DNA of 54,753 nt from a virus: the IMG/VR virus record IMGVR_UViG_3300009176_000011, positions 1 to 54,753 of that record, one strand, 5' to 3'. Shown in pieces: positions 1 through 54,753 of the stretch. Under the pieces are notes generated by a model. It made no database searches, was not told the origin of the DNA, and was given only the letters and a program-made list of their open reading frames with translations. Position numbers and translations under genes: made by a program. Numbering within the stretch: the first letter of the stretch is position 1; each line of letters begins with the position of its first letter.

Positions 1-123
1 GAGGGGCAGAGTGTGTCTGCGGAATCATTCAAGATCCTACTCCCCACTATCCGCAAGGCCGGCTCTGAGATTTGGATTACCTTCAATACGGACCTCGATG
101 ACGATCCCGCCTATGACATGGCC
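1..123. repeat. Terminal direct repeat, copy 1 (circular overlap)
   Basis: Bases 1-123 are identical to 54631-54753. The repeat lies inside one continuous reading frame (large terminase), so it is most simply the overlap left when a circular or circularly permuted genome is assembled. It does not look like a physical short terminal repeat, which would normally lie between genes. Unique length is therefore 54,630 bp. Confidence 0.95.
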
Positions 124-903
124 GTGGTTCACCCGCTGCCGGACATGTGGTCCAAAAAGGTGGGCTGGCAGGATAATCCATGGTTCCGCACGATGCCGGA
201 TCAGGTCAAGCTAAAGGACCACGCGTATGCAGTTGACCCGGAAGCCGCAGACAACGTGTGGGGCGGCAACCCTCGCAAGGCGTCTGACGCGGAGATTCTA
301 AGGGGCAAGTGGTTCGTGGAGAGCTTCGAGCCGGACTCCACGTGGGGCACTCCGCTGCACGGGCTGGATTTCGGGTTCTCTCTCAACCCAACGGCAGCAG
401 GGCGACAGTGGGTGCGAGACAACACGCTGTACGTCCACCAGGAGGCGGTCAAGATCGCTCTGGACATAGACGACACCGCTGAACACATCCTGCGCCACAT
501 ACCCGACGTAGACGGATATGTAATCAGGGCGGACAGCGCTCGGCCGGAATCCATCTCCTACCTTCGCCGCGGCGGACCGCAGGGCATAAGCCCCCTGCCT
601 AAGATCGTCCCGGTGGTGAAGTGGGACGGCAGCATTGAGGACGGGATTGCCCACCTCCGGGGCTATGATCGCATCGTCATCCATCCCAGGTGCGAGCGGG
701 CGGTATTTGAAGCAAAGCATTGGGAGTACGTGAAAGACGCCAGAACCGGAGACGTACTCCCCAAGGTGCGGGATCTGCATAACGATTTTTGGGATCAGTG
801 CAGGTACGCTCTACAGCCGCTTATCAGGCGGAGGCGCACCGCGCATGTGAGCACTCCATCATCGGGGAGTTTCGGACCGGGCCAGCAGCAGCGCAGGGGC
901 TAA
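1..903 (+). CDS. terL: Terminase large subunit, C-terminal part (joins 54271-54753)
   Basis: This is the 3' part of the DNA-packaging motor; the frame is open from base 1 and continues from 54271 across the circular junction, giving a 420-residue protein. Here are the end of the ATPase domain (WITFNTD coupling region) and the RNase H-like nuclease domain: GLDFGFSLNPTAA carries the first metal-binding Asp, and the late LHNDFWDQCRYAL segment resembles the last acidic motif of Terminase_3-type nucleases. It cuts concatemeric DNA and pumps it into the procapsid with TerS (53751-54287). A GTG at 13 is an internal codon, not a start. Length fits PBSX/SPP1-type large terminases. Confidence 0.92.
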   Translation, partial: EGQSVSAESFKILLPTIRKAGSEIWITFNTDLDDDPAYDMAVVHPLPDMWSKKVGWQDNPWFRTMPDQVKLKDHAYAVDPEAADNVWGGNPRKASDAEILRGKWFVESFEPDSTWGTPLHGLDFGFSLNPTAAGRQWVRDNTLYVHQEAVKIALDIDDTAEHILRHIPDVDGYVIRADSARPESISYLRRGGPQGISPLPKIVPVVKWDGSIEDGIAHLRGYDRIVIHPRCERAVFEAKHWEYVKDARTGDVLPKVRDLHNDFWDQCRYALQPLIRRRRTAHVSTPSSGSFGPGQQQRRG

Positions 904-908
904 GCACG

Positions 909-937
909 TTGCGCCTCGTCTTGCTCCCGCGTATAGT
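909..937 (+). promoter_or_regulatory. Sigma70-like promoter for portal/head operon
   Basis: TTGCGC at 909-914, 17-nt spacer, TATAGT at 932-937, in the 80-nt gap between terL and the portal gene. The -35 variant TTGCGC with exactly 17-nt spacing recurs at 24.6, 31.4 and 35.4 kb. Transcription would start near 944. Confidence 0.6.
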
Positions 938-983
938 TCACACCTGAACCAATCGCAGCACCTCACCCGCCACCTCCCGGCGC

Positions 984-2819
984 ATGGCCTTTCTCGGATC
1001 GTCGCTGAACACCGCCGTATCTGGCACGGGTGCGAACGGGTCGATACCACGCGACCCTGCCACGTGGGCGCTGCAGGATGCGCAGGCGGCGGTCCAGGCG
1101 TCGTACCCTACCCAATACGATCAGGTGGCGGCGCAGTCGGTCAAGGACTACGTTCAGGGCCTACACTATCAGGATGCACGTCCTTGGATGGGCGCAGGGT
1201 ACGACACCGCCGGCAACCTAGCGGACACCAGTAAGACAATCATCGCTCGACAACTGGCCCCCGTACCAGAGATGTTCGCGTGCCTGGAGCGTCGCGTGGA
1301 AGGTGCGTGCGGCATTCAGGCTGCGATCTCAATCAAGCCCGCAGAGCCGGACGGGGAAGAGAACGAGCAAGGTGAGCGCGAACCGGGCAAGGAGCAGCGG
1401 GCGTACGCGAAGCAGTGGAGAGCGGACCTGTCTGCTTGGATCGACCGCTCCGGTGCGTGGGGAGGTAAGGACATCCGCAAGCCCACGGGCGTGCGTGGCA
1501 TGGTCGCGCTCGCGAGTCAGAGCCAGAGCGGTAGCGCGTGCCTCAGGCTATTCTACAACCCCGCTGCACGCACGCAGACGGTCACGCGCCGGGACGGTTC
1601 CGTTGAGCAGCGCATCCCCAAGCAGGCAGACCGCCGCGCGGCCCTGAAGCACGTGCACATCGTCGCGCCCCCGCCGGAGCGCTGCGCGGTCTACATCGAC
1701 CCCGACACGCACGAAAAGACGGGCGTGTTCCTCTTCTCCGAGAACCAGCAAGAGTGCGCTGAGGTCTGGTTTGCAAGGGGGGACAAGACGGTACTCCGGC
1801 GCATCGTCTCGGCATCTCCCGGAACGCCAGACAGCGATCCTGAGCAGGTTTTCCCGTGGGGCGGATGGATACCCATCCAACAGGCGGACATCGGGTGCTT
1901 GCTGACGGATGCGGTGCGACGGTTGCAAGGCGCGGTAGACTTCGGGGGAACTGCGCTTGTTCGCCTGCTTCAGTCGATGGCTTGGGGCCAGCGCACGGAG
2001 ATCGACGCTGAGGACGATGGGTACTGGAGCACCACACCAGACGCGGAGATCGTCAATCAGCGCACCCGCCTTAACGCTTCCGAGGTACTTGAGTACTTCA
2101 AGCCCCTGCCGGCAGGGTTGGGACCTGAGATCGTCCGCAGGCTAGTAGGATACGAATACTCCACCGGAACCACCAAGGACGGTCCGACGTTCGGTCGCAC
2201 GTCGCCCTCCGTGCACTACCACGAACCGTCAGACCCCGAAGGGCTCATCAAGGGGATAGACGCTTTCACGATGTTGATCCGGTACGCGTGCCACCAGGGC
2301 CACATCCGGAGCGGGCTGCTGGGTAGTTCTGCGGAGGCTAGCGGCGAGGCATACGAACAGGCGCGCGCAGCATTCGGAGCGGATATCAACGGTGTAGGGG
2401 AGTGCACGGACGGTGTGTTTGCCCCGACTCTCACCACGGCCACGATCATGGCCGATTGGCTGACTGGGGACGATGACCCGGCTGTTTTCGCGGACGAATG
2501 GACCGTGGAGAGCCAGTCGCATCCGAACGCTGGTTCGCCCTCTACCGAAACGCAGCGGAGCACTCTGGAGATGGTGGACGGTGAACTGCTGTCGCCTGAC
2601 GAGGGCACCGCTAGGCTGAACGTGCAGGACGTGGGGGCTGAACGCGCACGGATCTCACAATCGCGCAGTTTGGACCGCGTGACGAAGTTGGTAGCCGCAG
2701 CCGCAAGCGCCGCTTCTGCAGGCTTGAACGTGCGCAAGGTGCTGCTAGAGGCAGGAGTAAGCGAGAAGGAAGCGGACGAATGGGTCCAGAGCGACGGACT
2801 GCCCAACGTGGAGCAGTGA
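984..2819 (+). CDS. Portal protein
   Basis: A 611-residue protein directly after the large terminase and before head-morphogenesis genes, the standard portal position. It would form the dodecameric ring at the capsid vertex through which DNA passes. The sequence is globular without membrane segments; the central region (roughly residues 200-480) and the helical C-terminus are consistent with a large SPP1 gp6/DUF4055-type portal, but I recognise it mainly by size and position. ATG at 984 is chosen because it is the first start after the 909-937 promoter. A C-terminal acidic tail (EADEWVQSDG) is seen. Confidence 0.75.
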   Translation: MAFLGSSLNTAVSGTGANGSIPRDPATWALQDAQAAVQASYPTQYDQVAAQSVKDYVQGLHYQDARPWMGAGYDTAGNLADTSKTIIARQLAPVPEMFACLERRVEGACGIQAAISIKPAEPDGEENEQGEREPGKEQRAYAKQWRADLSAWIDRSGAWGGKDIRKPTGVRGMVALASQSQSGSACLRLFYNPAARTQTVTRRDGSVEQRIPKQADRRAALKHVHIVAPPPERCAVYIDPDTHEKTGVFLFSENQQECAEVWFARGDKTVLRRIVSASPGTPDSDPEQVFPWGGWIPIQQADIGCLLTDAVRRLQGAVDFGGTALVRLLQSMAWGQRTEIDAEDDGYWSTTPDAEIVNQRTRLNASEVLEYFKPLPAGLGPEIVRRLVGYEYSTGTTKDGPTFGRTSPSVHYHEPSDPEGLIKGIDAFTMLIRYACHQGHIRSGLLGSSAEASGEAYEQARAAFGADINGVGECTDGVFAPTLTTATIMADWLTGDDDPAVFADEWTVESQSHPNAGSPSTETQRSTLEMVDGELLSPDEGTARLNVQDVGAERARISQSRSLDRVTKLVAAAASAASAGLNVRKVLLEAGVSEKEADEWVQSDGLPNVEQ

Positions 2820-2854
2820 CGGGACAGGCAGCCACACGAACCGAGAGAGGACGC

Positions 2855-2923
2855 GTGCAAAAAGTGAGACTGGACCACTTCAAGCGCGGTCAGGCATGGC
2901 ATCGTGCCCGTGGAGCTGCATGA
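2855..2923 (+). CDS. Possible 22-residue peptide
   Basis: GTG at 2855 follows a good ribosome-binding site (GAGAGAGG, spacing 4) and opens a 22-codon frame encoding a basic peptide (MQKVRLDHFKRG...). It overlaps the next gene by 20 nt, so it may be a translational-coupling leader for 2904-3191, whose own start lacks a Shine-Dalgarno. No family recognised. Confidence 0.35.
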   Translation: MQKVRLDHFKRGQAWHRARGAA

Positions 2924-3191
2924 CCTGCGCCCAGCCATCTTGTCCGGGCGCATCCTGCATGACTTACTGTCCGGTGACTGCATGCGAATGCTAACTCAGA
3001 AAAGCGTGTCTGCCCCGGTGACGATGTACCTGACGTTGGACGTAGACCATTCGGTTATTCCCGGGCCTAACCCGTGGTTCTGGGTAACTGAGGAGGACGG
3101 TACAGGGTGGAAAGGGCAGGCCACGGACCTACCGGAGCCCATCGGGGACGGAAGGCTGCGCTACGTCGTCACGATGGAGCGTGTTTCGTGA
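2904..3191 (+). CDS. Hypothetical protein, head region
   Basis: A 95-residue protein of unknown family with a GTG start. Its middle (YLTLDVDHSVIPGPNPWFWVTEEDGTGWKG) looks beta-rich, and its last bases overlap the next gene (GTGA). Being between portal and metallopeptidase genes, it may be a minor head or packaging-related protein; this is position only. Confidence 0.6.
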   Translation: MPVELHDLRPAILSGRILHDLLSGDCMRMLTQKSVSAPVTMYLTLDVDHSVIPGPNPWFWVTEEDGTGWKGQATDLPEPIGDGRLRYVVTMERVS

Positions 3192-3667
3192 GCACTGGTG
3201 GGCACGTGTTCCCGGGCGAGACACGGCTATGGCGGCATCTGCGAATCGAGTGGAACGACGTAGCGACGGAGATTCGCGCAGCCGCAGAGCCGCACGTGCT
3301 GGCCGCGCTGTTCGCTCTCCCGTCATGGGTCACTGAACTAAATCTGTTCTGGAGCGAGACAGGCGAGACGGAGTGCGGGGAGGCTGCGCTATCAGTGACG
3401 GTTCGAGACGAGTACCGGCTCCTTTCGGTGTTCATCCACCCCGGCTTTCTGGCGTTCGACGCTGAGGGCAGATATCGCACGATTATGCACGAGTTCAGTC
3501 ACGCGCTCGTTCATCCCGTGGTCGCGTTCGCTGAATCGCTCATCGAGCAGTTGCCAGAGGCCGCGCAGGGAATAGCCAAGGAGCAACTGAGGCGCGCCAA
3601 TGAGTCGGCCACGCAGGACGCCACCGAAGCGCTGCTGAGAGCCCACGGGTACGCTGGGGAGTCCTAG
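3188..3667 (+). CDS. HEXXH zinc metallopeptidase-like protein
   Basis: A 159-residue protein starting at GTG 3188 (GTGA overlap with the previous stop). Near residue 105 it has RTIMHEFSHALVHPV, an HEXXH motif (H-E-F-S-H) that in zincins supplies two zinc-binding His and the catalytic Glu. A third ligand is not obvious; the glutamates in ESLIEQL or ESATQDATE could serve. The helical C-terminus follows. Located in the head module, it could be a capsid-associated or host-targeting protease; it is not a typical ClpP- or U35-type prohead protease. No signal peptide. Confidence 0.65.
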   Translation: MSTGGHVFPGETRLWRHLRIEWNDVATEIRAAAEPHVLAALFALPSWVTELNLFWSETGETECGEAALSVTVRDEYRLLSVFIHPGFLAFDAEGRYRTIMHEFSHALVHPVVAFAESLIEQLPEAAQGIAKEQLRRANESATQDATEALLRAHGYAGES

Positions 3668-3669
3668 GT

Positions 3670-3855
3670 GTGACGCAACCGATAAGGGAGGAACTGATCC
3701 GGCACGGCGGAATCGCCCGTATCCACTCCAGACCAGTGCAGGGAGGATGGGTTAACACCGTCGTATGTCACGACTGGCACACACGCACCCTGCTACCGAG
3801 TGAGGAGCAGTCCATCCTTTCCAGAGGGCCTATCCCGTGGGGAATCCCAGCATGA
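3670..3855 (+). CDS. Hypothetical protein
   Basis: A 61-residue protein with a GTG start 3 nt after the metallopeptidase stop; its stop overlaps the next ATG (ATGA). It contains IREELIRHGGIARI and VVCHDWHTRTLLP. No family recognised; coding is supported by tight operon packing. Confidence 0.6.
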   Translation: MTQPIREELIRHGGIARIHSRPVQGGWVNTVVCHDWHTRTLLPSEEQSILSRGPIPWGIPA

Positions 3856-4013
3856 AACCACTGCCAGACCTTACGAAAGCGGAGTTGGACGCGCTGTCTA
3901 CAGTCACTCCAGCAGAGCGCGAGGACGCGGCAAGGATGTGGCAGCAAGATGCCCCACCTCGCGGCAGGGCGCTGCTGGAGGCTCCGGAGTTTGAGGGAGA
4001 GGACGGCGGCTAG
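3852..4013 (+). CDS. Small hypothetical protein (53 aa)
   Basis: ATG at 3852 overlaps the previous stop by ATGA and runs 53 codons to TAG at 4011. The product is acidic and helical (LPDLTKAELDALSTVTPAERE...). It ends tail-to-tail with the minus-strand gene at 4010, marking the end of this first head gene group. Function unknown. Confidence 0.6.
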   Translation: MKPLPDLTKAELDALSTVTPAEREDAARMWQQDAPPRGRALLEAPEFEGEDGG

Positions 4014-4252
4014 TCGGCCGCGAAGCGCAGTTGCAGGACGGAGGCTATCCACCTCCCGGGAATGGTGCGTTCGGCCGACCACTCCACGTCGAATCGGGCA
4101 CCGCAGTCGTCACACTGCACAGCGTCGTTGAACGAGGAGGACAGTTCTTTCGAGTCCAGCGCTCCGCCAACGACGATCTTGCCGACGCAGGCTGGACAGG
4201 AAAATACGGCCCCAACTTCTATGGTTTCGTATCTGACTGGAGGATTGTTCAT
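4010..4252 (-). CDS. Small zinc-ribbon protein
   Basis: An 80-residue protein with two Cys pairs, CPAC near residue 17 and CDDC near residue 50, spaced as in a zinc ribbon. ATG at 4252 is preferred over 4261 because GGGGAG lies 9 nt upstream of it and abuts the earlier ATG. Last gene of the five-gene minus-strand cassette from the promoter at 5223-5251. Possibly a nucleic-acid or protein-binding accessory factor. Confidence 0.65.
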   Translation of the reverse strand: MNNPPVRYETIEVGAVFSCPACVGKIVVGGALDSKELSSSFNDAVQCDDCGARFDVEWSAERTIPGRWIASVLQLRFAAD

Positions 4253-4281
4253 AGTCATCATCTCCCCGGCTCAGAATGGGT

Positions 4282-4464
4282 TTAGTAGCGCAGCTGACGG
4301 TCTGCCGGCTGCTGCCCTACCATCCAGCATGCTAGGACTATCCTCGCTTCCAGTACCGCATCGCAAGCCACGTCCCGACCTTGGATGGGCACGGCGAACA
4401 GGATGGAGAGCGCCTTGGCTATCGCCGCCTCTGCCGTTTGCAGGGTCTTGTCCACGGGTTCCAT
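4282..4464 (-). CDS. Hypothetical protein (60 aa)
   Basis: A helical 60-residue protein (EPVDKTLQTAEAAIAKALSI...). The start overlaps the upstream stop (TAATG) and is preceded by AAGAGG, which indicates translational coupling with the membrane-protein gene. Function unknown. Confidence 0.6.
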   Translation of the reverse strand: MEPVDKTLQTAEAAIAKALSILFAVPIQGRDVACDAVLEARIVLACWMVGQQPADRQLRY

Positions 4465-4646
4465 TACGACCTCTTGAGAAGCACGAGGACAAAGGTCGTG
4501 CCCGCTAGGGCGATGAACATAGCCGACTGAGCGAAACGGAGGGTCTGTGTTCTCACCTCTCGTTCGAGATAGCCACAAAGCGCAACGACCAAACCCGTCA
4601 CCAAAAACGCGCTCGCTGCGACCGTCAGAACGACGATGCTAACCAT
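4464..4646 (-). CDS. Small two-pass membrane protein
   Basis: Sixty residues with two hydrophobic segments: roughly residues 3-25 (VVLTVAASAFLVTGLVVALC) and 40-57 (AMFIALAGTTFVLVLL), joined by a charged loop (EREVRTQTLRF). Start and stop each overlap the neighbours by one base (TGATG, TAATG). It could be an inner-membrane exclusion protein or a holin-like protein; it lies in an accessory cassette, not beside a recognised lysin. Confidence 0.65.
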   Translation of the reverse strand: MVSIVVLTVAASAFLVTGLVVALCGYLEREVRTQTLRFAQSAMFIALAGTTFVLVLLKRS

Positions 4647-4828
4647 CAGCCCACCTCGCGCATCTGGTTGATCCCTGACTCCGCCCGTGCGTCGGACAGA
4701 GAGATGTAGCCACGACCGTTGACGAGGTATCCGCCGTCCATGGCTCGGGCATCCTCTCCCTTGGCTGCGAAGGCGGAGACGATCATCTCTCGCTCTGTGA
4801 CGGTGCGGAACTGCGTGGTTGTGCGCAT
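4646..4828 (-). CDS. Hypothetical protein (60 aa)
   Basis: A 60-residue protein (MRTTTQFRTVTEREMIV...) ending one base into the downstream ATG. It ends with a short pattern (GYISLSDARAESGINQMREVG) typical of small phage accessory proteins. No function recognised. Confidence 0.6.
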   Translation of the reverse strand: MRTTTQFRTVTEREMIVSAFAAKGEDARAMDGGYLVNGRGYISLSDARAESGINQMREVG

Positions 4829-4831
4829 GGC

Positions 4832-5176
4832 TCAGCACTCCGCGCCGAAGCGCTCGCTGTCGCTTATCTCGCACCAGACGCCGTACGCCTCATCGTCGGA
4901 GATGCGGGGACGGCGGGCAGTGGCGAGTTGTGCGGCCTCGCGCAGACCGGCGAGAACCATGTGACGGGGCACGGGCCGCCCGTCGTCCAGCGTGGCAACC
5001 GGCACCTTGCGAAGTGCTTCGGCGTTCACCGTCCCTGCGTGCCACGCCACCCAACCCTTTGGTAGGCCGTGCTTGGTGAGCGCCTCAAACTCCTCGTTGT
5101 CCATACCGCCCTGCTCAAAGCGGCAGATCACTCCGTCGATCCGCATGCCCAAGTGGTGCTCGATCAGTCCGCGCAT
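4832..5176 (-). CDS. Hypothetical protein, first gene of minus-strand cassette
   Basis: A 114-residue acidic protein beginning MRGLIEHHLGMRIDGVICR, first in the cassette behind the 5223-5251 promoter. The longer upstream frame contains the promoter itself, so ATG 5176 is chosen. It contains GWVAWHAGTVNAEALRKV and ends ERFGAEC. No family recognised. Confidence 0.6.
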   Translation of the reverse strand: MRGLIEHHLGMRIDGVICRFEQGGMDNEEFEALTKHGLPKGWVAWHAGTVNAEALRKVPVATLDDGRPVPRHMVLAGLREAAQLATARRPRISDDEAYGVWCEISDSERFGAEC

Positions 5177-5222
5177 GGCTGGTGCTCCGTCGTCAGGGTT
5201 GCGCTCCGTCTCTCTGCATGGT

Positions 5223-5251
5223 AAGATACACCGACGCAGAGTGCGTGTCAA
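5223..5251 (-). promoter_or_regulatory. Strong minus-strand promoter (accessory cassette 1)
   Basis: Read on the minus strand: CCTTGACA (perfect -35), 17-nt spacer, TATCTT. Transcription would start near 5216, 40 nt before the 5176 start. Nearly the same layout and CCTTGACA context occur at 31310-31338 and 51163-51191, each opposite a plus-strand HTH gene. Confidence 0.8.
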
Positions 5252-5278
5252 GGGCTGCTTACCAAGGAGGATCCAGGG

Positions 5279-5497
5279 ATGACCTTCAACGAGGCGATGG
5301 AGATCCTTTCTGGCCCGCCGATGGTGCGGGAGGTGGCTGCGCTTGCTGGTCTGCATCCCGATACCGTAAGCCGTGGCAGAATGTCAGGTGCCAACAGCCG
5401 GGCGGCGCCGAAGGAATGGAGAGCCATTGTCCGCCGCCTCGCATCTGAGCGTGCTGCTGCTCTCTCTGCTCTAGCCTCAGAACTGGCGGACGCATGA
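5279..5497 (+). CDS. Small HTH DNA-binding protein
   Basis: A 72-residue protein with a very strong Shine-Dalgarno (AAGGAGG, 5264-5270). EVAALAGLHPDTVSRGRMSG (about residues 18-37) has the shape of a helix-turn-helix like that in Cro/XRE-type regulators, though the second helix is atypical. It faces the minus-strand promoter at 5223-5251 and may repress it; that is inference from position. Confidence 0.6.
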   Translation: MTFNEAMEILSGPPMVREVAALAGLHPDTVSRGRMSGANSRAAPKEWRAIVRRLASERAAALSALASELADA

Positions 5498-5733
5498 CGT
5501 GGCTTGGCTTGTTGCCGCCCGGCCTTGTGCACAATTTGGACGCCATCGTGCACGCCAGCGACCCGAGTGCGGTTGCATTGGAGTGCGCTCGGTTAGATCC
5601 GGATCACCTCCAACTGTACGCGCTTTTGGCGAGTGCGACACTGGATCACCGGTCCAAATCCGATGCGTTGTCCGCCGTGGAGCGGATTCGTCGTGCGCGC
5701 AGGGCGCTGGACAAGCTGAAGCCAGATGGCTAG
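5494..5733 (+). CDS. Hypothetical protein
   Basis: A 79-residue, mostly helical protein overlapping the upstream HTH gene (ATGA) and the downstream head gene by 8 nt. Rich in Ala, Asp and Leu, with a basic C-terminal helix (VERIRRARRALDKLK). Possibly a small head or packaging accessory; unknown. Confidence 0.55.
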   Translation: MTWLGLLPPGLVHNLDAIVHASDPSAVALECARLDPDHLQLYALLASATLDHRSKSDALSAVERIRRARRALDKLKPDG

Positions 5734-6355
5734 CCCTCCACGCGCGTTCACCTTCGACCGTCGCCTAGGCCGCTACCGCGACGCTGCCACGGGACGGCTC
5801 ATCCCTGCGGCGCAGGTCCGTGCCTACCTGGACGAAGCGCTTGTATCCGCCGGCAAACGGATGGACTCGCTCGCGAACCAGCTCCGCGCTGGACAGATTG
5901 ACCTCATCTCGTGGGAAGTGAGGATGCGCCGCGAGGTCAAGATCGTCGCCACGTACAGCGGGGCCGCGGCGAAAGGTGGCTGGGCGCAAATGACCGAAGC
6001 GGATTACGGACGAGTCGGGCGGTACGGTCAGGATCAGTACCGGTTCCTGCGCGGCTTCATGCGAGACATAGAGACGGGCAAGCAACCGTTGAACGGGCTG
6101 GTCAATGCTCGCGCTCAGATGTACGCGCAAGCTGGCAGGCCCTTGTATCACCGGATGGAGATCGCAGAGCAGCGGGTGCGAGGGATGCGGCTCCGCAAGT
6201 CAGTGCGCCACGCACGCGACTCCTGCGCAGGGTGCATCGCTGCTGAGGCCGCAGGGTGGATAGACATCGACTCAACAGCAGTGCCAGAGATCGGGGCGCG
6301 CGAATGCCGTACCCGGTGCAAGTGTTCGTGGCTCTATAAGGCAGCGGAGATATGA
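5726..6355 (+). CDS. MuF/SPP1 gp7-like minor head protein
   Basis: A 209-residue protein whose C-terminal third carries the cysteine pattern of phage head-morphogenesis (MuF-like) proteins: HARDSCAGCIA, then GWIDID...PEIGARE, then CRTRCKCSW near residues 195-203. Its N-terminal two-thirds is helical. In SPP1 and Mu the family is made next to the portal and packaged with the capsid in a few copies. Gene order (terminase, portal, MuF, scaffold, capsid) agrees. Confidence 0.75.
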   Translation: MASPPRAFTFDRRLGRYRDAATGRLIPAAQVRAYLDEALVSAGKRMDSLANQLRAGQIDLISWEVRMRREVKIVATYSGAAAKGGWAQMTEADYGRVGRYGQDQYRFLRGFMRDIETGKQPLNGLVNARAQMYAQAGRPLYHRMEIAEQRVRGMRLRKSVRHARDSCAGCIAAEAAGWIDIDSTAVPEIGARECRTRCKCSWLYKAAEI

Positions 6356-6603
6356 TACCCAAGTCGTCCACTACCCCGCAGGAAATCCGGCAGGCTATTC
6401 TAGACTCACCGTGTTCGTGGTGCGGGCGCAGGATAGGAGATCACGACGTGTTCCGCCTGCCGCCCACGGCTCACCCGATGCGCGACTTGGGCGCCGCAAT
6501 CCTGGACACGCCGCTAGGCCGCGCCTTTGACCGTCTGGCGGTGTGGACGCTTGACGGCCTCACAAATGCAGTGGACGCTTTCACAAGGTGGCTACAGAGA
6601 TGA
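6352..6603 (+). CDS. Hypothetical protein
   Basis: An 83-residue protein overlapping the MuF-like gene by four bases (ATGA). It contains a CSWCGRR pair and an amphipathic C-terminal helix (RLAVWTLDGLTNAVDAFTRWLQ). The stop leads straight into the Shine-Dalgarno of the RiPP-precursor-like gene at 6615. Function unknown. Confidence 0.55.
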   Translation: MIPKSSTTPQEIRQAILDSPCSWCGRRIGDHDVFRLPPTAHPMRDLGAAILDTPLGRAFDRLAVWTLDGLTNAVDAFTRWLQR

Positions 6604-6614
6604 AAGGAAACGAA

Positions 6615-6863
6615 GTGATTCGCAAACTGAGGTTGGACGTTGAAGCGATGGAGGTGGAATCGTTCGTCATGGGACCGGCCGGCGGAGACGGTACGGTCAA
6701 GGCTTACACGGGGGACGCCTGTATTGAGGACGCGCCGTCAATCGCGACCTGCTACGGCATGGGATCGTGCCCCAAGTCGGCGTGCGGCCAGACATGCGGC
6801 GTCACGATGGTCAATACCTGTCTATCGTGCACGTGCTGGGCTACGGGGTGTCCGCAGTGCTGA
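6615..6863 (+). CDS. RiPP (pinensin-like lanthipeptide) precursor homologue 4
   Basis: An 82-residue Cys-rich peptide. Start GTG 6615 follows AAAGGAAA and gives the leader MIRKLRLDVEAMEVESF, matching the leaders of three minus-strand genes at 27.8-29.3 kb. A GDGTVKAY segment corresponds to the GTVRG element of the others. The core has nine Cys with many Ser/Thr (CYGMGSCPKSACGQTCG..., CLSCTCWATGCPQC). Such (R)KL-L-L-VESF leaders are typical of pinensin-family precursors, which are exported after modification. No lanthipeptide enzyme or transporter is in the phage. It sits alone within the head operon, 20 kb from its paralogues. Confidence 0.75.
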   Translation: MIRKLRLDVEAMEVESFVMGPAGGDGTVKAYTGDACIEDAPSIATCYGMGSCPKSACGQTCGVTMVNTCLSCTCWATGCPQC

Positions 6864-6889
6864 GCGGTGCGCCGTAAGTCCTGCCGCTC

Positions 6890-6918
6890 TTGACGCTGGG
6901 ACGGCTGGCGCGTATAGT
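6890..6918 (+). promoter_or_regulatory. Sigma70-like promoter inside head module
   Basis: TTGACG at 6890-6895, 17-nt spacer, TATAGT at 6913-6918. Six bases later comes ATG 6925, so the expected start point coincides with a start codon. It would transcribe the tRNA-like region and then the scaffold and capsid genes. Confidence 0.7.
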
Positions 6919-6924
6919 GCACGT

Positions 6925-6996
6925 ATGAACGAAAGTGGCCTGCGAACCAGCGTATCTGAGGGAGAGATCCCCACGCTGCGACACGGAACGCGCTAG
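6925..6996 (+). CDS. Possible leaderless 23-residue peptide
   Basis: ATG 6925 lies exactly at the predicted transcription start of the 6890-6918 promoter. It opens a 23-codon frame (MNESGLRTSVSEGEIPTLRHGTR). The same geometry (-10, six or seven bases, start codon) precedes clear genes at 24613, 31403 and 51232. It overlaps a tRNA-like element, so either reading could be the functional one. Confidence 0.3.
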   Translation: MNESGLRTSVSEGEIPTLRHGTR

Positions 6997-7027
6997 GGAG
7001 CGCAGGGCGGTTCGATTCCGCCGCAGG
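6939..7027 (+). ncRNA. Atypical tRNA-like element A
   Basis: Closing stem CCTGC (6939-6943) with GCAGG (7023-7027); a canonical T-arm (GGCGG, TTCGATT, CCGCC at 7006-7022); and a long variable-arm-like hairpin (GCGCT/AGCGC) before it. The D-arm and anticodon arm do not fold canonically and no anticodon can be read. It may be a degenerate tRNA or a structured leader RNA. Confidence 0.35.
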
Positions 7028-7041
7028 ATGACGGCAAAGTT

Positions 7042-7142
7042 TCAGCGGCAGTGCTCGGAACCGGGACACAGCATCCGCAAAGCAGTGAGCGGATGGAGCC
7101 AACCGCAAGGCGCTCTTGAGGGTTCGAATCCCTCCCCGCTGA
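7042..7142 (+). ncRNA. Atypical tRNA-like element B
   Basis: Seven-bp closing stem TCAGCGG (7042-7048) with CCGCTGA (7136-7142), a perfect T-arm (GAGGG, TTCGAAT, CCCTC at 7118-7134), a D-stem-like TGCT/AGCA, a TCCGC/GCGGA stem where the anticodon stem should be, and a long variable arm. The central loop is ten bases instead of seven, and an extra C sits between T-stem and acceptor. It resembles a class II tRNA that is not canonical. Confidence 0.4.
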
Positions 7143-7146
7143 ATGA

Positions 7147-7199
7147 CTAGATCCTAGGGTCTGCAGCCCGAACGGCGCTCTCCGGGCGCTTGGATCTAG
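7147..7199 (+). other. Inverted repeat with nested stem
   Basis: CTAGATCC (7147-7154) pairs with GGATCTAG (7192-7199), and inside it GCCCG pairs with CGGGC. It immediately follows tRNA-like element B and could be a processing or regulatory structure; there is no T-tract of a simple terminator. Confidence 0.45.
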
Positions 7200-7230
7200 G
7201 TAGGAGACACCGGAGACGGCTTACACGGAT

Positions 7231-7269
7231 ACGGCCCCACCTTCGCCACTGCGCGAGGGGCGGGGCCGT
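7231..7269 (+). terminator. Strong GC-rich hairpin upstream of scaffold gene
   Basis: ACGGCCCC (7231-7238) and GGGGCCGT (7262-7269) form an 8-bp stem, with an inner TCGC/GCGA stem. It is followed by TTGTCG, a poor T-tract. Possibly a partial terminator or attenuator ahead of the capsid genes. The rest of 7143-7395 holds no gene. Confidence 0.4.
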
Positions 7270-7395
7270 TGTCGCGTTCAGGGCCGGTTCCAAGTGTGTC
7301 GAACTGCGGTATCCACGGCGAGCGGCACGGACCGCTCCCAACCCTCCTCACGTGATGCGCACGGTCGCATCCCGCTTCCGCACGGACGGAACTAC

Positions 7396-8091
7396 ATGGC
7401 TCGTGAACTGTCGCCCGCAGAAGAGGTGGCCTATTCGCGCTACCTGGGATTCGGCACTCCAGATGAGGTCGCCAAGATCCTCGCGGAGAACGCCAGCCTG
7501 AAGAGCGAGAACGCAGACCGCCGCCAGAAGCTTAAGGACGCCGAGGCGGAACTGGCGAAGGCGAAGCCTCCTGAGGGTGCGGTGTTGCTGGCGGGCGACG
7601 ACGCGAAGAAGCACGCCGCGTTCGTGGCGCTGGGGATGGAGCCGGACGCGCTGTGCAAGCTCAAAGAGGAGCGCGACACGCTGGCGGCGAAGGATGCCAC
7701 GCGCACCCGGCAGGACGCGTTCGCGAGCGCTGTAAGGGCTCTCAAGTGGCCGGAAGATACCGTGGCTACCCTTCTCGACATGAACAGCCTGAACGGCGCG
7801 ACTGTCGAGATGAAGACGGAGAAGGTCACGGGGAAGGACGGCAAGCAGGTAGATGAACAAGTGCCCTACGTGACGCTCGCGGGCGAGGGACAGAAGCAGC
7901 AGAAGTTCGCTGAGTTCGCCGCCGCAGCACCGCAGTTGAAGGGCATTCGCACCGAGTCTGGCGGGACTGCGTTCGGCGGAGACGGGCGGAGCGCACCGGA
8001 GCAGCGTGGGCACCCGGGCGGCGCCACGGTCAAGACGGATGAGGATTTCCGGAAGGCTACGGCAGGAACGGCGAGTTACGATACCTTCTGA
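7396..8091 (+). CDS. Capsid scaffolding protein
   Basis: A 231-residue, highly charged, helical protein. Residues about 25-60 (EVAKILAENASLKSENADRRQKLKDAEAELAK, split by heptad spacing) look like a coiled coil, and the C-terminus is Gly-rich and basic-acidic mixed, as in phage scaffolds. It directly precedes the decoration and major capsid genes. ATG 7396 follows GGACGGAA. It would guide procapsid assembly and be lost or cleaved before packaging. Confidence 0.75.
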   Translation: MARELSPAEEVAYSRYLGFGTPDEVAKILAENASLKSENADRRQKLKDAEAELAKAKPPEGAVLLAGDDAKKHAAFVALGMEPDALCKLKEERDTLAAKDATRTRQDAFASAVRALKWPEDTVATLLDMNSLNGATVEMKTEKVTGKDGKQVDEQVPYVTLAGEGQKQQKFAEFAAAAPQLKGIRTESGGTAFGGDGRSAPEQRGHPGGATVKTDEDFRKATAGTASYDTF

Positions 8092-8103
8092 CCAGGACAC
8101 CAA

Positions 8104-8505
8104 ATGGCTGCACTTACGAAGGTGGCGGCGGCTTCGGTAGACGCCTCGACCGCCATGTTTGCAGAGCAGATCTCCGGGCTCGTCGCGGGCGAGACTATCG
8201 CAGCTTGCGCGGCGTGCTACATCAAGGCCGCTGACGGCAAAGTCTACAACAGCAACGGCACCGCGAACGACGCCGTAGCCAAGGTGGACGGTTTCAGCGC
8301 GCAGGCCGCGAAGGCTGGGCAAGGAATCACGCTCTACGGGCGGGGTACGCGCATGCTGTACGGTAGCGGCCTCACAATCTCCGCCCTGTACTATCTGGGC
8401 ACCGCTAACGGCGCTCTCGACACCGCCGCCACTACGGGCGGGCTCGTGGCAATCGCGAAGGCGATCACGGCCACTGACATCCGTATCGTCAACATCGTCC
8501 CCTAA
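8104..8505 (+). CDS. Head decoration protein
   Basis: A 133-residue, Ala/Gly/Thr-rich beta protein between scaffold and major capsid, as for DUF2190-type and lambda gpD-like decoration proteins. Segments such as GQGITLYGRGTRMLYGSGL resemble the beta-barrel of DUF2190-like cement proteins. It would stabilise the expanded capsid. Confidence 0.65.
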   Translation: MAALTKVAAASVDASTAMFAEQISGLVAGETIAACAACYIKAADGKVYNSNGTANDAVAKVDGFSAQAAKAGQGITLYGRGTRMLYGSGLTISALYYLGTANGALDTAATTGGLVAIAKAITATDIRIVNIVP

Positions 8506-8517
8506 GAGGATACCGCA

Positions 8518-9597
8518 ATGGCTACCGGAACCTACACGATTGCGGATCTTTCCTCGAATGTTTTCGCGACCACCACGGTTGCGGAGATGGGGATTGATGC
8601 GCTGAACGAGGCGATTCAAGCGGACCTGTCGATGCACAACGCGCGGGTCAACGAAGTGATTGGCGACCTCGCGCAACCTACCGTGGAACGCTCCACGATC
8701 TATGGGACCAACGCCGACAGCGACATGGTCCCGGTGGACGAGTTCGGCCGTGGTCCCACGCAGAAGATCACGCGCGGGAGCAAGGTTGAGTTCCCGCTGG
8801 ATAAGTTCCAGTTCGCGGTGGGCTGGACTGCGGATTACCTGCGCCGCGCGACCGTACAGGACTTCGCGCTCCGCCAGATCTCCGCACGGCAGGCGCATCT
8901 TCGTCGCCTCGCGCTGGACGTGAAGAACGCGCTGTTCGGGGCGACCAACTTCACCTACACGGATCGCTTCGTGGACGGCAACGACCTCGCCGTCAAGCGG
9001 CTGGTTAACGCAGACTCCGGCACCATTCCCAACGGCCCTAACGGGGAGACGTTCAACGGCGCAACGCACACGCACTACGACGCGATTGACTGGGCGAGCG
9101 CGAACGCAGCCGCACGCATCGTGTTCATTCAGGGCCTCTTCTCCGACCTCGTGGAGCACGGCCACGGCGCCGACGTGCGGCTGTACGTGAACAAGGCGCA
9201 GGAGACGGACATCCGCGCCCTCACCCCCAACTTCACGGCTCTGCCGCCGCCGAACGCCATCCAGGCGACCACGAACACCGTGGCTGTGGGTACGCTGGAC
9301 ATCGCACGCGCGGACAACCGGCTGATCGGGTACTTCGACGGGTTCCCGGTCTACACGAAGCCCTGGATTCCGGCGAACTACTTCCTCACCTTCGCCGCTG
9401 GCGACCCGAACAAGCCGCTGCGCTTCCGCCGCTCGGCCATCGCTGCTGAGCAGGGGCTGTTCATCGCTGGGCAGATCATCACGCACCCGCTACAGGCGCA
9501 GTACATGGAGACCTTCCACGGCTTCGGCGCCTACACCCGCACGAACGGCGTGGTTGGCTACCTCGGGGCCGGCACGTACGCGGTTCCCACCTTCTAA
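8518..9597 (+). CDS. Major capsid protein
   Basis: A 359-residue protein with the position, size and composition of an HK97-fold major capsid protein. The N-terminus (TYTIADLSSNVF) is followed by a likely extended arm; the P-domain region contains ERSTIYGTNADSDMVPVDEFG. The C-terminal part (GFPVYTKPWIPANYFLTFA...PLRFRRS) resembles MCP A-domain strands. No N-terminal protease domain is fused. Confidence 0.8.
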   Translation: MATGTYTIADLSSNVFATTTVAEMGIDALNEAIQADLSMHNARVNEVIGDLAQPTVERSTIYGTNADSDMVPVDEFGRGPTQKITRGSKVEFPLDKFQFAVGWTADYLRRATVQDFALRQISARQAHLRRLALDVKNALFGATNFTYTDRFVDGNDLAVKRLVNADSGTIPNGPNGETFNGATHTHYDAIDWASANAAARIVFIQGLFSDLVEHGHGADVRLYVNKAQETDIRALTPNFTALPPPNAIQATTNTVAVGTLDIARADNRLIGYFDGFPVYTKPWIPANYFLTFAAGDPNKPLRFRRSAIAAEQGLFIAGQIITHPLQAQYMETFHGFGAYTRTNGVVGYLGAGTYAVPTF

Positions 9598-9615
9598 CGC
9601 GGAGCGGTAAGGACG

Positions 9616-9777
9616 ATGGCTGAAACGGTAGAGGGCGGCCTGTACAAGGTTGGCGACGAGTGGCAGGACGCCAACGGTAACAAGGTGGACGCACCCAAGG
9701 GCAAGGCGGTGGAGCCGGAAGAGGACGGCGAAGCGGAGCCCGTCCGCCGTGGGTCCGGCCGTCCGCGCGGGGCGTAG
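9616..9777 (+). CDS. Small hypothetical protein (53 aa)
   Basis: ATG 9616 after GGAGCGGTAAGG, 53 codons. It starts MAETVEGGLYKVGDEWQDANGNKV, a short beta-like element, then an acidic-to-basic low-complexity tail (EPEEDGEAEPVRRGSGRPRG). Position after the capsid gene is common for small head-completion accessories. No family recognised. Confidence 0.55.
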   Translation: MAETVEGGLYKVGDEWQDANGNKVDAPKGKAVEPEEDGEAEPVRRGSGRPRGA

Positions 9778-9780
9778 CCG

Positions 9781-10194
9781 GTGGCAGTCACCTCCGCAGA
9801 CCTGACACTACCGCCGGCCGGAACGGGGGAACTCGACCCGGCGTGGTGGGCAACGGGCGCGCTAGCGGTGCTGCTTCCCGTCTGGATTGCCGCTGGAGTG
9901 GCCGTGGTGCCCGCTGGAGCCACAACGGAGCAGTCGGACGCGGTAGTTAGGGCCTACGCGTACGGGACGGCCTACGACGCGAAGGCGGCGCAGATGAGCG
10001 CTAGCCCGAACAGCGTGGGCCTGGACGGTGGCGACATCTCGCTCTCCTACAGCAAGGATCAGCGAGACTATTTCATCGGCAAGGCTCGCGCGTGGTGGGC
10101 GACGTACACTTTCGCGCTGGACGAAGCGGGAGCGGTTGTGGTGGACGTGGCACCGCGCCAGTCGTATTCTCAGCCGATCTCAATGAGCTTCTAA
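9781..10194 (+). CDS. Head-tail adaptor-like protein
   Basis: A 137-residue protein in the neck gene block right after the capsid. It has a hydrophobic central stretch (ALAVLLPVWIAAGVAVVPAG) and then a helical region with AYAYGTAYDAKAAQM. Gene-order logic suggests the adaptor that binds the portal (HK97 gp6/SPP1 gp15-type). No definite motif, so the call is positional. Confidence 0.5.
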   Translation: MAVTSADLTLPPAGTGELDPAWWATGALAVLLPVWIAAGVAVVPAGATTEQSDAVVRAYAYGTAYDAKAAQMSASPNSVGLDGGDISLSYSKDQRDYFIGKARAWWATYTFALDEAGAVVVDVAPRQSYSQPISMSF

Positions 10195-10195
10195 C

Positions 10196-10585
10196 GTGAG
10201 CGTAATCGTACCCGCACTGCCTGCGCTTCAGGCGTTCAGCGAGGGCGAGATGCTGGACACGGTGGTGGTTCTCCGTCCCGGCGCAGCCACGGTAACTGCG
10301 GGGGGTGGGAGGTTGCCGGGCGCTGACACTACGGTCGCTACGGTGGCGGGTAGGTTCTCGCCCAAGGTCCTCGCGACCGACATTGAGCAGATCACGGACG
10401 GGATGCTGCAGCAGGGCGGATACGCGAAGGTCGTGATCCCGCGCGCCACTGACGTAAGGAGCACGGATAGGGTGCGCGTCACGTCCGCTCGGCATGGAAC
10501 GACGACACTCTACACGATAGCGGAGTTGGTGCCGCTAGGCTCGTTCAGCGTGCATCGGAAACTGATCGTCAAGGAGGCAGTGTAA
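10196..10585 (+). CDS. Head closure-like protein
   Basis: A 129-residue beta-rich protein with a GTG start, following the adaptor. RFSPKVLATDIEQITDGMLQQGGYAKVVIP and TDRVRVTSARHGTTTLYTIAEL fit the small beta-barrel of DUF6093/SPP1 gp16-type stoppers that seal the packaged head. Supported mainly by order. Confidence 0.5.
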   Translation: MSVIVPALPALQAFSEGEMLDTVVVLRPGAATVTAGGGRLPGADTTVATVAGRFSPKVLATDIEQITDGMLQQGGYAKVVIPRATDVRSTDRVRVTSARHGTTTLYTIAELVPLGSFSVHRKLIVKEAV

Positions 10586-10587
10586 TC

Positions 10588-10983
10588 GTGGCTGCGTCGC
10601 TGGAAGTGCGGGGGATCACCGGTCTGATTGCCAACGTGCGGGCTTTCGACAGGGTAGCCGGCAGGGAGATCCGGAGTGCGGTGAAGCAGGGAGCGAAGGA
10701 TACGGCAGACCTCACCCGGCAACTCTGCCCAGTGGATACCGGATTCATGCGTGAGCACGTGCGTGACGACTTGAGCCCTGACGGACTGACGTATACGGTA
10801 GGATGGAAGGCGGAGGAATTCGCCGCGGCTGGACTGCCATTCTACCCTCCGTACGTGCAGCACGGAACGAGCGTCAGTCCTGCGCAACCGTCGCTCTTCC
10901 CTGCGTTCGAGGCGATGCGACCACACGTGGAACAGGACGTCGGTGATGCGCTGCGCCGCTCAATCGCGAGGGCCAGCAAGTGA
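10588..10983 (+). CDS. HK97 gp10-like tail completion protein
   Basis: A 131-residue protein with the family hallmark CPVDTGFMREHVRDDL (about residues 48-63), the V-D-T-G-x-L/M-R turn of HK97 gp10 proteins, and a C-terminal PAFEAMRPHVEQDVGDALRR helix matching their P-al--A--- pattern. GTG start; stop overlaps the next ATG. It acts at the head-tail interface. Confidence 0.8.
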   Translation: MAASLEVRGITGLIANVRAFDRVAGREIRSAVKQGAKDTADLTRQLCPVDTGFMREHVRDDLSPDGLTYTVGWKAEEFAAAGLPFYPPYVQHGTSVSPAQPSLFPAFEAMRPHVEQDVGDALRRSIARASK

Positions 10984-11405
10984 GTGCGATGGGGCCGTTG
11001 CATGTCGCATTCCGCAACAGGCTATTGGCGAATGCGGGAGTGGCGGCGCTGGTGGGGATGAGGGTGTACGACGGGACTGCACCATCCGCAACGTCTTGGC
11101 CGTACATTCTGATCGACTCGCCTACTGAGGTTGAGAGCGGTTCTGCGATGGGGATGCGAGGGTTTGCCAACACCGTCTCCGCGCACGCGTTCAGCAAGGT
11201 GGTAGGGTACGACGCAGAGTACGGAGAGGGAGACGAGGCGCGCGCGATTGTAGCGGCGATGGACGCTGCGGTGCGCACTTCCGCGCTCACCCTGACGGGA
11301 CACACGGCGGCGAGCCTGCGACTGGACTTCGCCACGCTGCTTGTGGAGCCCGACGGCACACGGCACGCACCGGTACGGTTCCGAGCTACCACTTGGGAGA
11401 TGTGA
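10980..11405 (+). CDS. Tail terminator protein (DUF3168-like)
   Basis: A 141-residue protein beginning with a helix (LHVAFRNRLLANAGVAALVGMRVYDG) followed by YILIDSPTEVE and a HAFSK strand, the pattern of DUF3168/lambda gpU-type tail terminators. It would cap the tail tube and set the joining surface to the head. It overlaps the neighbouring starts on both sides (ATGA, TGATG). Confidence 0.7.
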   Translation: MSAMGPLHVAFRNRLLANAGVAALVGMRVYDGTAPSATSWPYILIDSPTEVESGSAMGMRGFANTVSAHAFSKVVGYDAEYGEGDEARAIVAAMDAAVRTSALTLTGHTAASLRLDFATLLVEPDGTRHAPVRFRATTWEM

Positions 11406-11545
11406 TGAGCGAACAGTTGGAGACAGGTGGCACTCTAAGGGTGTGGGCGAGCAATTCAGACACAGCGTACGTGTGCCTAGAAGGTGTTAGTTATTCGGAT
11501 ACAAAGCCTACGTCCGGCAGGTTTTCGCCGCCGGAGACGAACTAG
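11405..11545 (+). CDS. Small hypothetical protein (46 aa)
   Basis: ATG 11405 overlaps the terminator-protein stop (TGATG), and the frame runs 46 codons to TAG 11543. It begins MSEQLETGGTLRVWASNSDTAYVCLEGVSYS and looks beta-rich, resembling the start of a tail-tube-like fold, but too short to assign. Confidence 0.5.
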   Translation: MSEQLETGGTLRVWASNSDTAYVCLEGVSYSDTKPTSGRFSPPETN

Positions 11546-11703
11546 TGACGCCGGAAGCAGTGGCAGTGCTAAGGCAGCAGGCGAACGCCGTGCGAGCGGG
11601 GGTGATGGCTACCCTGATGGCCGTGGACGCGATGATGGCGTCCCTGCCCGCCCCGCCTCCGCCAGAGCCCGCTAGTATCCCTCGCACCTTGGGTAGCGAC
11701 TGA
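11545..11703 (+). CDS. Small hypothetical protein (52 aa)
   Basis: GTG 11545 shares its first base with the previous stop. It encodes a helical, Ala/Met-rich protein (VTPEAVAVLRQQANAVRAGV...) with a Pro-rich end. Overlapping start and stop on both sides support translation. Function unknown. Confidence 0.45.
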   Translation: MTPEAVAVLRQQANAVRAGVMATLMAVDAMMASLPAPPPPEPASIPRTLGSD

Positions 11704-11921
11704 TGAGCGCACCGAAGCCGCACAACCTGGACCCGTCTCCGATGGAGTTTGAGACGCACGTGATGCCAAACCCCAACAACGAGCGGTCGCGTCTGGCGCG
11801 CGAGGCCGACAGCCTTTCGCGTGCGGATCTGGTTGAGCGTGCATCGGAACTGGGCGTGCCTACCGGCGGGACGAAGGGCGAAATTGCGGAGCGTGCCAGA
11901 CAGGCCGCGCGCACGGACTGA
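11703..11921 (+). CDS. Small SAP-motif-like protein
   Basis: A 72-residue protein whose C-terminal half, SRADLVERASELGVPTGGTKGEIAERAR, has the two-helix layout of a SAP/Rho-N-like motif. Such motifs occur in small phage tail-region proteins and may bind DNA or protein. Start overlaps the previous stop (TGATG). Confidence 0.55.
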   Translation: MSAPKPHNLDPSPMEFETHVMPNPNNERSRLAREADSLSRADLVERASELGVPTGGTKGEIAERARQAARTD

Positions 11922-11946
11922 CCACACCTGAGACGAGGCTAGCCAC

Positions 11947-12375
11947 ATGGCATTCCCCTTCGATCCCGTCAACGCCCGCCTGCGCGTGTGCACCACCCTA
12001 GCCGGCACCTATACGCTGGTTGGCAAGGTGCTCTCCGCCAACAGCAACGAGGGACAGGAGAGCCGCACCAAGACGCGGTATCTCGGCGGCACGGTGACAC
12101 GCCCGGGCGACAACACCTGGGGCGGTGATATCACTGTCCTGTTCGACAGCGGCGACACCACGGGTCAGGAGATTATCAAGACCGCCAAGCGCAACGGGAC
12201 CACGGTGTTCTTGCAGTTCTGCCCCGAGGGCACGACCACGGGCGCGAAGGCGGAGCAAGGCGAAGTCAACATCACCGCGCTCAACCTGCCCCTGGACGCG
12301 TCTACCGAGATCATCCAGCGCTCTTTCTCGTTTGAAGGCGTTGACGACGCGCCCTCCACCGTCACCCTCGCGTAA
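11947..12375 (+). CDS. Major tail protein
   Basis: A 142-residue beta-rich protein between the tail terminator and the assembly chaperones. Segments TYTLVGKVLSANSNEGQ, RPGDNTWGGDITVLFDSGD and a closing FSFEGVDDAPSTVTLA match the beta-sandwich tube proteins of siphoviruses (lambda gpV/SPP1 gp17.1 class). It polymerises around the tape measure. Confidence 0.8.
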   Translation: MAFPFDPVNARLRVCTTLAGTYTLVGKVLSANSNEGQESRTKTRYLGGTVTRPGDNTWGGDITVLFDSGDTTGQEIIKTAKRNGTTVFLQFCPEGTTTGAKAEQGEVNITALNLPLDASTEIIQRSFSFEGVDDAPSTVTLA

Positions 12376-12384
12376 CCGGGATAT

Positions 12385-12816
12385 ATGGGACTCAAAGACA
12401 GGATCGCAGAGAAGTCCGCGCTGCTGGTGGAGCGTGAAAACGTGACGCTACCCAAGACGGGCGAAACGGTTGTCGTTCGCACCATCTCGCTGGGAGATGC
12501 GTCGCGGGCGAACGCAGTGGACAAGGAACTTGCGGGGATGGCCATCGTGGCTTTCTGCACGGAAGACCCTGCCGCTCCGGGAGTGCCGCTCTACAACTGG
12601 AACACGCAGGAGGACCGTCAGGCGCTCGCGGCGCTGGATCAGGCCGACGCAATGGCGATCATCAACGTCTACAACCGTCTCGCCGGAAACGAGGATAGCG
12701 ATGCGGCGCTACTGGGAAAATCGGGCCCGAAGGCCAATGGCTTAGACTCCTTGCCGCCCGCTTCGGGATTCTCCCTGCCGACCTTGCAGACCGAATCGAC
12801 CGTCGCGAGTTCTTGA
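12385..12816 (+). CDS. Tail assembly chaperone, zero-frame product (gpG-like)
   Basis: A 143-residue protein immediately upstream of the tape measure gene. LVERENVTLPKTGETVVVRTISLGD is typical of small tail-chaperone N-terminal domains. The gene contains a GGGAAAA slippery heptamer; ribosomes that do not slip end at 12816. The chaperone coats the tape measure during tail assembly. Confidence 0.8.
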   Translation: MGLKDRIAEKSALLVERENVTLPKTGETVVVRTISLGDASRANAVDKELAGMAIVAFCTEDPAAPGVPLYNWNTQEDRQALAALDQADAMAIINVYNRLAGNEDSDAALLGKSGPKANGLDSLPPASGFSLPTLQTESTVASS

Positions 12817-12875
12817 CGCTGGCGGCGGTGGCGAACAGGTACCCGCGAGAGTTTTGGGGCGTCGGTGGACTGTGA
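12385..12875 (+). CDS. Tail assembly chaperone -1 frameshift product (gpGT-like)
   Basis: After codon 112 (AAA at 12718-12720) a -1 slip on GGGAAAA opens a second frame running 51 codons to TGA at 12873. It encodes IGPEGQWLRLLAARFGILPADLADRIDRREFLTLAAVANRYPREFWG (given here as a region, 12720-12872). This has the look of the T extension of siphovirus chaperones (LAxxFGxxPxDL...R), so the product is about 163 residues. Known for lambda G/GT, where the slip site is GGGAAAG. Confidence 0.85.
12714..12720 (+). promoter_or_regulatory. -1 ribosomal frameshift slippery site GGGAAAA
   Basis: G GGA AAA in the zero frame of the chaperone gene, a canonical X XXY YYZ heptamer, placed where the -1 frame becomes open and conserved-looking. 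Confidence 0.85.
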
Positions 12876-12925
12876 CAGCACGCGGTCTGCCGGCGCTTTT
12901 ACAGTTTTGACGAGGCCGTGCTAAA

Positions 12926-15520
12926 GTGGCTACGCTGGGCGAACTGCTGGTAAGGGTGAACGCGGATGTAACCGGCCTTCAAAGAGGGCTGGACCGGGCC
13001 ACGTCTGGCATCCGGCGGTTTAATGCTGAAATGCAGTCGGTCGGTCGCACCATTTCGCTAGCGGTCACGCTCCCCATTGTCGCGCTGGGCGCCACTACCG
13101 TGCAAGCTGCGGCGCAGATGGACAGCCTGCGGCGTGGTCTGGCCGCCGTTGCGGGGTCGTCCAAGGCAGCAGAGGAGCAACTGGTTCGGCTTGAGGACGT
13201 AGCCAAACTACCCGGACTGGGCTTTCGCGAAGCCATTCAGGGGTCGATTCGCTTGCAGGCCGCAGGGCTGAACGTCGCGCTCACCGAACGCGCCCTGCGC
13301 TCATTCGGCAACGCTATCGCCCTGACCGGGGGAGGAAAGCAGCAACTCGACACCATCACGACCCAGCTCGGGCAGTTGGCGGCCAAGGGTAAGGTTCTGG
13401 GTTCGGATCTTCGCCCGATCATCGAAGCGGCTCCCGCTGTCGGGGAAGCGCTCCGAAAAGCCTTTGGGACGGTCGATCCGGAGCAGATCCAGAAGCTTCA
13501 CCTGTCCACGGATCGTTTCCTGACGCTCCTGCTCAACCAGTTGGACAAACTCCCCCATGTCACTGGCGGTGCGGCGAACAGTTTCGAGAACTTGGAAGAT
13601 GCGATCTTCAAGGCTCGCGTAGCGATTGGCGAAAAGTTGCTCCCCGCAATCGTTCCGCTCGTGGAGGGCATCGCGAAGATGCTGGAAGGCGTTCGCACGC
13701 TTAGCCCGCAGGTAGTCAACTGGGGTATCGCCATTGCTGCTGTCGCGGCCGTGGCCGGCCCCCTCATCATCGTGATAAGCGCCCTGGCATCTGCCGCTAC
13801 GGCGCTCGCCGCCGCCCTGGCCGTGGGTCTCCTACCGGTGATCGTGGTAGGCGGCCCCATCCTGATTGCGCTGGGCGCGCTGTCAGCCATGTTCGTAAAG
13901 AACAAACTGGATGCCCTGCAGGCAGCCGGCGCGCTTGACCGGTACAAGGCGAGCCTTATCGGATTGAGTGAAGGGCAGTTGATCGTCAACCGCAACGCTC
14001 TGACGCTAGACTTGATGGACAACAGGGCCTCCCAAGCGGCGCTGCGCGCTTCCGGTGGGGACCGCACCAGGATTCAGGGCAACGCAGGAATATTCGGGAG
14101 CGGCGTCGGCTTCGGTGCGCCGCGTCCCCGCGTGGTGGAATCCGTCGCCATGGCTACGCTCGGCAGGGAGGCGAACGACGCGACGGCCAAGGTACACGCG
14201 TTGGACGCGGCGCTCACTGCGTTGCATGCCACGAAGGCGACTCCTAACACCCCTCTGGTTCCCACCGGCTCCGGCAAGCGCGACCCGCTGGCGGGCCTGC
14301 TGGACGGATTGACCGACCGCCTGCGCGAGCTACAGCAACTCCAAAAGTTCGGGGTGGCTTCGCTTTCGTTCCTGCCGGACAACGTGCAGGAGCAGATCCG
14401 GCTAGCAAACTCTCTCGCCGGAGAGTTGGACACGCTTGAAGATGGCCTACGGCGCTTCCAGGCGGCCGGTCGCGCTCCGCCTGCGGGACTCACTTTCGGC
14501 ATCAATGCTCTGCGAGAGCAACTGGCCGCAGCTTCGCGTGAGGTGGACAATCTCGCAACAAAGATGGCTGGAGACAAACTGCGCGGCCGGACCAACTTCG
14601 TGCTCCCCAGCATCAATGCGGCCACGGCAACGTCAAGCATCCTGCCCCAAGCATCCGGCGGCAGTCTGGTTGGTGTACCTGAGACCATAGGCGCTTTCAA
14701 GGGCGCTCTCCTTGTGGCCCGCGAAGCTCTTACCCAGTTCGGGCGGAGCGCGTTCGGAGCCGGAGCGTCCCAACTTAAGGGCGCCACGGATGCACTACTA
14801 AACATGGTGGGTGGATTCACGCCGGCAGGACTGGCCGCAGCCGCGCTAAGTTCCGCACTGGAATCCCTGCGCCCGTTCATCGACGCGCTATTGGTACCCG
14901 TGAAAATCTTCGGGGAGATTCTGGCTATCTCTCTGGTGCCGGTGCTGCGCCTGCTTTTCCCGATCATCAAAGCGGTCGCGATAGTGTTCTCCTACCTGCA
15001 AGAGGGCGTAGACCGCGTGCTGGGCGGTATCCTTTGGGCGGCGGGCGGGTTCATCAAGGGTATCGGCAAGCTCATCAATGCCATCACCCCATTCGCCAAC
15101 CCGGGCAACCCGCTGGTGAAGGCAGGGCAGGCTATCCAAGATGCAGGGCAGGGTTTCACCGACGCGGCAAAGGAGATTGCGAAGAAGCGGAAGGAACTGG
15201 AGGGTTTGAGCTTTGACGACGCGCTGAAGAAGACGACTGACGCGGCGAACAAGCTCACTGAATCCATGCTGAACGCGGTTCAGGGCTTCAAGATCGCTGG
15301 GTTCCGCTTCAACGCTATGGAGGGTCGCACCGTCTCCTCGCCGGCAGCGTCCGCGAGCATGTCCGCGTCTGCATCTCCTTCGCTCAGCATTGGGGCCGTG
15401 CACCTGTACGCGCAGCCTGGAGAGGACGTGGAGGATCTGTGGAGGCGGCTTAAGGCTGTGATCCAGCGCGAGTCACGGTCCAACACCGCTATGCGCCCCC
15501 TCGCCGCCATGACGGTGTGA
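12926..15520 (+). CDS. Tail tape measure protein
   Basis: An 864-residue protein with a GTG start. The N-terminus is a TP901-type tape-measure domain: LDRATSGIRRFNAEMQSVGRT, then MDSLRRGLAAVAGSS and AVGEALRKAFGTVDPEQIQ. Several hydrophobic segments (about residues 270-320 and 660-710) and Ala/Leu-rich helices follow. Its length predicts a tail around 130 nm by the usual rule of about 0.15 nm per residue. No peptidase motif was recognised. Confidence 0.9.
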   Translation: MATLGELLVRVNADVTGLQRGLDRATSGIRRFNAEMQSVGRTISLAVTLPIVALGATTVQAAAQMDSLRRGLAAVAGSSKAAEEQLVRLEDVAKLPGLGFREAIQGSIRLQAAGLNVALTERALRSFGNAIALTGGGKQQLDTITTQLGQLAAKGKVLGSDLRPIIEAAPAVGEALRKAFGTVDPEQIQKLHLSTDRFLTLLLNQLDKLPHVTGGAANSFENLEDAIFKARVAIGEKLLPAIVPLVEGIAKMLEGVRTLSPQVVNWGIAIAAVAAVAGPLIIVISALASAATALAAALAVGLLPVIVVGGPILIALGALSAMFVKNKLDALQAAGALDRYKASLIGLSEGQLIVNRNALTLDLMDNRASQAALRASGGDRTRIQGNAGIFGSGVGFGAPRPRVVESVAMATLGREANDATAKVHALDAALTALHATKATPNTPLVPTGSGKRDPLAGLLDGLTDRLRELQQLQKFGVASLSFLPDNVQEQIRLANSLAGELDTLEDGLRRFQAAGRAPPAGLTFGINALREQLAAASREVDNLATKMAGDKLRGRTNFVLPSINAATATSSILPQASGGSLVGVPETIGAFKGALLVAREALTQFGRSAFGAGASQLKGATDALLNMVGGFTPAGLAAAALSSALESLRPFIDALLVPVKIFGEILAISLVPVLRLLFPIIKAVAIVFSYLQEGVDRVLGGILWAAGGFIKGIGKLINAITPFANPGNPLVKAGQAIQDAGQGFTDAAKEIAKKRKELEGLSFDDALKKTTDAANKLTESMLNAVQGFKIAGFRFNAMEGRTVSSPAASASMSASASPSLSIGAVHLYAQPGEDVEDLWRRLKAVIQRESRSNTAMRPLAAMTV

Positions 15521-15521
15521 C

Positions 15522-15890
15522 ATGGCTGAATCCATCACCATCGGCGCTGTCACGCTAAAGCTGATCTCCTGCCAGGAGCGAGCGCGCGAGTATCGAGGGG
15601 AAGAAGTGGCTTCGTTCTCCAACGTGCTGATGAACGGGCGAGATGCTGGTCGCAAGACGTGGGACGGCGTGTCTCTGCCCATCGCACCCGCCGCAGAGGC
15701 GACGCTCCGCGGCATCATCGACGCGGGCTCCGTAGTGTGCTCCGGCCTCGTGTTGTACGGAGAGAGCGTGCTGTGCAACGTGACCATTGAGAGCGCCCCG
15801 CGCGGTCCTGACGAGACCGGGCATCTGCTCAACCACGCGGCGGTAAACAGCAGCCTTTCGCTCGTGTTCAGGGAAGTGAGCCCCGCTTAA
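15522..15890 (+). CDS. Minor tail protein (distal tail-like)
   Basis: A 122-residue beta-rich protein just after the tape measure (ITIGAVTLKLISCQERAREYRGEE...). It ends LSLVFREVSPA, and its stop overlaps the next ATG (TAATG). Likely a small baseplate component linking tube and tip; assigned by position. Confidence 0.55.
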   Translation: MAESITIGAVTLKLISCQERAREYRGEEVASFSNVLMNGRDAGRKTWDGVSLPIAPAAEATLRGIIDAGSVVCSGLVLYGESVLCNVTIESAPRGPDETGHLLNHAAVNSSLSLVFREVSPA

Positions 15891-18688
15891 TGGCTACCGG
15901 CCGCGTTGATTTCGCCGCCCTGACAGTAGGAACGTCCATCACCGGCTTCACGCCAGAATGGTCCGGACAGGCGTACGAGGCTGTAGCGGACGGGGCTACC
16001 CTCGCTGGCAAGTTCATCCGCAAGGCCGGGTCGAATGGCTTTGACCTGCTAGCCTTCACCGCGCTCACGCAGGGGACGGTAACCGAGATCGTCTGGCGGG
16101 TGCGGCTGCGCCTGAACGCCGGCACGCTCTATGGAGTGACCTACAGCAACACAGTCCACGGCTTCGGGGTGGACGTGTTCTATCAATCAATCGGGATCTC
16201 CAAAGTCACGAACGGCTTTTACGCCGCCATCGGGAGCACAGTCAACTACGCCGCCACCGCGCAGGCGCCCGGCGCTTTCGTGTACGTGCGCGTGCGCTGG
16301 GAGCCGGGCATCAACGCCTCCACGGGAATCCTCAAGGCGAAGGCGTGGCTCCCTGGCGATGCGGAGCCGGGGTCGTGGATGCTGACGGAGTCTCGCTCGG
16401 ATTGGCCGGTGGGCGGCGGCTCTCTCTACCCCGGCATCCATTCGTTCGCCACGAACCGCCTTGAGGCTGACTATCTCGGCTGGGCGACCGCTGGCGGTAC
16501 GGCGCCTATGCCTGCGCTACCGCCGGACACTCCGACCGTAGACGTCTACAACATCCGTCGCACCACGGCCTACGGGCTGGGCTCTGCCTACTCGCATCCG
16601 CAGGGCGACACGCACACCGCGACGAAAGTGCGTGTCAGTCGGGTATCAGATAGTACAGTGCTGTACGGTCCGGTAACGCTGGGTGCGGTTGAGGGTCCTA
16701 GTATCGCCACGGGTTTGCCGGACGGGCCGGAGGGGGCGGGTGGCAGGCCGACGACCGATCCGGACTACACCTTTGAATTCGCCTACCAGGGGGCGAACGG
16801 GTTGTGGAGCGATTGGGGCGAGAGCGACCCTTTCCAAACGCTCAACCTATGGGAGTCGGGAGAGTTTGTTTCGTGGCTGGACGTGCTGATAGAGCGCCCG
16901 GAAGGGATGAGCACGGTGATGCAGTCTTATGCTGACTTCGGGGGGCGCAACTGGATCAAGAGCGCCAAGGTGGACCCTGCCGGCGTGGACTCCCCCATCG
17001 GCTCGTTTACGCTGTCCCTGCACAGGCAGGTAGGCGAGGATTCACTTGCGCCGCTCGTCACGCAAAGCCCGCTTAACCTTGACGACGCGGTGTACAAGCC
17101 CGCGCTGGACTTCGGGCGCGAGGCGGAGTTCTACGCAGCCGTAATGGCGCGAGGGGAGGAGCCGGATATGGGCGATTGGGTCCCGCTACTGCGCGGCATC
17201 ACTGACGACATCGAGTGGCCTCGCAAGTCAGGAGATGTGACCGTACCGGGGAGAGACTACAGCGGCAAACTGGCCGACACCCTCACACGGGTCGAGACCA
17301 AGTACGGCTCCGATGTGGGAGTGGATTCGGTAGAAGTAATGCAGGCGGTCGTTGACGACGGGATGGGTGCAGGCCAGTACACCATCACCGATGACACGAC
17401 GGGAGCGAGGTTCGCGGTCACTGAATACATCGTCCGCGACGTGTTCGTGTGGGATGCGCTTCAGGCGCTCGCGCTGATGTGGGGCGGTAAGGAGATTCGG
17501 CAGGTAGAGGGCGCCACCGAAGCATTCCTGACGGTGATTGAGCCGAACCGGGACAACACGACTCCTGACTACTCCATCGGTCCGGATACGTACATCGACT
17601 GTAGCGCCATCAGCACGTCAGGGAAGAACGTCCGGCCCATCGTTAGAGGGCGAGCAGTGGACAAGGTAACGGGCGAGATCCTGGTCTCCCAGCTGCCAGC
17701 AGAAGAGGACGTGGGCACCGATCCGTTGGTGCTGCTGTACGGCCCGCTCATGTTCTCCTTTGACGAGGACTCGGCTAAGGGGGTTGACACGCAAGACGAG
17801 CTTGACGCCATGGTGGCTGCGATCTACGCGGACTTGAGCACGCCGCCGATCCCGCTGGAGATTGAAACCAAGCTGGCCCCGTTCGCGCGCGTTGGGGACG
17901 TAGTGGAGTGGCTACCAGACACGGTGCTCCGAGACGAGTCCTTGATCGCAGCCGTGCTCACACTGTCGCACTCGTTCCCCTCGCCCGGGGTGGGACGCAC
18001 TACGTGGCGCTGCGCGGGCAAGCCCAAGGGTCGCTACAAGACTTGGCAACACCTGGGCATAGAGGTTACGGGCATCGGCAAGCGGCCGTCCCTAACCCTC
18101 TCTCTTGAGCAGGACTTCGGGCTCGTGACCGCCACGATCACGGTCAATGACCAACTCCAGTCGTGGGCCATCTGGAGCCAGGAGGGATCTATCCCCAAGG
18201 CGGACGGCATCCCGATCCCCGGGGCGAGCAAGGGTAGCGACCTCAAGCCAGCGCAGCGCTCGGTATCGTGGAGCGTGCGCGACGGCACGCACTACGTGCT
18301 CGCGCGTGGCTACGCGGACGCGAGGTGGGTAGAGGTGTCCGCCAGCATCGTGATCACGGGCATTGGAGGGCCGGGAACGGGGGTAGACGCCCCGACAGAC
18401 ATTCCGGGCACCCCTGGTATCACCCTGGGCGCCGTGGACGGCACGTCGCGAGCGTTCACGCTGTACTGGGTCAACACCAACATGGTGGACGGCATCGAAT
18501 TCGAATTGTTCTTGGAGGGGGTATCGCAGGGGGTCGATTCTCAGACCGCCGGGTCTACGTCCTACGCGACTGCTGGCGAGATCGGGGAGCACTGGAGTGG
18601 GCGGGTGAGGTATACCGCCGGTGTCGGCTTGGAGGGCGCGTGGAGTCCCATGAGCCGCGAAGCGCTGTTGACTGAGGCGTTGCCATGA
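15890..18688 (+). CDS. Tail tip / host-specificity protein with lectin-like and hub-like domains
   Basis: A 932-residue protein. The N-terminal ~210 residues form a beta-sandwich resembling concanavalin/laminin-G folds (FVYVRVRWEPG, GSLYPGIHSFATNRLEADYLGWATAGG). Residues about 215-320 look like fibronectin-III. About 400-700 resembles the gp27/Tal-like hub (VTVPGRDYSGKLADTLTR, VWDALQALALMWG, RVGDVVEWLPDT, a pattern of D-x-L hub proteins). Two more Fn3-like modules end the protein. It probably forms the tail tip and contacts the host surface. Confidence 0.7.
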   Translation: MATGRVDFAALTVGTSITGFTPEWSGQAYEAVADGATLAGKFIRKAGSNGFDLLAFTALTQGTVTEIVWRVRLRLNAGTLYGVTYSNTVHGFGVDVFYQSIGISKVTNGFYAAIGSTVNYAATAQAPGAFVYVRVRWEPGINASTGILKAKAWLPGDAEPGSWMLTESRSDWPVGGGSLYPGIHSFATNRLEADYLGWATAGGTAPMPALPPDTPTVDVYNIRRTTAYGLGSAYSHPQGDTHTATKVRVSRVSDSTVLYGPVTLGAVEGPSIATGLPDGPEGAGGRPTTDPDYTFEFAYQGANGLWSDWGESDPFQTLNLWESGEFVSWLDVLIERPEGMSTVMQSYADFGGRNWIKSAKVDPAGVDSPIGSFTLSLHRQVGEDSLAPLVTQSPLNLDDAVYKPALDFGREAEFYAAVMARGEEPDMGDWVPLLRGITDDIEWPRKSGDVTVPGRDYSGKLADTLTRVETKYGSDVGVDSVEVMQAVVDDGMGAGQYTITDDTTGARFAVTEYIVRDVFVWDALQALALMWGGKEIRQVEGATEAFLTVIEPNRDNTTPDYSIGPDTYIDCSAISTSGKNVRPIVRGRAVDKVTGEILVSQLPAEEDVGTDPLVLLYGPLMFSFDEDSAKGVDTQDELDAMVAAIYADLSTPPIPLEIETKLAPFARVGDVVEWLPDTVLRDESLIAAVLTLSHSFPSPGVGRTTWRCAGKPKGRYKTWQHLGIEVTGIGKRPSLTLSLEQDFGLVTATITVNDQLQSWAIWSQEGSIPKADGIPIPGASKGSDLKPAQRSVSWSVRDGTHYVLARGYADARWVEVSASIVITGIGGPGTGVDAPTDIPGTPGITLGAVDGTSRAFTLYWVNTNMVDGIEFELFLEGVSQGVDSQTAGSTSYATAGEIGEHWSGRVRYTAGVGLEGAWSPMSREALLTEALP

Positions 18689-20115
18689 GCGGGCTAGTGC
18701 TGGTCCAGAATCGCGGCACCCCGGAAGAGATCCGCATCCCTGGCGGAGATGTGGATTGCGACGGGTCTATCCGTCTATCCGTGCAACCGGATAATGGGCG
18801 GGGACTGATCGGCGCAGCCGCAGGCGGTGGGGGTGGAACGTCGATCCACGCACCCTCGCACTACGGCGCAGACCCGTTGGATTTGGATCAAATCCTTGGG
18901 TCCCTGACCGCAACTAAACTGATCGGCACCATTGCGGATGCTCGCATTCCGTCTGGCATCGCCCGGTATACTGGGACGGGTGCGTTTACCGGAGCGATTG
19001 GGAGCAGCACCAACGGCGTGCATATCGGGCTCTCTGGCACGAACGGAGCAATTCGGCTAGACGCTACCGGTTTCGATGGATGGACGATCAGCAACAGCGA
19101 CGATCTTACATTCGAGTCGGATGCGGGCGGCTTCGCGCAGTTCACCGCGGTTGACGGCGACATGGCTATCTCTGGCACCGAACGCCCGGCGCAGGGCATC
19201 GCCACGGACAACTTCGCATTCAGCGACAACACGCCGTGGCTCAACAGTACGACGAAGATTATCGGTGGGGGTGTAACTATCCCAGCATCCGGCGTAGGCT
19301 CCGGAAATCTGGCCTATGCGCGCATGCCCACAGGCGTGGGAACGTGGGATACCGGTAGCGGCAACCTAGCGACTATCGCGCAGGGCCAGAGATGGAACTC
19401 ACCGGTAGCGATGGGCGACAATCCGGATGCAGGCACGGCTTTCAGACTGAATCTATCAACTGCGCTTTCTGGCACCACGCAGACCGGGCTGTTCGCTGAT
19501 CCCATCTTCCAGAGCGGCGCGACAGTAGCAGGGCGCAGCATTCATGCACGCGTGCGCACGGCTGCGGCCTCATTCACATGCCCTGCAGCGGCAGCCCTGT
19601 ATGTGCAGAACGCGTCCATCGGCGCCGGCTCTATTATCACAACGCTTGTCGGCATGGACATTGAGACCCTGTCGGGGGGGGGAACTAACATCGCAATCCG
19701 CACTGGTGCAAACCTGTGTTCATTCGGCGGTCAAGTGACGGTGGTGGGGGCGTTCGCACACCAGGGGAGCACGTTCGGCGCTTTCAACGTCACGCCTGCC
19801 ACGCGTCCTGCAGCGCTCACACAGACCTACGCGACTGCCACGCGTACGCACGCAGCGCGAACCGCGGCGGCGCTCACTGACAACATCGCAGGCACCGTCA
19901 ACGCGACCCTGGCCGCGATCCCTGACCCTGCGGACACTCCGGCGACTGCGGATGCACTGCGCGATGATCTGGTAACCAACGTTCTGCCGAAGCTCAGAAA
20001 CGCGCTGTCCTCGCTCGCTGATGCCATCGGAAAGAGGAAGGCGGATTGCGAAAATAGTGCCCAGTTCGTCAACGTTTTGGCGGACGATCTGCAAACACTG
20101 GGATTCGAACAGTGA
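18685..20115 (+). CDS. Tail fibre protein
   Basis: A 476-residue protein overlapping the tail-tip gene (ATGA). The middle is Gly/Ser/Thr-rich with repeated short beta-strand patterns as in trimeric fibres (TNGVHIGLSGTNGAIRLD). It ends in a helical region (LRDDLVTNVLPKLRNALSSLADAI) suited to a coiled-coil tip. Last gene of the late operon before the lipoprotein. Receptor binding is the likely role. Confidence 0.7.
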   Translation: MSGLVLVQNRGTPEEIRIPGGDVDCDGSIRLSVQPDNGRGLIGAAAGGGGGTSIHAPSHYGADPLDLDQILGSLTATKLIGTIADARIPSGIARYTGTGAFTGAIGSSTNGVHIGLSGTNGAIRLDATGFDGWTISNSDDLTFESDAGGFAQFTAVDGDMAISGTERPAQGIATDNFAFSDNTPWLNSTTKIIGGGVTIPASGVGSGNLAYARMPTGVGTWDTGSGNLATIAQGQRWNSPVAMGDNPDAGTAFRLNLSTALSGTTQTGLFADPIFQSGATVAGRSIHARVRTAAASFTCPAAAALYVQNASIGAGSIITTLVGMDIETLSGGGTNIAIRTGANLCSFGGQVTVVGAFAHQGSTFGAFNVTPATRPAALTQTYATATRTHAARTAAALTDNIAGTVNATLAAIPDPADTPATADALRDDLVTNVLPKLRNALSSLADAIGKRKADCENSAQFVNVLADDLQTLGFEQ

Positions 20116-20134
20116 TTTTTGCGACCGCAACCGC

Positions 20135-20140
20135 TATACT
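20135..20140 (+). promoter_or_regulatory. Possible -10 element before lipoprotein gene
   Basis: TATACT in the 87-nt gap after the tail fibre gene. No convincing -35 at 16-18 nt. It may allow the lipoprotein to be expressed separately from the tail genes. Confidence 0.3.
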
Positions 20141-20202
20141 TGTTGGTTGTACGGGAATCCATCCCGCAAGTAGGACCAAACATTTCTGCACAAAGGACGC
20201 CG

Positions 20203-20670
20203 ATGTTCATCTCGAATCGCGGGCTCGCAGTGGTCGCTCTAGCACTCACCGCAATGGCTAGCGCATGCGGTAAGGAAGGCACTTCTCCAACCGCGCCGCG
20301 CGCTCTGCGCACGCAGGTATTCGCTGCCGACAGTTCATGCGCTGGCGGCTGCGCGGGTGCGGTGCTGGCCTACACCGGTTCGTTCAACGCAGGCGTGCAG
20401 TCGGTGGATCTCGGTTCGCTGCAGGACGGGGTACGCGTGTACCTGCACAGCAACGTCCTGACTGGCGGCGGTACTGTGCAGTTCGTCACATCGGAGGACT
20501 GCTCCACGTGGACGAGCTACGACCCCGCCACCGAACTACAGGGGACCGGCGCCACGCTCTCGGCTGAGTTCACGCAGATGGGTTTCGACGCGCCGAGCGC
20601 ACGGTGCGTGGGCGTGCGCAATTCGAGCGCGATGAGCGGGACCATTCTGCTGTGGGCGTTCGGCATCTAA
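20203..20670 (+). CDS. Phage-encoded lipoprotein, possible superinfection-exclusion factor
   Basis: A 155-residue protein with a signal peptide (MFISNRG, then the hydrophobic LAVVALALTAMASA) and lipobox ASAC with Cys 22 as the lipidation site. A TSPTAPRAL linker follows, then a beta-rich domain with a CAGGC pair. Shine-Dalgarno AAAGGA supports ATG 20203. Located right after the tail fibre gene, as the T5 receptor-blocking lipoprotein Llp lies next to its receptor-binding protein gene, so blocking the phage receptor is plausible. An alternative is a virion- or lysis-related lipoprotein. Confidence 0.7.
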   Translation: MFISNRGLAVVALALTAMASACGKEGTSPTAPRALRTQVFAADSSCAGGCAGAVLAYTGSFNAGVQSVDLGSLQDGVRVYLHSNVLTGGGTVQFVTSEDCSTWTSYDPATELQGTGATLSAEFTQMGFDAPSARCVGVRNSSAMSGTILLWAFGI

Positions 20671-20713
20671 GCCGCGCGACTTATTCTAGCCCCCTCGCTA
20701 CAAGGTGGTATGG

Positions 20714-20926
20714 ATGCGACTGGACAACAAGGCCCAACAGGACAACTTGCTACAGTGCATCCACACCACGGCGTCCACGCTGAAGATAGACGCGTCGGAC
20801 ACAGCGTTGGGCGTGCACGTGGAATTGGTGAGGCTTCGGCGCGACGTGGAAGCGGCATCCATCGGCGTCGACACGGGCGACCCGCAGCCTGCTCCGGAAG
20901 AAGCGCAAGCCGCTCCCCAATCGTAA
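20714..20926 (+). CDS. Small hypothetical protein (70 aa)
   Basis: ATG 20714 follows AAGGTGG. A helical protein (NKAQQDNLLQCIHTTASTLK...VHVELVRLRRDVEAASI) with a Pro/Ala tail. First of a group of membrane or coiled-coil genes. Function unknown. Confidence 0.55.
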   Translation: MRLDNKAQQDNLLQCIHTTASTLKIDASDTALGVHVELVRLRRDVEAASIGVDTGDPQPAPEEAQAAPQS

Positions 20927-21023
20927 TCCCCGCCTGTGGCCTCCCTTACTCCCCAGCAGACGGAACGGCTGAGGCTAGCCATCGCCAACGCGAGAGGGTA
21001 CGGACGCACCGAATGGGCGGCCG

Positions 21024-21590
21024 GTGGCGTACTCTCTCGCGTTGGCGATGCTGGAGGGTGCCACGCACGACACGCTCTCCCGGTGGGATGCGGTGTCGAA
21101 CGGTGATGGACCGCTGACGGTTCGCAGGCTGACAGAGAGCGGGAATGCGTTCCATGGCTGGCCGGTGGAACTTCTGGAGGCGCTGGACGCACAATGGAAG
21201 GTAAGCGCGGACCGTGGAGCGCTGATTGAGATCTTGCAGGGATGGAGGGACAACGTAGGTGCGCACGTGCCCGATACGGTAGCCGGAGAGGACGGAATGG
21301 TGTACGACGGGCAGGAGCGGCGGAGCGCATTCACGGTGGCTATCGACCTTAAGACGTTGCTCTTCCTGGTGGGCTGCATCGGACCTCTGGCGGCCATCAT
21401 CTCGTTAGTCCTGCAAGTGCGTCAGGACGTAAGGAGTAACACCCAGCGCATCATGGAAGTAGACCAGAGGGAGAAATCGCATTACGAGGAAGTGCACGCG
21501 GTGGCGGAGGAGTTCAAGCGCTCTAAGTTGATTTTCTGTCAGTCGGTGAAGAGAGATTCATCGGCTAAAACGCTAGACGCGGACTGCTGA
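21024..21590 (+). CDS. Membrane-anchored coiled-coil protein
   Basis: A 188-residue protein: a soluble helical N-terminal domain (about 1-105), one membrane segment near residues 110-132 (LKTLLFLVGCIGPLAAIISLVL), and a C-terminal helix rich in charged residues. An upstream frame from GTG 20936 (VASLTPQQTERLRLAIANAR...TEWAAGG) runs into the start region in another frame and reads like a missing N-terminus, so a frameshift or a different start is possible. Could belong to the lysis group, but no lysin is adjacent. Confidence 0.55.
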   Translation: MAYSLALAMLEGATHDTLSRWDAVSNGDGPLTVRRLTESGNAFHGWPVELLEALDAQWKVSADRGALIEILQGWRDNVGAHVPDTVAGEDGMVYDGQERRSAFTVAIDLKTLLFLVGCIGPLAAIISLVLQVRQDVRSNTQRIMEVDQREKSHYEEVHAVAEEFKRSKLIFCQSVKRDSSAKTLDADC

Positions 21591-21595
21591 GACAA

Positions 21596-22054
21596 ATGCC
21601 CCCCTTCCTTCCGAACACCTTGAGCGGCTGGCTCTCGCTGGCGGTGCAGCTCTTCTTTGTGGTTTCCGCTATCACCGCGTTCAATGTGCGGCTGATCCGT
21701 AAGCCCCTGCAGGAGGAGGCGCAGAGGGACCGCGAAGCCAGCGAACGCCACTTGAAGGAACAGGGCGAGCGCATGGGGAGCATGGCCGCCACCGTAGCCA
21801 CGAACGCCGCACGGATTGAGGCGACAGACCGCGTTGTTGAGAGGTTGCACCTGACGCAAACCGCCATGTCAGAGCGGTTGGGTGGACAGGATACCCGCGT
21901 TGATCGTTTGCTCGCGCTGCAGGAACGCCACGAGCGCGAGCGCCTAACGGAGGACCGCACCATCGGGGAACGGCTCGCCCGCATCGAAACGCGCCTTGAC
22001 GTACAAGAGGACTTGAAGAAGATTTTCGCGCAGTTGATCCCCAACAACAAGTAA
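21596..22054 (+). CDS. Small membrane protein with long coiled coil
   Basis: A 152-residue protein: one N-terminal membrane helix (LSGWLSLAVQLFFVVSAITAF, about residues 9-29), then a long charged helix with heptads (EAQRDREASERHLKEQGER...). The layout, an N-terminal anchor plus coiled coil, is seen in phage XhlA-like and spanin-like lysis accessories. Start ATG 21596 is six bases after the previous stop. Confidence 0.55.
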   Translation: MPPFLPNTLSGWLSLAVQLFFVVSAITAFNVRLIRKPLQEEAQRDREASERHLKEQGERMGSMAATVATNAARIEATDRVVERLHLTQTAMSERLGGQDTRVDRLLALQERHERERLTEDRTIGERLARIETRLDVQEDLKKIFAQLIPNNK

Positions 22055-22068
22055 AAAAAGCCGCAGTG

Positions 22069-22866
22069 ATGGGAGAGTCGGCGCAGACAATCGCCATGGC
22101 GCGCCTCGCCCGTGGCATAGGTGATGTAACGGCGTGCATCACGCTGTCCGACAGCGCCGTCCAGCAGGCGACGTTTGAGCATGACCACGTGTCTGCGTAT
22201 CTCGCCGCAGAAGTGCCGGGGCGTATGTACATGGGCAGGTCAGAGCCGAGACTAGCAGAGGCGCACTACCGCTACGCGCTGGACCTTCTGTTGATGCACG
22301 GAGACGAGGCGCACCTGGGCGGCGCCTACCACGATCTATCGCTCGCCGTGCGCGAAGCTGGCGACCGGAAAATGTTCAAGGACCTGTCCGCGCTCGCCTT
22401 CCGGTACTATCACGAACGCAATCCGCGCGACCCCGGCATCACCGGATTACTCGCTGACCGGGCGTGCGACGAATTCGAGCGCAACCCAGCCGACCGCGAC
22501 TGTGCATATGCTTGCCTGAACGCGTGGAAGGCCGTGCCAGCGTCGATGCGCACCCCGCACTACCGTCTGACCGCGGCGGCTCACCAGATGCGAGCCAGCG
22601 CCGTTCTAGGCTACCGGAAACGGTACGCGGACGCGGCCGACGCGCTGGGCAGGTTCCTCGCGGAGATGCCGGACGGGGAAGCGGTCGCGCTGATCCTCTC
22701 GTTCGCCGCACGCGGCGCCCTGATGATGCACGATTTCAAACGGGCGGGGGAGTTGGCGGAGCACGCGGAGAGGAAAGCGGTAGAGCGCGGCGAGGCAGTG
22801 CCGCTTGAAGATGCGCGCGCGGTGCTGGACGCAGCCAAGGGGGAAAGAGCGGGCGTCCGGACCTAG
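22069..22866 (+). CDS. TPR-like helical repeat protein
   Basis: A 265-residue, almost wholly helical protein. Repeated patterns such as AEAHYRYALDLLLMHGDEAHLGGAYHDL and YADAADALGRFLAEMPDGEAVALI, then FKRAGELAEHAERKAVE, resemble tetratricopeptide repeats (roughly 34-residue helical pairs). TPR proteins bind partners; no catalytic motif is seen. A GTG three bases earlier is an alternative start. Unusual in phage late regions; possibly a host-interaction protein. Confidence 0.55.
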   Translation: MGESAQTIAMARLARGIGDVTACITLSDSAVQQATFEHDHVSAYLAAEVPGRMYMGRSEPRLAEAHYRYALDLLLMHGDEAHLGGAYHDLSLAVREAGDRKMFKDLSALAFRYYHERNPRDPGITGLLADRACDEFERNPADRDCAYACLNAWKAVPASMRTPHYRLTAAAHQMRASAVLGYRKRYADAADALGRFLAEMPDGEAVALILSFAARGALMMHDFKRAGELAEHAERKAVERGEAVPLEDARAVLDAAKGERAGVRT

Positions 22867-22880
22867 CACACCCGGACGCC
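22852..22880. terminator. Hairpin between convergent genes
   Basis: GGCGTCCGG (22852-22860) and CCGGACGCC (22872-22880) make a 9-bp perfect stem with an 11-base loop containing the stop codon of the TPR-like gene. It lies between plus- and minus-strand genes; no T-tract, so rho-independent activity is uncertain. Confidence 0.5.
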
Positions 22881-22912
22881 GCGTGTCGGTGGGGGACGAA
22901 CCGGCGGGGAAT

Positions 22913-23152
22913 CTAGCCCCTGCCGCCCGAGCCGGTGCCGGGCCCGCCGGGAACGTCCGGGGGGTTGGTCGGGGGTGGGGGCGGCGGGAGTTCCTCATCC
23001 TGCGTGACTGGCCCACCCGGTCCCCCTGGACGCTGGGGATGTACGGGTGGGTCGAAGTCGGGGCGCTTGTCGCGGTCTGGCATCGTCCGAAAGCCTCCGT
23101 CCGAGGGTTGAATTCGCTGTTCGGGCACAGGGTGTTTACGGTAGCGATTCAT
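22913..23152 (-). CDS. Proline/glycine-rich protein
   Basis: A 79-residue low-complexity protein with PQRPGGPGGPV and six consecutive Pro, likely disordered. ATG 23152 overlaps the end of the HTH gene by 17 nt; a later ATG at 23083 is also possible. Function unknown. Confidence 0.45.
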   Translation of the reverse strand: MNRYRKHPVPEQRIQPSDGGFRTMPDRDKRPDFDPPVHPQRPGGPGGPVTQDEELPPPPPPTNPPDVPGGPGTGSGGRG

Positions 23153-23330
23153 ACCCTTGTGGGCAAGAGGCGCGCAGTTCGATGATGAGCGCCACACGAG
23201 GGGGCACGGGACGGTCTCCAGTGCGCCAGCGCCAGACCTCCTTGCGCTGCTTCGCTCCTAGCAGAGGAGCGGCGGTGATGTCCGTTAGCCCGTTGGTATG
23301 CATCCATGCTGCGAATTCTGCGGTGGTCAT
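23136..23330 (-). CDS. Small HTH protein, paralogue of 46971-47153
   Basis: A 64-residue protein related to the product of 46971-47153: both have EFAAWM, then DxxAAPLL, RWR and TRPVP/DRPVP followed by a IIEL helix. The KEVWRWRTGDRPVPPRV region resembles the recognition helix and turn of XRE-type regulators. It overlaps the methyltransferase gene (ATGA), so it is co-transcribed and may control it as a C-protein would. Confidence 0.65.
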   Translation of the reverse strand: MTTAEFAAWMHTNGLTDITAAPLLGAKQRKEVWRWRTGDRPVPPRVALIIELRASCPQGYESLP

Positions 23331-24613
23331 TCGCTCCCCTCAACATCCATGATTCTCTCCCCGAGCCAACGGATCACGGGGACCGCCATGCTGTTGCCAA
23401 TGGCATGGTAGCGCGGACCGTCCGGACAGTGCTCAGCGGGCTTACCTCTGTACGGTATCGCCGTCCATCTATCGGGAAGGCCTTGCAACCGCTCCGCCTC
23501 CGTTGGGGTGATGCGCCGAACCGCCGTGCCCGTTGACACCCCTTGGGCTGTGCGCCTCGCTTCAAGGGTATAGGCGAGTTCTACTGCTACCCCTACGCCC
23601 TGCGGCCCCGCTGTGTCGGCCCGCCCGATAGATGCCTCTTGAATAGAAACGGCCAGAGGAGCACAGGCTAGGAACGGTATCCCGCTGGTTGTGCTCCCGT
23701 TTCCAGCGCGCAACGTTCCCATCTCTCCGACATTTGAGCCGTGGCACTGGAATACGGCGGGCGTTTGATTGGCTTGAAGCGCAGATGTGTGAGCATCGGA
23801 TACATTTAGCCTCACATCTCCGCCACTTTGCCAATCAAACGCCACCGGCACGAACAGCGATGCACCTGCGTTGATGTGCTGATCCTCCAGCCCCTGCTTT
23901 GCGCCGAAACACGCCTGAAGCGCGCACGCCGTCTCTGCGGGCCACGATGGCACTAGGTGCCCCGACGCCGCTCCGTGCGCCCCTGCGTCAAAGCCACCGC
24001 TTCCAGCGCGAGCCTCAAGGGTTCCGGCAGGTCGCGATCCCGGTTCGCGGCGCGGCGCAAAATGCCGCGGCAAGCGGTGTGGCTCAAAAAGTACCTCTGA
24101 TGCACCGGACTGGTTTCCAATGCATCCGACAACGAACACACGACGGCGGCGTTGGGCCACTCCGAAATATTGTGCGTCCAGCACTCGGTAGGCCCACCCG
24201 TACCCGAGTTGCCCCAGCCCCCCGACGAAGGAACCAAAGTCCCGTCCGCCGTTGCTCGACAAGACACCGGGTACGTTTTCCCAGATAACCCACTTCGGAC
24301 GCACCTTGTCAGCCAGCGCAAGGAATCCGAGCGCCAAGTTCCCCCTTGGGTCGCGCATGCCGGCGCGGAGCCCTGCAACGCTGAATGACTGGCAGGGGGT
24401 TCCTCCGATAAGCAACTGAACAGGTCCCAATTCTCTGAGTCGGTCATCGCTCGCCTTTGTGAAGTCGCCTAGATTTGGGACGGATGGAAACCTGTGATTG
24501 AGGACCGCGCTGGGGAACGGAGCGATTTCGGCGAACGCAGCCGCTTCCCATCCGAGCGGTCCCCACGCCACCGAAGCGCTTTCAATTCCGCTGCATACAC
24601 TCAGATATCTCAT
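23327..24613 (-). CDS. C5-cytosine DNA methyltransferase
   Basis: A 428-residue enzyme that transfers methyl from SAM to cytosine C5. Motifs in order: I LSVCSGIESASVAW (res 4-17), IV GGTPCQSFSVAG with catalytic Cys near 74, VI WENVPG, VIII AQRRRRVFVVG, a variable target-recognition region, IX around RRITPTEAERLQGLPD and X GNSMAVPVIRWLG. No endonuclease gene is adjacent, so it probably protects phage DNA from host restriction. Start ATG 24613 lies six bases after a TATGAT box, implying leaderless translation; upstream codons precede the transcription start. Confidence 0.93.
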   Translation of the reverse strand: MRYLSVCSGIESASVAWGPLGWEAAAFAEIAPFPSAVLNHRFPSVPNLGDFTKASDDRLRELGPVQLLIGGTPCQSFSVAGLRAGMRDPRGNLALGFLALADKVRPKWVIWENVPGVLSSNGGRDFGSFVGGLGQLGYGWAYRVLDAQYFGVAQRRRRVFVVGCIGNQSGASEVLFEPHRLPRHFAPRREPGSRPAGTLEARAGSGGFDAGAHGAASGHLVPSWPAETACALQACFGAKQGLEDQHINAGASLFVPVAFDWQSGGDVRLNVSDAHTSALQANQTPAVFQCHGSNVGEMGTLRAGNGSTTSGIPFLACAPLAVSIQEASIGRADTAGPQGVGVAVELAYTLEARRTAQGVSTGTAVRRITPTEAERLQGLPDRWTAIPYRGKPAEHCPDGPRYHAIGNSMAVPVIRWLGERIMDVEGSE

Positions 24614-24619
24614 GCTGCA

Positions 24620-24648
24620 ATCATACCCGATGTCCAACGGACGCGCAA
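24620..24648 (-). promoter_or_regulatory. Promoter for leaderless methyltransferase mRNA
   Basis: Minus strand: TTGCGC (24643-24648), 17-nt spacer, TATGAT (24620-24625), then six bases and the ATG at 24613, so the start point falls on the start codon. Confidence 0.75.
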
Positions 24649-24753
24649 GCCCCCTTCTACCGATTGCACGCACTGGACGCTATCTTAGAGCATCGTCGGT
24701 TAGCGACTAGGCCAGTCGTCTATCACCTCACCTGCGAATCTGAGAGACAAGGG

Positions 24754-25041
24754 ATGCGACCCAAGCTGAGTTACGAGCCGGGTTTGGTCACGGGAACCGC
24801 AGTCGGTGCGGTTCTGGCGCTGCTGGTGGGCTACGGCGTGCTGGATACCGAGAAGGCGGGACTGTGGGGCGCCGTGCTGGCGTTCGTCGTGCCGGTCGCA
24901 CAGGGTTCCATCTCGCGGCTCTTCACGATGTCCCTGGCGAAGCTCAGAGATGCAGGCGTGCATCCGGAGTCGGTCACTGCTGCAGCCCACGTCACCAGAC
25001 GGCGCAGGCACGCGAGCAAGGCCAGAGACGCGAGCGCATGA
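24754..25041 (+). CDS. Holin-like small membrane protein
   Basis: A 95-residue protein with two hydrophobic segments (GLVTGTAVGAVLALLVGYGVL and GLWGAVLAFVVPVAQGSI), separated by a short charged loop, and a basic tail (VTRRRRHASKARDA). This is the topology of two-pass holins. ATG 24754 is chosen because an AAGG lies just upstream and the N-terminal extension is not membrane-like. Overlaps the SH3b gene (ATGA), a possible lysis pair. Confidence 0.6.
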   Translation: MRPKLSYEPGLVTGTAVGAVLALLVGYGVLDTEKAGLWGAVLAFVVPVAQGSISRLFTMSLAKLRDAGVHPESVTAAAHVTRRRRHASKARDASA

Positions 25042-25403
25042 AACTCCGCGTCACGGCATCCTCACTGCGCGTGCGCTCCTCCCCTGACGTGCTGGCGCCC
25101 ATTGTGGCGACGCTGTCCAAGGGAGACGAGGTGGAGAGCGCAGAGACACCGTGGAGGCTCGTCAGGACGTCCGGAGGAGTGGTGGGTTGGGTAAGCGCCT
25201 CGCACGTCACAGAGGCTACGCAGGACGCATTGGTGAGGCTTTCGTGCCCGTTCTGCCGTCACTCGTTCGACGCTGTGTCCGTTGGCGCCGTGGCTACGTG
25301 TCCGAATCCATCGAGACTACCGGGAGACACGGCGGAGCAGCGTGCTGCGGGTGGGAGACTCTGCCGGGCGTCGTTCCGCTACGTCTCGCCTCACGTCCTC
25401 TGA
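25038..25403 (+). CDS. SH3b-domain protein
   Basis: A 121-residue protein. Residues 1-58 form a bacterial SH3 domain: LRVTASSLRVRSSPDVLAPI...GDEVE, then WRLVRTSGGVVGWVSASHV. The rest carries CPFC and Cys residues as in a small zinc site. SH3b modules bind cell-wall peptides; no catalytic domain is fused. Overlap with the holin-like gene suggests a lysis role such as an endolysin accessory. Confidence 0.7.
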   Translation: MKLRVTASSLRVRSSPDVLAPIVATLSKGDEVESAETPWRLVRTSGGVVGWVSASHVTEATQDALVRLSCPFCRHSFDAVSVGAVATCPNPSRLPGDTAEQRAAGGRLCRASFRYVSPHVL

Positions 25404-25410
25404 CGGCGAA

Positions 25411-25438
25411 GCGGCCCGCCGATTCAACGGCGGGCCGC
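25411..25438. terminator. Strong perfect hairpin
   Basis: GCGGCCCGCCG (25411-25421), loop ATTCAA, CGGCGGGCCGC (25428-25438): an 11-bp perfect stem between the plus-strand SH3b gene and the minus-strand tRNA array. Another 8-bp stem (25482-25489 with 25521-25528) follows. Probable bidirectional terminator or RNA-end protection. The remainder of 25439-25724 contains no convincing gene. Confidence 0.6.
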
Positions 25439-25724
25439 GAAGTGAGTCCTTGCCGGAGCATGCGCCCGGTTCAGACCCAAGCGGCGGGAGAGGCAGTCGG
25501 GCAGACGCGGGGATTTACCGTCCCGCCGTCCTCAGCTTGCACCACCTTCGCTACGTGGTTGCCGTACTCCACCCTGATCCCGCTACGGCTCCGGGGGCGA
25601 AGGCACTCCGCTGCTCTGCGGCGACGGTCGCACTTCGCAAGGTTAGGTGGGAGAGCCACTATCTCCCCGAAAGGAGACCTGAACAGCACGGGCTTCCGCC
25701 CGCGTGTATGGCTTCACCACCTAG

Positions 25725-25795
25725 AGCCACTGAGGAGATTCGAACTCCTAACCGTCACCTTGGAAGGGTGCCGCGCTACATTGCGCTACAGTGGC
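25725..25795 (-). tRNA. tRNA-Gly(TCC)
   Basis: Acceptor GCCACTG/CAGTGGC, D-arm GCGC/GCGC, anticodon loop CTTCCAA with TCC at 34-36, T-arm AGGAG-TTCGAAT-CTCCT. No encoded CCA. Discriminator T. Last gene of the array. Confidence 0.9.
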
Positions 25796-25798
25796 ACA

Positions 25799-25870
25799 TC
25801 GGGTTGCGAGGAATCGAACCTCGTCACTCCTGCTCCCAAAGCAGGCGCCCAACCATTAGGCTACAACCCG
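25799..25870 (-). tRNA. tRNA-Pro(TGG)
   Basis: Acceptor CGGGTTG/CAACCCG, anticodon stem CCTGC/GCAGG with loop TTTGGGA (TGG), T-arm CGAGG-TTCGATT-CCTCG, discriminator A. Confidence 0.93.
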
Positions 25871-25875
25871 TCCAG

Positions 25876-25948
25876 TGGACCCCGTCAGATTTGAACTAAC
25901 GACCCTCCGCTTGCAGGGCGGATGCTCTACCAACTGAGCTAGGGGCCC
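25876..25948 (-). tRNA. tRNA-Ala(TGC)
   Basis: Acceptor GGGCCCC/GGGGTCC, D-arm GCTC/GAGC, anticodon stem TCCGC/GCGGA with loop CCTGCAA. Anticodon TGC; position 33 is C rather than the near-universal T, an oddity. T-arm GTTAG-TTCAAAT-CTGAC. The acceptor lacks an obvious G3-U70 pair. Confidence 0.85.
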
Positions 25949-25979
25949 ATTCGGGGCTAATATCCTCACCTTCTGCCGC

Positions 25980-26040
25980 GGTGACAAGCCGGGCTCCAGA
26001 TCGGGGTTCACCCCCGGTTCGCCATTCAGCAGGAGTCACC
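25980..26040. other. Structured spacer inside tRNA array
   Basis: GGTGAC (25980-25985) pairs with GTCACC (26035-26040), enclosing a CCGGG/CCCGG and a GGGG/CCCC hairpin. It fills the only large gap (about 115 bases) in the tRNA array and is close to tRNA length, but has no T-arm. Possibly a decayed tRNA. Confidence 0.3.
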
Positions 26041-26062
26041 CCGCCTATCCAGCGAACCTTAT

Positions 26063-26133
26063 AGCGCCGTGCGGATTCGAACCGCAACCAACCGGCTCCA
26101 AAGGCCGGCGTCCTGCCAATTAGACGACGGCGC
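26063..26133 (-). tRNA. tRNA-Gln(TTG)
   Basis: Acceptor GCGCCGT/ACGGCGC, anticodon stem CCGGC/GCCGG with loop CTTTGGA (TTG), T-arm TGCGG-TTCGAAT-CCGCA. Confidence 0.9.
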
Positions 26134-26135
26134 AG

Positions 26136-26224
26136 AGGAAGGTAGAGGATTCGAACCTCTGCGGGAGATCCCTCCCGGCTATCGGTTAGCAACCGAACGC
26201 CTTGCCAGACTCGGCCAACCTTCC
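26136..26224 (-). tRNA. tRNA-Ser(GCT)
   Basis: Class II tRNA of 89 bases: acceptor GGAAGGT/ACCTTCC, anticodon stem TTCGG/CCGAT with loop TTGCTAA (GCT), long variable arm, T-arm AGAGG-TTCGAAT-CCTCT. Confidence 0.92.
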
Positions 26225-26229
26225 GTCAG

Positions 26230-26303
26230 TAGTGGCGGCGGGATTTGAACCCGCGATCTTCGCCTTGAAAGGGCGACGGCTTAAGCCGCTTGCCTACGCC
26301 ACC
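26230..26303 (-). tRNA. tRNA-Glu(TTC)
   Basis: Acceptor GGTGGCG/CGCCACT with a terminal G-T pair, anticodon stem TCGCC/GGCGA with loop CTTTCAA (TTC), T-arm GCGGG-TTCAAAT-CCCGC, discriminator A. Confidence 0.9.
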
Positions 26304-26310
26304 TCACCAG

Positions 26311-26383
26311 TGCCCCGAGGAGGATTCGAACCCCCGTCTTCGGGATAGAAGCCCGCTATCCTGCTCCGTTGGACGATCAGGGC
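26311..26383 (-). tRNA. tRNA-Arg(TCT)
   Basis: Acceptor GCCCTGA/TCGGGGC, anticodon stem GCGGG/CCCGA with loop CTTCTAT (TCT), T-arm GGGGG-TTCGAAT-CCTCC. Reads AGA/AGG, rare codons in a GC-rich host. Confidence 0.9.
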
Positions 26384-26385
26384 GA

Positions 26386-26459
26386 TAGTCCGCCTTGGGT
26401 TTGAACCAAGGACCTCTCGTGTATAAGACGAGCGCTCTAACCGTCTGAGCTAGCGGACT
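26386..26459 (-). tRNA. tRNA-Ile(TAT)
   Basis: Acceptor AGTCCGC/GCGGACT, D-arm GCTC/GAGC, anticodon stem CTCGT/ACGAG with loop CTTATAC (TAT), T-arm CTTGG-TTCAAAC-CCAAG. It reads AUA with a genomic TAT anticodon instead of the usual lysidine-modified CAT. Confidence 0.9.
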
Positions 26460-26462
26460 GCA

Positions 26463-26535
26463 TGGTCCGTGCTGGCTTCGAACCAGCGCGCGTCCGCTTA
26501 AAAGGCGGCTGCTCTGCCTGCTGAGCTAACGGACC
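26463..26535 (-). tRNA. tRNA-Lys(TTT)
   Basis: Acceptor GGTCCGT/ACGGACC, D-arm GCTC/GAGC, anticodon loop CTTTTAA (TTT), T-arm GCTGG-TTCGAAG-CCAGC, discriminator A. Confidence 0.93.
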
Positions 26536-26549
26536 CGGCCTTGCAAAGG

Positions 26550-26636
26550 TGCTCGCGGGAGGAATCGAACCTCCATGGGGCATCACCCCCAGCCGGGTTT
26601 AAACCGACCGCGTCTCGCCGCTTTCGCCACGCGAGC
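26550..26636 (-). tRNA. tRNA-Leu(TAA)
   Basis: Class II tRNA, 87 bases: acceptor GCTCGCG/CGCGAGC, anticodon stem GTCGG/CCGGC with loop TTTAAAC (TAA), long variable arm (CTGGGGG...CCCC region), T-arm GGAGG-TTCGATT-CCTCC, discriminator A. Confidence 0.92.
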
Positions 26637-26639
26637 ATA

Positions 26640-26713
26640 TACCCTAGGAGGGATTCGAACCCCCACTGCCCTGATCCTAAGTCAGGTGACTCCTACCGTT
26701 GGTCTACTAGGGC
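26640..26713 (-). tRNA. Class I tRNA with TAG anticodon (nominally Leu)
   Basis: Acceptor GCCCTAG/CTAGGGT, anticodon stem CCTGA/TCAGG with loop CTTAGGA, anticodon TAG (codon CUA). The variable region is only five bases (GCAGT), unlike bacterial tRNA-Leu, which is class II; compare the class II tRNA-Leu(TAA) beside it. T-arm GGGGG-TTCGAAT-CCCTC. The amino acid it carries cannot be settled from sequence. Confidence 0.85.
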
Positions 26714-26718
26714 CCAAA

Positions 26719-26791
26719 TACCAAGAGAGAGATTCGAACTCTCAACATCCCGATCTTGAATCGGGCGCCTCTACCGTTGGGCTATCTTGGC
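26719..26791 (-). tRNA. Class I tRNA with CAA anticodon (nominally Leu)
   Basis: Acceptor GCCAAGA/TCTTGGT, D-arm GCC/GGC, anticodon stem CCCGA/TCGGG with loop TTCAAGA, anticodon CAA (codon UUG). Variable region ATGTT is short, so again not a normal class II tRNA-Leu; the body looks more like tRNA-Gln. T-arm GAGAG-TTCGAAT-CTCTC, discriminator A. Confidence 0.85.
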
Positions 26792-26795
26792 ACAG

Positions 26796-26882
26796 AGGGA
26801 GCGATGGGATTCGAACCCATGGAGCCTTGCGGCCCTCCAGTTTTCAAGACTGGCGCAATCGTCCGGACTCTGCCACACTCCC
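26796..26882 (-). tRNA. tRNA-Ser(TGA)
   Basis: Class II, 87 bases: acceptor GGGAGTG/CGCTCCC, anticodon stem CCAGT/ACTGG with loop CTTGAAA (TGA), long variable arm, T-arm ATGGG-TTCGAAT-CCCAT. First tRNA of the array. Confidence 0.93.
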
Positions 26883-26892
26883 GCCGACAATT

Positions 26893-27123
26893 CTACCCGC
26901 GCGGCGGTCTATCTGCAAGCCTCACCTCTCGCGGATACCCAGCACGAACGAGCAACTGGTGTGCAATCCACGACTCCGGAGAGCCGTAGATGTTCGCGAT
27001 CTCCTGGTGCGGGATGAAAGAGCCCCCAGGAACGCCGTGGACGAAGAACGCCAGCCCGGCAGGCGTCACGGTAGCACTGGCCCCTACGTTCGACGGCGAG
27101 CGTCGTTCTTCGCGCGTGTACAT
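26893..27123 (-). CDS. Hypothetical protein
   Basis: A 76-residue protein between the HNH gene (40-nt overlap) and the tRNAs. GLAFFVHGVPGGSFIPHQEIANIYGSPESW and LVRAGYPREVRL resemble a small DNA- or protein-binding fold. A GTG 18 codons later could be the true start. No family recognised. Confidence 0.5.
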   Translation of the reverse strand: MYTREERRSPSNVGASATVTPAGLAFFVHGVPGGSFIPHQEIANIYGSPESWIAHQLLVRAGYPREVRLADRPPRG

Positions 27124-27584
27124 GGCTTCCTCACGGGTTCAGGCAGAGACCAGCCGGAGCGTTCGAAGAAAAACAGGCCGTCGTCTGGATTGCACACCTC
27201 GCGATACTCTGCCAAGGTCATATTCCTCTTGCTCTCGTTACACTCCGCGCACGCGACGACCTTGACGGTTGCATCTCCTTTGCCGCCCCGGCTCCGAGGT
27301 GTGACGTGGTCCCGGGTGCGCAGGTTGGGGGGATGCGACGTACCGCTCTCCCGCCAGTCCGCCAGCAACCCCGGGACCTGTCCGGCGGGAACCGTCTGTA
27401 TCCCACAGTACCAGCACAGCCGCCTCTTATCTGAGCCGCAGTCATCCCCTCGCATTTTCTTGAAGGGGGGCAGAGGGACCGAAGGCGGCACCACGGGCAC
27501 GATCAACGCGCCATCCATCGGCGGCACGTAATCCATCTTCACGCGGGGGATCTTAGAACTGCGCCGCTTCATCGGGTGGCCCAT
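27084..27584 (-). CDS. HNH endonuclease
   Basis: A 166-residue protein with an HNH core: CWYCG (first zinc Cys pair, about res 57), TRDHVTPRSRGGKGD (His-general base with the N and H region), then VVACAECNESKRNMTLAEYREV with the second Cys pair and catalytic Asn. This matches McrA/His-Me-finger nucleases, often free-standing homing or packaging nucleases in phages. An internal ATG at 27572 is an alternative start. Next to the tRNA array, a frequent spot for homing nucleases. Confidence 0.88.
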   Translation of the reverse strand: MGHPMKRRSSKIPRVKMDYVPPMDGALIVPVVPPSVPLPPFKKMRGDDCGSDKRRLCWYCGIQTVPAGQVPGLLADWRESGTSHPPNLRTRDHVTPRSRGGKGDATVKVVACAECNESKRNMTLAEYREVCNPDDGLFFFERSGWSLPEPVRKPCTRAKNDARRRT

Positions 27585-27610
27585 GGCCGATTCGAGTTGA
27601 GGTTACCTGC

Positions 27611-27757
27611 GTGGCGGATCAGGGAGACAGCCGGGGAGTGTCGGGTCTCAACCCAGCTTCACGGAACGAAAGATACCAAGGCGATCTCCCGACCGCCCAG
27701 GAACGAGGAGGATTTCCGCTCGTTATCCCGTGGCTACGCGGCTACCTGACCCGCCAC
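27611..27757 (-). ncRNA. Stem-closed structured RNA candidate (147 nt)
   Basis: GTGGCGGATCAGG (27611-27623) is complementary to CCTGACCCGCCAC (27745-27757) over 13 positions. The one imperfect pair is G-U if read on the minus strand and A-C on the plus strand, pointing to a minus-strand RNA. Inside are AACGAG/CTCGTT, GGCG/CGCC, GGGT/ACCC and GACA/TGTC helices. It lies between the HNH gene and a RiPP-precursor-like gene. Could be a riboregulator or a non-coding RNA. Confidence 0.5.
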
Positions 27758-27764
27758 CAGTGAG

Positions 27765-28112
27765 TTAGATGCTGTTGCAGTTGGCCGAACCGTTGCACGC
27801 GCTCTGCCAGCAGTTCGTCTGCAAGGTGTGTCCGGGGCAACCGGCGTATTGCACGCAGGTCATAACTCCGGTGTTGCACCAGTCCCACCCGGAGTTGTCA
27901 ATTCCGCCGCCGCAACCGAAGCGATTCGGGTCAAGCGAATTGCCGTTCTGCACACAGAACGCAGCGCACGTACTACCGTCGTTGGCGCAGGTATGCCCGC
28001 CGATAGTCGCATCGTCCACCCGGCCGCGGACAGTTCCCCCAGCGTAGTGGGCGGCGTCAATATCGAACGACACCACCTCCAGCGCCTCGATCTCCAGCTT
28101 GAGTTTACGCAT
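27765..28112 (-). CDS. RiPP (pinensin-like) precursor homologue 1
   Basis: A 115-residue protein with a very strong Shine-Dalgarno (AAAGGAGG). Leader MRKLKLEIEALEVVSFDID, a GTVRGRV element near residue 27, then a Cys/Gly/Asn-rich core of ten Cys (CANDGSTCAAFC, CNTGVMTCVQYAGC, CWQSACNGSANC). Leader pattern agrees with three other genes here and with pinensin-family precursors. No LanB/LanC/LanM, protease or ABC exporter is in the phage, so host enzymes would be needed for modification. Confidence 0.75.
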   Translation of the reverse strand: MRKLKLEIEALEVVSFDIDAAHYAGGTVRGRVDDATIGGHTCANDGSTCAAFCVQNGNSLDPNRFGCGGGIDNSGWDWCNTGVMTCVQYAGCPGHTLQTNCWQSACNGSANCNSI

Positions 28113-28177
28113 TTTTGCAGCCTCCTTTGGGCTTTTGCGCTTAGTGGCGCCACGTAAGGTATCGGGGCCGGCGCCTT

Positions 28178-28402
28178 TCACCCCTTGTTCCGTAGCCAGC
28201 AGTGTCCGCGCCAATCCTCGCAGGGACCGTCGTGTCTAGGAGCCAGGAGGCAAACGCTACCCGGGTAATCTCCGGAGAGCGCAGCACATGTTGGCGAGCG
28301 AGGGTGGGCGGCGCGGTCTGCCTCGGTCCATTGATCCATCTCCTCCAATGAGCCACGCCCGTTCGCCAAGTCGATGACCAGCACGTCTAGTGAAACACTC
28401 AT
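28178..28402 (-). CDS. Hypothetical protein within RiPP-like cluster
   Basis: A 74-residue protein with AAAGGAGA eight bases before ATG 28402. It contains LDVLVIDLANGRGSLEEMDQW and a C-terminal CALSGDYPGSVC...CEDWRGHCW-type stretch with several Cys, resembling the small Cys/His protein at 36329-36523 (both have a C...H...C-x-W pattern). Function unknown. Confidence 0.6.
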   Translation of the reverse strand: MSVSLDVLVIDLANGRGSLEEMDQWTEADRAAHPRSPTCAALSGDYPGSVCLLAPRHDGPCEDWRGHCWLRNKG

Positions 28403-28558
28403 CCGTGCATCTCCTTTTGTTGACTCCGTCGCGCGACGGTGCATGGTGAGGAGGCAGGACGTTGGGTTGCAACTACAGGCTTCGCATTCGCCGCGCCCCG
28501 ATACGGCGCCCTCACGTTCACGCTCTACCTGTCCAACGTCCTACCCGTCAGTTTGCGA

Positions 28559-28594
28559 CGCCGAGTGGTTTTCCAGCGGCAGGCCCACTCGGCG
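28559..28594. other. 10-bp hairpin
   Basis: CGCCGAGTGG (28559-28568) and CCACTCGGCG (28585-28594) with a 16-base loop, in the 321-base gap between 28402 and 28724. No T-tract either side. The rest of this gap has no gene I trust. Confidence 0.5.
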
Positions 28595-28642
28595 CCCGTG
28601 CGATCCAATCCCTGCCGGACAGACCGCACGCATTTCAGGTGT

Positions 28643-28715
28643 GGAGCCGGTGCGGGAAGAAAGGAGTTCCCCCAAACCGTGGCGGCCTGCTAGCCGTTCC
28701 GCCTACACCGGCTCC
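28643..28715. other. Stem-closed 73-base element
   Basis: GGAGCCGGTG (28643-28652) pairs perfectly with CACCGGCTCC (28706-28715). Inside lies a GGCGG/CCGCC hairpin. The length equals a tRNA, but no T-arm or anticodon arm is seen. Adjacent to RiPP-like gene 2. Confidence 0.4.
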
Positions 28716-28723
28716 GCGAAATA

Positions 28724-28963
28724 TCAGTAACAGCCGTTGTTCGTCCCCATGCAGGCGTCCAGCCGGAAAGTACGGCAGTAGACCCCCGTGCAGACGGGGC
28801 ACGTCGCTCCGTTGTAGCACGTCGGCTGCGGGCCTTCGCTGTAGGGACACGGCGCAGGGCTCTCGATCGACGTACCCGCGTCCACGTAGGCCGTCACTCC
28901 CGCACGGGCGACGGGGAAGCTCTCTACCTGCAGCGCGTCGATGGCGAGTCGAAGCTTTTTCAT
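28724..28963 (-). CDS. RiPP (pinensin-like) precursor homologue 2
   Basis: A 79-residue peptide with leader MKKLRLAIDALQVESF, then PVARAGVTAYVDAG and a core of eight Cys (CPYSEGPQPTCYNGATCPVC, GVYC, DACMGTNNGCY). GGAGAGAG precedes the ATG. The shortest of the four paralogues and the one with the most diverged GTVRG element. Confidence 0.75.
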   Translation of the reverse strand: MKKLRLAIDALQVESFPVARAGVTAYVDAGTSIESPAPCPYSEGPQPTCYNGATCPVCTGVYCRTFRLDACMGTNNGCY

Positions 28964-28999
28964 CGGTCTCTCTCCGGGTGTGATTGGGGGGGGGGCGTG

Positions 29000-29299
29000 T
29001 CAGGGGCAGCACGGAGCCACCTCGTTCGTGGCGCTCGGGCATACCCGCTGGCACACGCTCTCGTACGGGCTATAGCAGGTCCACCAACACGTGTTGACGC
29101 AGGTGTACGGCTGGCGTGACGTGCCTTCGCCGTCTCCGCCGGAATCAGGGGAGTACTGGACGCAGAGGTTGCACGTATCGTTTACGCAGTACGTGACCCC
29201 CGACTGCTGCCCCCTTACGGTTCCGCGCGGGGTGGCCGTGACGCGCGTCTCGAACGACTCCACGGCCAGCTCTTCCAGGTCCAGCCTCAGCTTCCGCAT
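29000..29299 (-). CDS. RiPP (pinensin-like) precursor homologue 3
   Basis: A 99-residue peptide: leader MRKLRLDLEELAVESFETR, PRGTVRGQQ element, then eleven Cys including CVNDTCNLC, CVNTCWWTC, CQRVC and a terminal CCP. ATG 29299 follows AGAGGAG. The leader is the closest of the four to the pinensin-type consensus. The frame upstream is open but contains non-coding structure, so it is not included. Confidence 0.8.
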   Translation of the reverse strand: MRKLRLDLEELAVESFETRVTATPRGTVRGQQSGVTYCVNDTCNLCVQYSPDSGGDGEGTSRQPYTCVNTCWWTCYSPYESVCQRVCPSATNEVAPCCP

Positions 29300-29791
29300 G
29301 GTCAGCTCCTCTTGAGGTTTGGCTACACCGACTCCGTTTTGTTGCACAGAATGGTTGAGGCGTGCTGTTACGCCAAAGTCCGTCCGCATGCAGATGCCGC
29401 TTCTTACTCGGCAGCAAGTCTGACTGGCCTTCCGCCACACCGATCTGAGCGCCGATGTGAGGATCCGCCCACGGACTTGCACCGTGACTACCGGATGCCT
29501 CCGGCGTGCTGCTTACACCATGCGAATCACTCCACGCACCCGCGTTACAGACGCTCCCCACTAGATGCAGCGGCAAACTGCCTCGTGGAAGCGATTCGTC
29601 CGCCGCGTTCATACGTAGCGGGCGACCTGATGTCGGCTATCCCCGAAGGTGCTACCGGGGCCTGCGTTGCCGTTCGCCGCGTGGAACCAGGCTTTCGAAT
29701 TTTACGCAACCATGCCAAGCAGTCACAACCTCTCTTTGTTAACCCGGGGAGGAATTCCGGGCACGGGACGCACCGCGTATGCGCCTCAACT
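29300..29791. other. 490-base region without a confident gene
   Basis: Open frames on both strands here lack ribosome-binding sites and protein-like composition. It contains the tRNA-like fold at 29462-29528 and a CCCGG/CCGGG hairpin near 29750. It separates the RiPP-like genes from the upstream minus-strand genes and may hold 5' leader RNA. Confidence 0.4.
29462..29528 (-). other. tRNA-like four-stem element
   Basis: On the minus strand: GATTCGC (29522-29528) with GCGGATC (29462-29468), 7 bp; GTG/CAC D-like arm; CCGGA-GGCA-TCCGG hairpin; and CACGG-TGCAAGT-CCGTG T-like arm. The anticodon-position loop is only four bases, so it is not a functional tRNA by usual rules. Confidence 0.35.
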
Positions 29792-30046
29792 TCACCCGCC
29801 GTGCCGGGTGATTGCTACGTTTGGTGGCTGGCGTCCTGCTTTAGACGACGTGGGCACTAGGTCCGCACGGCAGGTCGCTACTCCTGCATCTCCAGCCGTC
29901 TCCCCGCCCCCCGTACGTCGCTTGCCCCCCATGTAGCTCCACTGGCGAGGCCGCAGACCCTTCCGGATGCGGCGCTTCTCGCGTGACACCGTGCGAGCGT
30001 TGCGGCGGGTGGACTTGGTGCCCTGCCGTCGCGATACCCTGCTCAC
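29792..30046 (-). CDS. Small basic protein
   Basis: An 84-residue Arg/Lys-rich protein: VSRVSRRQGTKSTRRNARTVSREKRRIRK, then GLRPRQWSYMGGKRRTGGG. GTG 30046 overlaps the upstream stop (GTGA). The charge suggests nucleic-acid binding. The last third may be non-conserved. Confidence 0.55.
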   Translation of the reverse strand: MSRVSRRQGTKSTRRNARTVSREKRRIRKGLRPRQWSYMGGKRRTGGGETAGDAGVATCRADLVPTSSKAGRQPPNVAITRHGG

Positions 30047-30363
30047 GCCGCCACCTTCTCGCGCAACCCAGCGATGGCACACTCTGCGGCGCCGGTGAAG
30101 TTGTCTCGGTCGAACAGGCGCGGATCGAACTCGTCTCCGCCGATATCCACCTTCATCACCCGACCACGCAGATAGTCGAAGTACAGGCGGTCGTTGGTCG
30201 TGAAGTTCTCGCCGCGTTCCGTCCCTGCAGCGTCGATGATCTCCCGGCACTCCTCCACCGACAGCGCTCCCTTATCGTGCACGAAGCTCATCCCCTGCGC
30301 ATGCGTGGCTGCGTGCAGCGCCGCGAGCACTTCGGCCTTGTCCAGCCCCTTGATGTCAACCAT
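30043..30363 (-). CDS. Hypothetical protein
   Basis: A 106-residue protein (VDIKGLDKAEVLAALHAATHAQGMSFV...). GGAGACGAG precedes ATG 30363. The segments GALSVEECREIIDA, YFDYLRGRVMKVDI and RLFDRDNFTGAA look like a small conserved phage protein with a compact alpha/beta fold. Function unknown. Confidence 0.65.
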   Translation of the reverse strand: MVDIKGLDKAEVLAALHAATHAQGMSFVHDKGALSVEECREIIDAAGTERGENFTTNDRLYFDYLRGRVMKVDIGGDEFDPRLFDRDNFTGAAECAIAGLREKVAA

Positions 30364-30399
30364 CTCTCGTCTCCATCTGGTTCAAGGTGTACCTACAGG

Positions 30400-30485
30400 G
30401 GTCGTACGGTGCCTTAAATTCGGTACCTCCGCTTAGTTGCTGAGGCTAAGGCTTCAACCGTTGCGCCGAAGCGCACCGTACGACC
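30400..30485. ncRNA. Stem-closed structured element 1 (86 nt)
   Basis: GGTCGTACGGTGC (30400-30412) pairs perfectly over 13 bp with GCACCGTACGACC (30473-30485). Inside are a GCGC-TTCG-GCGC tetraloop hairpin on the minus strand and a CTTAG/CTAAG hairpin. With 30494-30564 it fills the 286-base gap between 30363 and 30650. Confidence 0.5.
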
Positions 30486-30493
30486 TTCAGGGT

Positions 30494-30564
30494 GTGGGCA
30501 GGCCAACGCTGGCTCGTGGTCGGTCCGGTTCCGAGCGCACTACCGACAGTCGCCGCCTGCCCAC
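30494..30564. ncRNA. Stem-closed structured element 2 (71 nt)
   Basis: GTGGGCAGGC (30494-30503) pairs perfectly with GCCTGCCCAC (30555-30564). Inside are GCCA-ACGC-TGGC and TCGGT/ACCGA hairpins, so a three- or four-way junction is possible. tRNA-sized but without T-loop. Confidence 0.5.
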
Positions 30565-30649
30565 GTATTGAGCTACGGCCTACTTCCCTGTCTGTCGCGT
30601 CCTCTGCGGCTTGTCCTCACTCGATAGTATCTCCCTGTGCTGGGTGAGC

Positions 30650-30850
30650 CTACCAGTGTTCGCGGCGTGCGTCTACATCGCGCTGGTGCACGCGCTCTTC
30701 CACGGCTTCGCAAAACGCATCCTCCAGCCTCACTCGCATCTCATCCGACAGACTTAGCCCCCATGCTCCGAACGCGTCTGCGATCAGGTCCACGAACCGT
30801 TCAGTGGGGCTTCGCTGGCGCTGGAACTGCTCCTGACGTAGGGATTGCAT
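30650..30850 (-). CDS. Hypothetical protein (66 aa)
   Basis: A helical protein (FVDLIADAFGAWGLSLSDEMRVRLEDAFCEAVEERVHQRDV), start ATG 30850 three bases after the upstream stop. Function unknown; a small dimeric helical protein is likely. Confidence 0.6.
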   Translation of the reverse strand: MQSLRQEQFQRQRSPTERFVDLIADAFGAWGLSLSDEMRVRLEDAFCEAVEERVHQRDVDARREHW

Positions 30851-30853
30851 GGC

Positions 30854-31102
30854 TCAGTCCTCCAAAGTAAAGCCAAGCGCTTCGACTGCAGCACGCGGCG
30901 ACGCAAACTCCCTGGCGTGGATACCTTGCATCTGGTATCTGCCTTCCTCGTCACAGGCGACCCACGCCCCCTGACGGTAGACGACCGAAGCTCCGATCCG
31001 TTCTCCGTCCACCTTCCAGAGTGCGCGGTTGTCCACAAAGAACTGCCACCCGGGATTGCCGGCAGCGATCTCTTGCGCGGCGCGGGCATGGTCTGGCTTC
31101 AC
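30854..31102 (-). CDS. Hypothetical protein (82 aa)
   Basis: An 82-residue protein with WQFFVDNRALWKVDGERIGASVVYRQGAWVACDEEGRY (antiparallel strands) and a C-terminal helix SPRAAVEALGFTLED. Small phage proteins of this layout occur in several minus-strand operons here, e.g. 49709-49939. GTG/ATG choice: ATG 31102 has GAGACGAGAG upstream. Confidence 0.6.
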   Translation of the reverse strand: MKPDHARAAQEIAAGNPGWQFFVDNRALWKVDGERIGASVVYRQGAWVACDEEGRYQMQGIHAREFASPRAAVEALGFTLED

Positions 31103-31151
31103 TCTCGTCTCTCTGGTCTACTGGTGAACTGGGCGGTATGGGTCGTCAGGG

Positions 31152-31268
31152 TCACACTCGTTGAGTCTGCGTGCCCAGAAGTCGCGGGTAGCCGTCGCGG
31201 TACGCGGGAGTGCGGCTGGCGAACATCCGACCCTCGCGCCGCATTCTCGCCTGCTTCGACTCTGGCAT
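31152..31268 (-). CDS. Small basic peptide, first gene of operon
   Basis: ATG 31268 with GGAG eight bases upstream, 38 codons (MPESKQARMRREGRMFASRTPAYRDGY...). It is the first frame after the 31310-31338 promoter. An adjacent frame ending at 31118 (ARRLNECDPDDPYRPVHQ) looks equally protein-like, so a frameshift may split one longer gene. Confidence 0.4.
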   Translation of the reverse strand: MPESKQARMRREGRMFASRTPAYRDGYPRLLGTQTQRV

Positions 31269-31309
31269 CGTTCGCGCTCCGTTGGGGGTGAATCCGTTCC
31301 GACGCATCT

Positions 31310-31338
31310 AAGGTAAGACACCGCCCGATGGCTGTCAA
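31310..31338 (-). promoter_or_regulatory. Strong minus-strand promoter (accessory operon 2)
   Basis: Minus strand: CCCTTGACA (TTGACA at 31333-31338), 17-nt spacer, TACCTT (31310-31315). No strong promoter was seen further downstream, so it may drive 31.3 to 25.7 kb, including RiPP-like genes, HNH gene and tRNAs. Confidence 0.75.
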
Positions 31339-31366
31339 GGGTCTTTAAAGCGGGATTCCGAACCTC

Positions 31367-31395
31367 TTGCGCATCGCCGTGTGTTCGCTTAAGAT
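31367..31395 (+). promoter_or_regulatory. Promoter for leaderless HTH gene
   Basis: TTGCGC (31367-31372), 17-nt spacer, TAAGAT (31390-31395), then seven bases to ATG 31403. Divergent from the 31310-31338 promoter; the two -35 elements are 28 bases apart. Confidence 0.65.
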
Positions 31396-31402
31396 GCAGA
31401 CC

Positions 31403-31636
31403 ATGAACGTATCCACCTACCTGCGCCGCTACGGCCCGACGCTGGACGCGCTCGCGAAGGATGCGGGCCTGTCGCACCACTATGTACGCCACCTCGCGAG
31501 GCCGGTCAACGCCCGCTCGGCTGGACGCACAGCTCGCGTGCTCCTAGCGCGAGCATTCCGCATCCAGGCACAACGGTTGATCGCTGACGCCGACGCGCTG
31601 GACGCCATCCTAGAGGGGAAGGGACACCGTGACTGA
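31403..31636 (+). CDS. HTH regulator, probably leaderless
   Basis: A 77-residue protein with LDALAKDAGLSHHYVRHLARP (about res 14-34), a clear helix-turn-helix of the Cro/XRE type, then an Arg/Ala-rich helix and IADADALDAILEG. The start coincides with the predicted transcription start. First gene of the early plus-strand operon, opposite a strong minus-strand promoter it could repress. Confidence 0.7.
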   Translation: MNVSTYLRRYGPTLDALAKDAGLSHHYVRHLARPVNARSAGRTARVLLARAFRIQAQRLIADADALDAILEGKGHRD

Positions 31637-31712
31637 GGACTTGTCGGTATGGGTTGCAGTCGATGACAACGGAGTGGGGTACGTGCTCCATTGGACCGTT
31701 GCAAGCAACTGA
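31629..31712 (+). CDS. Small peptide (27 aa)
   Basis: GTG 31629 overlaps the end of the HTH gene by eight bases and encodes VTEDLSVWVAVDDNGVGYVLHWTVASN. Short but amphipathic and in a tight operon; its end overlaps the next gene's possible start. Moderate support only. Confidence 0.35.
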   Translation: MTEDLSVWVAVDDNGVGYVLHWTVASN

Positions 31713-31897
31713 GGGGGTACAGCCCCGAGCGGCACAACAAGGCAAAGCTATGCTGGGCTACGGTGCGGGAGATCCGCGGGCGCTACCGCCCCGGAATGGC
31801 TGCTGTGTTTGCACGAGAATTCGGCGTCACTGTAGGATGCATTTACGGCGTCGTCAACGGCCTAACGTGGAGGGAAGATGGCCCAGTTCAACCTTGA
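31691..31897 (+). CDS. HTH-motif protein
   Basis: A 68-residue frame (TTG start) with HNKAKLCWATVREIRGRYRPG, then FAREFGVTVGCIYGVVNGLTWRED. This resembles the common phage pattern KLTxExVxxIRxxY...(A)xxFGVSxxTIxxIxxGxxWxx found in small HTH proteins and at the ends of HNH homing nucleases. The start is uncertain because of overlap with the previous frame. It overlaps the next gene by 20 nt. Confidence 0.6.
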   Translation: MDRCKQLRGYSPERHNKAKLCWATVREIRGRYRPGMAAVFAREFGVTVGCIYGVVNGLTWREDGPVQP

Positions 31898-32690
31898 AGA
31901 TTACGCACCCGTTCAAGATCGCATAGCCGCCTTCTACCGAGATTTTGAGGACGGCTCAATTCGCTCCCGCATGGTTGTTCGCGAAGGTCCGGAGGTGGTA
32001 TTTGAGGCTCGCGCGTACAGGTCCCCGAACGACGTGGCTGCTGGTGTATACACCTCAGGCTGGGCTCACGAAGTGGAGGGCAAATCCCCAGTAAACCGTG
32101 GTTCGCACGTTGAGAACTGCGAAACTTCAGCAATCGGGCGGGCGCTCGCTAATTTGGGCTACACCACCAACGCCAACCGCCCCACGCGTTCCGAAATGCT
32201 CAAAGTGCACCGCGTTCGCCAAGAGCACGAAGAATTGCTAGAGCGCATCCGCGCAGCCGGAGCGGTGTGCGAGGAAGAGGCAGAGATCCGCATCGGCGGC
32301 GTGTCGCGCAACCTCAAGGCGTACGTCCGCGAGAACTGGCCGACGCTGAAAGAGCAATTCAGGCTCGCCCGCACCGTCGTGGAGGCGATTGAGGAGGCGG
32401 AAGGACTCACGCTCTCCCGCGCCGCCTCAGAGCCCGCGGACGCGAAGCAGGACGCATCCGTGCCCCTGTACGCAGCACGCGAGGGACTGAGGCTAGGCGG
32501 AAGCGGAAAGCACAAGGATACAGCCATCGCGGACCTTCCGGACGACGTGCTGCTTGAGGCGCGGGATAAACTGCTCGAATCAGAGAGTCGCGGGCACCTT
32601 CCGCCTGCACATGCGAAGAAGTTGGAAGCACTCCAGGCGGAGGCCGTCCGTCGAGACGAACTTGCAGCAGCGATGCAGGAGGAAGCATGA
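31878..32690 (+). CDS. Erf/Rad52-like single-strand annealing protein (putative)
   Basis: A 270-residue protein. Its first 110 residues are beta-rich (MVVREGPEVVFEARAYRS) and lead into GSHVENCETSAIGRALANLGY, a pattern typical of ERF/Rad52-superfamily phage recombinases, where an S-x-x-GRAL/A-x-x-LGY helix ends the annealing domain. The C-terminal half is charged and helical. It would anneal DNA strands during replication or recombination with the nearby nucleases. Confidence 0.65.
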   Translation: MAQFNLEDYAPVQDRIAAFYRDFEDGSIRSRMVVREGPEVVFEARAYRSPNDVAAGVYTSGWAHEVEGKSPVNRGSHVENCETSAIGRALANLGYTTNANRPTRSEMLKVHRVRQEHEELLERIRAAGAVCEEEAEIRIGGVSRNLKAYVRENWPTLKEQFRLARTVVEAIEEAEGLTLSRAASEPADAKQDASVPLYAAREGLRLGGSGKHKDTAIADLPDDVLLEARDKLLESESRGHLPPAHAKKLEALQAEAVRRDELAAAMQEEA

Positions 32691-33055
32691 CACCAGAAGA
32701 GCAGCGCGCCGAAGACGTGGCGTGGCTTGAACGGAAAGCGAGAGACGCCGAAGAAATGGGGGGCCTGTACCGATCCAGTGCCCGGAGCGGCAGCGCACGC
32801 TTGCGTCGCATCCTTGCTGCACTCTCTGCCCAGCAAGAGCCGCCGCAGTTCACCGACGAGCACGCGCTTGGACTGGGCGCGGTGATGGACAAATTGAGGC
32901 GCGCTAACGGTCCGGTAGTGCTGTCGTGGGAAGAGGCAGAGGCCGTGCTAGACTTCGCGGAGACGGCGCTTCGCCTCACTGGGTACGTTCCGACGACTCC
33001 CAACGCCGCCACGCCTTCTCCGGAGCCAGCCACATCGCCTCCAGTTGGCGACTGA
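32687..33055 (+). CDS. Hypothetical protein
   Basis: A 122-residue acidic helical protein (EEQRAEDVAWLERKARDAEEMGGLY...) with a Pro-rich end, overlapping the annealing protein gene (ATGA). The WEEAEAVLDFAETALRLTG helix is notable. Function unknown; possibly a partner of the annealing protein. The gap to 33316 (260 bases) shows no convincing gene. Confidence 0.6.
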   Translation: MTPEEQRAEDVAWLERKARDAEEMGGLYRSSARSGSARLRRILAALSAQQEPPQFTDEHALGLGAVMDKLRRANGPVVLSWEEAEAVLDFAETALRLTGYVPTTPNAATPSPEPATSPPVGD

Positions 33056-33316
33056 CGTTCAGGGCAGCAGCCTCCCACCTTCGCCCAGTGTCTCTACGGT
33101 TGCGAAGCTTGGCACGCGTGAAGGCTGCGCGTCGGGGATTGACAGGAGGTGCGGTGTTCATGCGGTGAAAGGCACACAAACGACGTGCGAAGGCTTCGCG
33201 ACTTAGAGCCCATGACGGGCGACGACGACCATTCGTGGGTGGAGTACTGACGATGCCATCGGCCGCGATCTCTGTCAAGTCGGTGCGCCTACCCTCCTTG
33301 TGGAGGAGATCCCAGA

Positions 33317-33811
33317 GTGAAGCGCACGCCACTCGCACGCAAGACTCCCCTGAAGCGCACAGAGTTGCAGCGAGGCGGGGAGTTGAAGCGAACGCCATTC
33401 AAGCGTGGACCGTCCACGCTGGCTCGCACTCCAATCGCGACGGTGAACCACATCAGAGCAGCGAAGCGGCGGAAGCGAGACTTCGGACCGCACGGGGACA
33501 TCATCATCCCGCGACTACCCTGCGCAGTGTCGTTCCCGTGGTTCTACGCCCGCTCTGACGTGCTGCTGCAAGAGGCGATGACTGACGTGTTCGAGGCGCC
33601 CAACGTGTTCGCGGTACTCTCTGAGCCTGCACACGCAGTGAAGAGCCGGGGTGCAGGCGGTAGGCCGTGGGATCTAGTACCGCTCGCGTCGGCGCTGCAC
33701 TCGGAAGCGCACACCATCGGCGTAGACACCTTCGCTGCCAAGTTCAAAGTGGACCTTCCCAAGATCGCCGCTCGTCTGTGGCGGCTCTCACCTGCACGGA
33801 TTGCCGAATGA
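33317..33811 (+). CDS. HNH/DUF968-like nuclease
   Basis: A 164-residue protein with the typical start MKRTPLARKTPLKRTELQRG (basic repeats as in many phage HNH/NinG-like nucleases). A nuclease-like core follows: CAVSF, then EPAHAVKSRGAGGRPWDLVPLASALHSEAHTIG, which matches H-x(n)-G-D-L-V-P-L...H-x-x-H. It would cut recombination or replication intermediates. A GTGAAG start at 33317 follows GGAGGAGA. Confidence 0.7.
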   Translation: MKRTPLARKTPLKRTELQRGGELKRTPFKRGPSTLARTPIATVNHIRAAKRRKRDFGPHGDIIIPRLPCAVSFPWFYARSDVLLQEAMTDVFEAPNVFAVLSEPAHAVKSRGAGGRPWDLVPLASALHSEAHTIGVDTFAAKFKVDLPKIAARLWRLSPARIAE

Positions 33812-34593
33812 GCGCGCGAGCGACGGTGTGGAACAACGGTGGAGGCACGCAGTCGGCGGCGATTGCCGTGCTGATCGCACAAGGACGCCTCCCGAAGCCG
33901 GACGTAGCCGTGATTGCCGACACGGGGCGTGAAGATCCGGCTACGTGGGCCTACATGCGCGACCATGTGCAACCGATGCTGGACACTGTCGGCGTGACGA
34001 TACAGGTAGCGCCGCGCTCTCTTGCCAAGGTCGATCTCTACTCCCACAAGGGCACGCTGCTTCTCCCAGTGTTCACCCCAACGGGAAAGCTCTCCGCCTA
34101 CTGCTCTGAGGAGTGGAAGGCGATGGTGGTGCGTCGCTTCCTACGCGGACTCGGCTACGGCCCCAAGCAACCGGTCACGCAGTGGATTGGCTACTCCACG
34201 AACGAGGTAGCGCGGATCAAGGCATCTCGCACGCGGTGGACGAAACTACACTGGCCACTGATTTTCGACGTGCCGTTGTCGCGAGATCAGTGCACGGCGC
34301 TAGTGCGGTCCGTAGGGCTGCCGCCCCCGCCGAAATCATCGTGCTACATGTGCTCGAATCGCACCAATGCTCAATGGCGAGACCTCCGGGACAATCGCCC
34401 CGACGCGTGGGCGAAGGCTTGTGCGCTAGACGAGGAAGTGCGAGCGAACGACACGCGAGGCGGCGTTTTCGTGCACCGCTCCCTCGTTCCGCTGGCCGAG
34501 GCTGATCTTTCGGACCGTCCGCAGAAGCCCGGTGACCCGTCCCTGTTTGACGACGCCGCGGACGATTGCAAGTCGGGCATGTGTTTCGTGTAG
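33808..34593 (+). CDS. PAPS reductase-like PP-loop protein
   Basis: A 261-residue protein of the adenine-nucleotide alpha-hydrolase fold. Residues 8-16 (WNNGGGTQSAA) form the PP-loop; PDVAVIADTGREDPATWAYM is the second strand; PPPKSSCYMCSNRTNAQWRDL carries the CxxC seen in phage phosphoadenosine-phosphosulfate-reductase homologues. A terminal CKSGMCF adds two Cys. Phage members may make thiolated or otherwise modified nucleotides; the substrate is unknown. ATG 33808 overlaps the nuclease gene. Confidence 0.8.
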   Translation: MSARATVWNNGGGTQSAAIAVLIAQGRLPKPDVAVIADTGREDPATWAYMRDHVQPMLDTVGVTIQVAPRSLAKVDLYSHKGTLLLPVFTPTGKLSAYCSEEWKAMVVRRFLRGLGYGPKQPVTQWIGYSTNEVARIKASRTRWTKLHWPLIFDVPLSRDQCTALVRSVGLPPPPKSSCYMCSNRTNAQWRDLRDNRPDAWAKACALDEEVRANDTRGGVFVHRSLVPLAEADLSDRPQKPGDPSLFDDAADDCKSGMCFV

Positions 34594-34630
34594 TTTACCG
34601 CTCACCTGCACGTATACTGATGGAGGAACC

Positions 34631-34849
34631 GTGAAACTGCTGAAGAACGAGCGCGCGTACAGACGTTGGGCGAGAGAATGGGACACGTACAACGACCGTT
34701 GGAATGTGGCGGTTCCGCGCTCGTACCCCTGCTACGGATATACGGTCGTGCGGAGTTACGGGTACGAAGAGGAGGCGCCCGAATACCTCTACCCCCGCGA
34801 CGTACGTAGGATGCTGGACGCGCTGCTCAAGGTGGAGCCCAGCGCGTGA
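34631..34849 (+). CDS. Hypothetical protein (72 aa)
   Basis: GTG 34631 with GGAGG four bases upstream. A Tyr/Arg-rich protein (RAYRRWAREWDTYNDRW, SYGYEEEAPEYLYP). A TATACT at 34613-34618 could serve as a -10, but there is no good -35. Stop overlaps the next start (GTGA). Function unknown. Confidence 0.6.
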   Translation: MKLLKNERAYRRWAREWDTYNDRWNVAVPRSYPCYGYTVVRSYGYEEEAPEYLYPRDVRRMLDALLKVEPSA

Positions 34850-35382
34850 CCGTCCCTGGCATCCCTGCTCACCTGTACGCACGCGCAGCCGCACTGCCAG
34901 AGAATCGGCACGCGAGGGAGGCGCTAGAACGTCTTGCAGGCGGTGCTAGCCCAGTACCCTCACCAGAGCCCTCCAGTGCTCCCCAGCGTGGCACAGAGCA
35001 CGTCAGGAAGCCACGTGCGCAGGTTGTGGAGCGAGACGGCCCGACGGCGCAGAAGCGAGTGCGTCGGGGGCAGCCTAACAGCCTTGAACTGCGGTTCGCG
35101 TCGGAAGTGCTCGACCCGTTGGTTTACCGTGGCGAGTTGGTGAGATACGAGTTCGAGGGCCTGTCGTTCCACGTCCACGCGGCCCACTCCAGATGTACCC
35201 CTGACTACATCGGATGGGACAGGGACGGCAAGCCCTACCCGTTCGAGGTTAAGGGCAGGATCGTGCACGCCGCCAGCGTGCTTCGGATGAAGCTACACGC
35301 AGCCGCCCGTCCGTGGCTTAGGTGGCGGATTTACGCTCGGAAGGACGGGGCGTGGCGTGTAACGTTCGATAACGGTGATTGA
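34846..35382 (+). CDS. PD-(D/E)XK nuclease (DUF1064-like)
   Basis: A 178-residue protein. The catalytic region RCTPDYIGWDRDGKPYPFEVKG (given in part; residues about 124-146) has the T-P-D...E-V-K-G pattern, with Asp, Glu and Lys of PD-(D/E)XK nucleases and of phage DUF1064 (Holliday-junction-resolvase-like) enzymes. NSLELRFASEVLDPLV supplies the first-helix Glu. The N-terminal 70 residues look disordered. Confidence 0.75.
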   Translation: MTVPGIPAHLYARAAALPENRHAREALERLAGGASPVPSPEPSSAPQRGTEHVRKPRAQVVERDGPTAQKRVRRGQPNSLELRFASEVLDPLVYRGELVRYEFEGLSFHVHAAHSRCTPDYIGWDRDGKPYPFEVKGRIVHAASVLRMKLHAAARPWLRWRIYARKDGAWRVTFDNGD

Positions 35383-35388
35383 CGCCCC

Positions 35389-35417
35389 TTGCGCGCGCCA
35401 CGGCGGCGTTGTATACT
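35389..35417 (+). promoter_or_regulatory. Internal early promoter
   Basis: TTGCGC (35389-35394), 17-nt spacer, TATACT (35412-35417). Seven bases later a GTG at 35425 opens an eight-codon frame (VEVETVLE, stop), a possible leaderless leader peptide before the 35462 gene. Confidence 0.65.
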
Positions 35418-35461
35418 GTCTCCTGTGGAGGTTGAGACGGTCCTCGAATGAGGTTTTGACG

Positions 35462-35671
35462 ATGCGGGGCAAGATCAAGTGGACGGCGGACTGGCGTGGA
35501 GATGGCGCGAACGGCGTCGATAGGCAAGGCGGCGCCTACACGATCCGCGTCTACAGGGATTCACTGCATCGGAGGGCTTTTCAGGCGACGGAGCCGGACG
35601 GGAACATAAAGAGCGACCTGCGCTCGCTCGCTGAAGCCAAGGGCTACTGCGAACGCGGAGCGCCTTCGTGA
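35462..35671 (+). CDS. Hypothetical protein (69 aa)
   Basis: A 69-residue beta-rich protein (KIKWTADWRGDGANGVDRQGGAYTI...) ending with a helix (LRSLAEAKGYCERGA). A small AP2-like or DUF-type fold is possible but not claimed. Start ATG follows GAGG at modest distance. Confidence 0.6.
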   Translation: MRGKIKWTADWRGDGANGVDRQGGAYTIRVYRDSLHRRAFQATEPDGNIKSDLRSLAEAKGYCERGAPS

Positions 35672-35922
35672 ACCTCTCAGACCGCGTCCGTGCCAACGTC
35701 CTAGACTTCATGGAGGGCAAGGGGTGGACATACGCCGACCTTGGGCGAGAGTTCGATCCCCCGTTGGACCGTCGCTACGTCCGGCACATGCTGGCCGACA
35801 AGGGGCCGCACCGCAAGGGATTCTCCGCGTCTCGCATTGACGACTTCGCAGCAGCGTTCCGCGTCGATGTGTCAGAGTTGTGCAAGGTGCCTATCGAACT
35901 ACTGAGGGAGCCGAAACAGTGA
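35668..35922 (+). CDS. XRE-type HTH protein
   Basis: An 84-residue protein with a GTG start overlapping the previous stop. VLDFMEGKGWTYADLGREFDPPLDRRYVRHMLADKGPH reads as helix, turn, helix, and SRIDDFAAAFRVDVSELCKVP as the helices 4-5 typical of XRE/Cro regulators (IADALGVSLDEL pattern). Likely an early transcription regulator. Confidence 0.75.
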   Translation: MNLSDRVRANVLDFMEGKGWTYADLGREFDPPLDRRYVRHMLADKGPHRKGFSASRIDDFAAAFRVDVSELCKVPIELLREPKQ

Positions 35923-36158
35923 GCCAATCCGCCAAAACTGCGGTGCTGCGCCTCGTTCCATCCGCGCACGCCGTATCATACCGGAGCCCGCAGGGGAAAC
36001 AGACACACGTCATCGTATGGAGATCAGTTGCTTCCGGAGAGAGACTGGGCGTCGGTAAAACAGCGGCCGAAGCATGGAGGGCCGCCAGAACCAAACTCCG
36101 AGCGCCTGACGCTCTCCACTCTTACTGCGGTACTGACGATGACGACGATCATGCTTGA
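35919..36158 (+). CDS. Hypothetical protein (79 aa)
   Basis: GTG 35919 overlaps the HTH stop. A beta-hairpin-rich protein (PQGKQTHVIVWRSVASGERLGVGKTAAEAWRAAR, residues 28-62), like small AP2-domain or AraC-like fragments. It ends with an Asp run (DDDDDHA). Function unknown. Confidence 0.55.
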   Translation: MSQSAKTAVLRLVPSAHAVSYRSPQGKQTHVIVWRSVASGERLGVGKTAAEAWRAARTKLRAPDALHSYCGTDDDDDHA

Positions 36159-36327
36159 AGCAGACTACCTCCGCGAAGAGATCGAACGGCTAGAGCAACT
36201 GCTGATCGTCGCACGGGCTGGGTTGCGCGAGGCCAGCGAGGGCGTGCTACATGGAAACACGTCTGGGGCGGTGGCGATAATGCGGAAGGCGCTCCGCCGC
36301 AGCGATCCCAGCAACGAGGGAGAGTGA
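36139..36327 (+). CDS. Small coiled-coil protein
   Basis: A 62-residue protein with LREEIERLEQLLIVARAGLREA as a clear amphipathic helix. Starts at 36139 or 36151, both inside the previous gene's end. Function unknown. Confidence 0.5.
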   Translation: MTTIMLEADYLREEIERLEQLLIVARAGLREASEGVLHGNTSGAVAIMRKALRRSDPSNEGE

Positions 36328-36328
36328 G

Positions 36329-36523
36329 ATGCTAGCGTGCGGGCAACGCTTCCTGACGGGCACCTGCGTCCGCGAGGCTGGGCACGAACCGCCGCACCGT
36401 GACGCGTCAGGATGCGAGTGGAGAGGCGTTTCGTCTGCGGACCTGCTGGGGAGCGAAGTAGCAAGGCGGGGAGTCAAGGCTACCGATGCTGAAGTCCTGC
36501 CGGTGAAAGGAGTGGTGAGGTGA
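36329..36523 (+). CDS. Small Cys/His protein
   Basis: A 64-residue protein beginning MLACGQRFLTGTCVREAGHEPPHRDASGCEW: C...C-x(4)-H-x(3)-H...C spacing suggests a metal site. GAGGGAGAG precedes the ATG. Similar in plan to 28178-28402. Function unknown. Confidence 0.6.
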   Translation: MLACGQRFLTGTCVREAGHEPPHRDASGCEWRGVSSADLLGSEVARRGVKATDAEVLPVKGVVR

Positions 36524-36954
36524 CCGACGACCGCGAACCATTCCTGCTCTACACGCCAGACGGACCGCGCAGGGTAGACGTATCCGGACGGCTCTCCAGT
36601 GCGGCGAGCCGGCTACGGTTGACGCGAGAGGACTACTTGCGGGCGGAGTCGCGAGGGTTCGAGCCAATGACGAAGCGCCGCACAGTGGAGCAGGTTCGCG
36701 AGCGCGTGACGAATGCGTGGCAGTCCGCGTGCGATACCATTGAAGGGATCTTCGAGGAACTGTACGCAGAGACGAAGGAGCGCCACACCCTATCGGAGCG
36801 TATCAGGTGGATAGCAGAGTCGGGGAACACTGCGGACGGCGTACTTGTGCGCGGCTACGTGGTGGAGGAGATACGCAGGCTGGGAAAGCGAGTCGAGGCA
36901 GCAGCGGCGAAGCGAGACAGGCGGCCACCACTTTACCGGGAGACGGACGGATGA
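36520..36954 (+). CDS. Hypothetical protein
   Basis: A 144-residue helical protein (GTG start). A basic central part (EPMTKRRTVEQVRERVTNAWQ) is followed by FEELYAETKERHTLSERIRW and a C-terminal basic helix. Overlaps both neighbours by four bases. Function unknown. Confidence 0.6.
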   Translation: MTDDREPFLLYTPDGPRRVDVSGRLSSAASRLRLTREDYLRAESRGFEPMTKRRTVEQVRERVTNAWQSACDTIEGIFEELYAETKERHTLSERIRWIAESGNTADGVLVRGYVVEEIRRLGKRVEAAAAKRDRRPPLYRETDG

Positions 36955-37202
36955 GCAACGCTGTGCAAGATTTCGAGGCCCGAACGCGGGACCTAATCCG
37001 CTCGATCCGCAACCGTCTATCGGCCGTCGCGTGCGAGTATCCGCGCAACCCGTGCCACAGCGCAAAGGACATCGAGACGGAGTGCGATACCTGTCTCGCC
37101 GTCACGGGGGCGCGCCTCTCGCTGGATGCACTTGAGCGGCACTTGGACGGAGGGACCCTGTCACACGTGCTGATGCTCGACGCGACCTACGGTGCACCAT
37201 GA
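36951..37202 (+). CDS. Hypothetical protein with Cys cluster
   Basis: An 83-residue protein (MSNAVQDFEARTRDLIRSIRNR...) with CEYPRNPC...ETECDTC, four Cys that could bind zinc. ATGA overlaps at both ends. Function unknown. Confidence 0.6.
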   Translation: MSNAVQDFEARTRDLIRSIRNRLSAVACEYPRNPCHSAKDIETECDTCLAVTGARLSLDALERHLDGGTLSHVLMLDATYGAP

Positions 37203-37468
37203 GCGAGGAATGGACGTCGGAACGAATCGCTGAACTGCGGCGCATCACCGAGAGAACGTCTGCCATCAGCGGCGGGCGCGGCGACGATGCTGCGTTTGAC
37301 GATGCCATCAACGAGCGCACCGTGCTCTCTCTACTGGACGAACTAGAGAGAGAGCGGGGATTGCGCCGGGACGCGGAGGCTCGCGCGGTGCGTCTGAACG
37401 GGATGCTAGACGAAGCGTACCAACTGCCGACCATCGCCTACCTGATGGGGAGGGAGGACAGCCGATGA
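37199..37468 (+). CDS. Hypothetical helical protein
   Basis: An 89-residue protein, nearly all helix (ERIAELRRITERTSAI..., LDELERERGLRRDAEARAVRL), probably a coiled coil. ATGA overlaps at both ends. Function unknown. Confidence 0.6.
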   Translation: MSEEWTSERIAELRRITERTSAISGGRGDDAAFDDAINERTVLSLLDELERERGLRRDAEARAVRLNGMLDEAYQLPTIAYLMGREDSR

Positions 37469-37818
37469 AAGCAGCAGACTTCATCGTTCAGGTATTCGAT
37501 GCGCTGGCGTGCACATACCTGACTCGCGCAGAGATCGGCACCAAGTAGGGGCCAGATCCCAACGTGCTGCGCGTGACCTTGGAGGACGGAGACACGATGA
37601 TCCTCCGCGTCATCCGAGAGGCTGGCAACCCGTGCCGCTGTGGCTACGCGCCAGACGAGTGCACGTGCGACGAACTGGCGGCGCGCCGGAAAGCTGATCT
37701 CGATGCAGCGTTCGCAGAGGCGTCCGCACACTGGGGAGAGAGCCGTATCCTGCGCGTCAAGACTCCGCCTTGCGCTGCTGCTATCGATCTGGAAACCGAG
37801 GAAGTGAGGCTGTTTTGA
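37465..37818 (+). pseudogene. Gene interrupted by in-frame amber codon
   Basis: ATG 37465 overlaps the previous stop and encodes MKAADFIVQVFDALACTYL...AEIGTK, then TAG at 37546-37548. The same frame continues without other stops as GPDPNVLRVTLEDGDTMILRVIREAG to 37818. The second part has a CRCGYAPDECTCD zinc-like cluster and an AAFAEASAHWGE helix. Translation may restart at GTG 37564 (84 residues), the amber may be read through, or the gene may be broken. No CTA-anticodon tRNA is present. Confidence 0.6.
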
Positions 37819-38939
37819 GCGACCTGTCCTGCACGTTCAGTCGCGCGTCGATGGCTAAGGCGCTGGACAGGCTGGCGGCACTACTCCCCGCCCGCACCAC
37901 GCTCCCGGCCCTATCTTGCGTGCGCGTGTCCCACGTCGATGGCGGCATGGCTCTGCGACTGGAGGCGACCGACCTTTCGCGCCACGGGGATACGTCTGTT
38001 GCACTGGCGGAGCAGTGCGAACCGTTCGCGGCTTTCTGCCTACCGCTGAAGAGGCTCCTGTCCGTTGCCAAAGAGTACCCTGGTGTGCTGGCGACGCTGA
38101 AAGGCGACAAGGATTCGGCGGTGTTCTCTGCTGGCGGATCGCGAATCAAACTCCCCTCAATGCCGGGGACAGAGTTTCCATTGATGGACTTCGCTGGCGT
38201 GGAGTGGACGCCCGCAGGGGAGGGGGGCGCGGGTTCGCTACGAGCGGCGCTGTCGCTTGTTAGCCATGCCATTGGCACCGAGATCGCCAAGCCGGCGATG
38301 ATAGGAGTGTCGCTAGGGAACAACGGGAAAGGCATGCTCGCCGTTGCGCTGGACGGGCCACGGCTGGCGAAGGAGTTCGTTTCGGGATGGGAGGCCACGG
38401 CAGGGCCCGCGACGATTCCGACTGAGGGAGTGCGGGCCCTGCTCAACTTCTTCCCGGTCGATACGCGGCTGTCCTTGCAGGCATCGGAGGGCCGCATGCG
38501 CTTCAGCGACGAGGACGGAGGAACGCTCACCGTTTCAACGCTGGACAGTCCGTACCCGAACTACGAACAGGTGATCCCGCGCGACTGTGATATCGTTGCG
38601 CGAGTGAGCCGCGAGGCGTTGCTCTCCGCCCTGCGCAGAGTGCGGCTGGCATTCGGTGGGGACGACACGCTCAAACGGGCCGCCTTCACTTTCGGCGTGG
38701 AAGGAATCCTGATTCATGCAGAGACGACCGAAGGGGTGGCGGACGACGCCGTTCCCGCAGACGTGGATGGTCGCGAGATCCGCATCGGATTCAGCACAAC
38801 CTACATGGCCGAACTCCTTTCCAGCCTATCCGCCGAAACCGTCACGGTGGAGTTGAAACAGCCTGAACGTGCGACCGTCTGGCGCGAGGAAGGATCGGCA
38901 GGACTCCGCCTGCTGATGCCACTTCGCCTACTCTACTGA
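37815..38939 (+). CDS. dnaN: DNA polymerase III beta subunit (sliding clamp)
   Basis: A 374-residue protein with three similar domains, the length of bacterial DnaN. Domain 1 contains RASMAKALDRLAALLPARTTLPALSCVRV, the family pattern L-x-x-LPAR-T-LPIL; later ESGG-like KLPSMPGTEFPLMD and LDSPYPNYEQVIPRDCD match the clamp signatures (PGxEFPxLP, G-x-YP-x-xxxVIP). A TTG start overlaps the previous stop (TTGA). It encircles DNA and tethers polymerase; no polymerase gene is in the phage, so it probably recruits the host enzyme. Confidence 0.9.
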   Translation: MSDLSCTFSRASMAKALDRLAALLPARTTLPALSCVRVSHVDGGMALRLEATDLSRHGDTSVALAEQCEPFAAFCLPLKRLLSVAKEYPGVLATLKGDKDSAVFSAGGSRIKLPSMPGTEFPLMDFAGVEWTPAGEGGAGSLRAALSLVSHAIGTEIAKPAMIGVSLGNNGKGMLAVALDGPRLAKEFVSGWEATAGPATIPTEGVRALLNFFPVDTRLSLQASEGRMRFSDEDGGTLTVSTLDSPYPNYEQVIPRDCDIVARVSREALLSALRRVRLAFGGDDTLKRAAFTFGVEGILIHAETTEGVADDAVPADVDGREIRIGFSTTYMAELLSSLSAETVTVELKQPERATVWREEGSAGLRLLMPLRLLY

Positions 38940-38952
38940 AAGGCGCCGAACC

Positions 38953-39243
38953 ATGCGCTGCGAACACACCACCAACGTAACCGTCGCTCCGCGCGGATAC
39001 GGAAGCAGAACCACCAACCGTTCGGTCCGCTGCAGGCGCAAGGCTCGCGTACTGGCGGAGATTCCCTACGGGGAGAATACCGTGGACTACCGGTACTGCC
39101 ACGAGGACGCGAGGAAGCGCTCTGCCGACGTGCGGTACAGCCGTGGAAAGGTCGTCTCCATCACCGCTCTGCCCGAAGATCCGAACGAGTACGTTGCGCC
39201 GCGTGACGCGCACGGCAAGTTCTGCCGCAGGGGTGCAGGATGA
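38953..39243 (+). CDS. Hypothetical protein (96 aa)
   Basis: A basic protein with Cys/His (MRCEHTTNVTV, VRCRRKARVL, YRYCHEDARKR) and a C-terminal CRRGAG. GTVRG-like segments are absent. Possibly a zinc-binding nucleic acid-associated protein. Overlaps the next ATG. Confidence 0.55.
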   Translation: MRCEHTTNVTVAPRGYGSRTTNRSVRCRRKARVLAEIPYGENTVDYRYCHEDARKRSADVRYSRGKVVSITALPEDPNEYVAPRDAHGKFCRRGAG

Positions 39244-39602
39244 GCGACCCATCCACGGCGGTGCAACTTGAACAGCGCTTCCGCGAGCAACTGGCCGCCA
39301 TCGCATACAACCTCTGCCAGTGCGTCCCGCCGTGCGCATCTATCGACCCTGACGACCACGGCTCTTTCTGCGCTTTTCACGTTGCATCTACAGCGGTAGA
39401 CGGTAGGGCTGTACTAGCGACGCCTCCGCTGAATCTAGTCCGCGTGCCGTGTGAGTTTTGCGCCGAAGGTCTCCACGTGCCGTCTGGCGTGGAAGGTGTC
39501 GGAATGCTGGTTAGGGGCGGATGGGAAGCGGTGGCGGACCACGCGTGGTGCTGCCCTGCATGTGCTGAGTCTCGTGAACGTGCTACCCTAGGAGACGTCT
39601 GA
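39240..39602 (+). CDS. Cys-rich zinc-finger-like protein
   Basis: A 120-residue protein with several pairs: NLCQCVPPCASI, FCAFH, then PCEFCAEGLHVPSG and WCCPACAES. The last two form a typical zinc ribbon (CxxC...CxxC). Function unknown; may bind nucleic acid. Confidence 0.6.
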   Translation: MSDPSTAVQLEQRFREQLAAIAYNLCQCVPPCASIDPDDHGSFCAFHVASTAVDGRAVLATPPLNLVRVPCEFCAEGLHVPSGVEGVGMLVRGGWEAVADHAWCCPACAESRERATLGDV

Positions 39603-40249
39603 TGCCGCGCATAGACCTGAGCCTGGCGCGCTTCGCTGCGGAGCCAGTGAGGCGCGACAGGTGGACCGCCATAGACGAACTGTGCGAGCGCTCAACACCG
39701 GAGATGCGTGCGTGGGAAGCCGAGCATGCGCCGATGGACGACGGCTCGTTCTGCTTCTCCGGAGACTACGCGGCAATTGGCGACCACCTCTCGGCGCACC
39801 CCTGGATACGTTCGGTCACGGACATTGGCTGCTGCTGGGGAGTGCAGAGGATCTACCTGCCGCAGGACGTGGAGTACATCGGAGTGGACGCGTCCGCGCC
39901 CATGGGATTCAACCCACACCTTCCCGACAGGTGGGACCACCCGGTGCGCATCCCGTTTTTCCGAGAGGGCGAAGGCAGGTACTTCGTCGCGCGCTTCCCT
40001 GACTGCATTACTCCAGAGATGCGCGGAGACGCGTTCATCTCTAACATGGCGGTTGGCTACGGACCTCGCGCTACGCTGGATGAGGAAGTGGCTGGATTCG
40101 TCGCCTTCCCCTGCGGGTATTTCCGTGGCCCGAAGGATCTCGCCGCTATGCTGAGCGAAGCGTTCCCGCACCGTGAAATCGTCAGGGAGTCGCTTTCGTG
40201 GGTCTCTGAGCCCATGTATTTCTTCTCAGCCACGGGAGACACCGAATGA
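39602..40249 (+). CDS. SAM-methyltransferase-fold protein
   Basis: A 215-residue protein. WIRSVTDIGCCWGVQRIYL (about res 76-94) fits motif I of class I methyltransferases (D-x-G-C/G-x-G), followed by VEYIGVDASA, the acidic end of strand 2. FISNMAVGYGPRATLDEEV could be motif IV. Substrate unknown. Alternatively a catalytically weak member. Shares ATG/TGA junctions with its neighbours. Confidence 0.6.
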   Translation: MPRIDLSLARFAAEPVRRDRWTAIDELCERSTPEMRAWEAEHAPMDDGSFCFSGDYAAIGDHLSAHPWIRSVTDIGCCWGVQRIYLPQDVEYIGVDASAPMGFNPHLPDRWDHPVRIPFFREGEGRYFVARFPDCITPEMRGDAFISNMAVGYGPRATLDEEVAGFVAFPCGYFRGPKDLAAMLSEAFPHREIVRESLSWVSEPMYFFSATGDTE

Positions 40250-40563
40250 GCGCCCCGAAATGGTACGAGGTGATGTCGCCAGAGTATATCACTGGTGGAT
40301 GGGCAGGTGGACTTGAGCCGCCAGAGTACGGACGTGACTGGCTCCCTGTTCAGGCAACGAGCAAGCGACGTGCGAAGGTGCTTGCTGTGCGCGCGTGGCG
40401 CCGACGTGGGCATGGCTACGTGACCGACGATTGCGGAGTCAACCCGTTCGCGGACCTGACCGTCAACCGCATCGGTCCGTGTTCGCACGGGGTGCTAATC
40501 TGCCTTCCGTGTGCTCAATGCGAGGCGGAGTGGACAGCCGAGGAGGAGTTGTCCAATGTCTGA
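40246..40563 (+). CDS. Hypothetical protein with Cys motif
   Basis: A 105-residue protein with WYEVMSPEYITGGW, a basic middle (ATSKRRAKVLAVRAWRRRGHG) and CSHGVLICLPCAQCEAEW near the C-terminus, a likely metal site. Function unknown. Confidence 0.6.
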   Translation: MSAPKWYEVMSPEYITGGWAGGLEPPEYGRDWLPVQATSKRRAKVLAVRAWRRRGHGYVTDDCGVNPFADLTVNRIGPCSHGVLICLPCAQCEAEWTAEEELSNV

Positions 40564-40589
40564 CTCTACCCGCGTGTGGAGCAGAGACG

Positions 40590-40934
40590 ATGGCTGAATG
40601 GTTCCGCATTGTAGACGGACGGTACGCTGCTCCGCTTGACGAGTTAGACCGACCAATGGGCGAGGGGCAGACATACGTAACCCTCTATCGGTATCGGGTG
40701 CTCAAAGAGACTCCGTGCGGTGCATGGCTTGAAGATGGATGCTGCATCAACGGGCGGCGGTTCGTGCTGCGCGACGCTCGGAAGCGGTACGCATGCCCTA
40801 CATTGGACGAAGCCGTGGCGTCGTTCCGCGCTCGAAAGAAACAGCAGCTTCGCATCCTTACGAACCGTGTCCGCCGCGTGCATGAAGCATTGGGGCTGCT
40901 GCCTTCCATCACTCGTACAGCAGAGGGAGCGTAA
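40590..40934 (+). CDS. Hypothetical protein (114 aa)
   Basis: Two domains by eye: an N-terminal beta domain (WFRIVDGRYAAPLDEL, TYVTLYRYRVLKET, CCINGRRFVLRDARKRYACP) and a C-terminal helix with a basic face (SFRARKKQQLRILTNRVRRVHEAL). Start ATG 40590 gives the most coherent protein; a longer in-frame region upstream overlaps the previous gene. Function unknown. Confidence 0.6.
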   Translation: MAEWFRIVDGRYAAPLDELDRPMGEGQTYVTLYRYRVLKETPCGAWLEDGCCINGRRFVLRDARKRYACPTLDEAVASFRARKKQQLRILTNRVRRVHEALGLLPSITRTAEGA

Positions 40935-40940
40935 GCCGCC

Positions 40941-41177
40941 ATGACCATGCTACAGCAGATGACGGAGCGCCTCGACAGACTGGTTGAGATGGCGGAAGAG
41001 GATCGCCAGTTCGCGAACCCCGACACGCCGGAGCGCACGCGAGCGCTGGAGTTTCTGGAGGGGCTGAATTTCGTTCTGGACGGCGTGCTTGAACTGCGCC
41101 GTCGTGACGACCAAGCCAGACGCGCAGCCCGCATGGGGACGCTGATCGCAGACGGCCGGCGCATCTTGGACCGCTGA
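40941..41177 (+). CDS. Small helical protein (78 aa)
   Basis: MTMLQQMTERLDRLVEMAEED... entirely helical with an Arg-rich end. Followed by AAAGGAG for the next gene. Function unknown. Confidence 0.6.
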   Translation: MTMLQQMTERLDRLVEMAEEDRQFANPDTPERTRALEFLEGLNFVLDGVLELRRRDDQARRAARMGTLIADGRRILDR

Positions 41178-41191
41178 AAGGAGCATTCGTG

Positions 41192-41668
41192 ATGCGTGCT
41201 CACCTGAAGTATGCTCACTACGTTGCGCGGCACAAGTGGTTCGTGCTTGTCGCGGGTCGCAAGACAGGCGCTCCGCTCTGGCGTCTGCTGATCCACGATG
41301 TGAGTAAGTTCCTGCCGTGCGAGTGGTTCCCGTACGTGGCTTACTTTTACGGGCGCCCTCCGATTACAGGGGAGGAGAGTCGTCGCCGCGCCGAAGACTT
41401 CGACCGCGCGTGGCTACACCACCAGCACGCCAACCCGCACCACTGGCAACATTGGGTCCTTCGTCAGGATGACGGAGAGGTGAAGGTTTTACCGATGCCT
41501 GAAAATTTCGTTCGCGAGATGGTGGCCGATTGGGCCGGAGCAGGAAGAGCGATAGCGGGCAAATGGGAAGTTGCGGAGTGGTATTGGACTAATTTCGAGC
41601 GAGTGCGATTGCATCCCGCAACCCGTGCTCAGGTGGAGCGACTGTTGCGCATCGACTTCGCCTCCTGA
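41192..41668 (+). CDS. DUF5662 family protein (HD-like)
   Basis: A 158-residue protein with the family hallmarks HLKYAHYVARHKWFV near the N-terminus, LLIHDVSKFLPCEW (H-D-x-SK), and HHQHANPHHWQHWV, with the metal-binding His/Asp expected of an HD-like fold. Widespread in phages, function undetermined; a nucleotide or metal phosphohydrolase is possible. GTG three bases earlier is an alternative start. Confidence 0.8.
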   Translation: MRAHLKYAHYVARHKWFVLVAGRKTGAPLWRLLIHDVSKFLPCEWFPYVAYFYGRPPITGEESRRRAEDFDRAWLHHQHANPHHWQHWVLRQDDGEVKVLPMPENFVREMVADWAGAGRAIAGKWEVAEWYWTNFERVRLHPATRAQVERLLRIDFAS

Positions 41669-41722
41669 TGCCGATTCGCTTACTGGCCTTCGGCGGTAGA
41701 GACTACAGGGAGAGGTAGTGAG

Positions 41723-42256
41723 TTGAGCACTCAAGACCCAGGCAGGACAACGGCGTTCGTCGCCCATGAGACGGGCTGGGACGTGGACGCGATGATGCGG
41801 GAACTGGAGGAGGCCCCCAAGAAGTATTGGGAGATCCGCCAGAAAATAGGGCCGTTGCTGGCCGAGAAGCGCGCCATTGATGATCGCTACGCCTCGCGCG
41901 GCCGGTCTCCTTCCATGTGGGACGTGGAGCGTAGCCTAGTGCTTTCGGAGATAACAGAGGAAGTGCGGGACGCATACAACGCGAATCCCGCCTTTAAGAC
42001 GGACGCGAAGGGCAACAAGATCAAGATCGAACTGACGGACGGCAGGGCGGCCGACATGGCCCACGCAGCGTTGCGCTACCGAACGTTTATCAAAGACTCC
42101 AAGATTGAGCGCCAGCGGGCGAATGATCTCAAGAAGGAGCTGGGAACGTTTTTCGACAAGCTGGAAGCGTGGAAGCTTCGGCGTGAATTCCTCAAGATCA
42201 AGCTGGATCAGATCAAAGCTGAGACCTACCTGCTCTCCAGTCAGATGAAGCTCTGA
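41723..42256 (+). CDS. Hypothetical coiled-coil protein
   Basis: A 177-residue charged helical protein (TTG start after GGAGAGG). MREELEEAPKKYWEIRQKIG-like helices and KIERQRANDLKKELGTFFDKLEAWKL. Such proteins often precede replication genes in siphoviruses. Function unknown. Stop overlaps next ATG (TGATG). Confidence 0.6.
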   Translation: MSTQDPGRTTAFVAHETGWDVDAMMRELEEAPKKYWEIRQKIGPLLAEKRAIDDRYASRGRSPSMWDVERSLVLSEITEEVRDAYNANPAFKTDAKGNKIKIELTDGRAADMAHAALRYRTFIKDSKIERQRANDLKKELGTFFDKLEAWKLRREFLKIKLDQIKAETYLLSSQMKL

Positions 42257-42678
42257 TGCCCAATCCTGACGCATGGAAACGCTCTCTAAAGCACGACGGC
42301 GGCTATCGGGTCCTCGTCTACGGGGGCCGCGACTTCACCGACGAGGAGGTCGTGTATCGCGCCCTAGACAAGGTGCATCGAGCGCGCGGCGTCCTCTGCG
42401 TGATTACCGGCATGGCGAGAGGAGCCGATTCGCTCGCATGGGAGTGGGCGAAGGCCAACCGCATCCCGACAGCCGAGTATCCCATCTCTCGCGGAGATTG
42501 GCAGACCTACGGGAAGGGCGCTGGCCCGATCCGAAATCAGCGCATGCTTGACCAGGGGCTTCCAGACGTAGCCATTGAGTTCCCGGGAGGGTCAGGGACG
42601 CGGGACATGAGGCGCCGGTTGGACGAGAAGGGCGTGCCTGTTTACGAACCTTGCGCGCGCTCGGTTGAGTCGCCATAG
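42256..42678 (+). CDS. DUF2493/YspA-type SLOG domain protein
   Basis: A 140-residue protein: YRVLVYGGRDFTDEEVVYRALDKV (Rossmann-like glycine strand), CVITGMARGADSLAWEWAKAN and DVAIEFPGGSGTRDM, the three signatures of cpYpsA-related SLOG proteins, which bind nucleotide-derived ligands. It sits before the parB-like gene. In bacteria, SLOG proteins are linked to NAD/ADP-ribose signalling; role in the phage unknown. Confidence 0.8.
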   Translation: MPNPDAWKRSLKHDGGYRVLVYGGRDFTDEEVVYRALDKVHRARGVLCVITGMARGADSLAWEWAKANRIPTAEYPISRGDWQTYGKGAGPIRNQRMLDQGLPDVAIEFPGGSGTRDMRRRLDEKGVPVYEPCARSVESP

Positions 42679-42837
42679 TACTTAGTCCGCTCGCCGGACC
42701 GCTGTTGGCCCAGCGTCAAAACCAGAGACCCGCAGGTCCCAAGGGGCCGGGTGGGAGTTGTGACGGGGTGCGCTTCTCTGGGCGCGGCCAACCCTGTCCT
42801 TCTCTCCCCGGCCTCTTCCTATTCCACGAGGTTTGTC

Positions 42838-43773
42838 ATGCAGCGCGACACGCCCGCCGTACCGCTGGACTTCGCCACCGCTCGCGAGCCCGCCAGCGAA
42901 GCCGCCCAAACCGTTCTGGCCCACGCGCGGGAGAAGCGCGCCGGGAGAGAGGACGTGGTGGGCATCAAGGGACTGCTGATCGGCAAGTCCGACACCTACG
43001 AAGTCTCCCCGTTCGACATCCACGTGAAGCCGGGGTGGAACACCCGCGATTTCAGCACTCCCGAGAATCGAGAGCACGTCGAAGCCCTCGCCGGTTCCAT
43101 CGCCGTCCGTGGCGTGGAACAACCGCTGATCGTTTACACCGAAGGCGGTACGCTCTACCTGTCGGACGGCGAATGCCGCCTGCGCGCAACGCTCCACGCC
43201 ATCAACGTGCTGGGCAAGGAGATCCTGTCCGTGCCCGTGCGGATGGAGCCACGCGGGTCGAACGACGCGGACCGCATCGCCGGCCAGTTGGTGCGCAACT
43301 CCGGCAAGCAGCTCTCCCCGATGGAAAAGGCGGAAGTCGTCCGCCGTCTGCTGGCGTACAAGTGGGACGTGGAGAAAATCGCGGGACACGTCGGCCTAAC
43401 GCCCGGTCGGGTCAAGCAGCTCCTTGAAGTCCTGGAGTTGCCGGAGGAGATGCGACAGCACGTCGCCCACGGCGCAGTCTCCGCGTCCGAAGCGGTCAAG
43501 GTCACGCGAGAGCACGGGCACGCCGCTCCGGCCATCGTGGAGGCCGCTGTAGCCGCGTCTACCGCCAACGGGGGCAAGAGGGCAGGGAAGGCCACGCGCG
43601 CGACGCTGCGGGCCGTAGGGAGCGCACGGGACGACATCCCCAAGCCTCTCTCCCTGCCGGGGTTGCTGTCGATCCTGAAGGCATCTGCGGACGAGGCGAT
43701 TGAGCAGACCAACGGAGACGTGGAGATCCGGCTTTCTGGCGAGGACTGGGCGCGCATCTCGGCCGCGTTCTAA
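42838..43773 (+). CDS. ParB-like nuclease/DNA-binding protein
   Basis: A 311-residue protein. FDIHVKPGWNTRDFSTPENREHVEALAGSIAVRGVEQPLIV and LYLSDGECRLRATLHAINVLG form the ParB N-terminal CTPase/sulfiredoxin-like domain (G-E-x-R-x-R-A motif near res 118). A KorB-type helix-turn-helix follows (KIAGHVGLTPGRVKQLLEVLELP, about res 178-200). ParA is absent, so plasmid-like partition is not implied; phage ParB-like proteins often act in replication or regulation. ATG 42838 follows ACGAGG. Confidence 0.85.
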   Translation: MQRDTPAVPLDFATAREPASEAAQTVLAHAREKRAGREDVVGIKGLLIGKSDTYEVSPFDIHVKPGWNTRDFSTPENREHVEALAGSIAVRGVEQPLIVYTEGGTLYLSDGECRLRATLHAINVLGKEILSVPVRMEPRGSNDADRIAGQLVRNSGKQLSPMEKAEVVRRLLAYKWDVEKIAGHVGLTPGRVKQLLEVLELPEEMRQHVAHGAVSASEAVKVTREHGHAAPAIVEAAVAASTANGGKRAGKATRATLRAVGSARDDIPKPLSLPGLLSILKASADEAIEQTNGDVEIRLSGEDWARISAAF

Positions 43774-43785
43774 GCCTGCACTCCG

Positions 43786-44580
43786 TTGCCGAGAGACGAC
43801 CGCCCCGGATTCATGGCGCTTCCGCGCGCTATTTTCGCCTCTGCAGCGTGGAAGGAGAAGCGCGAGTTCAGCACGTTCGAGGCGCTGGTTGACCTTGCCG
43901 GGCTCGCGTCCTTCTCCGCGCGCGATTACGACTACAAGGGTACGCTCGTGGCTTTAGAGGCGAGAGAGACGCCGCCTCTACCCGTGCGTTTCCTGATGCA
44001 GCGCTGGGGGTGGAAGTCTACGTCTACGGTGTCCCGGTTTGTATCTGAGTTGGTTGCGGACGGAAGGCTTGTCCAGAACAGCAAACGGAACACCGGAACG
44101 AACGGTCTCCCGAACACGTATTTCGTTGGTGTTGCGATACTTGCGTGTTTGAGCGGAACGCCAAACGAAACGTCCATTCGAACACCGATTGGAACACAAC
44201 AGAAGAAGGTTGAAGAAGAAGGTACTCCCCCTACGGGGGAGTCCAGAGGGGGGCCTTCGGCAAACGGGACAGCGAAACGCAAACGCGCCGTGCCGATACC
44301 TCTACCCGACGACTGGAAGCCTAGCCCTCAGCAGCGGCAGGCTTGCGAAGATTCAGGGATCGACATCGACGCCGTGGCCGACGATTTCCGGTTCTACTGG
44401 CGAGAGACGAAGGGCACGAAAGCCAACTGGGATTTAACATTCACCAAGCGCATCTCCGCCGTGCGCTCAACCGGAAAGTTCAGGATGAACGGGAACGGTC
44501 GTAAGCCCACGGTAACCAGCATGACCTCGACCCCTGACGACGCTGTTGCTGCTGCCATCGTGGCGAGGATGACCGGATGA
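43786..44580 (+). CDS. Replication initiator / helicase-loader-like protein
   Basis: A 264-residue protein immediately before the DnaB helicase gene. N-terminal winged-helix pattern (FMALPRAIFASAAWKEKREFSTFEALVDLAG, WGWKSTSTVSRFVSELVADGRLVQ) as in phage replication proteins. A low-complexity linker follows, then a C-terminal segment DDWKPSPQQRQACEDSGIDIDAVADDFRFYWRE and WDLTFTKRI, the DnaT/DnaD-like helicase-interaction pattern. TTG 43786 or ATG 43813 may be the start. Confidence 0.7.
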   Translation: MPRDDRPGFMALPRAIFASAAWKEKREFSTFEALVDLAGLASFSARDYDYKGTLVALEARETPPLPVRFLMQRWGWKSTSTVSRFVSELVADGRLVQNSKRNTGTNGLPNTYFVGVAILACLSGTPNETSIRTPIGTQQKKVEEEGTPPTGESRGGPSANGTAKRKRAVPIPLPDDWKPSPQQRQACEDSGIDIDAVADDFRFYWRETKGTKANWDLTFTKRISAVRSTGKFRMNGNGRKPTVTSMTSTPDDAVAAAIVARMTG

Positions 44581-45980
44581 GCGCCGCAACACTGGACCGT
44601 AGCTCCGGGCGCGTGGCACTGCAAGCCCCGGAGATTGAGCGAGCGCTGCTCTCCCGGCTGCTGAACGCCGCGGATACCGACCTGCAAACGGAGGTGATGG
44701 AGGTTCTGGAGAGCCGGGACTTCGGGGATGATCGACACGCGGTGATCTACACCGCCGCGATGGACCTTCGCTCGATGGGAGCTCCCGTGGAATTCGAATC
44801 GGTGATGGAGCACCTGAAGCGAGACGGAGCGCTCAAATTGGCCGGCGGAGTTCCGTACATGGCGGACCTGCTGGACGCCACGCCGACGCTCAACCCGAGT
44901 TATCACACGGGGCTGATACAGGGCTACTCGCTCCGTCGAAAACTCCGCGAAGCGCTGATGAAGGGCGTGCTCCTCACTGAGACGTTGGACAGGGAACTAG
45001 ACGAGGTGGCGCACGAAGTGGAGCGCATGGTATCCCTGGCGGGCGAGCGGAAAGGCGAGGCAGACAGCCTTCGCGAGATGGGCTCGTATCTCGCCGCGTT
45101 CGTGGATGCGATGGAGAAAACCGAGCACGGTATCACGTGGGGGATCGTGGACCTTGACGAGATTACCCGCGGCCTGCGGAGACAGCGGCTCTACACCATC
45201 ATGGCGCGTCCGTCGATGGGCAAGAGCAGCATGGTTCAGGGCGTGGCGCTGAACGCCGCGATTCACCACGGGAAGCGGGTGGCGTTCTTCAGTGTGGAGA
45301 ATGGCGAGGAAGAGTGGATGGAGGCCGCTTTCGCATGGGCCGGCGGATTCGACATGCACACCTTCCGGTTGATCCTGTCGTCCGCACGTCCTGACTTGGC
45401 GCATGGCGCGGTTGAATTCGCCAAGGCCATGGAAGCCCTGCAGGACGCCCGCTCGCGTCTCTACCTCGATACCAGCAGCCGCACCGTGGCGCAGATGATC
45501 CGTAGGGCACGGCGCCTGAAGCGGAGCGGCGGGCTGGACCTAATCGTCACGGACCACATGCACGAAATGGACGGCCCCGGGGAGAACGAGGAACGGAAGG
45601 TTGCCAAGATAGCTCGCGACCACAAAGCCATGGCGAAGGAGTTGGACGTGCCCGTGCTCTCCGCCGCCCAGCTCAACCGCAAGTGCGAGGACCGCGCCGA
45701 CAAGCGTCCCATGCCGAGCGACGGCCGTGCGTCCGGCGGAATCGAGGAGGCGTCGGACACCATCGGCCTGCTCTACCGCCCCGAATTCTACTTCGGGCCC
45801 ATGATGACCACCGGCTCTGGCAAAAACCAACAGAAAACCAATGTCCACGGGTACGCAGAATGGATCATCGGGAAGAATCGCGGGGGACCCCGCCAGTTCA
45901 GGGACAAGGACCACGTGAAGATGTTCTTCCGCGCGGAAGCCGTCCGCTTCGAATCGTACGCAGCTTGGAGGAACGAATGA
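44577..45980 (+). CDS. dnaB: Replicative DNA helicase, DnaB-type
   Basis: A 467-residue protein. The N-terminal helical domain (PEIERALLSRLLNAADTDLQ, ...LADLLDATPT) and RecA-like motor domain are typical: Walker A ARPSMGKSSM (about res 210-219), Walker B LDLIVTDHMHEM (about 320), and the arginine-finger/motif region QFRDKDHVKMFFRAEAVRFESY at the end. Unwinds DNA at the fork; partner of the upstream loader. Overlaps both neighbours (ATGA). Confidence 0.9.
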   Translation: MSAATLDRSSGRVALQAPEIERALLSRLLNAADTDLQTEVMEVLESRDFGDDRHAVIYTAAMDLRSMGAPVEFESVMEHLKRDGALKLAGGVPYMADLLDATPTLNPSYHTGLIQGYSLRRKLREALMKGVLLTETLDRELDEVAHEVERMVSLAGERKGEADSLREMGSYLAAFVDAMEKTEHGITWGIVDLDEITRGLRRQRLYTIMARPSMGKSSMVQGVALNAAIHHGKRVAFFSVENGEEEWMEAAFAWAGGFDMHTFRLILSSARPDLAHGAVEFAKAMEALQDARSRLYLDTSSRTVAQMIRRARRLKRSGGLDLIVTDHMHEMDGPGENEERKVAKIARDHKAMAKELDVPVLSAAQLNRKCEDRADKRPMPSDGRASGGIEEASDTIGLLYRPEFYFGPMMTTGSGKNQQKTNVHGYAEWIIGKNRGGPRQFRDKDHVKMFFRAEAVRFESYAAWRNE

Positions 45981-46123
45981 CCGAAGCCGAACTAGCCGAG
46001 AAGTGGAAACAGGTCCGCGAGCGCGTCCAACGCGAGAAAGCATCCGTCACCGTGGACGAATCTACCTCACCTTCTATCCGTAACCTAGCACGGATAGTTG
46101 TAGGGAACCTACTGAGAGAATGA
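45977..46123 (+). CDS. Small protein downstream of dnaB (48 aa)
   Basis: ATG 45977 overlaps the helicase stop and encodes MTEAELAEKWKQVRERVQREK... a charged helix. The operon overlap supports expression. Function unknown. Confidence 0.55.
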   Translation: MTEAELAEKWKQVRERVQREKASVTVDESTSPSIRNLARIVVGNLLRE

Positions 46124-46132
46124 GCCGTGCCA

Positions 46133-46161
46133 TTGACAGCATGCCATGCGCACGTTAGGTT
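46133..46161 (+). promoter_or_regulatory. Possible promoter, TTGACA-17-TAGGTT
   Basis: Perfect -35 (46133-46138) and 17-nt spacer but a weak -10 (46156-46161). Would drive the group of small genes 46.2-47.8 kb. Confidence 0.45.
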
Positions 46162-46211
46162 ACGATGCAGAGAGACGGAGACGGGGCCAAACCGAACGGG
46201 AGATTCCGACT

Positions 46212-46286
46212 ATGACACGTACTGGCTGCATTCCGTTCGACGGCCGGTGGGAGATTCTACCGGACCCCCGCCACGATCACACCTAA
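46212..46286 (+). CDS. Very small peptide (24 aa)
   Basis: ATG 46212 with GGGAGA nine bases upstream: MTRTGCIPFDGRWEILPDPRHDHT. A preceding 16-codon frame (ATG 46165) ends in ATGA overlap with it. Tiny overlapping frames in a strongly packed region; expression uncertain. Confidence 0.35.
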   Translation: MTRTGCIPFDGRWEILPDPRHDHT

Positions 46287-46301
46287 AAAGGAAACCTTCC
46301 A

Positions 46302-46475
46302 ATGAGCAATCGCCAGATGGAGCGCGAGGAAGAGGAGTTGGAGCGCCAACTAGCGGCAGGGGAGATCACGCAGGCCGAGTTTCGGCGGGAGATCAACGAA
46401 CTGCATCGTGACTACCGGGCGGCGGCGCACGAGGCCGCAGCGCGCGCGTACGAAAACGAGATGGAGCGCTGGTGA
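46302..46475 (+). CDS. Small charged helical protein (57 aa)
   Basis: ATG 46302 after AAAGGAAA. MSNRQMEREEEELERQLAAGE...FRREINELHRDYRAAAHEAAARAYENEMERW: one long helix, probably oligomeric. The stop overlaps the next start. Function unknown. Confidence 0.6.
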   Translation: MSNRQMEREEEELERQLAAGEITQAEFRREINELHRDYRAAAHEAAARAYENEMERW

Positions 46476-46714
46476 TGGCCTACCTTGTGGAGTTGCGGCA
46501 TCCGAAGGGCGCGGTCTGGCTTTCGGACTGCTGGCCCAAGACGCGGAAGAAGGCCGATGCCCGCGCCCGAGAGATTGAGCGCGGCGGTTGGTTTGTCCGA
46601 ATCACCCGCACGGCTCCTGAACCGTCAGTGGACCACACGACCGGCAACCTGCGCGAGCGTGGCGACGATGTGGTGGTCTACGTCTCGCCCGGGAACGAGG
46701 AGGGCGAACGATGA
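46472..46714 (+). CDS. Hypothetical protein (80 aa)
   Basis: GTG 46472 (or ATG 46475). MAYLVELRHPKGAVWLSDCWPKTRKKADARAREIERGGWFVRI suggests a small alpha/beta fold with a KTRKKADARAREIE helix, as seen in short phage regulators. Stop overlaps the next ATG. Function unknown. Confidence 0.6.
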   Translation: MMAYLVELRHPKGAVWLSDCWPKTRKKADARAREIERGGWFVRITRTAPEPSVDHTTGNLRERGDDVVVYVSPGNEEGER

Positions 46715-46974
46715 ACACAGCGACGCCAAAGTTGCGCTACCCCCACGAATACAGCCTTCTTGACCTCTGCGGACGCATCCACGGGAGCGTATCGGGAAGC
46801 GGAGACGGCATCCCGACAGAGGAGGCGAGGCGGATTCACGATTGGCTAGACTGGCGCGTCGGCGCTGGTTGGGAGGACCCGCGCCCCAAGTATCGCCGGT
46901 TCGACTGCGCCGTTCGCGAACTGTGCATCGCCGCCCTGCTGGAACTTTCCGGTGAACTCAGACACTCAAAATGA
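46711..46974 (+). CDS. Hypothetical protein (87 aa)
   Basis: A helical protein with RIHGSVSGSGDGIPTEEARRIHDWLDWRV and REL CIAALLELSG segments. Overlaps neighbours by ATGA. Function unknown. Confidence 0.6.
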   Translation: MNTATPKLRYPHEYSLLDLCGRIHGSVSGSGDGIPTEEARRIHDWLDWRVGAGWEDPRPKYRRFDCAVRELCIAALLELSGELRHSK

Positions 46975-47153
46975 CCGCCACCGAATTCGCCGCATGGATG
47001 GATAGTCGCGGTCTTATCGACGCCAGCGCCGCGCCTCTTCTCGCCGCCCATCCCTCCGAGGTCACCCGCTGGCGAAACGGCACTCGCCCTGTCCCACGCC
47101 GCATCGTTCGCATCATCGAACTGCTGCCAGGGAACCTACCGGAGAAGGATTGA
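46971..47153 (+). CDS. Small HTH protein, paralogue of 23136-23330
   Basis: A 60-residue protein: TATEFAAWMDSRGLIDASAAPLLAAH, then EVTRWRNGTRPVPRRIVRIIELL. Clearly related to the product of 23136-23330 (shared EFAAWM, AAPLL, RWR, RPVP, IIEL). The recognition segment SEVTRWRNGTRPVP fits Cro/C1-type HTH. It is in the early operon, whereas its paralogue is linked to the methyltransferase. Confidence 0.7.
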   Translation: MTATEFAAWMDSRGLIDASAAPLLAAHPSEVTRWRNGTRPVPRRIVRIIELLPGNLPEKD

Positions 47154-47356
47154 AGAGCATGGGAGAGCGGAAGCGGCCGAAGTTTCCCGCGAGATTCTTC
47201 CCGACGCGTGCAGGCGGACGGATCGTGGAGTCATGGAGAGAACTTCAGCGGCAGGCGAACGACGTGGGCACTGGATGGCTTGAGGACGCCGAGGGGCAGG
47301 GCTGGACCGTCAACGCCACCTACACAACCGAGCGCACGAAACGGAGGGGATCTTGA
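47150..47356 (+). CDS. Hypothetical protein (68 aa)
   Basis: TTG 47150 overlaps the previous stop (TTGA); ATG 47159 is an alternative. GERKRPKFPARFFPTRAGGRIVESWRELQRQANDV is basic at the start. Function unknown. Confidence 0.5.
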   Translation: MKSMGERKRPKFPARFFPTRAGGRIVESWRELQRQANDVGTGWLEDAEGQGWTVNATYTTERTKRRGS

Positions 47357-47547
47357 GCGACGACGTAGGTTGGTGCGACACAGACGAGGGAGGAGAGGAC
47401 ATCGTAACTCCGATGCCCACGCACTGCACGCTGTGGGGCTGCACGAGGACGTACGACCACCGCACGCTGCCGCGCGCTCCTCTCGTCAGGAACCAACGCG
47501 GCTTCATGGAGTGCACCCGCTGTCACACTAGCTACGGGAGGGGATGA
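47353..47547 (+). CDS. Small Cys-rich protein (64 aa)
   Basis: TTG 47353 overlaps the upstream stop. CTLWGCTRTYDH and CTRCHTSYG place four Cys and two His in a zinc-like pattern. Stop overlaps the next ATG. Function unknown. Confidence 0.6.
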   Translation: MSDDVGWCDTDEGGEDIVTPMPTHCTLWGCTRTYDHRTLPRAPLVRNQRGFMECTRCHTSYGRG

Positions 47548-47837
47548 TGCGAAACGAGCACGCAGAATTGCTAGGGTTAATCGCGCTGAACCAACGACAA
47601 GCCTTAGACTTTTCAGGAACCGACCAGGAGGACGCCGAGAAGGCAGAGCGAGAAATCGCAGCTATGCTTGCCGGAGCGGATGCACTGGATGCATTAGTCA
47701 AGATCGCAGATGTGGATCTACGTCGAGCCTCAGCAGGCTACATCCAGCAGATTGCGGCAAGGGCCCTAGAAGGCACTAGGACGCACGCGGACACGGCGAA
47801 GCCATCGGACTACCCGGAAGCCAGCGAAACGCCATGA
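47544..47837 (+). CDS. Hypothetical protein (97 aa), last gene of early operon
   Basis: A helical acidic protein (HAELLGLIALNQRQAL..., EIAAMLAGADALDALVKIADVDLRR) ending at a convergent junction with minus-strand genes. Composition is slightly lower in GC than neighbours. Function unknown. Confidence 0.55.
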   Translation: MMRNEHAELLGLIALNQRQALDFSGTDQEDAEKAEREIAAMLAGADALDALVKIADVDLRRASAGYIQQIAARALEGTRTHADTAKPSDYPEASETP

Positions 47838-47904
47838 CGCCTACGTGAGCGCGCTGCAGACCTATCCTGGCAGGTTTGCGGCGCAACTGGTGGAGCGGAT
47901 TGGA

Positions 47905-48171
47905 TCACCTCCCTTCGGTGAAGATGCGAGCGGCGGCCAACTGCTCTATCAGGGAGGGGCGCTCCGGTACGCGATCCAAGTCGGCGGGCCGGTAAGTCTG
48001 CACGAGATCCCCAAAACGCTCTGGCCTTCGCGTAAGTCGGTGCTGAAGCGAGGTCCAGTAGCGCGGCCTTGGTGGCTTCGTCCCACAAAGCGTCACGGCG
48101 TCTTGTAGCGGGGCGGGAGCGTAATGCACGTAACCGGTCGAAGGTTCGGTGATTCTTAGCAGGCGCCTCAT
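47905..48171 (-). CDS. Hypothetical protein (88 aa)
   Basis: MRRLLRITEPSTGYVHYAPAPLQ...TLCGTKPPRP, resembling short phage proteins with an H...C...H/K pattern. ATG 48171 overlaps the upstream stop (ATGA), which decides in favour of this strand over an opposing frame at 47845-48108. Last gene of the operon from 51163-51191. Confidence 0.6.
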   Translation of the reverse strand: MRRLLRITEPSTGYVHYAPAPLQDAVTLCGTKPPRPRYWTSLQHRLTRRPERFGDLVQTYRPADLDRVPERPSLIEQLAAARIFTEGR

Positions 48172-48383
48172 CTCTCCTCCACAGCAATGCGACGAATCAT
48201 CGCCACTAGTTCAGTCTCGAATGCGTCGCCAGCACGTGCGAGACGTCGTTCTGCGCGGTTCATGATGACCGGCAAGGGTTCGTCCGTATAGGCGAATGCG
48301 CCCAAGGTCTGTACGTGCTCTGCCGCCGCTAGCCCGTTGCTCGCCTGCGTGAATTCGTGGAGTGCGTCAGCTAGTGTGCTCAT
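48168..48383 (-). CDS. Hypothetical helical protein (71 aa)
   Basis: MSTLADALHEFTQASNGLAAAEH..., a helical protein with PVIMNRAERRLARAGDAFETELVAMI. Start overlaps the upstream stop. Function unknown. Confidence 0.6.
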   Translation of the reverse strand: MSTLADALHEFTQASNGLAAAEHVQTLGAFAYTDEPLPVIMNRAERRLARAGDAFETELVAMIRRIAVEER

Positions 48384-49204
48384 TGGCTCTCTCCTGGAGC
48401 AGGGGTCGATAGAACTGCGTTGTAGGCATCGTCGCGTGTGTACGTCGCTGCTTCGGGACAATCGCCGCACAGGTCCAGGGCCATGATCTCGTCGCAGCAG
48501 ATTAACCTCTGGTCCCGTGCGTGCTCCTTGAACATCACTTCCATGGCGGCCAGAACGTCCCGGCTAGACTCCCTCTCATGCGCGAACACGTACGCAATCG
48601 CTTGCTCCGCTCGTTCTCTCGCGCTCTTCATCCTTCCTCCTCCGAAGCAGGTGACCCGCGAATCATCTCGAAAGCCGAAGATGTAGTACTCGTAACCACT
48701 GCTCACGTTGACACCCCCGATGATGTGACGGAGCGACAGCCACGGTCTATCGAAGTACGCGGACAGGTAGATCTCCCACCACGCGGGAGAGCCGTTCCGT
48801 GCCCACGGATGATCCGACGTCGCCCACCCCGAAGAGCGCTGCGCCTTGTCGTAGTCCCACTGCCACAGGCGGTCGCTGTACTCGTAGGTAAGCCCCTTCG
48901 ACGTGGCGCCGAACAACGTGTGCTCTCGCCCTCTGGCGAAGCGTTCGTCGCTGTAATGGGGACGATGGATCGGCGTGTTCCGGTTCGCCACTGACGGCCC
49001 GCTCTCGCGCATCTCCCGGTACGGCATCTGCCCACGCCACCACCTGTCTCCCATCCGCTCGCCCTGCGGTTCACTCCACCCGTCGTTAGTCCACGGCATC
49101 TGCTCTATCCCCCCCCGCTCTTGAGTGTGAGACTCCACCAGCGGATGGGCTGCCAGAATATCACGCGCCATGACGATGAAACGGTAAGCGGTTTCTGCGC
49201 TCAT
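48380..49204 (-). CDS. Hypothetical protein (274 aa)
   Basis: Largest gene of this operon. Aromatic-rich (WWRGQMPYREMRES, EYSDRLWQWDYDKAQRSSGW, WWEIYLSAYFDRPWLSLRHIIGG) with a late CCDEIMALDLCGDCPEA Cys group. ATG 49204 is preferred since an earlier in-frame ATG (49294) lies well inside the upstream gene without a ribosome-binding site. No family recognised. Confidence 0.55.
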   Translation of the reverse strand: MSAETAYRFIVMARDILAAHPLVESHTQERGGIEQMPWTNDGWSEPQGERMGDRWWRGQMPYREMRESGPSVANRNTPIHRPHYSDERFARGREHTLFGATSKGLTYEYSDRLWQWDYDKAQRSSGWATSDHPWARNGSPAWWEIYLSAYFDRPWLSLRHIIGGVNVSSGYEYYIFGFRDDSRVTCFGGGRMKSARERAEQAIAYVFAHERESSRDVLAAMEVMFKEHARDQRLICCDEIMALDLCGDCPEAATYTRDDAYNAVLSTPAPGESQ

Positions 49205-49592
49205 CCCTGCCCAGTTCGGTTCCCTCGCATCGAGCGGAGTGGTAGCGATGTGCGACCGCAGCGGGGGTGCCACGCGCAGCCTCAATCGCCGCATCGAGGC
49301 CATTGCGGACGGCGTATGCGCTCTCCAGATCCAGCGTGCCCTTCGAAGCGGTCAGGAGGGCCGTAGCGGCCTCGCACGCCCGAAGCAGGTCCCACGATGC
49401 CGCGAGCAACGATCCTTCCATCCGCGCACGCTCTTCCGCGAACGTCCATCCGTCGCGTACCGTGTCGAAGTCGTCCACCCGCAGATCGTTCCAGCGCACC
49501 GGCACGCGCCCGACAGCGGTCCCGTCTGCCGCGACGATGTCACCGTTGGGAGAGAGCGCGTACGGCCCTTCTGCTACCTTTGGCGTACTCAC
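49161..49592 (-). CDS. Hypothetical protein (143 aa)
   Basis: GTG 49592 after GAGGGAG. VSTPKVAEGPYALSPNGDIVAADGTAV, then VDDFDTVRDGWTFAEERARMEGSLLAASWDLLRACEAATALL, helical. Its C-terminal 40 residues overlap the next gene and look unconserved. Function unknown. Confidence 0.55.
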   Translation of the reverse strand: MSTPKVAEGPYALSPNGDIVAADGTAVGRVPVRWNDLRVDDFDTVRDGWTFAEERARMEGSLLAASWDLLRACEAATALLTASKGTLDLESAYAVRNGLDAAIEAARGTPAAVAHRYHSARCEGTELGRDERRNRLPFHRHGA

Positions 49593-49708
49593 GATACTCC
49601 CTCTCGTCCGTGGTTCGTCAGGATCTCGTTCAGCCCGCATTCGCACTCCGGTTCCACATCTCCCCAAAGTTCTGGGGAGTCCCAATGCAGGGGGCACCCT
49701 TCGTGATG

Positions 49709-49939
49709 CTACTGAGGGGGAAGGGAAGCCACACGCTCGCCAATCCAGCGGCGGGCCTCGTCTAGCGACGAAACGGCATGCGAGGTGTTGAGCAGCATCG
49801 GACGGCGGTCGTCGTATTCGGTGATCTCAAAACGGTTCGGCCGATCCTCCGCCACGCCCCACCACACGGGGCCCTTGTTCGGCTGGTAGTTCCAGTACCC
49901 CGGCAGGCCCGGCCGCAGTTCGATTGGTTCGGTGTCCAT
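49709..49939 (-). CDS. Hypothetical protein (76 aa)
   Basis: ATG 49939 with GGAGAGG five bases away. IELRPGLPGYWNYQPNKGPVWWGVAEDRPNRFEITEYDD... then a C-terminal LDEARRWIGERVASL helix, like the 30854-31102 product (strands plus a SPRAAVEAL helix). Function unknown. Confidence 0.6.
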   Translation of the reverse strand: MDTEPIELRPGLPGYWNYQPNKGPVWWGVAEDRPNRFEITEYDDRRPMLLNTSHAVSSLDEARRWIGERVASLPPQ

Positions 49940-49952
49940 CATTCCTCTCCGT

Positions 49953-50156
49953 TCAGTCGTTGATCGAAGCGCCGGACCATCCGGCCAGTTCCGCCTTCGC
50001 GCTGGCCTCTGCACGGGCGTACCGCTTCGCCGCTTTCTCCGCCGCGACCTTCGACCGCATCCCATCCGAAGACTGCATCCACTTGCCCCCGCCGACGTAT
50101 CCGAACACGTAGTGCAGCCCGTCGCGGGTGATGACCTTGTAGGTTGAGCGGCGCAT
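49953..50156 (-). CDS. Hypothetical protein (67 aa)
   Basis: MRRSTYKVITRDGLHYVFGYVGGGKWMQSSDGMRSKVAAEKAAKRYARAEASAKAEL: beta-hairpin then Lys/Ala helix (split here by composition, residues 1-30 and 31-60). Might be DNA-binding. Function unknown. Confidence 0.6.
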   Translation of the reverse strand: MRRSTYKVITRDGLHYVFGYVGGGKWMQSSDGMRSKVAAEKAAKRYARAEASAKAELAGWSGASIND

Positions 50157-50159
50157 CGT

Positions 50160-50339
50160 TCAGTCTCCGCGCTGAGGTAGCCGATAGGCGGCGTCACGCC
50201 ATGCTTTCGTCGCGTGCGTGCTGTAGCCGAGCACTGAGGCGCCCTGTCCCATGCTGGATACGATCTTCCAGTGCTGGCGGCCGACGTGCCACGCCCATGC
50301 GTCAGGATACCGCTCCTTCACTCGCGCTTCGCTGGTCAT
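50160..50339 (-). CDS. Small hypothetical protein (59 aa)
   Basis: ATG 50339 to TGA 50160: MTSEARVKERYPDAWAWHVGRQ...WKIVSSMGQGASVLGYSTHATKAWRDAAYRL. Strands plus a helix with AWRDAA, similar in plan to its neighbours. Fills an otherwise empty space in the operon. Confidence 0.6.
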   Translation of the reverse strand: MTSEARVKERYPDAWAWHVGRQHWKIVSSMGQGASVLGYSTHATKAWRDAAYRLPQRGD

Positions 50340-50372
50340 CGTTCGTTCTCCATCTTCAGGGTTCAGGACACT

Positions 50373-50567
50373 TCAGGACTCGTCTCTGCCGACGCACTTC
50401 CCAAGAGCGTAGCCGCGCCTGTATGCGAGGAAGAGCGCGTTCGTATCGCCGCTCTGGTATACGTTTCCACGCGCCCAAATCCCCTTGGGCTCCCTGTCCA
50501 AGCGGTGCCCCCGAAACTCCCGCTCGAAAGCGTCCATCAGGTCGTAGTGCTCCTGCGTCTTCAGCAT
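50373..50567 (-). CDS. Hypothetical protein (64 aa)
   Basis: ATG 50567 with GGAG seven bases upstream is preferred to ATG 50627. LKTQEHYDLMDAFEREFRGHRLD, then NALFLAYRRGYALGKCVGRDES, a common short phage protein layout (helix, then GYxxG). Function unknown. Confidence 0.6.
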   Translation of the reverse strand: MLKTQEHYDLMDAFEREFRGHRLDREPKGIWARGNVYQSGDTNALFLAYRRGYALGKCVGRDES

Positions 50568-50648
50568 CTCACGGGCTCCGTTCAGGGCTAAACGACTTCC
50601 ACGTTCAAGCACTCTGGAGGCTTTCACACCTCCAGAAGTGGGAGGGTG

Positions 50649-50897
50649 TCAGTCTCCCGAAAGGTAGAAGTAAAGTTCCGTCGGGTTGTCGCAGGCGATG
50701 CCGAACCGCTCCACCAGCGCTGCAACGGCGTCGGGACCGTACGCGTCCCGCCATTCCGGAACGGCCTGCCGAAGGTTGCGGACCAAGTAGGCCACCTTGA
50801 ACTGGTCTACGTGCGTGGAGTGCATCTGTGCGATTCGGACCGCGGCGACTTCGATCAACTGGTTGGTCGCGTTGGTCACGGTCGTAAGGTGCGTCAT
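50649..50897 (-). CDS. Hypothetical protein (82 aa)
   Basis: Helical (TNATNQLIEVAAVRIAQMHSTHVDQFKVAYLVRNLRQA) with CDNPTELYFYLSGD at the end. Likely a small protein-binding factor. Function unknown. Confidence 0.6.
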   Translation of the reverse strand: MTHLTTVTNATNQLIEVAAVRIAQMHSTHVDQFKVAYLVRNLRQAVPEWRDAYGPDAVAALVERFGIACDNPTELYFYLSGD

Positions 50898-50916
50898 CGA
50901 GTGGAGGAGAAGGGTT

Positions 50917-51120
50917 TCAGGAAGCGAGCTCGGCGCGGATCTCGGCTTCGGCTTGCTTGCACGCGGCGGGGATTCCGTATACCCACTTCCACTCGCGGCG
51001 TCCGCCGAACTCGCTCTTCAGTTGCTCCACGCTTGTCCGGACGTGGGCGCCCATGGCGATGCCGTTTACGCGGAAGGTCACGCCCCGCGCGGTGGTGATC
51101 TCTCGGCTGGTGTTGCGCAT
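50917..51120 (-). CDS. Hypothetical protein, first gene of accessory operon 3
   Basis: MRNTSREITTARGVTFRVNGIAM...VRTSVEQLKSEFGGRREWKWVYGIPAACKQAEAEI: 67 residues, compact alpha/beta. Begins about 36 bases downstream of the start point of the 51163-51191 promoter. Function unknown. Confidence 0.6.
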   Translation of the reverse strand: MRNTSREITTARGVTFRVNGIAMGAHVRTSVEQLKSEFGGRREWKWVYGIPAACKQAEAEIRAELAS

Positions 51121-51162
51121 CGGTCCGGCTCCGGTCAGGGGGTGTCTCGTGCTGCTGAATGT

Positions 51163-51191
51163 ATGATAGCCGTTAGGCGTGCGCATGTCAA
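51163..51191 (-). promoter_or_regulatory. Strong minus-strand promoter (accessory operon 3)
   Basis: Minus strand: CCCTTGACA (TTGACA at 51186-51191), 17-nt spacer, TATCAT (51163-51168). Likely drives ten genes down to 47905. Twin of the promoters at 5223-5251 and 31310-31338. Confidence 0.8.
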
Positions 51192-51196
51192 GGGCC

Positions 51197-51225
51197 TTGT
51201 GCGAAGCAGGCCGACAGCGTATACT
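51197..51225 (+). promoter_or_regulatory. Promoter for leaderless HTH gene at 51232
   Basis: TTGTGC (51197-51202), 17-nt spacer, TATACT (51220-51225), six bases, GTG 51232. Divergent from the promoter above, the -35 elements being five bases apart. Confidence 0.65.
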
Positions 51226-51231
51226 AGGCGT

Positions 51232-51528
51232 GTGAACCGGCGACCAAAAGGAGCCAGATTGCCGAAGCGTAACGAGAGTGAGCGACTGGTGGCAGACGCC
51301 TTCCACGTGGTCGTAAGAGATGAGATCGACCGGCGCAGGGGCAAGCCCGACCGGCTCTCCGGCCGCAAGGTGTCGCAAGCGATCTCGCCCAACAATCCCA
51401 ACCTCGTGGCGGACGCGTCGGCGCGGCGTAAGCTCCCGTCTCTGGCTGCGATCTTGGACTACGCGCGAGCGCTCGGTATCGGTGGGCACGAACTGGTTTA
51501 CCGGGTAGAGAAGAGGCTACAGGGATGA
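51232..51528 (+). CDS. XRE-like HTH regulator, probably leaderless
   Basis: A 98-residue basic protein: VNRRPKGARLPKRNESERLV, then DRLSGRKVSQAISPNNPNLVADASARRKLPSLAAILDYARALGI (residues about 42-85), which has the GRKVSQAI...PSLAAILDYARALG pattern of XRE-family repressors. The GTG start falls on the predicted transcription start. Its promoter overlaps the control region of the strong minus-strand promoter, so mutual control is likely. Confidence 0.7.
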   Translation: MNRRPKGARLPKRNESERLVADAFHVVVRDEIDRRRGKPDRLSGRKVSQAISPNNPNLVADASARRKLPSLAAILDYARALGIGGHELVYRVEKRLQG

Positions 51529-51857
51529 ACGAGCGGAAAGTGGCGTTCGTCAACGAACTAGGGAACCGCATCGTCATCTCGAAGGCAACCGACGTCCGCG
51601 ACCGCGACGCCTTGTGCACTGCCTGCCGCTGGCGCTACGCCCACTCCCCGGATTGCGAGCGAGCGGACGAAACGTGGCCGATGGTACCCATTGAGGACGG
51701 TCGGGTGCTCATCAGCATCGAGGGACCCACGTCGATCAGTGAGAACTATCTGGCGCCGATGGAGGTGGGGAAGTTAACCACGCTGTTGGTGGATGCCGCA
51801 TCCGAAGGTCCTAGTTCTCGCGCCTCACGTCGGCGGGATAGGGAGATGAAGGAGTGA
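51525..51857 (+). CDS. Hypothetical protein (110 aa)
   Basis: ATGA overlap with the HTH gene. CTACRWRYAHSPDC suggests a metal site, and EDGRVLISIEGPTSIS a beta region. Function unknown. Confidence 0.6.
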   Translation: MNERKVAFVNELGNRIVISKATDVRDRDALCTACRWRYAHSPDCERADETWPMVPIEDGRVLISIEGPTSISENYLAPMEVGKLTTLLVDAASEGPSSRASRRRDREMKE

Positions 51858-52054
51858 GCGAGAGAACGGATGCGGCGCTGACATGCCTGCGCGGTATCGT
51901 TGCCCTTGGCTACGGCACCATCGACAGTTACGAGGACCCGTGCTGCTTCTACTGTTGCGCGGAGGCTCGTGGGCGCGCCACTAAGCATCGGGAAAACTGC
52001 CTCTTTGTCCGCGCTCGGCGCATCGCTCGGACGAATGGAGGCCCCAATGTCTGA
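51854..52054 (+). CDS. Small Cys-rich protein (66 aa)
   Basis: SERTDAALTCLRGIVALGYG, then DPCCFYCCAEARGRATKHRENCLFVRARRI: C-C-x-x-C-C, H and C spaced as in a short zinc-binding protein that ends H-x-x-x-C, a recurrent phage pattern. GTG start. Function unknown. Confidence 0.6.
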   Translation: MSERTDAALTCLRGIVALGYGTIDSYEDPCCFYCCAEARGRATKHRENCLFVRARRIARTNGGPNV

Positions 52055-52490
52055 ATCCCTGCTACAGATCGCTACACGAATCGCCTGCGTAGCCCACGCG
52101 GGACAGGTGGACAAGCAGGGAGAGCCCTACATCTTCCATGTGATGCGAGTAGCGCTGGCGGTGGACGGAGAGGAGGCGCGCACGCTAGCGCTGTTGCACG
52201 ATGTGGTTGAGGACACGGGATGGTCGCTGGACGACGTGCACGGCGCCGGGATTCCGGAGGAAGTTGTTATCTCACTGAGATACCTAACTCGCACCAAGAG
52301 CGAGACGTACGCTGGGTACATTGAAGGACTGGTTGAGTACGGAGACCCCGCCGCCATCGCCGTGAAACTGGCGGACCTCGCGGACAACCTCCGGCCGGAG
52401 CGCATCTCTACCCTGCCGCCAGAGCAAGCCGCCAGCCTGTCGAAGCGCTACCACGCAGCCTACAGGCGACTCTCTGAGGTGGGCGGATGA
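52047..52490 (+). CDS. HD-domain hydrolase, RelA/SpoT hydrolase-like
   Basis: A 147-residue single-domain protein: HAGQVDKQGEPYIFHVMRVA (first His), TLALLHDVVEDTGWSLDDV (HD plus E-D), and VKLADLADNLRPER (K-x-x-D-R/N-x-x). These are the motifs of SpoT/MESH1-type (p)ppGpp hydrolases. Small alarmone hydrolases in phages could lower host stringent signalling. ATG 52047 overlaps the previous gene by eight bases. Confidence 0.85.
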   Translation: MSESLLQIATRIACVAHAGQVDKQGEPYIFHVMRVALAVDGEEARTLALLHDVVEDTGWSLDDVHGAGIPEEVVISLRYLTRTKSETYAGYIEGLVEYGDPAAIAVKLADLADNLRPERISTLPPEQAASLSKRYHAAYRRLSEVGG

Positions 52491-52506
52491 GCGAGCAGGG
52501 ACACCA

Positions 52507-52698
52507 ATGAGCGAGTCTGCGGAGTCTTTCACGACCGAAGCGTTCAACGTCGTCTGGAATGGGCTGCACCCAGAGCGTCAGCAGGACGTGCGCGACAAGG
52601 CAAGGTGGGAGCGCATCTCGCTCGCCGCCGCGCTCAAGTGGATGGAGCCCGACCATTGGCGTGAAGTGCTGGCGGAATCAGTCCGGGAGATGGCATGA
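52507..52698 (+). CDS. Small hypothetical protein (63 aa)
   Basis: MSESAESFTTEAFNVVWNGLHPERQQDVRDKARWERISLAAALKW: helical, acidic and basic mixed (residues 1-45). Stop overlaps the next ATG. Function unknown. Confidence 0.6.
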   Translation: MSESAESFTTEAFNVVWNGLHPERQQDVRDKARWERISLAAALKWMEPDHWREVLAESVREMA

Positions 52699-52844
52699 CT
52701 GCATCGAGCGAACAGGCCGCAGGCGTGGAAGTGACCTTCAGGCGCGGTTGTGGGTCTGACGACGAATTCCACGGCGATCCCGAGCACGCCGAGTACCACC
52801 GCCAGCGTGGCGACCTTCTTCGTGGCTATCTACCCCATGGTTGA
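52695..52844 (+). CDS. Small hypothetical protein (49 aa)
   Basis: ATG 52695 overlaps the previous stop. VEVTFRRGCGSDDEFHGDPEHAEYHRQRGD: acidic with several His. End overlaps the next gene by eight bases. Function unknown. Confidence 0.5.
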   Translation: MTASSEQAAGVEVTFRRGCGSDDEFHGDPEHAEYHRQRGDLLRGYLPHG

Positions 52845-53325
52845 ACTCACTCCCGAACGCCTCGCCGCACTGAAGAGCGCTGCTCTCTCGGCAACGCCGG
52901 GTGAGTGGCACGCCTGCATCGGGAGCGCAGCCAAGAGCAACTGGCTGGACCTCGCATCCCGCTCCCCTGCCCGCTCTCCAAATGGGGAGTCCTGCAAGTG
53001 CCGCATGGTGCACATGGAGGCAGGTCCACCCGTGATCTTCGCGTTGTCGGATGGAGACGAGGATTTCACGAGTGGCGAAGGCGTACCCGCTACCCAGGCA
53101 CGTGCAAACGCTCGTTACGTGGCACAGGCGAGCCCTGCGGTCATGCTGGCGATGGGTGATAGGATCGCGGCGCTGGAGGGCATGGTTCAAGCGTTCACTC
53201 CAGAGATGGTGGTAAGCATGATCGAGAACTCCACCACCTACAGCGACGACCCGGACGACATTGAGCGGATTGCCGTAGCGGCCGAGATCATTCGGTCCAT
53301 CATCTACGCCCGATACTCATGGTGA
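52837..53325 (+). CDS. Hypothetical protein (162 aa)
   Basis: MVELTPERLAALKSAALSATPGEWHACIGS, a beta section around SCKCRMVHMEAGPPVIFALSDGDED, then ARANARYVAQASPAVMLAMGDRIAALEG. The middle phrase ANARYVAQASPAVMLAMGDRIAALE matches a well-known phage 'ead/Ea22-like' pattern (NArfiAaarPaavlaLldeieaLe) in lambdoid accessory genes. Function there is unknown. Confidence 0.7.
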   Translation: MVELTPERLAALKSAALSATPGEWHACIGSAAKSNWLDLASRSPARSPNGESCKCRMVHMEAGPPVIFALSDGDEDFTSGEGVPATQARANARYVAQASPAVMLAMGDRIAALEGMVQAFTPEMVVSMIENSTTYSDDPDDIERIAVAAEIIRSIIYARYSW

Positions 53326-53384
53326 GTGAAACGACGTGGCAGAAGGCGTGCGACACTTGCAACACCCCCGTGGCAGATCGTTGA
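53322..53384 (+). CDS. Possible 20-residue peptide
   Basis: GTG 53322 overlaps the previous stop (GTGA): VSETTWQKACDTCNTPVADR. CxxC pair suggests the stub of a zinc-ribbon gene. Its end lies in the -35 of the next promoter. Confidence 0.3.
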   Translation: MSETTWQKACDTCNTPVADR

Positions 53385-53410
53385 CACAGAGCCTACTACA
53401 AGAGTAGAGT
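53381..53410 (+). promoter_or_regulatory. Promoter for terminase operon
   Basis: TTGACA (53381-53386), 18-nt spacer, TAGAGT (53405-53410), 38 bases before the gene at 53448. Confidence 0.55.
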
Positions 53411-53447
53411 AGAGAGCATTCCTCCTAAGCCCCATTGGAGCAGATTT

Positions 53448-53744
53448 TTGAGCGCCAAGGCACAGCGCGACACAGAGCAGGCCCTAGCGGTAGTAGCGAC
53501 GTGGGCCGAACGGGTGGGTGGCATCACTTTGCGCTTCGCCATGCGCTCCGATGGAGTGGTATTCTCATGGGAAGGTGGCAAGTGGGCAACCTCTGTCCAC
53601 GAACCGGACAAGCCAGTCCCGGGCTGCGCGACAGACGTAGGCCTCACCTTTAGCTTCGCAAACTCTGCCAAGTGGTCGGTTCTCACGGGGGTAGAGGTTC
53701 TCCAGACGATTCCGCTCGCCCAGTCACGTCCGGAAGGCGAGTAG
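53448..53744 (+). CDS. Hypothetical protein (98 aa), first gene of late operon
   Basis: TTG start at 53448. SAKAQRDTEQALAVVATWAERVGGITLRFAMRSDGVVFSWEGG, then beta strands (VGLTFSFANSAKWSVLTG). It directly precedes the small terminase and might be a packaging accessory. Function unknown. Confidence 0.5.
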   Translation: MSAKAQRDTEQALAVVATWAERVGGITLRFAMRSDGVVFSWEGGKWATSVHEPDKPVPGCATDVGLTFSFANSAKWSVLTGVEVLQTIPLAQSRPEGE

Positions 53745-53750
53745 GCACAC

Positions 53751-54287
53751 ATGAGCCTAACCCCCAAACAACAGCGATTCATAGAAGAATACCTTATTGA
53801 CCTGAATGCGACGCAGGCCGCGATTCGTGCTGGGTACTCGGAAGGCACGGCACAACAAATAGGTTTCGAGAACTTGACAAAACCTTTGATTGCGACCGCC
53901 GTCGCAGAGGCGCAAGCGGAAAGGTCAAAGCGGGTGCGCGTCTCCCAGGACGACGTTTTGCGCGAGCTTATGCGCATCGGGTACTCAGACGCGTGGAACT
54001 ACGAGCAGGACGATCATGGTCGGCTCTCCCTCGTAGAAGGCGCTCCAAAGGATGCGACGCGCGCAGTGGCGAGCGTGAAGCACAAGACGCGGACCGTACC
54101 GACGAAGGATGGAGACCCCATCGTTGAACACACGGTGGAGTACCGTTTGTGGGATAAAAACACGGCCCTAACCAACTTGGGACGTCATCTCGGAATGTTC
54201 TTGGATCGCTCTGAACTGACGGGTCCAGACGGCGCGCCCCTGGTGACCCGCATCACTTTCGTTAAGCCGGATGCCCCAGACGGTTGA
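53751..54287 (+). CDS. terS: Terminase small subunit
   Basis: A 178-residue protein of the Terminase_2 (XtmA) type: LTPKQQRFIEEYLIDLNATQAAIRAGYSEGTAQQIGFENLTKP (residues 3-45) is the classic DNA-binding HTH. VSQDDVLRELMRIGYSDAW and the C-terminal NTALTNLGRHLGMFLDR follow, as in Bacillus PBSX/SPP1 homologues. It recognises the packaging site and regulates TerL, whose start lies 17 bases inside this gene's end. Confidence 0.92.
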   Translation: MSLTPKQQRFIEEYLIDLNATQAAIRAGYSEGTAQQIGFENLTKPLIATAVAEAQAERSKRVRVSQDDVLRELMRIGYSDAWNYEQDDHGRLSLVEGAPKDATRAVASVKHKTRTVPTKDGDPIVEHTVEYRLWDKNTALTNLGRHLGMFLDRSELTGPDGAPLVTRITFVKPDAPDG

Positions 54288-54753
54288 TCTTGGCCTCCCC
54301 GAATACGCGGAGGAGTTGTTCATGCCGCACCGCTACAAGGTGCTGTTCGGAGGTCGGGGAGGGGCGAAAAGCTGGTCTGTCGCACGGGCGCTTTTGGCCA
54401 AGGGAGCCGAGCGCCCGTTGCGCATTCTCTGTGCTCGCGAAGTGCAGAACAGCATCAAGGACAGCGTACACCAACTACTGAAAGACCAGATCGCGGCCAC
54501 CGGGTATCCGTACCGCGTGCTAGACACGGAGATACTCCATCCCAACGGTACGCGCTTCGCTTTCACTGGGCTGCGCATTGGACCCACCAAGATCAAGAGC
54601 TACGAGGGGTTTGACATTTGCTGGGTAGAGGAGGGGCAGAGTGTGTCTGCGGAATCATTCAAGATCCTACTCCCCACTATCCGCAAGGCCGGCTCTGAGA
54701 TTTGGATTACCTTCAATACGGACCTCGATGACGATCCCGCCTATGACATGGCC
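54271..54753 (+). CDS. terL: Terminase large subunit, N-terminal part (joins 1-903)
   Basis: Start ATG 54271 overlaps terS. Walker A is GGRGGAKSWS near residues 27-36, with an adenine-binding or coupling segment ILCAREVQNSIKDSV; Walker B is FDICWVEEGQSV near residues 114-125. The frame runs off the contig end and, through the 123-base overlap, continues at position 1. The whole enzyme has 420 residues; ATPase half here, nuclease half at 1-903. Confidence 0.93.
   Translation, partial: MPQTVDLGLPEYAEELFMPHRYKVLFGGRGGAKSWSVARALLAKGAERPLRILCAREVQNSIKDSVHQLLKDQIAATGYPYRVLDTEILHPNGTRFAFTGLRIGPTKIKSYEGFDICWVEEGQSVSAESFKILLPTIRKAGSEIWITFNTDLDDDPAYDMA
54631..54753. repeat. Terminal direct repeat, copy 2 (circular overlap)
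   Basis: Identical to 1-123. It belongs to the ATPase coding region of terL and marks circular closure of the assembly. Confidence 0.95.

Follow-up and report, generated by a model that had tools for sequence, protein, structure and literature searches.

The window analysed here, a stretch of 54,753 nucleotides of viral DNA, is bounded by an exact terminal direct repeat of 123 bp, and its terminase gene spans the joint, so that the window represents a complete phage genome (G000). Besides the terminase, Pfam and PHROGs revealed genes for capsid, tape measure, tail completion, DnaB, a polymerase clamp, a ParB-like protein and a DNA methyltransferase. A portal-like gene (984 to 2819, plus strand) and a MuF-like head gene (5726 to 6355, plus strand) were named by inference from position and synteny.

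Three short open reading frames on the minus strand, each with an ATG start and an upstream purine-rich ribosome site, encode Cys-rich peptides with very similar leaders. Precursor 1 (29000 to 29299, start at 29299) has 99 amino acids with the leader MRKLRLDLEELAVESFET..RGTVRG and a core containing 10 cysteines. Precursor 2 (28724 to 28963, start at 28963; 79 amino acids) combines the leader MKKLRLAIDALQVESF with a 7-Cys core and has no GTVRG element, and precursor 3 (27765 to 28112, start at 28112; 115 amino acids) possesses the leader MRKLKLEIEALEVVSF..GGTVRG and again 10 cysteines in the core. The cluster lies close to an array of 13 tRNA genes on the same strand (25724 to 26882). A first-pass annotation of the sequence had described three minus-strand genes with nearly identical leaders, two of them with GTVRG, and both the reading frames and the quoted leaders are present exactly where it had placed them. 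Its count was too low, however, since a fourth gene is found on the plus strand, in the head-gene region between the MuF-like and the scaffold-like gene (precursor 4, 6600 to 6863). It encodes 87 amino acids with IRKLRLDVEAMEVESF..DGTVKA and a 10-Cys core, and the core pattern ATCxGMGxCPKSxCG..TCLSC is common to other phage copies. A six-frame translation of the window contains the leader pattern at these four places and nowhere else, and 30 shuffles did not produce it once. Some leaders deviate, with VVSF or VELF. None of the window peptides matched Pfam, and a match of precursor 3 to NF007462 (17.5 vs. 118 bits) was discounted as chance.

The same annotation had called the peptides pinensin-like, with leaders typical of pinensin-family precursors. 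Precursor 1 aligns to positions 2-27 of the profile NF038180 and reaches 18.6 bits, below the curated cut-off of 24 bits, and the other three window peptides do not match this profile. The profile also matches 10 of 26 host precursors (enzyme-linked or from an array) at E 0.01, the first of them with 19.7 bits. Since the phage peptides and an enzyme-linked host precursor alike miss the cut-off, it is fair to call the peptides pinensin-like RiPP-type precursors with a similar leader, but not members of the pinensin family. Pinensin gene clusters, which belong to class I and to Bacteroidota, are reported to have a split LanB (PMC7268733), and the clusters of the putative hosts have one as well. 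In contrast, the phage genes lie in genomes that lack the enzymes.

A scan of genomes with the phage sequences gave matches in Gemmatimonadota only (three loci). Within the family of one of these bacteria, G037 (21 genomes), a profile built from the phage peptides found 3 to 115 precursors per genome in nine genomes. The N-terminal domain of LanB is present in all nine of them and in one of the twelve genomes without precursors (Fisher p 3.4e-5), and the precursor genomes have between one and three dehydratase genes, compared to up to 115 precursors. In an order-wide sample, strong precursor matches were restricted to 8 of 146 genomes, all from the family of G037, which is very likely, as we assume, Longimicrobiaceae. 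The suggested relationship to Longimicrobium-like bacteria is in line with our data.

The genes of the host loci, which have a G+C content of 70%, were called with a gene caller trained on positional G+C. The LanB loci comprise a split LanB (PF04738 and PF14028), LanC (PF05147), an ABC transporter, HlyD and an S8 protease beside precursors with the same leaders, so that bacterial homologues adjoining lanthipeptide enzymes, which had been named as a check on the first assignment, do exist. Among proteins of solved structure, a lantibiotic dehydratase domain protein (6ec7) is a relative of the host LanB. Many host precursors are solitary, for example amid the housekeeping genes around a prophage of the bacterium G004, and this implies that modification in trans already takes place in the host. 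A second type of LanB locus (L088, G262:C98) encodes peptides built of CSNCSDC-type repeats. At another locus (L095, G265:C206), 13 precursors are arranged in tandem beside genes for an ABC transporter, HlyD and an S8 protease, and neither LanB nor LanC was recognised within the 19 kb read.

We constructed a host-only HMM from 26 precursors of the LanB loci and one array and searched 11,664 viral ORFs with it. It recovered 11 intact phage precursors with E-values from 5e-8 to 6e-16, among them precursors 1 to 4 of the window (8.7e-16, 5.1e-8, 2.2e-11 and 1.6e-8, respectively), as well as one frameshifted copy (4e-11) and one with a stop codon inside the leader (0.0016). No unrelated viral frame was found among the 11,664 ORFs, the next best having an E-value of 0.37. 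The cores of phage and host peptides have nearly the same composition (Cys 15.4 and 16.7%, Thr 12.9 and 12.7%, Lys 0.4 and 0.4%, respectively), and threonine is in excess at positions -1 and -5 relative to cysteine in both (z 8.5 and 4.2 in phages, 14.2 and 13.0 in hosts). Two features of LanA peptides are therefore present, namely a leader common to the phage peptides and to precursors beside LanB and LanC, and a core in which Ser/Thr and Cys are abundant and not randomly spaced. A third one, LanB/LanC in the same cluster, is absent from the phages G000 to G003. The phage copies agree with the dispersed Gemmatimonadota precursors in leader, GTVrG element, core composition and Thr-Cys spacing, but they differ from these in sitting in head operons or in a tRNA block. 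The best reading is that the four window genes belong to this dispersed Gemmatimonadota family and specify lanthipeptide precursors of class I type, the products of which are predicted to be modified.

The precursors are not a peculiarity of one genome. Scans of IMG/VR identified three related phages, G001 (37 kb), G002 (51.6 kb, with a 123-bp repeat) and G003 (56.5 kb, with a 127-bp repeat), and a broader DNA-pattern scan of the same database revealed a fifth carrier, the 7-kb fragment L174. Altogether, the five phages including the window possess about 11 intact and two broken precursor genes. These recur at two places: between terminase and portal (in G001, twice in G002, up to three times in G003, and in L174) and between MuF and scaffold, where G003 has an intact counterpart of precursor 4 of G000, whereas the copy of G001 is frameshifted. 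One G003 copy carries the stop codon inside the leader. In a tree of 32 capsid proteins, the four carriers that could be placed (all except L174) form a single clade (support 98/92), with the capsids of G001 and G003 being identical over the stretch compared. What had been described as a cluster in a phage is hence rather a trait of a phage clade. No precursor was seen in the available stretches of 28 relatives outside this clade, many of which are partial, nor did the INPHARED phages yield a match. A single plasmid match (E 0.1) was rejected as chance.

Four of these phages lack the modification genes. Profiles of six host proteins covering LanB, LanC, ABC transporter, HlyD and S8 protease gave no match in the four records G000 to G003, three of them complete, whereas the host positive control was found, and the Pfam scan of the 83 window proteins did not detect lanthipeptide enzymes either. 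This agrees with the initial description of a phage without the enzymes. The four phages also have no tyrosine integrase family member, and serine integrases were covered by the Pfam scan of G000 only. A lytic life style of the carrier phages is likely. As to their host, the precursor-rich bacterium G004 carries a related prophage (L160 to L162, G004:C5:76000-113500; terminase 69 and 49% identity over two parts, tape measure 40%), and this relationship together with the confinement of the precursors within the sampled order points indirectly to the precursor-bearing family. The prophage itself contains no precursor; single host precursors flank it at 62072, 72445 and 116851. A terminase of approximately 50% identity is also present in G128, a member of the Gemmatimonadota outside that family. 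A search for CRISPR-like short matches yielded only tRNA-like, prophage-like and chance-level matches and no spacer. Judging from these similarities, the phage probably infects soil Gemmatimonadota.

We propose that the genes are orphan class I lanthipeptide precursors that would be matured in trans by host enzymes to give a phage-specified product, and we assign this reading a probability of roughly 0.55. The phage would contribute the substrates only. In an infected cell, the leader peptide (KLxLdldaLxVESF...GTVrG) would draw in the split LanB of the host, LanC would close the thioether rings, and a protease and an exporter of the host would finish the product, so that the host would be programmed to produce peptides whose sequence is specified by the phage. 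Precursor 4 and its counterparts may be expressed late, judging from their position next to terminase, portal and MuF-like genes. Most likely, the product would act as an inhibitor of competitors or of a co-infecting phage, or as an agent within the infected cell. Whether a whole clade of apparently lytic phages outsources its own lanthipeptides in this way, with viral substrates, a host assembly line and a product serving as weapon, exclusion factor or counter-defence, is in our opinion an evenly balanced question.

The conservation of leaders and cores bears on the main rival explanation. According to this, the peptides are decoys, by which the phage swamps LanB/LanC or the exporter of the host with substrates and thereby blocks defensive host lanthipeptides. 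This kind of counter-defence has to be taken seriously, since Streptomyces lanthipeptides with intracellular anti-phage action have been reported (reviewed in PMC12360287). Ocean data moreover show co-expression of anti-phage genes and families of RiPPs (PMC11118758). With one to three dehydratase genes for up to 115 host precursors, competition for the enzymes is plausible. In some phage pairs, leaders are better kept than cores (identity 0.60-0.68 vs. 0.31-0.35, core pN 0.48-0.49), as would be expected of decoys but also of diversifying products. However, a decoy needs only its leader, and in the gene of the MuF gap the core is more conserved between G000 and G003 than the leader (0.57 vs. 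0.45). The pN of this core (0.25) is also lower than its pS (0.71), with synonymous sites near saturation. In addition, the Thr/Cys spacing of the host peptides is preserved in the phage cores. At least one core thus appears to be kept for its own sequence, and it is probably the mature peptide and not the leader alone that is selected. We regard decoys as possible but considerably less probable than a phage-specified product.

It is improbable that the genes are passenger cargo, i.e. mobile host genes that were picked up and moved among hosts by phages without benefit to the latter. Such an origin could explain why copies occur close to tRNA arrays and within variable gaps, and host orphan precursors are single and lie amid housekeeping genes. 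The broken copies in G001 and G003 fit as well; together with the strong core variation in the other pairs, they indicate that individual genes are dispensable. Retention at recurring places nevertheless makes mere cargo less likely, as all four placed members of the clade carry the genes although their capsids are only 45-49% alike. Furthermore, the phage cores have no close match among the sampled host cores, so that no recent exchange is seen, and pN is well below pS in the one core mentioned above. Least credible of all, and very unlikely, is that the genes encode small Cys-rich proteins which stay unmodified, bind zinc or are rich in disulfides, may be minor components of the virion, and resemble RiPP precursors only outwardly: the head operon houses some copies, but their leaders fit the profile of peptides whose genes adjoin LanB/LanC, Pfam matches are lacking, histidine is scarce (11 in 761 residues), and CxxC spacing, which could have indicated the zinc sites that would speak against the first-pass annotation, is not in excess (12 vs. 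16 expected).

The proposed maturation in trans has parallels in known systems. In the case of the prochlorosins, which are class II lanthipeptides of cyanobacteria, one LanM serves many precursors. A few modifying enzymes likewise face many precursors in the putative hosts, but here the system is of class I with a split LanB and the precursors are also present on phages. Sublancin is a glycocin whose prophage SPbeta also supplies the genes for modification, export and immunity. The phages studied here share with SPbeta the possession of a RiPP-type peptide, but they carry precursors alone, lack tyrosine integrases and have no lanthipeptide modification and export genes as in a sublancin-type cassette. 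Besides the glycocin of SPbeta (PMC6391423), associations between RiPPs and phages have been described on the basis of co-expression (PMC11118758), and lanthipeptide clusters have been found near defence genes (PMC12715929). In the open-access literature, the coverage of which is incomplete, we found no description of phages that carry sets of precursors but lack the enzymes.

If the peptides are indeed modified, the phage would program a natural-product pathway of its host with substrates alone. This would offer a handle on the question why bacteria of this family maintain as many as about 100 precursors for one to three dehydratases, and a role in conflicts with phages would become testable. 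Viral genomes are also worth mining for precursors without enzymes, as enzyme-based mining is blind to such genes.

Some further observations concern the surroundings of the precursor genes. Upstream of the cluster, about 700 bases (29300 to 30040) have no convincing gene call. A promoter scan of positions 26900 to 31500 gave two overlapping weak -10/-35 matches (29728 to 29699), which were discarded with 0.7 expected, and Rfam revealed nothing convincing in the uncalled stretches 29290 to 30050 and 6860 to 7400. The anticodons of the 13 tRNA genes are mostly those for A-ending codons; the phage has a G+C content of 62.8% and the putative hosts have one near 70%. The gap after precursor 4 (6864 to 7395) is non-coding and contains two tRNA-like foldings, one of them (z -2.9) with an acceptor stem of 7 bp free of mismatches; neither ARAGORN nor Rfam called these foldings. 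The syntenic gap of G001 holds true genes for tRNA-Gly and tRNA-Thr. Within the same gap of the window, the non-coding sequence at approximately 7147 to 7290, upstream of the scaffold gene, is well conserved in G000, G001 and G003.
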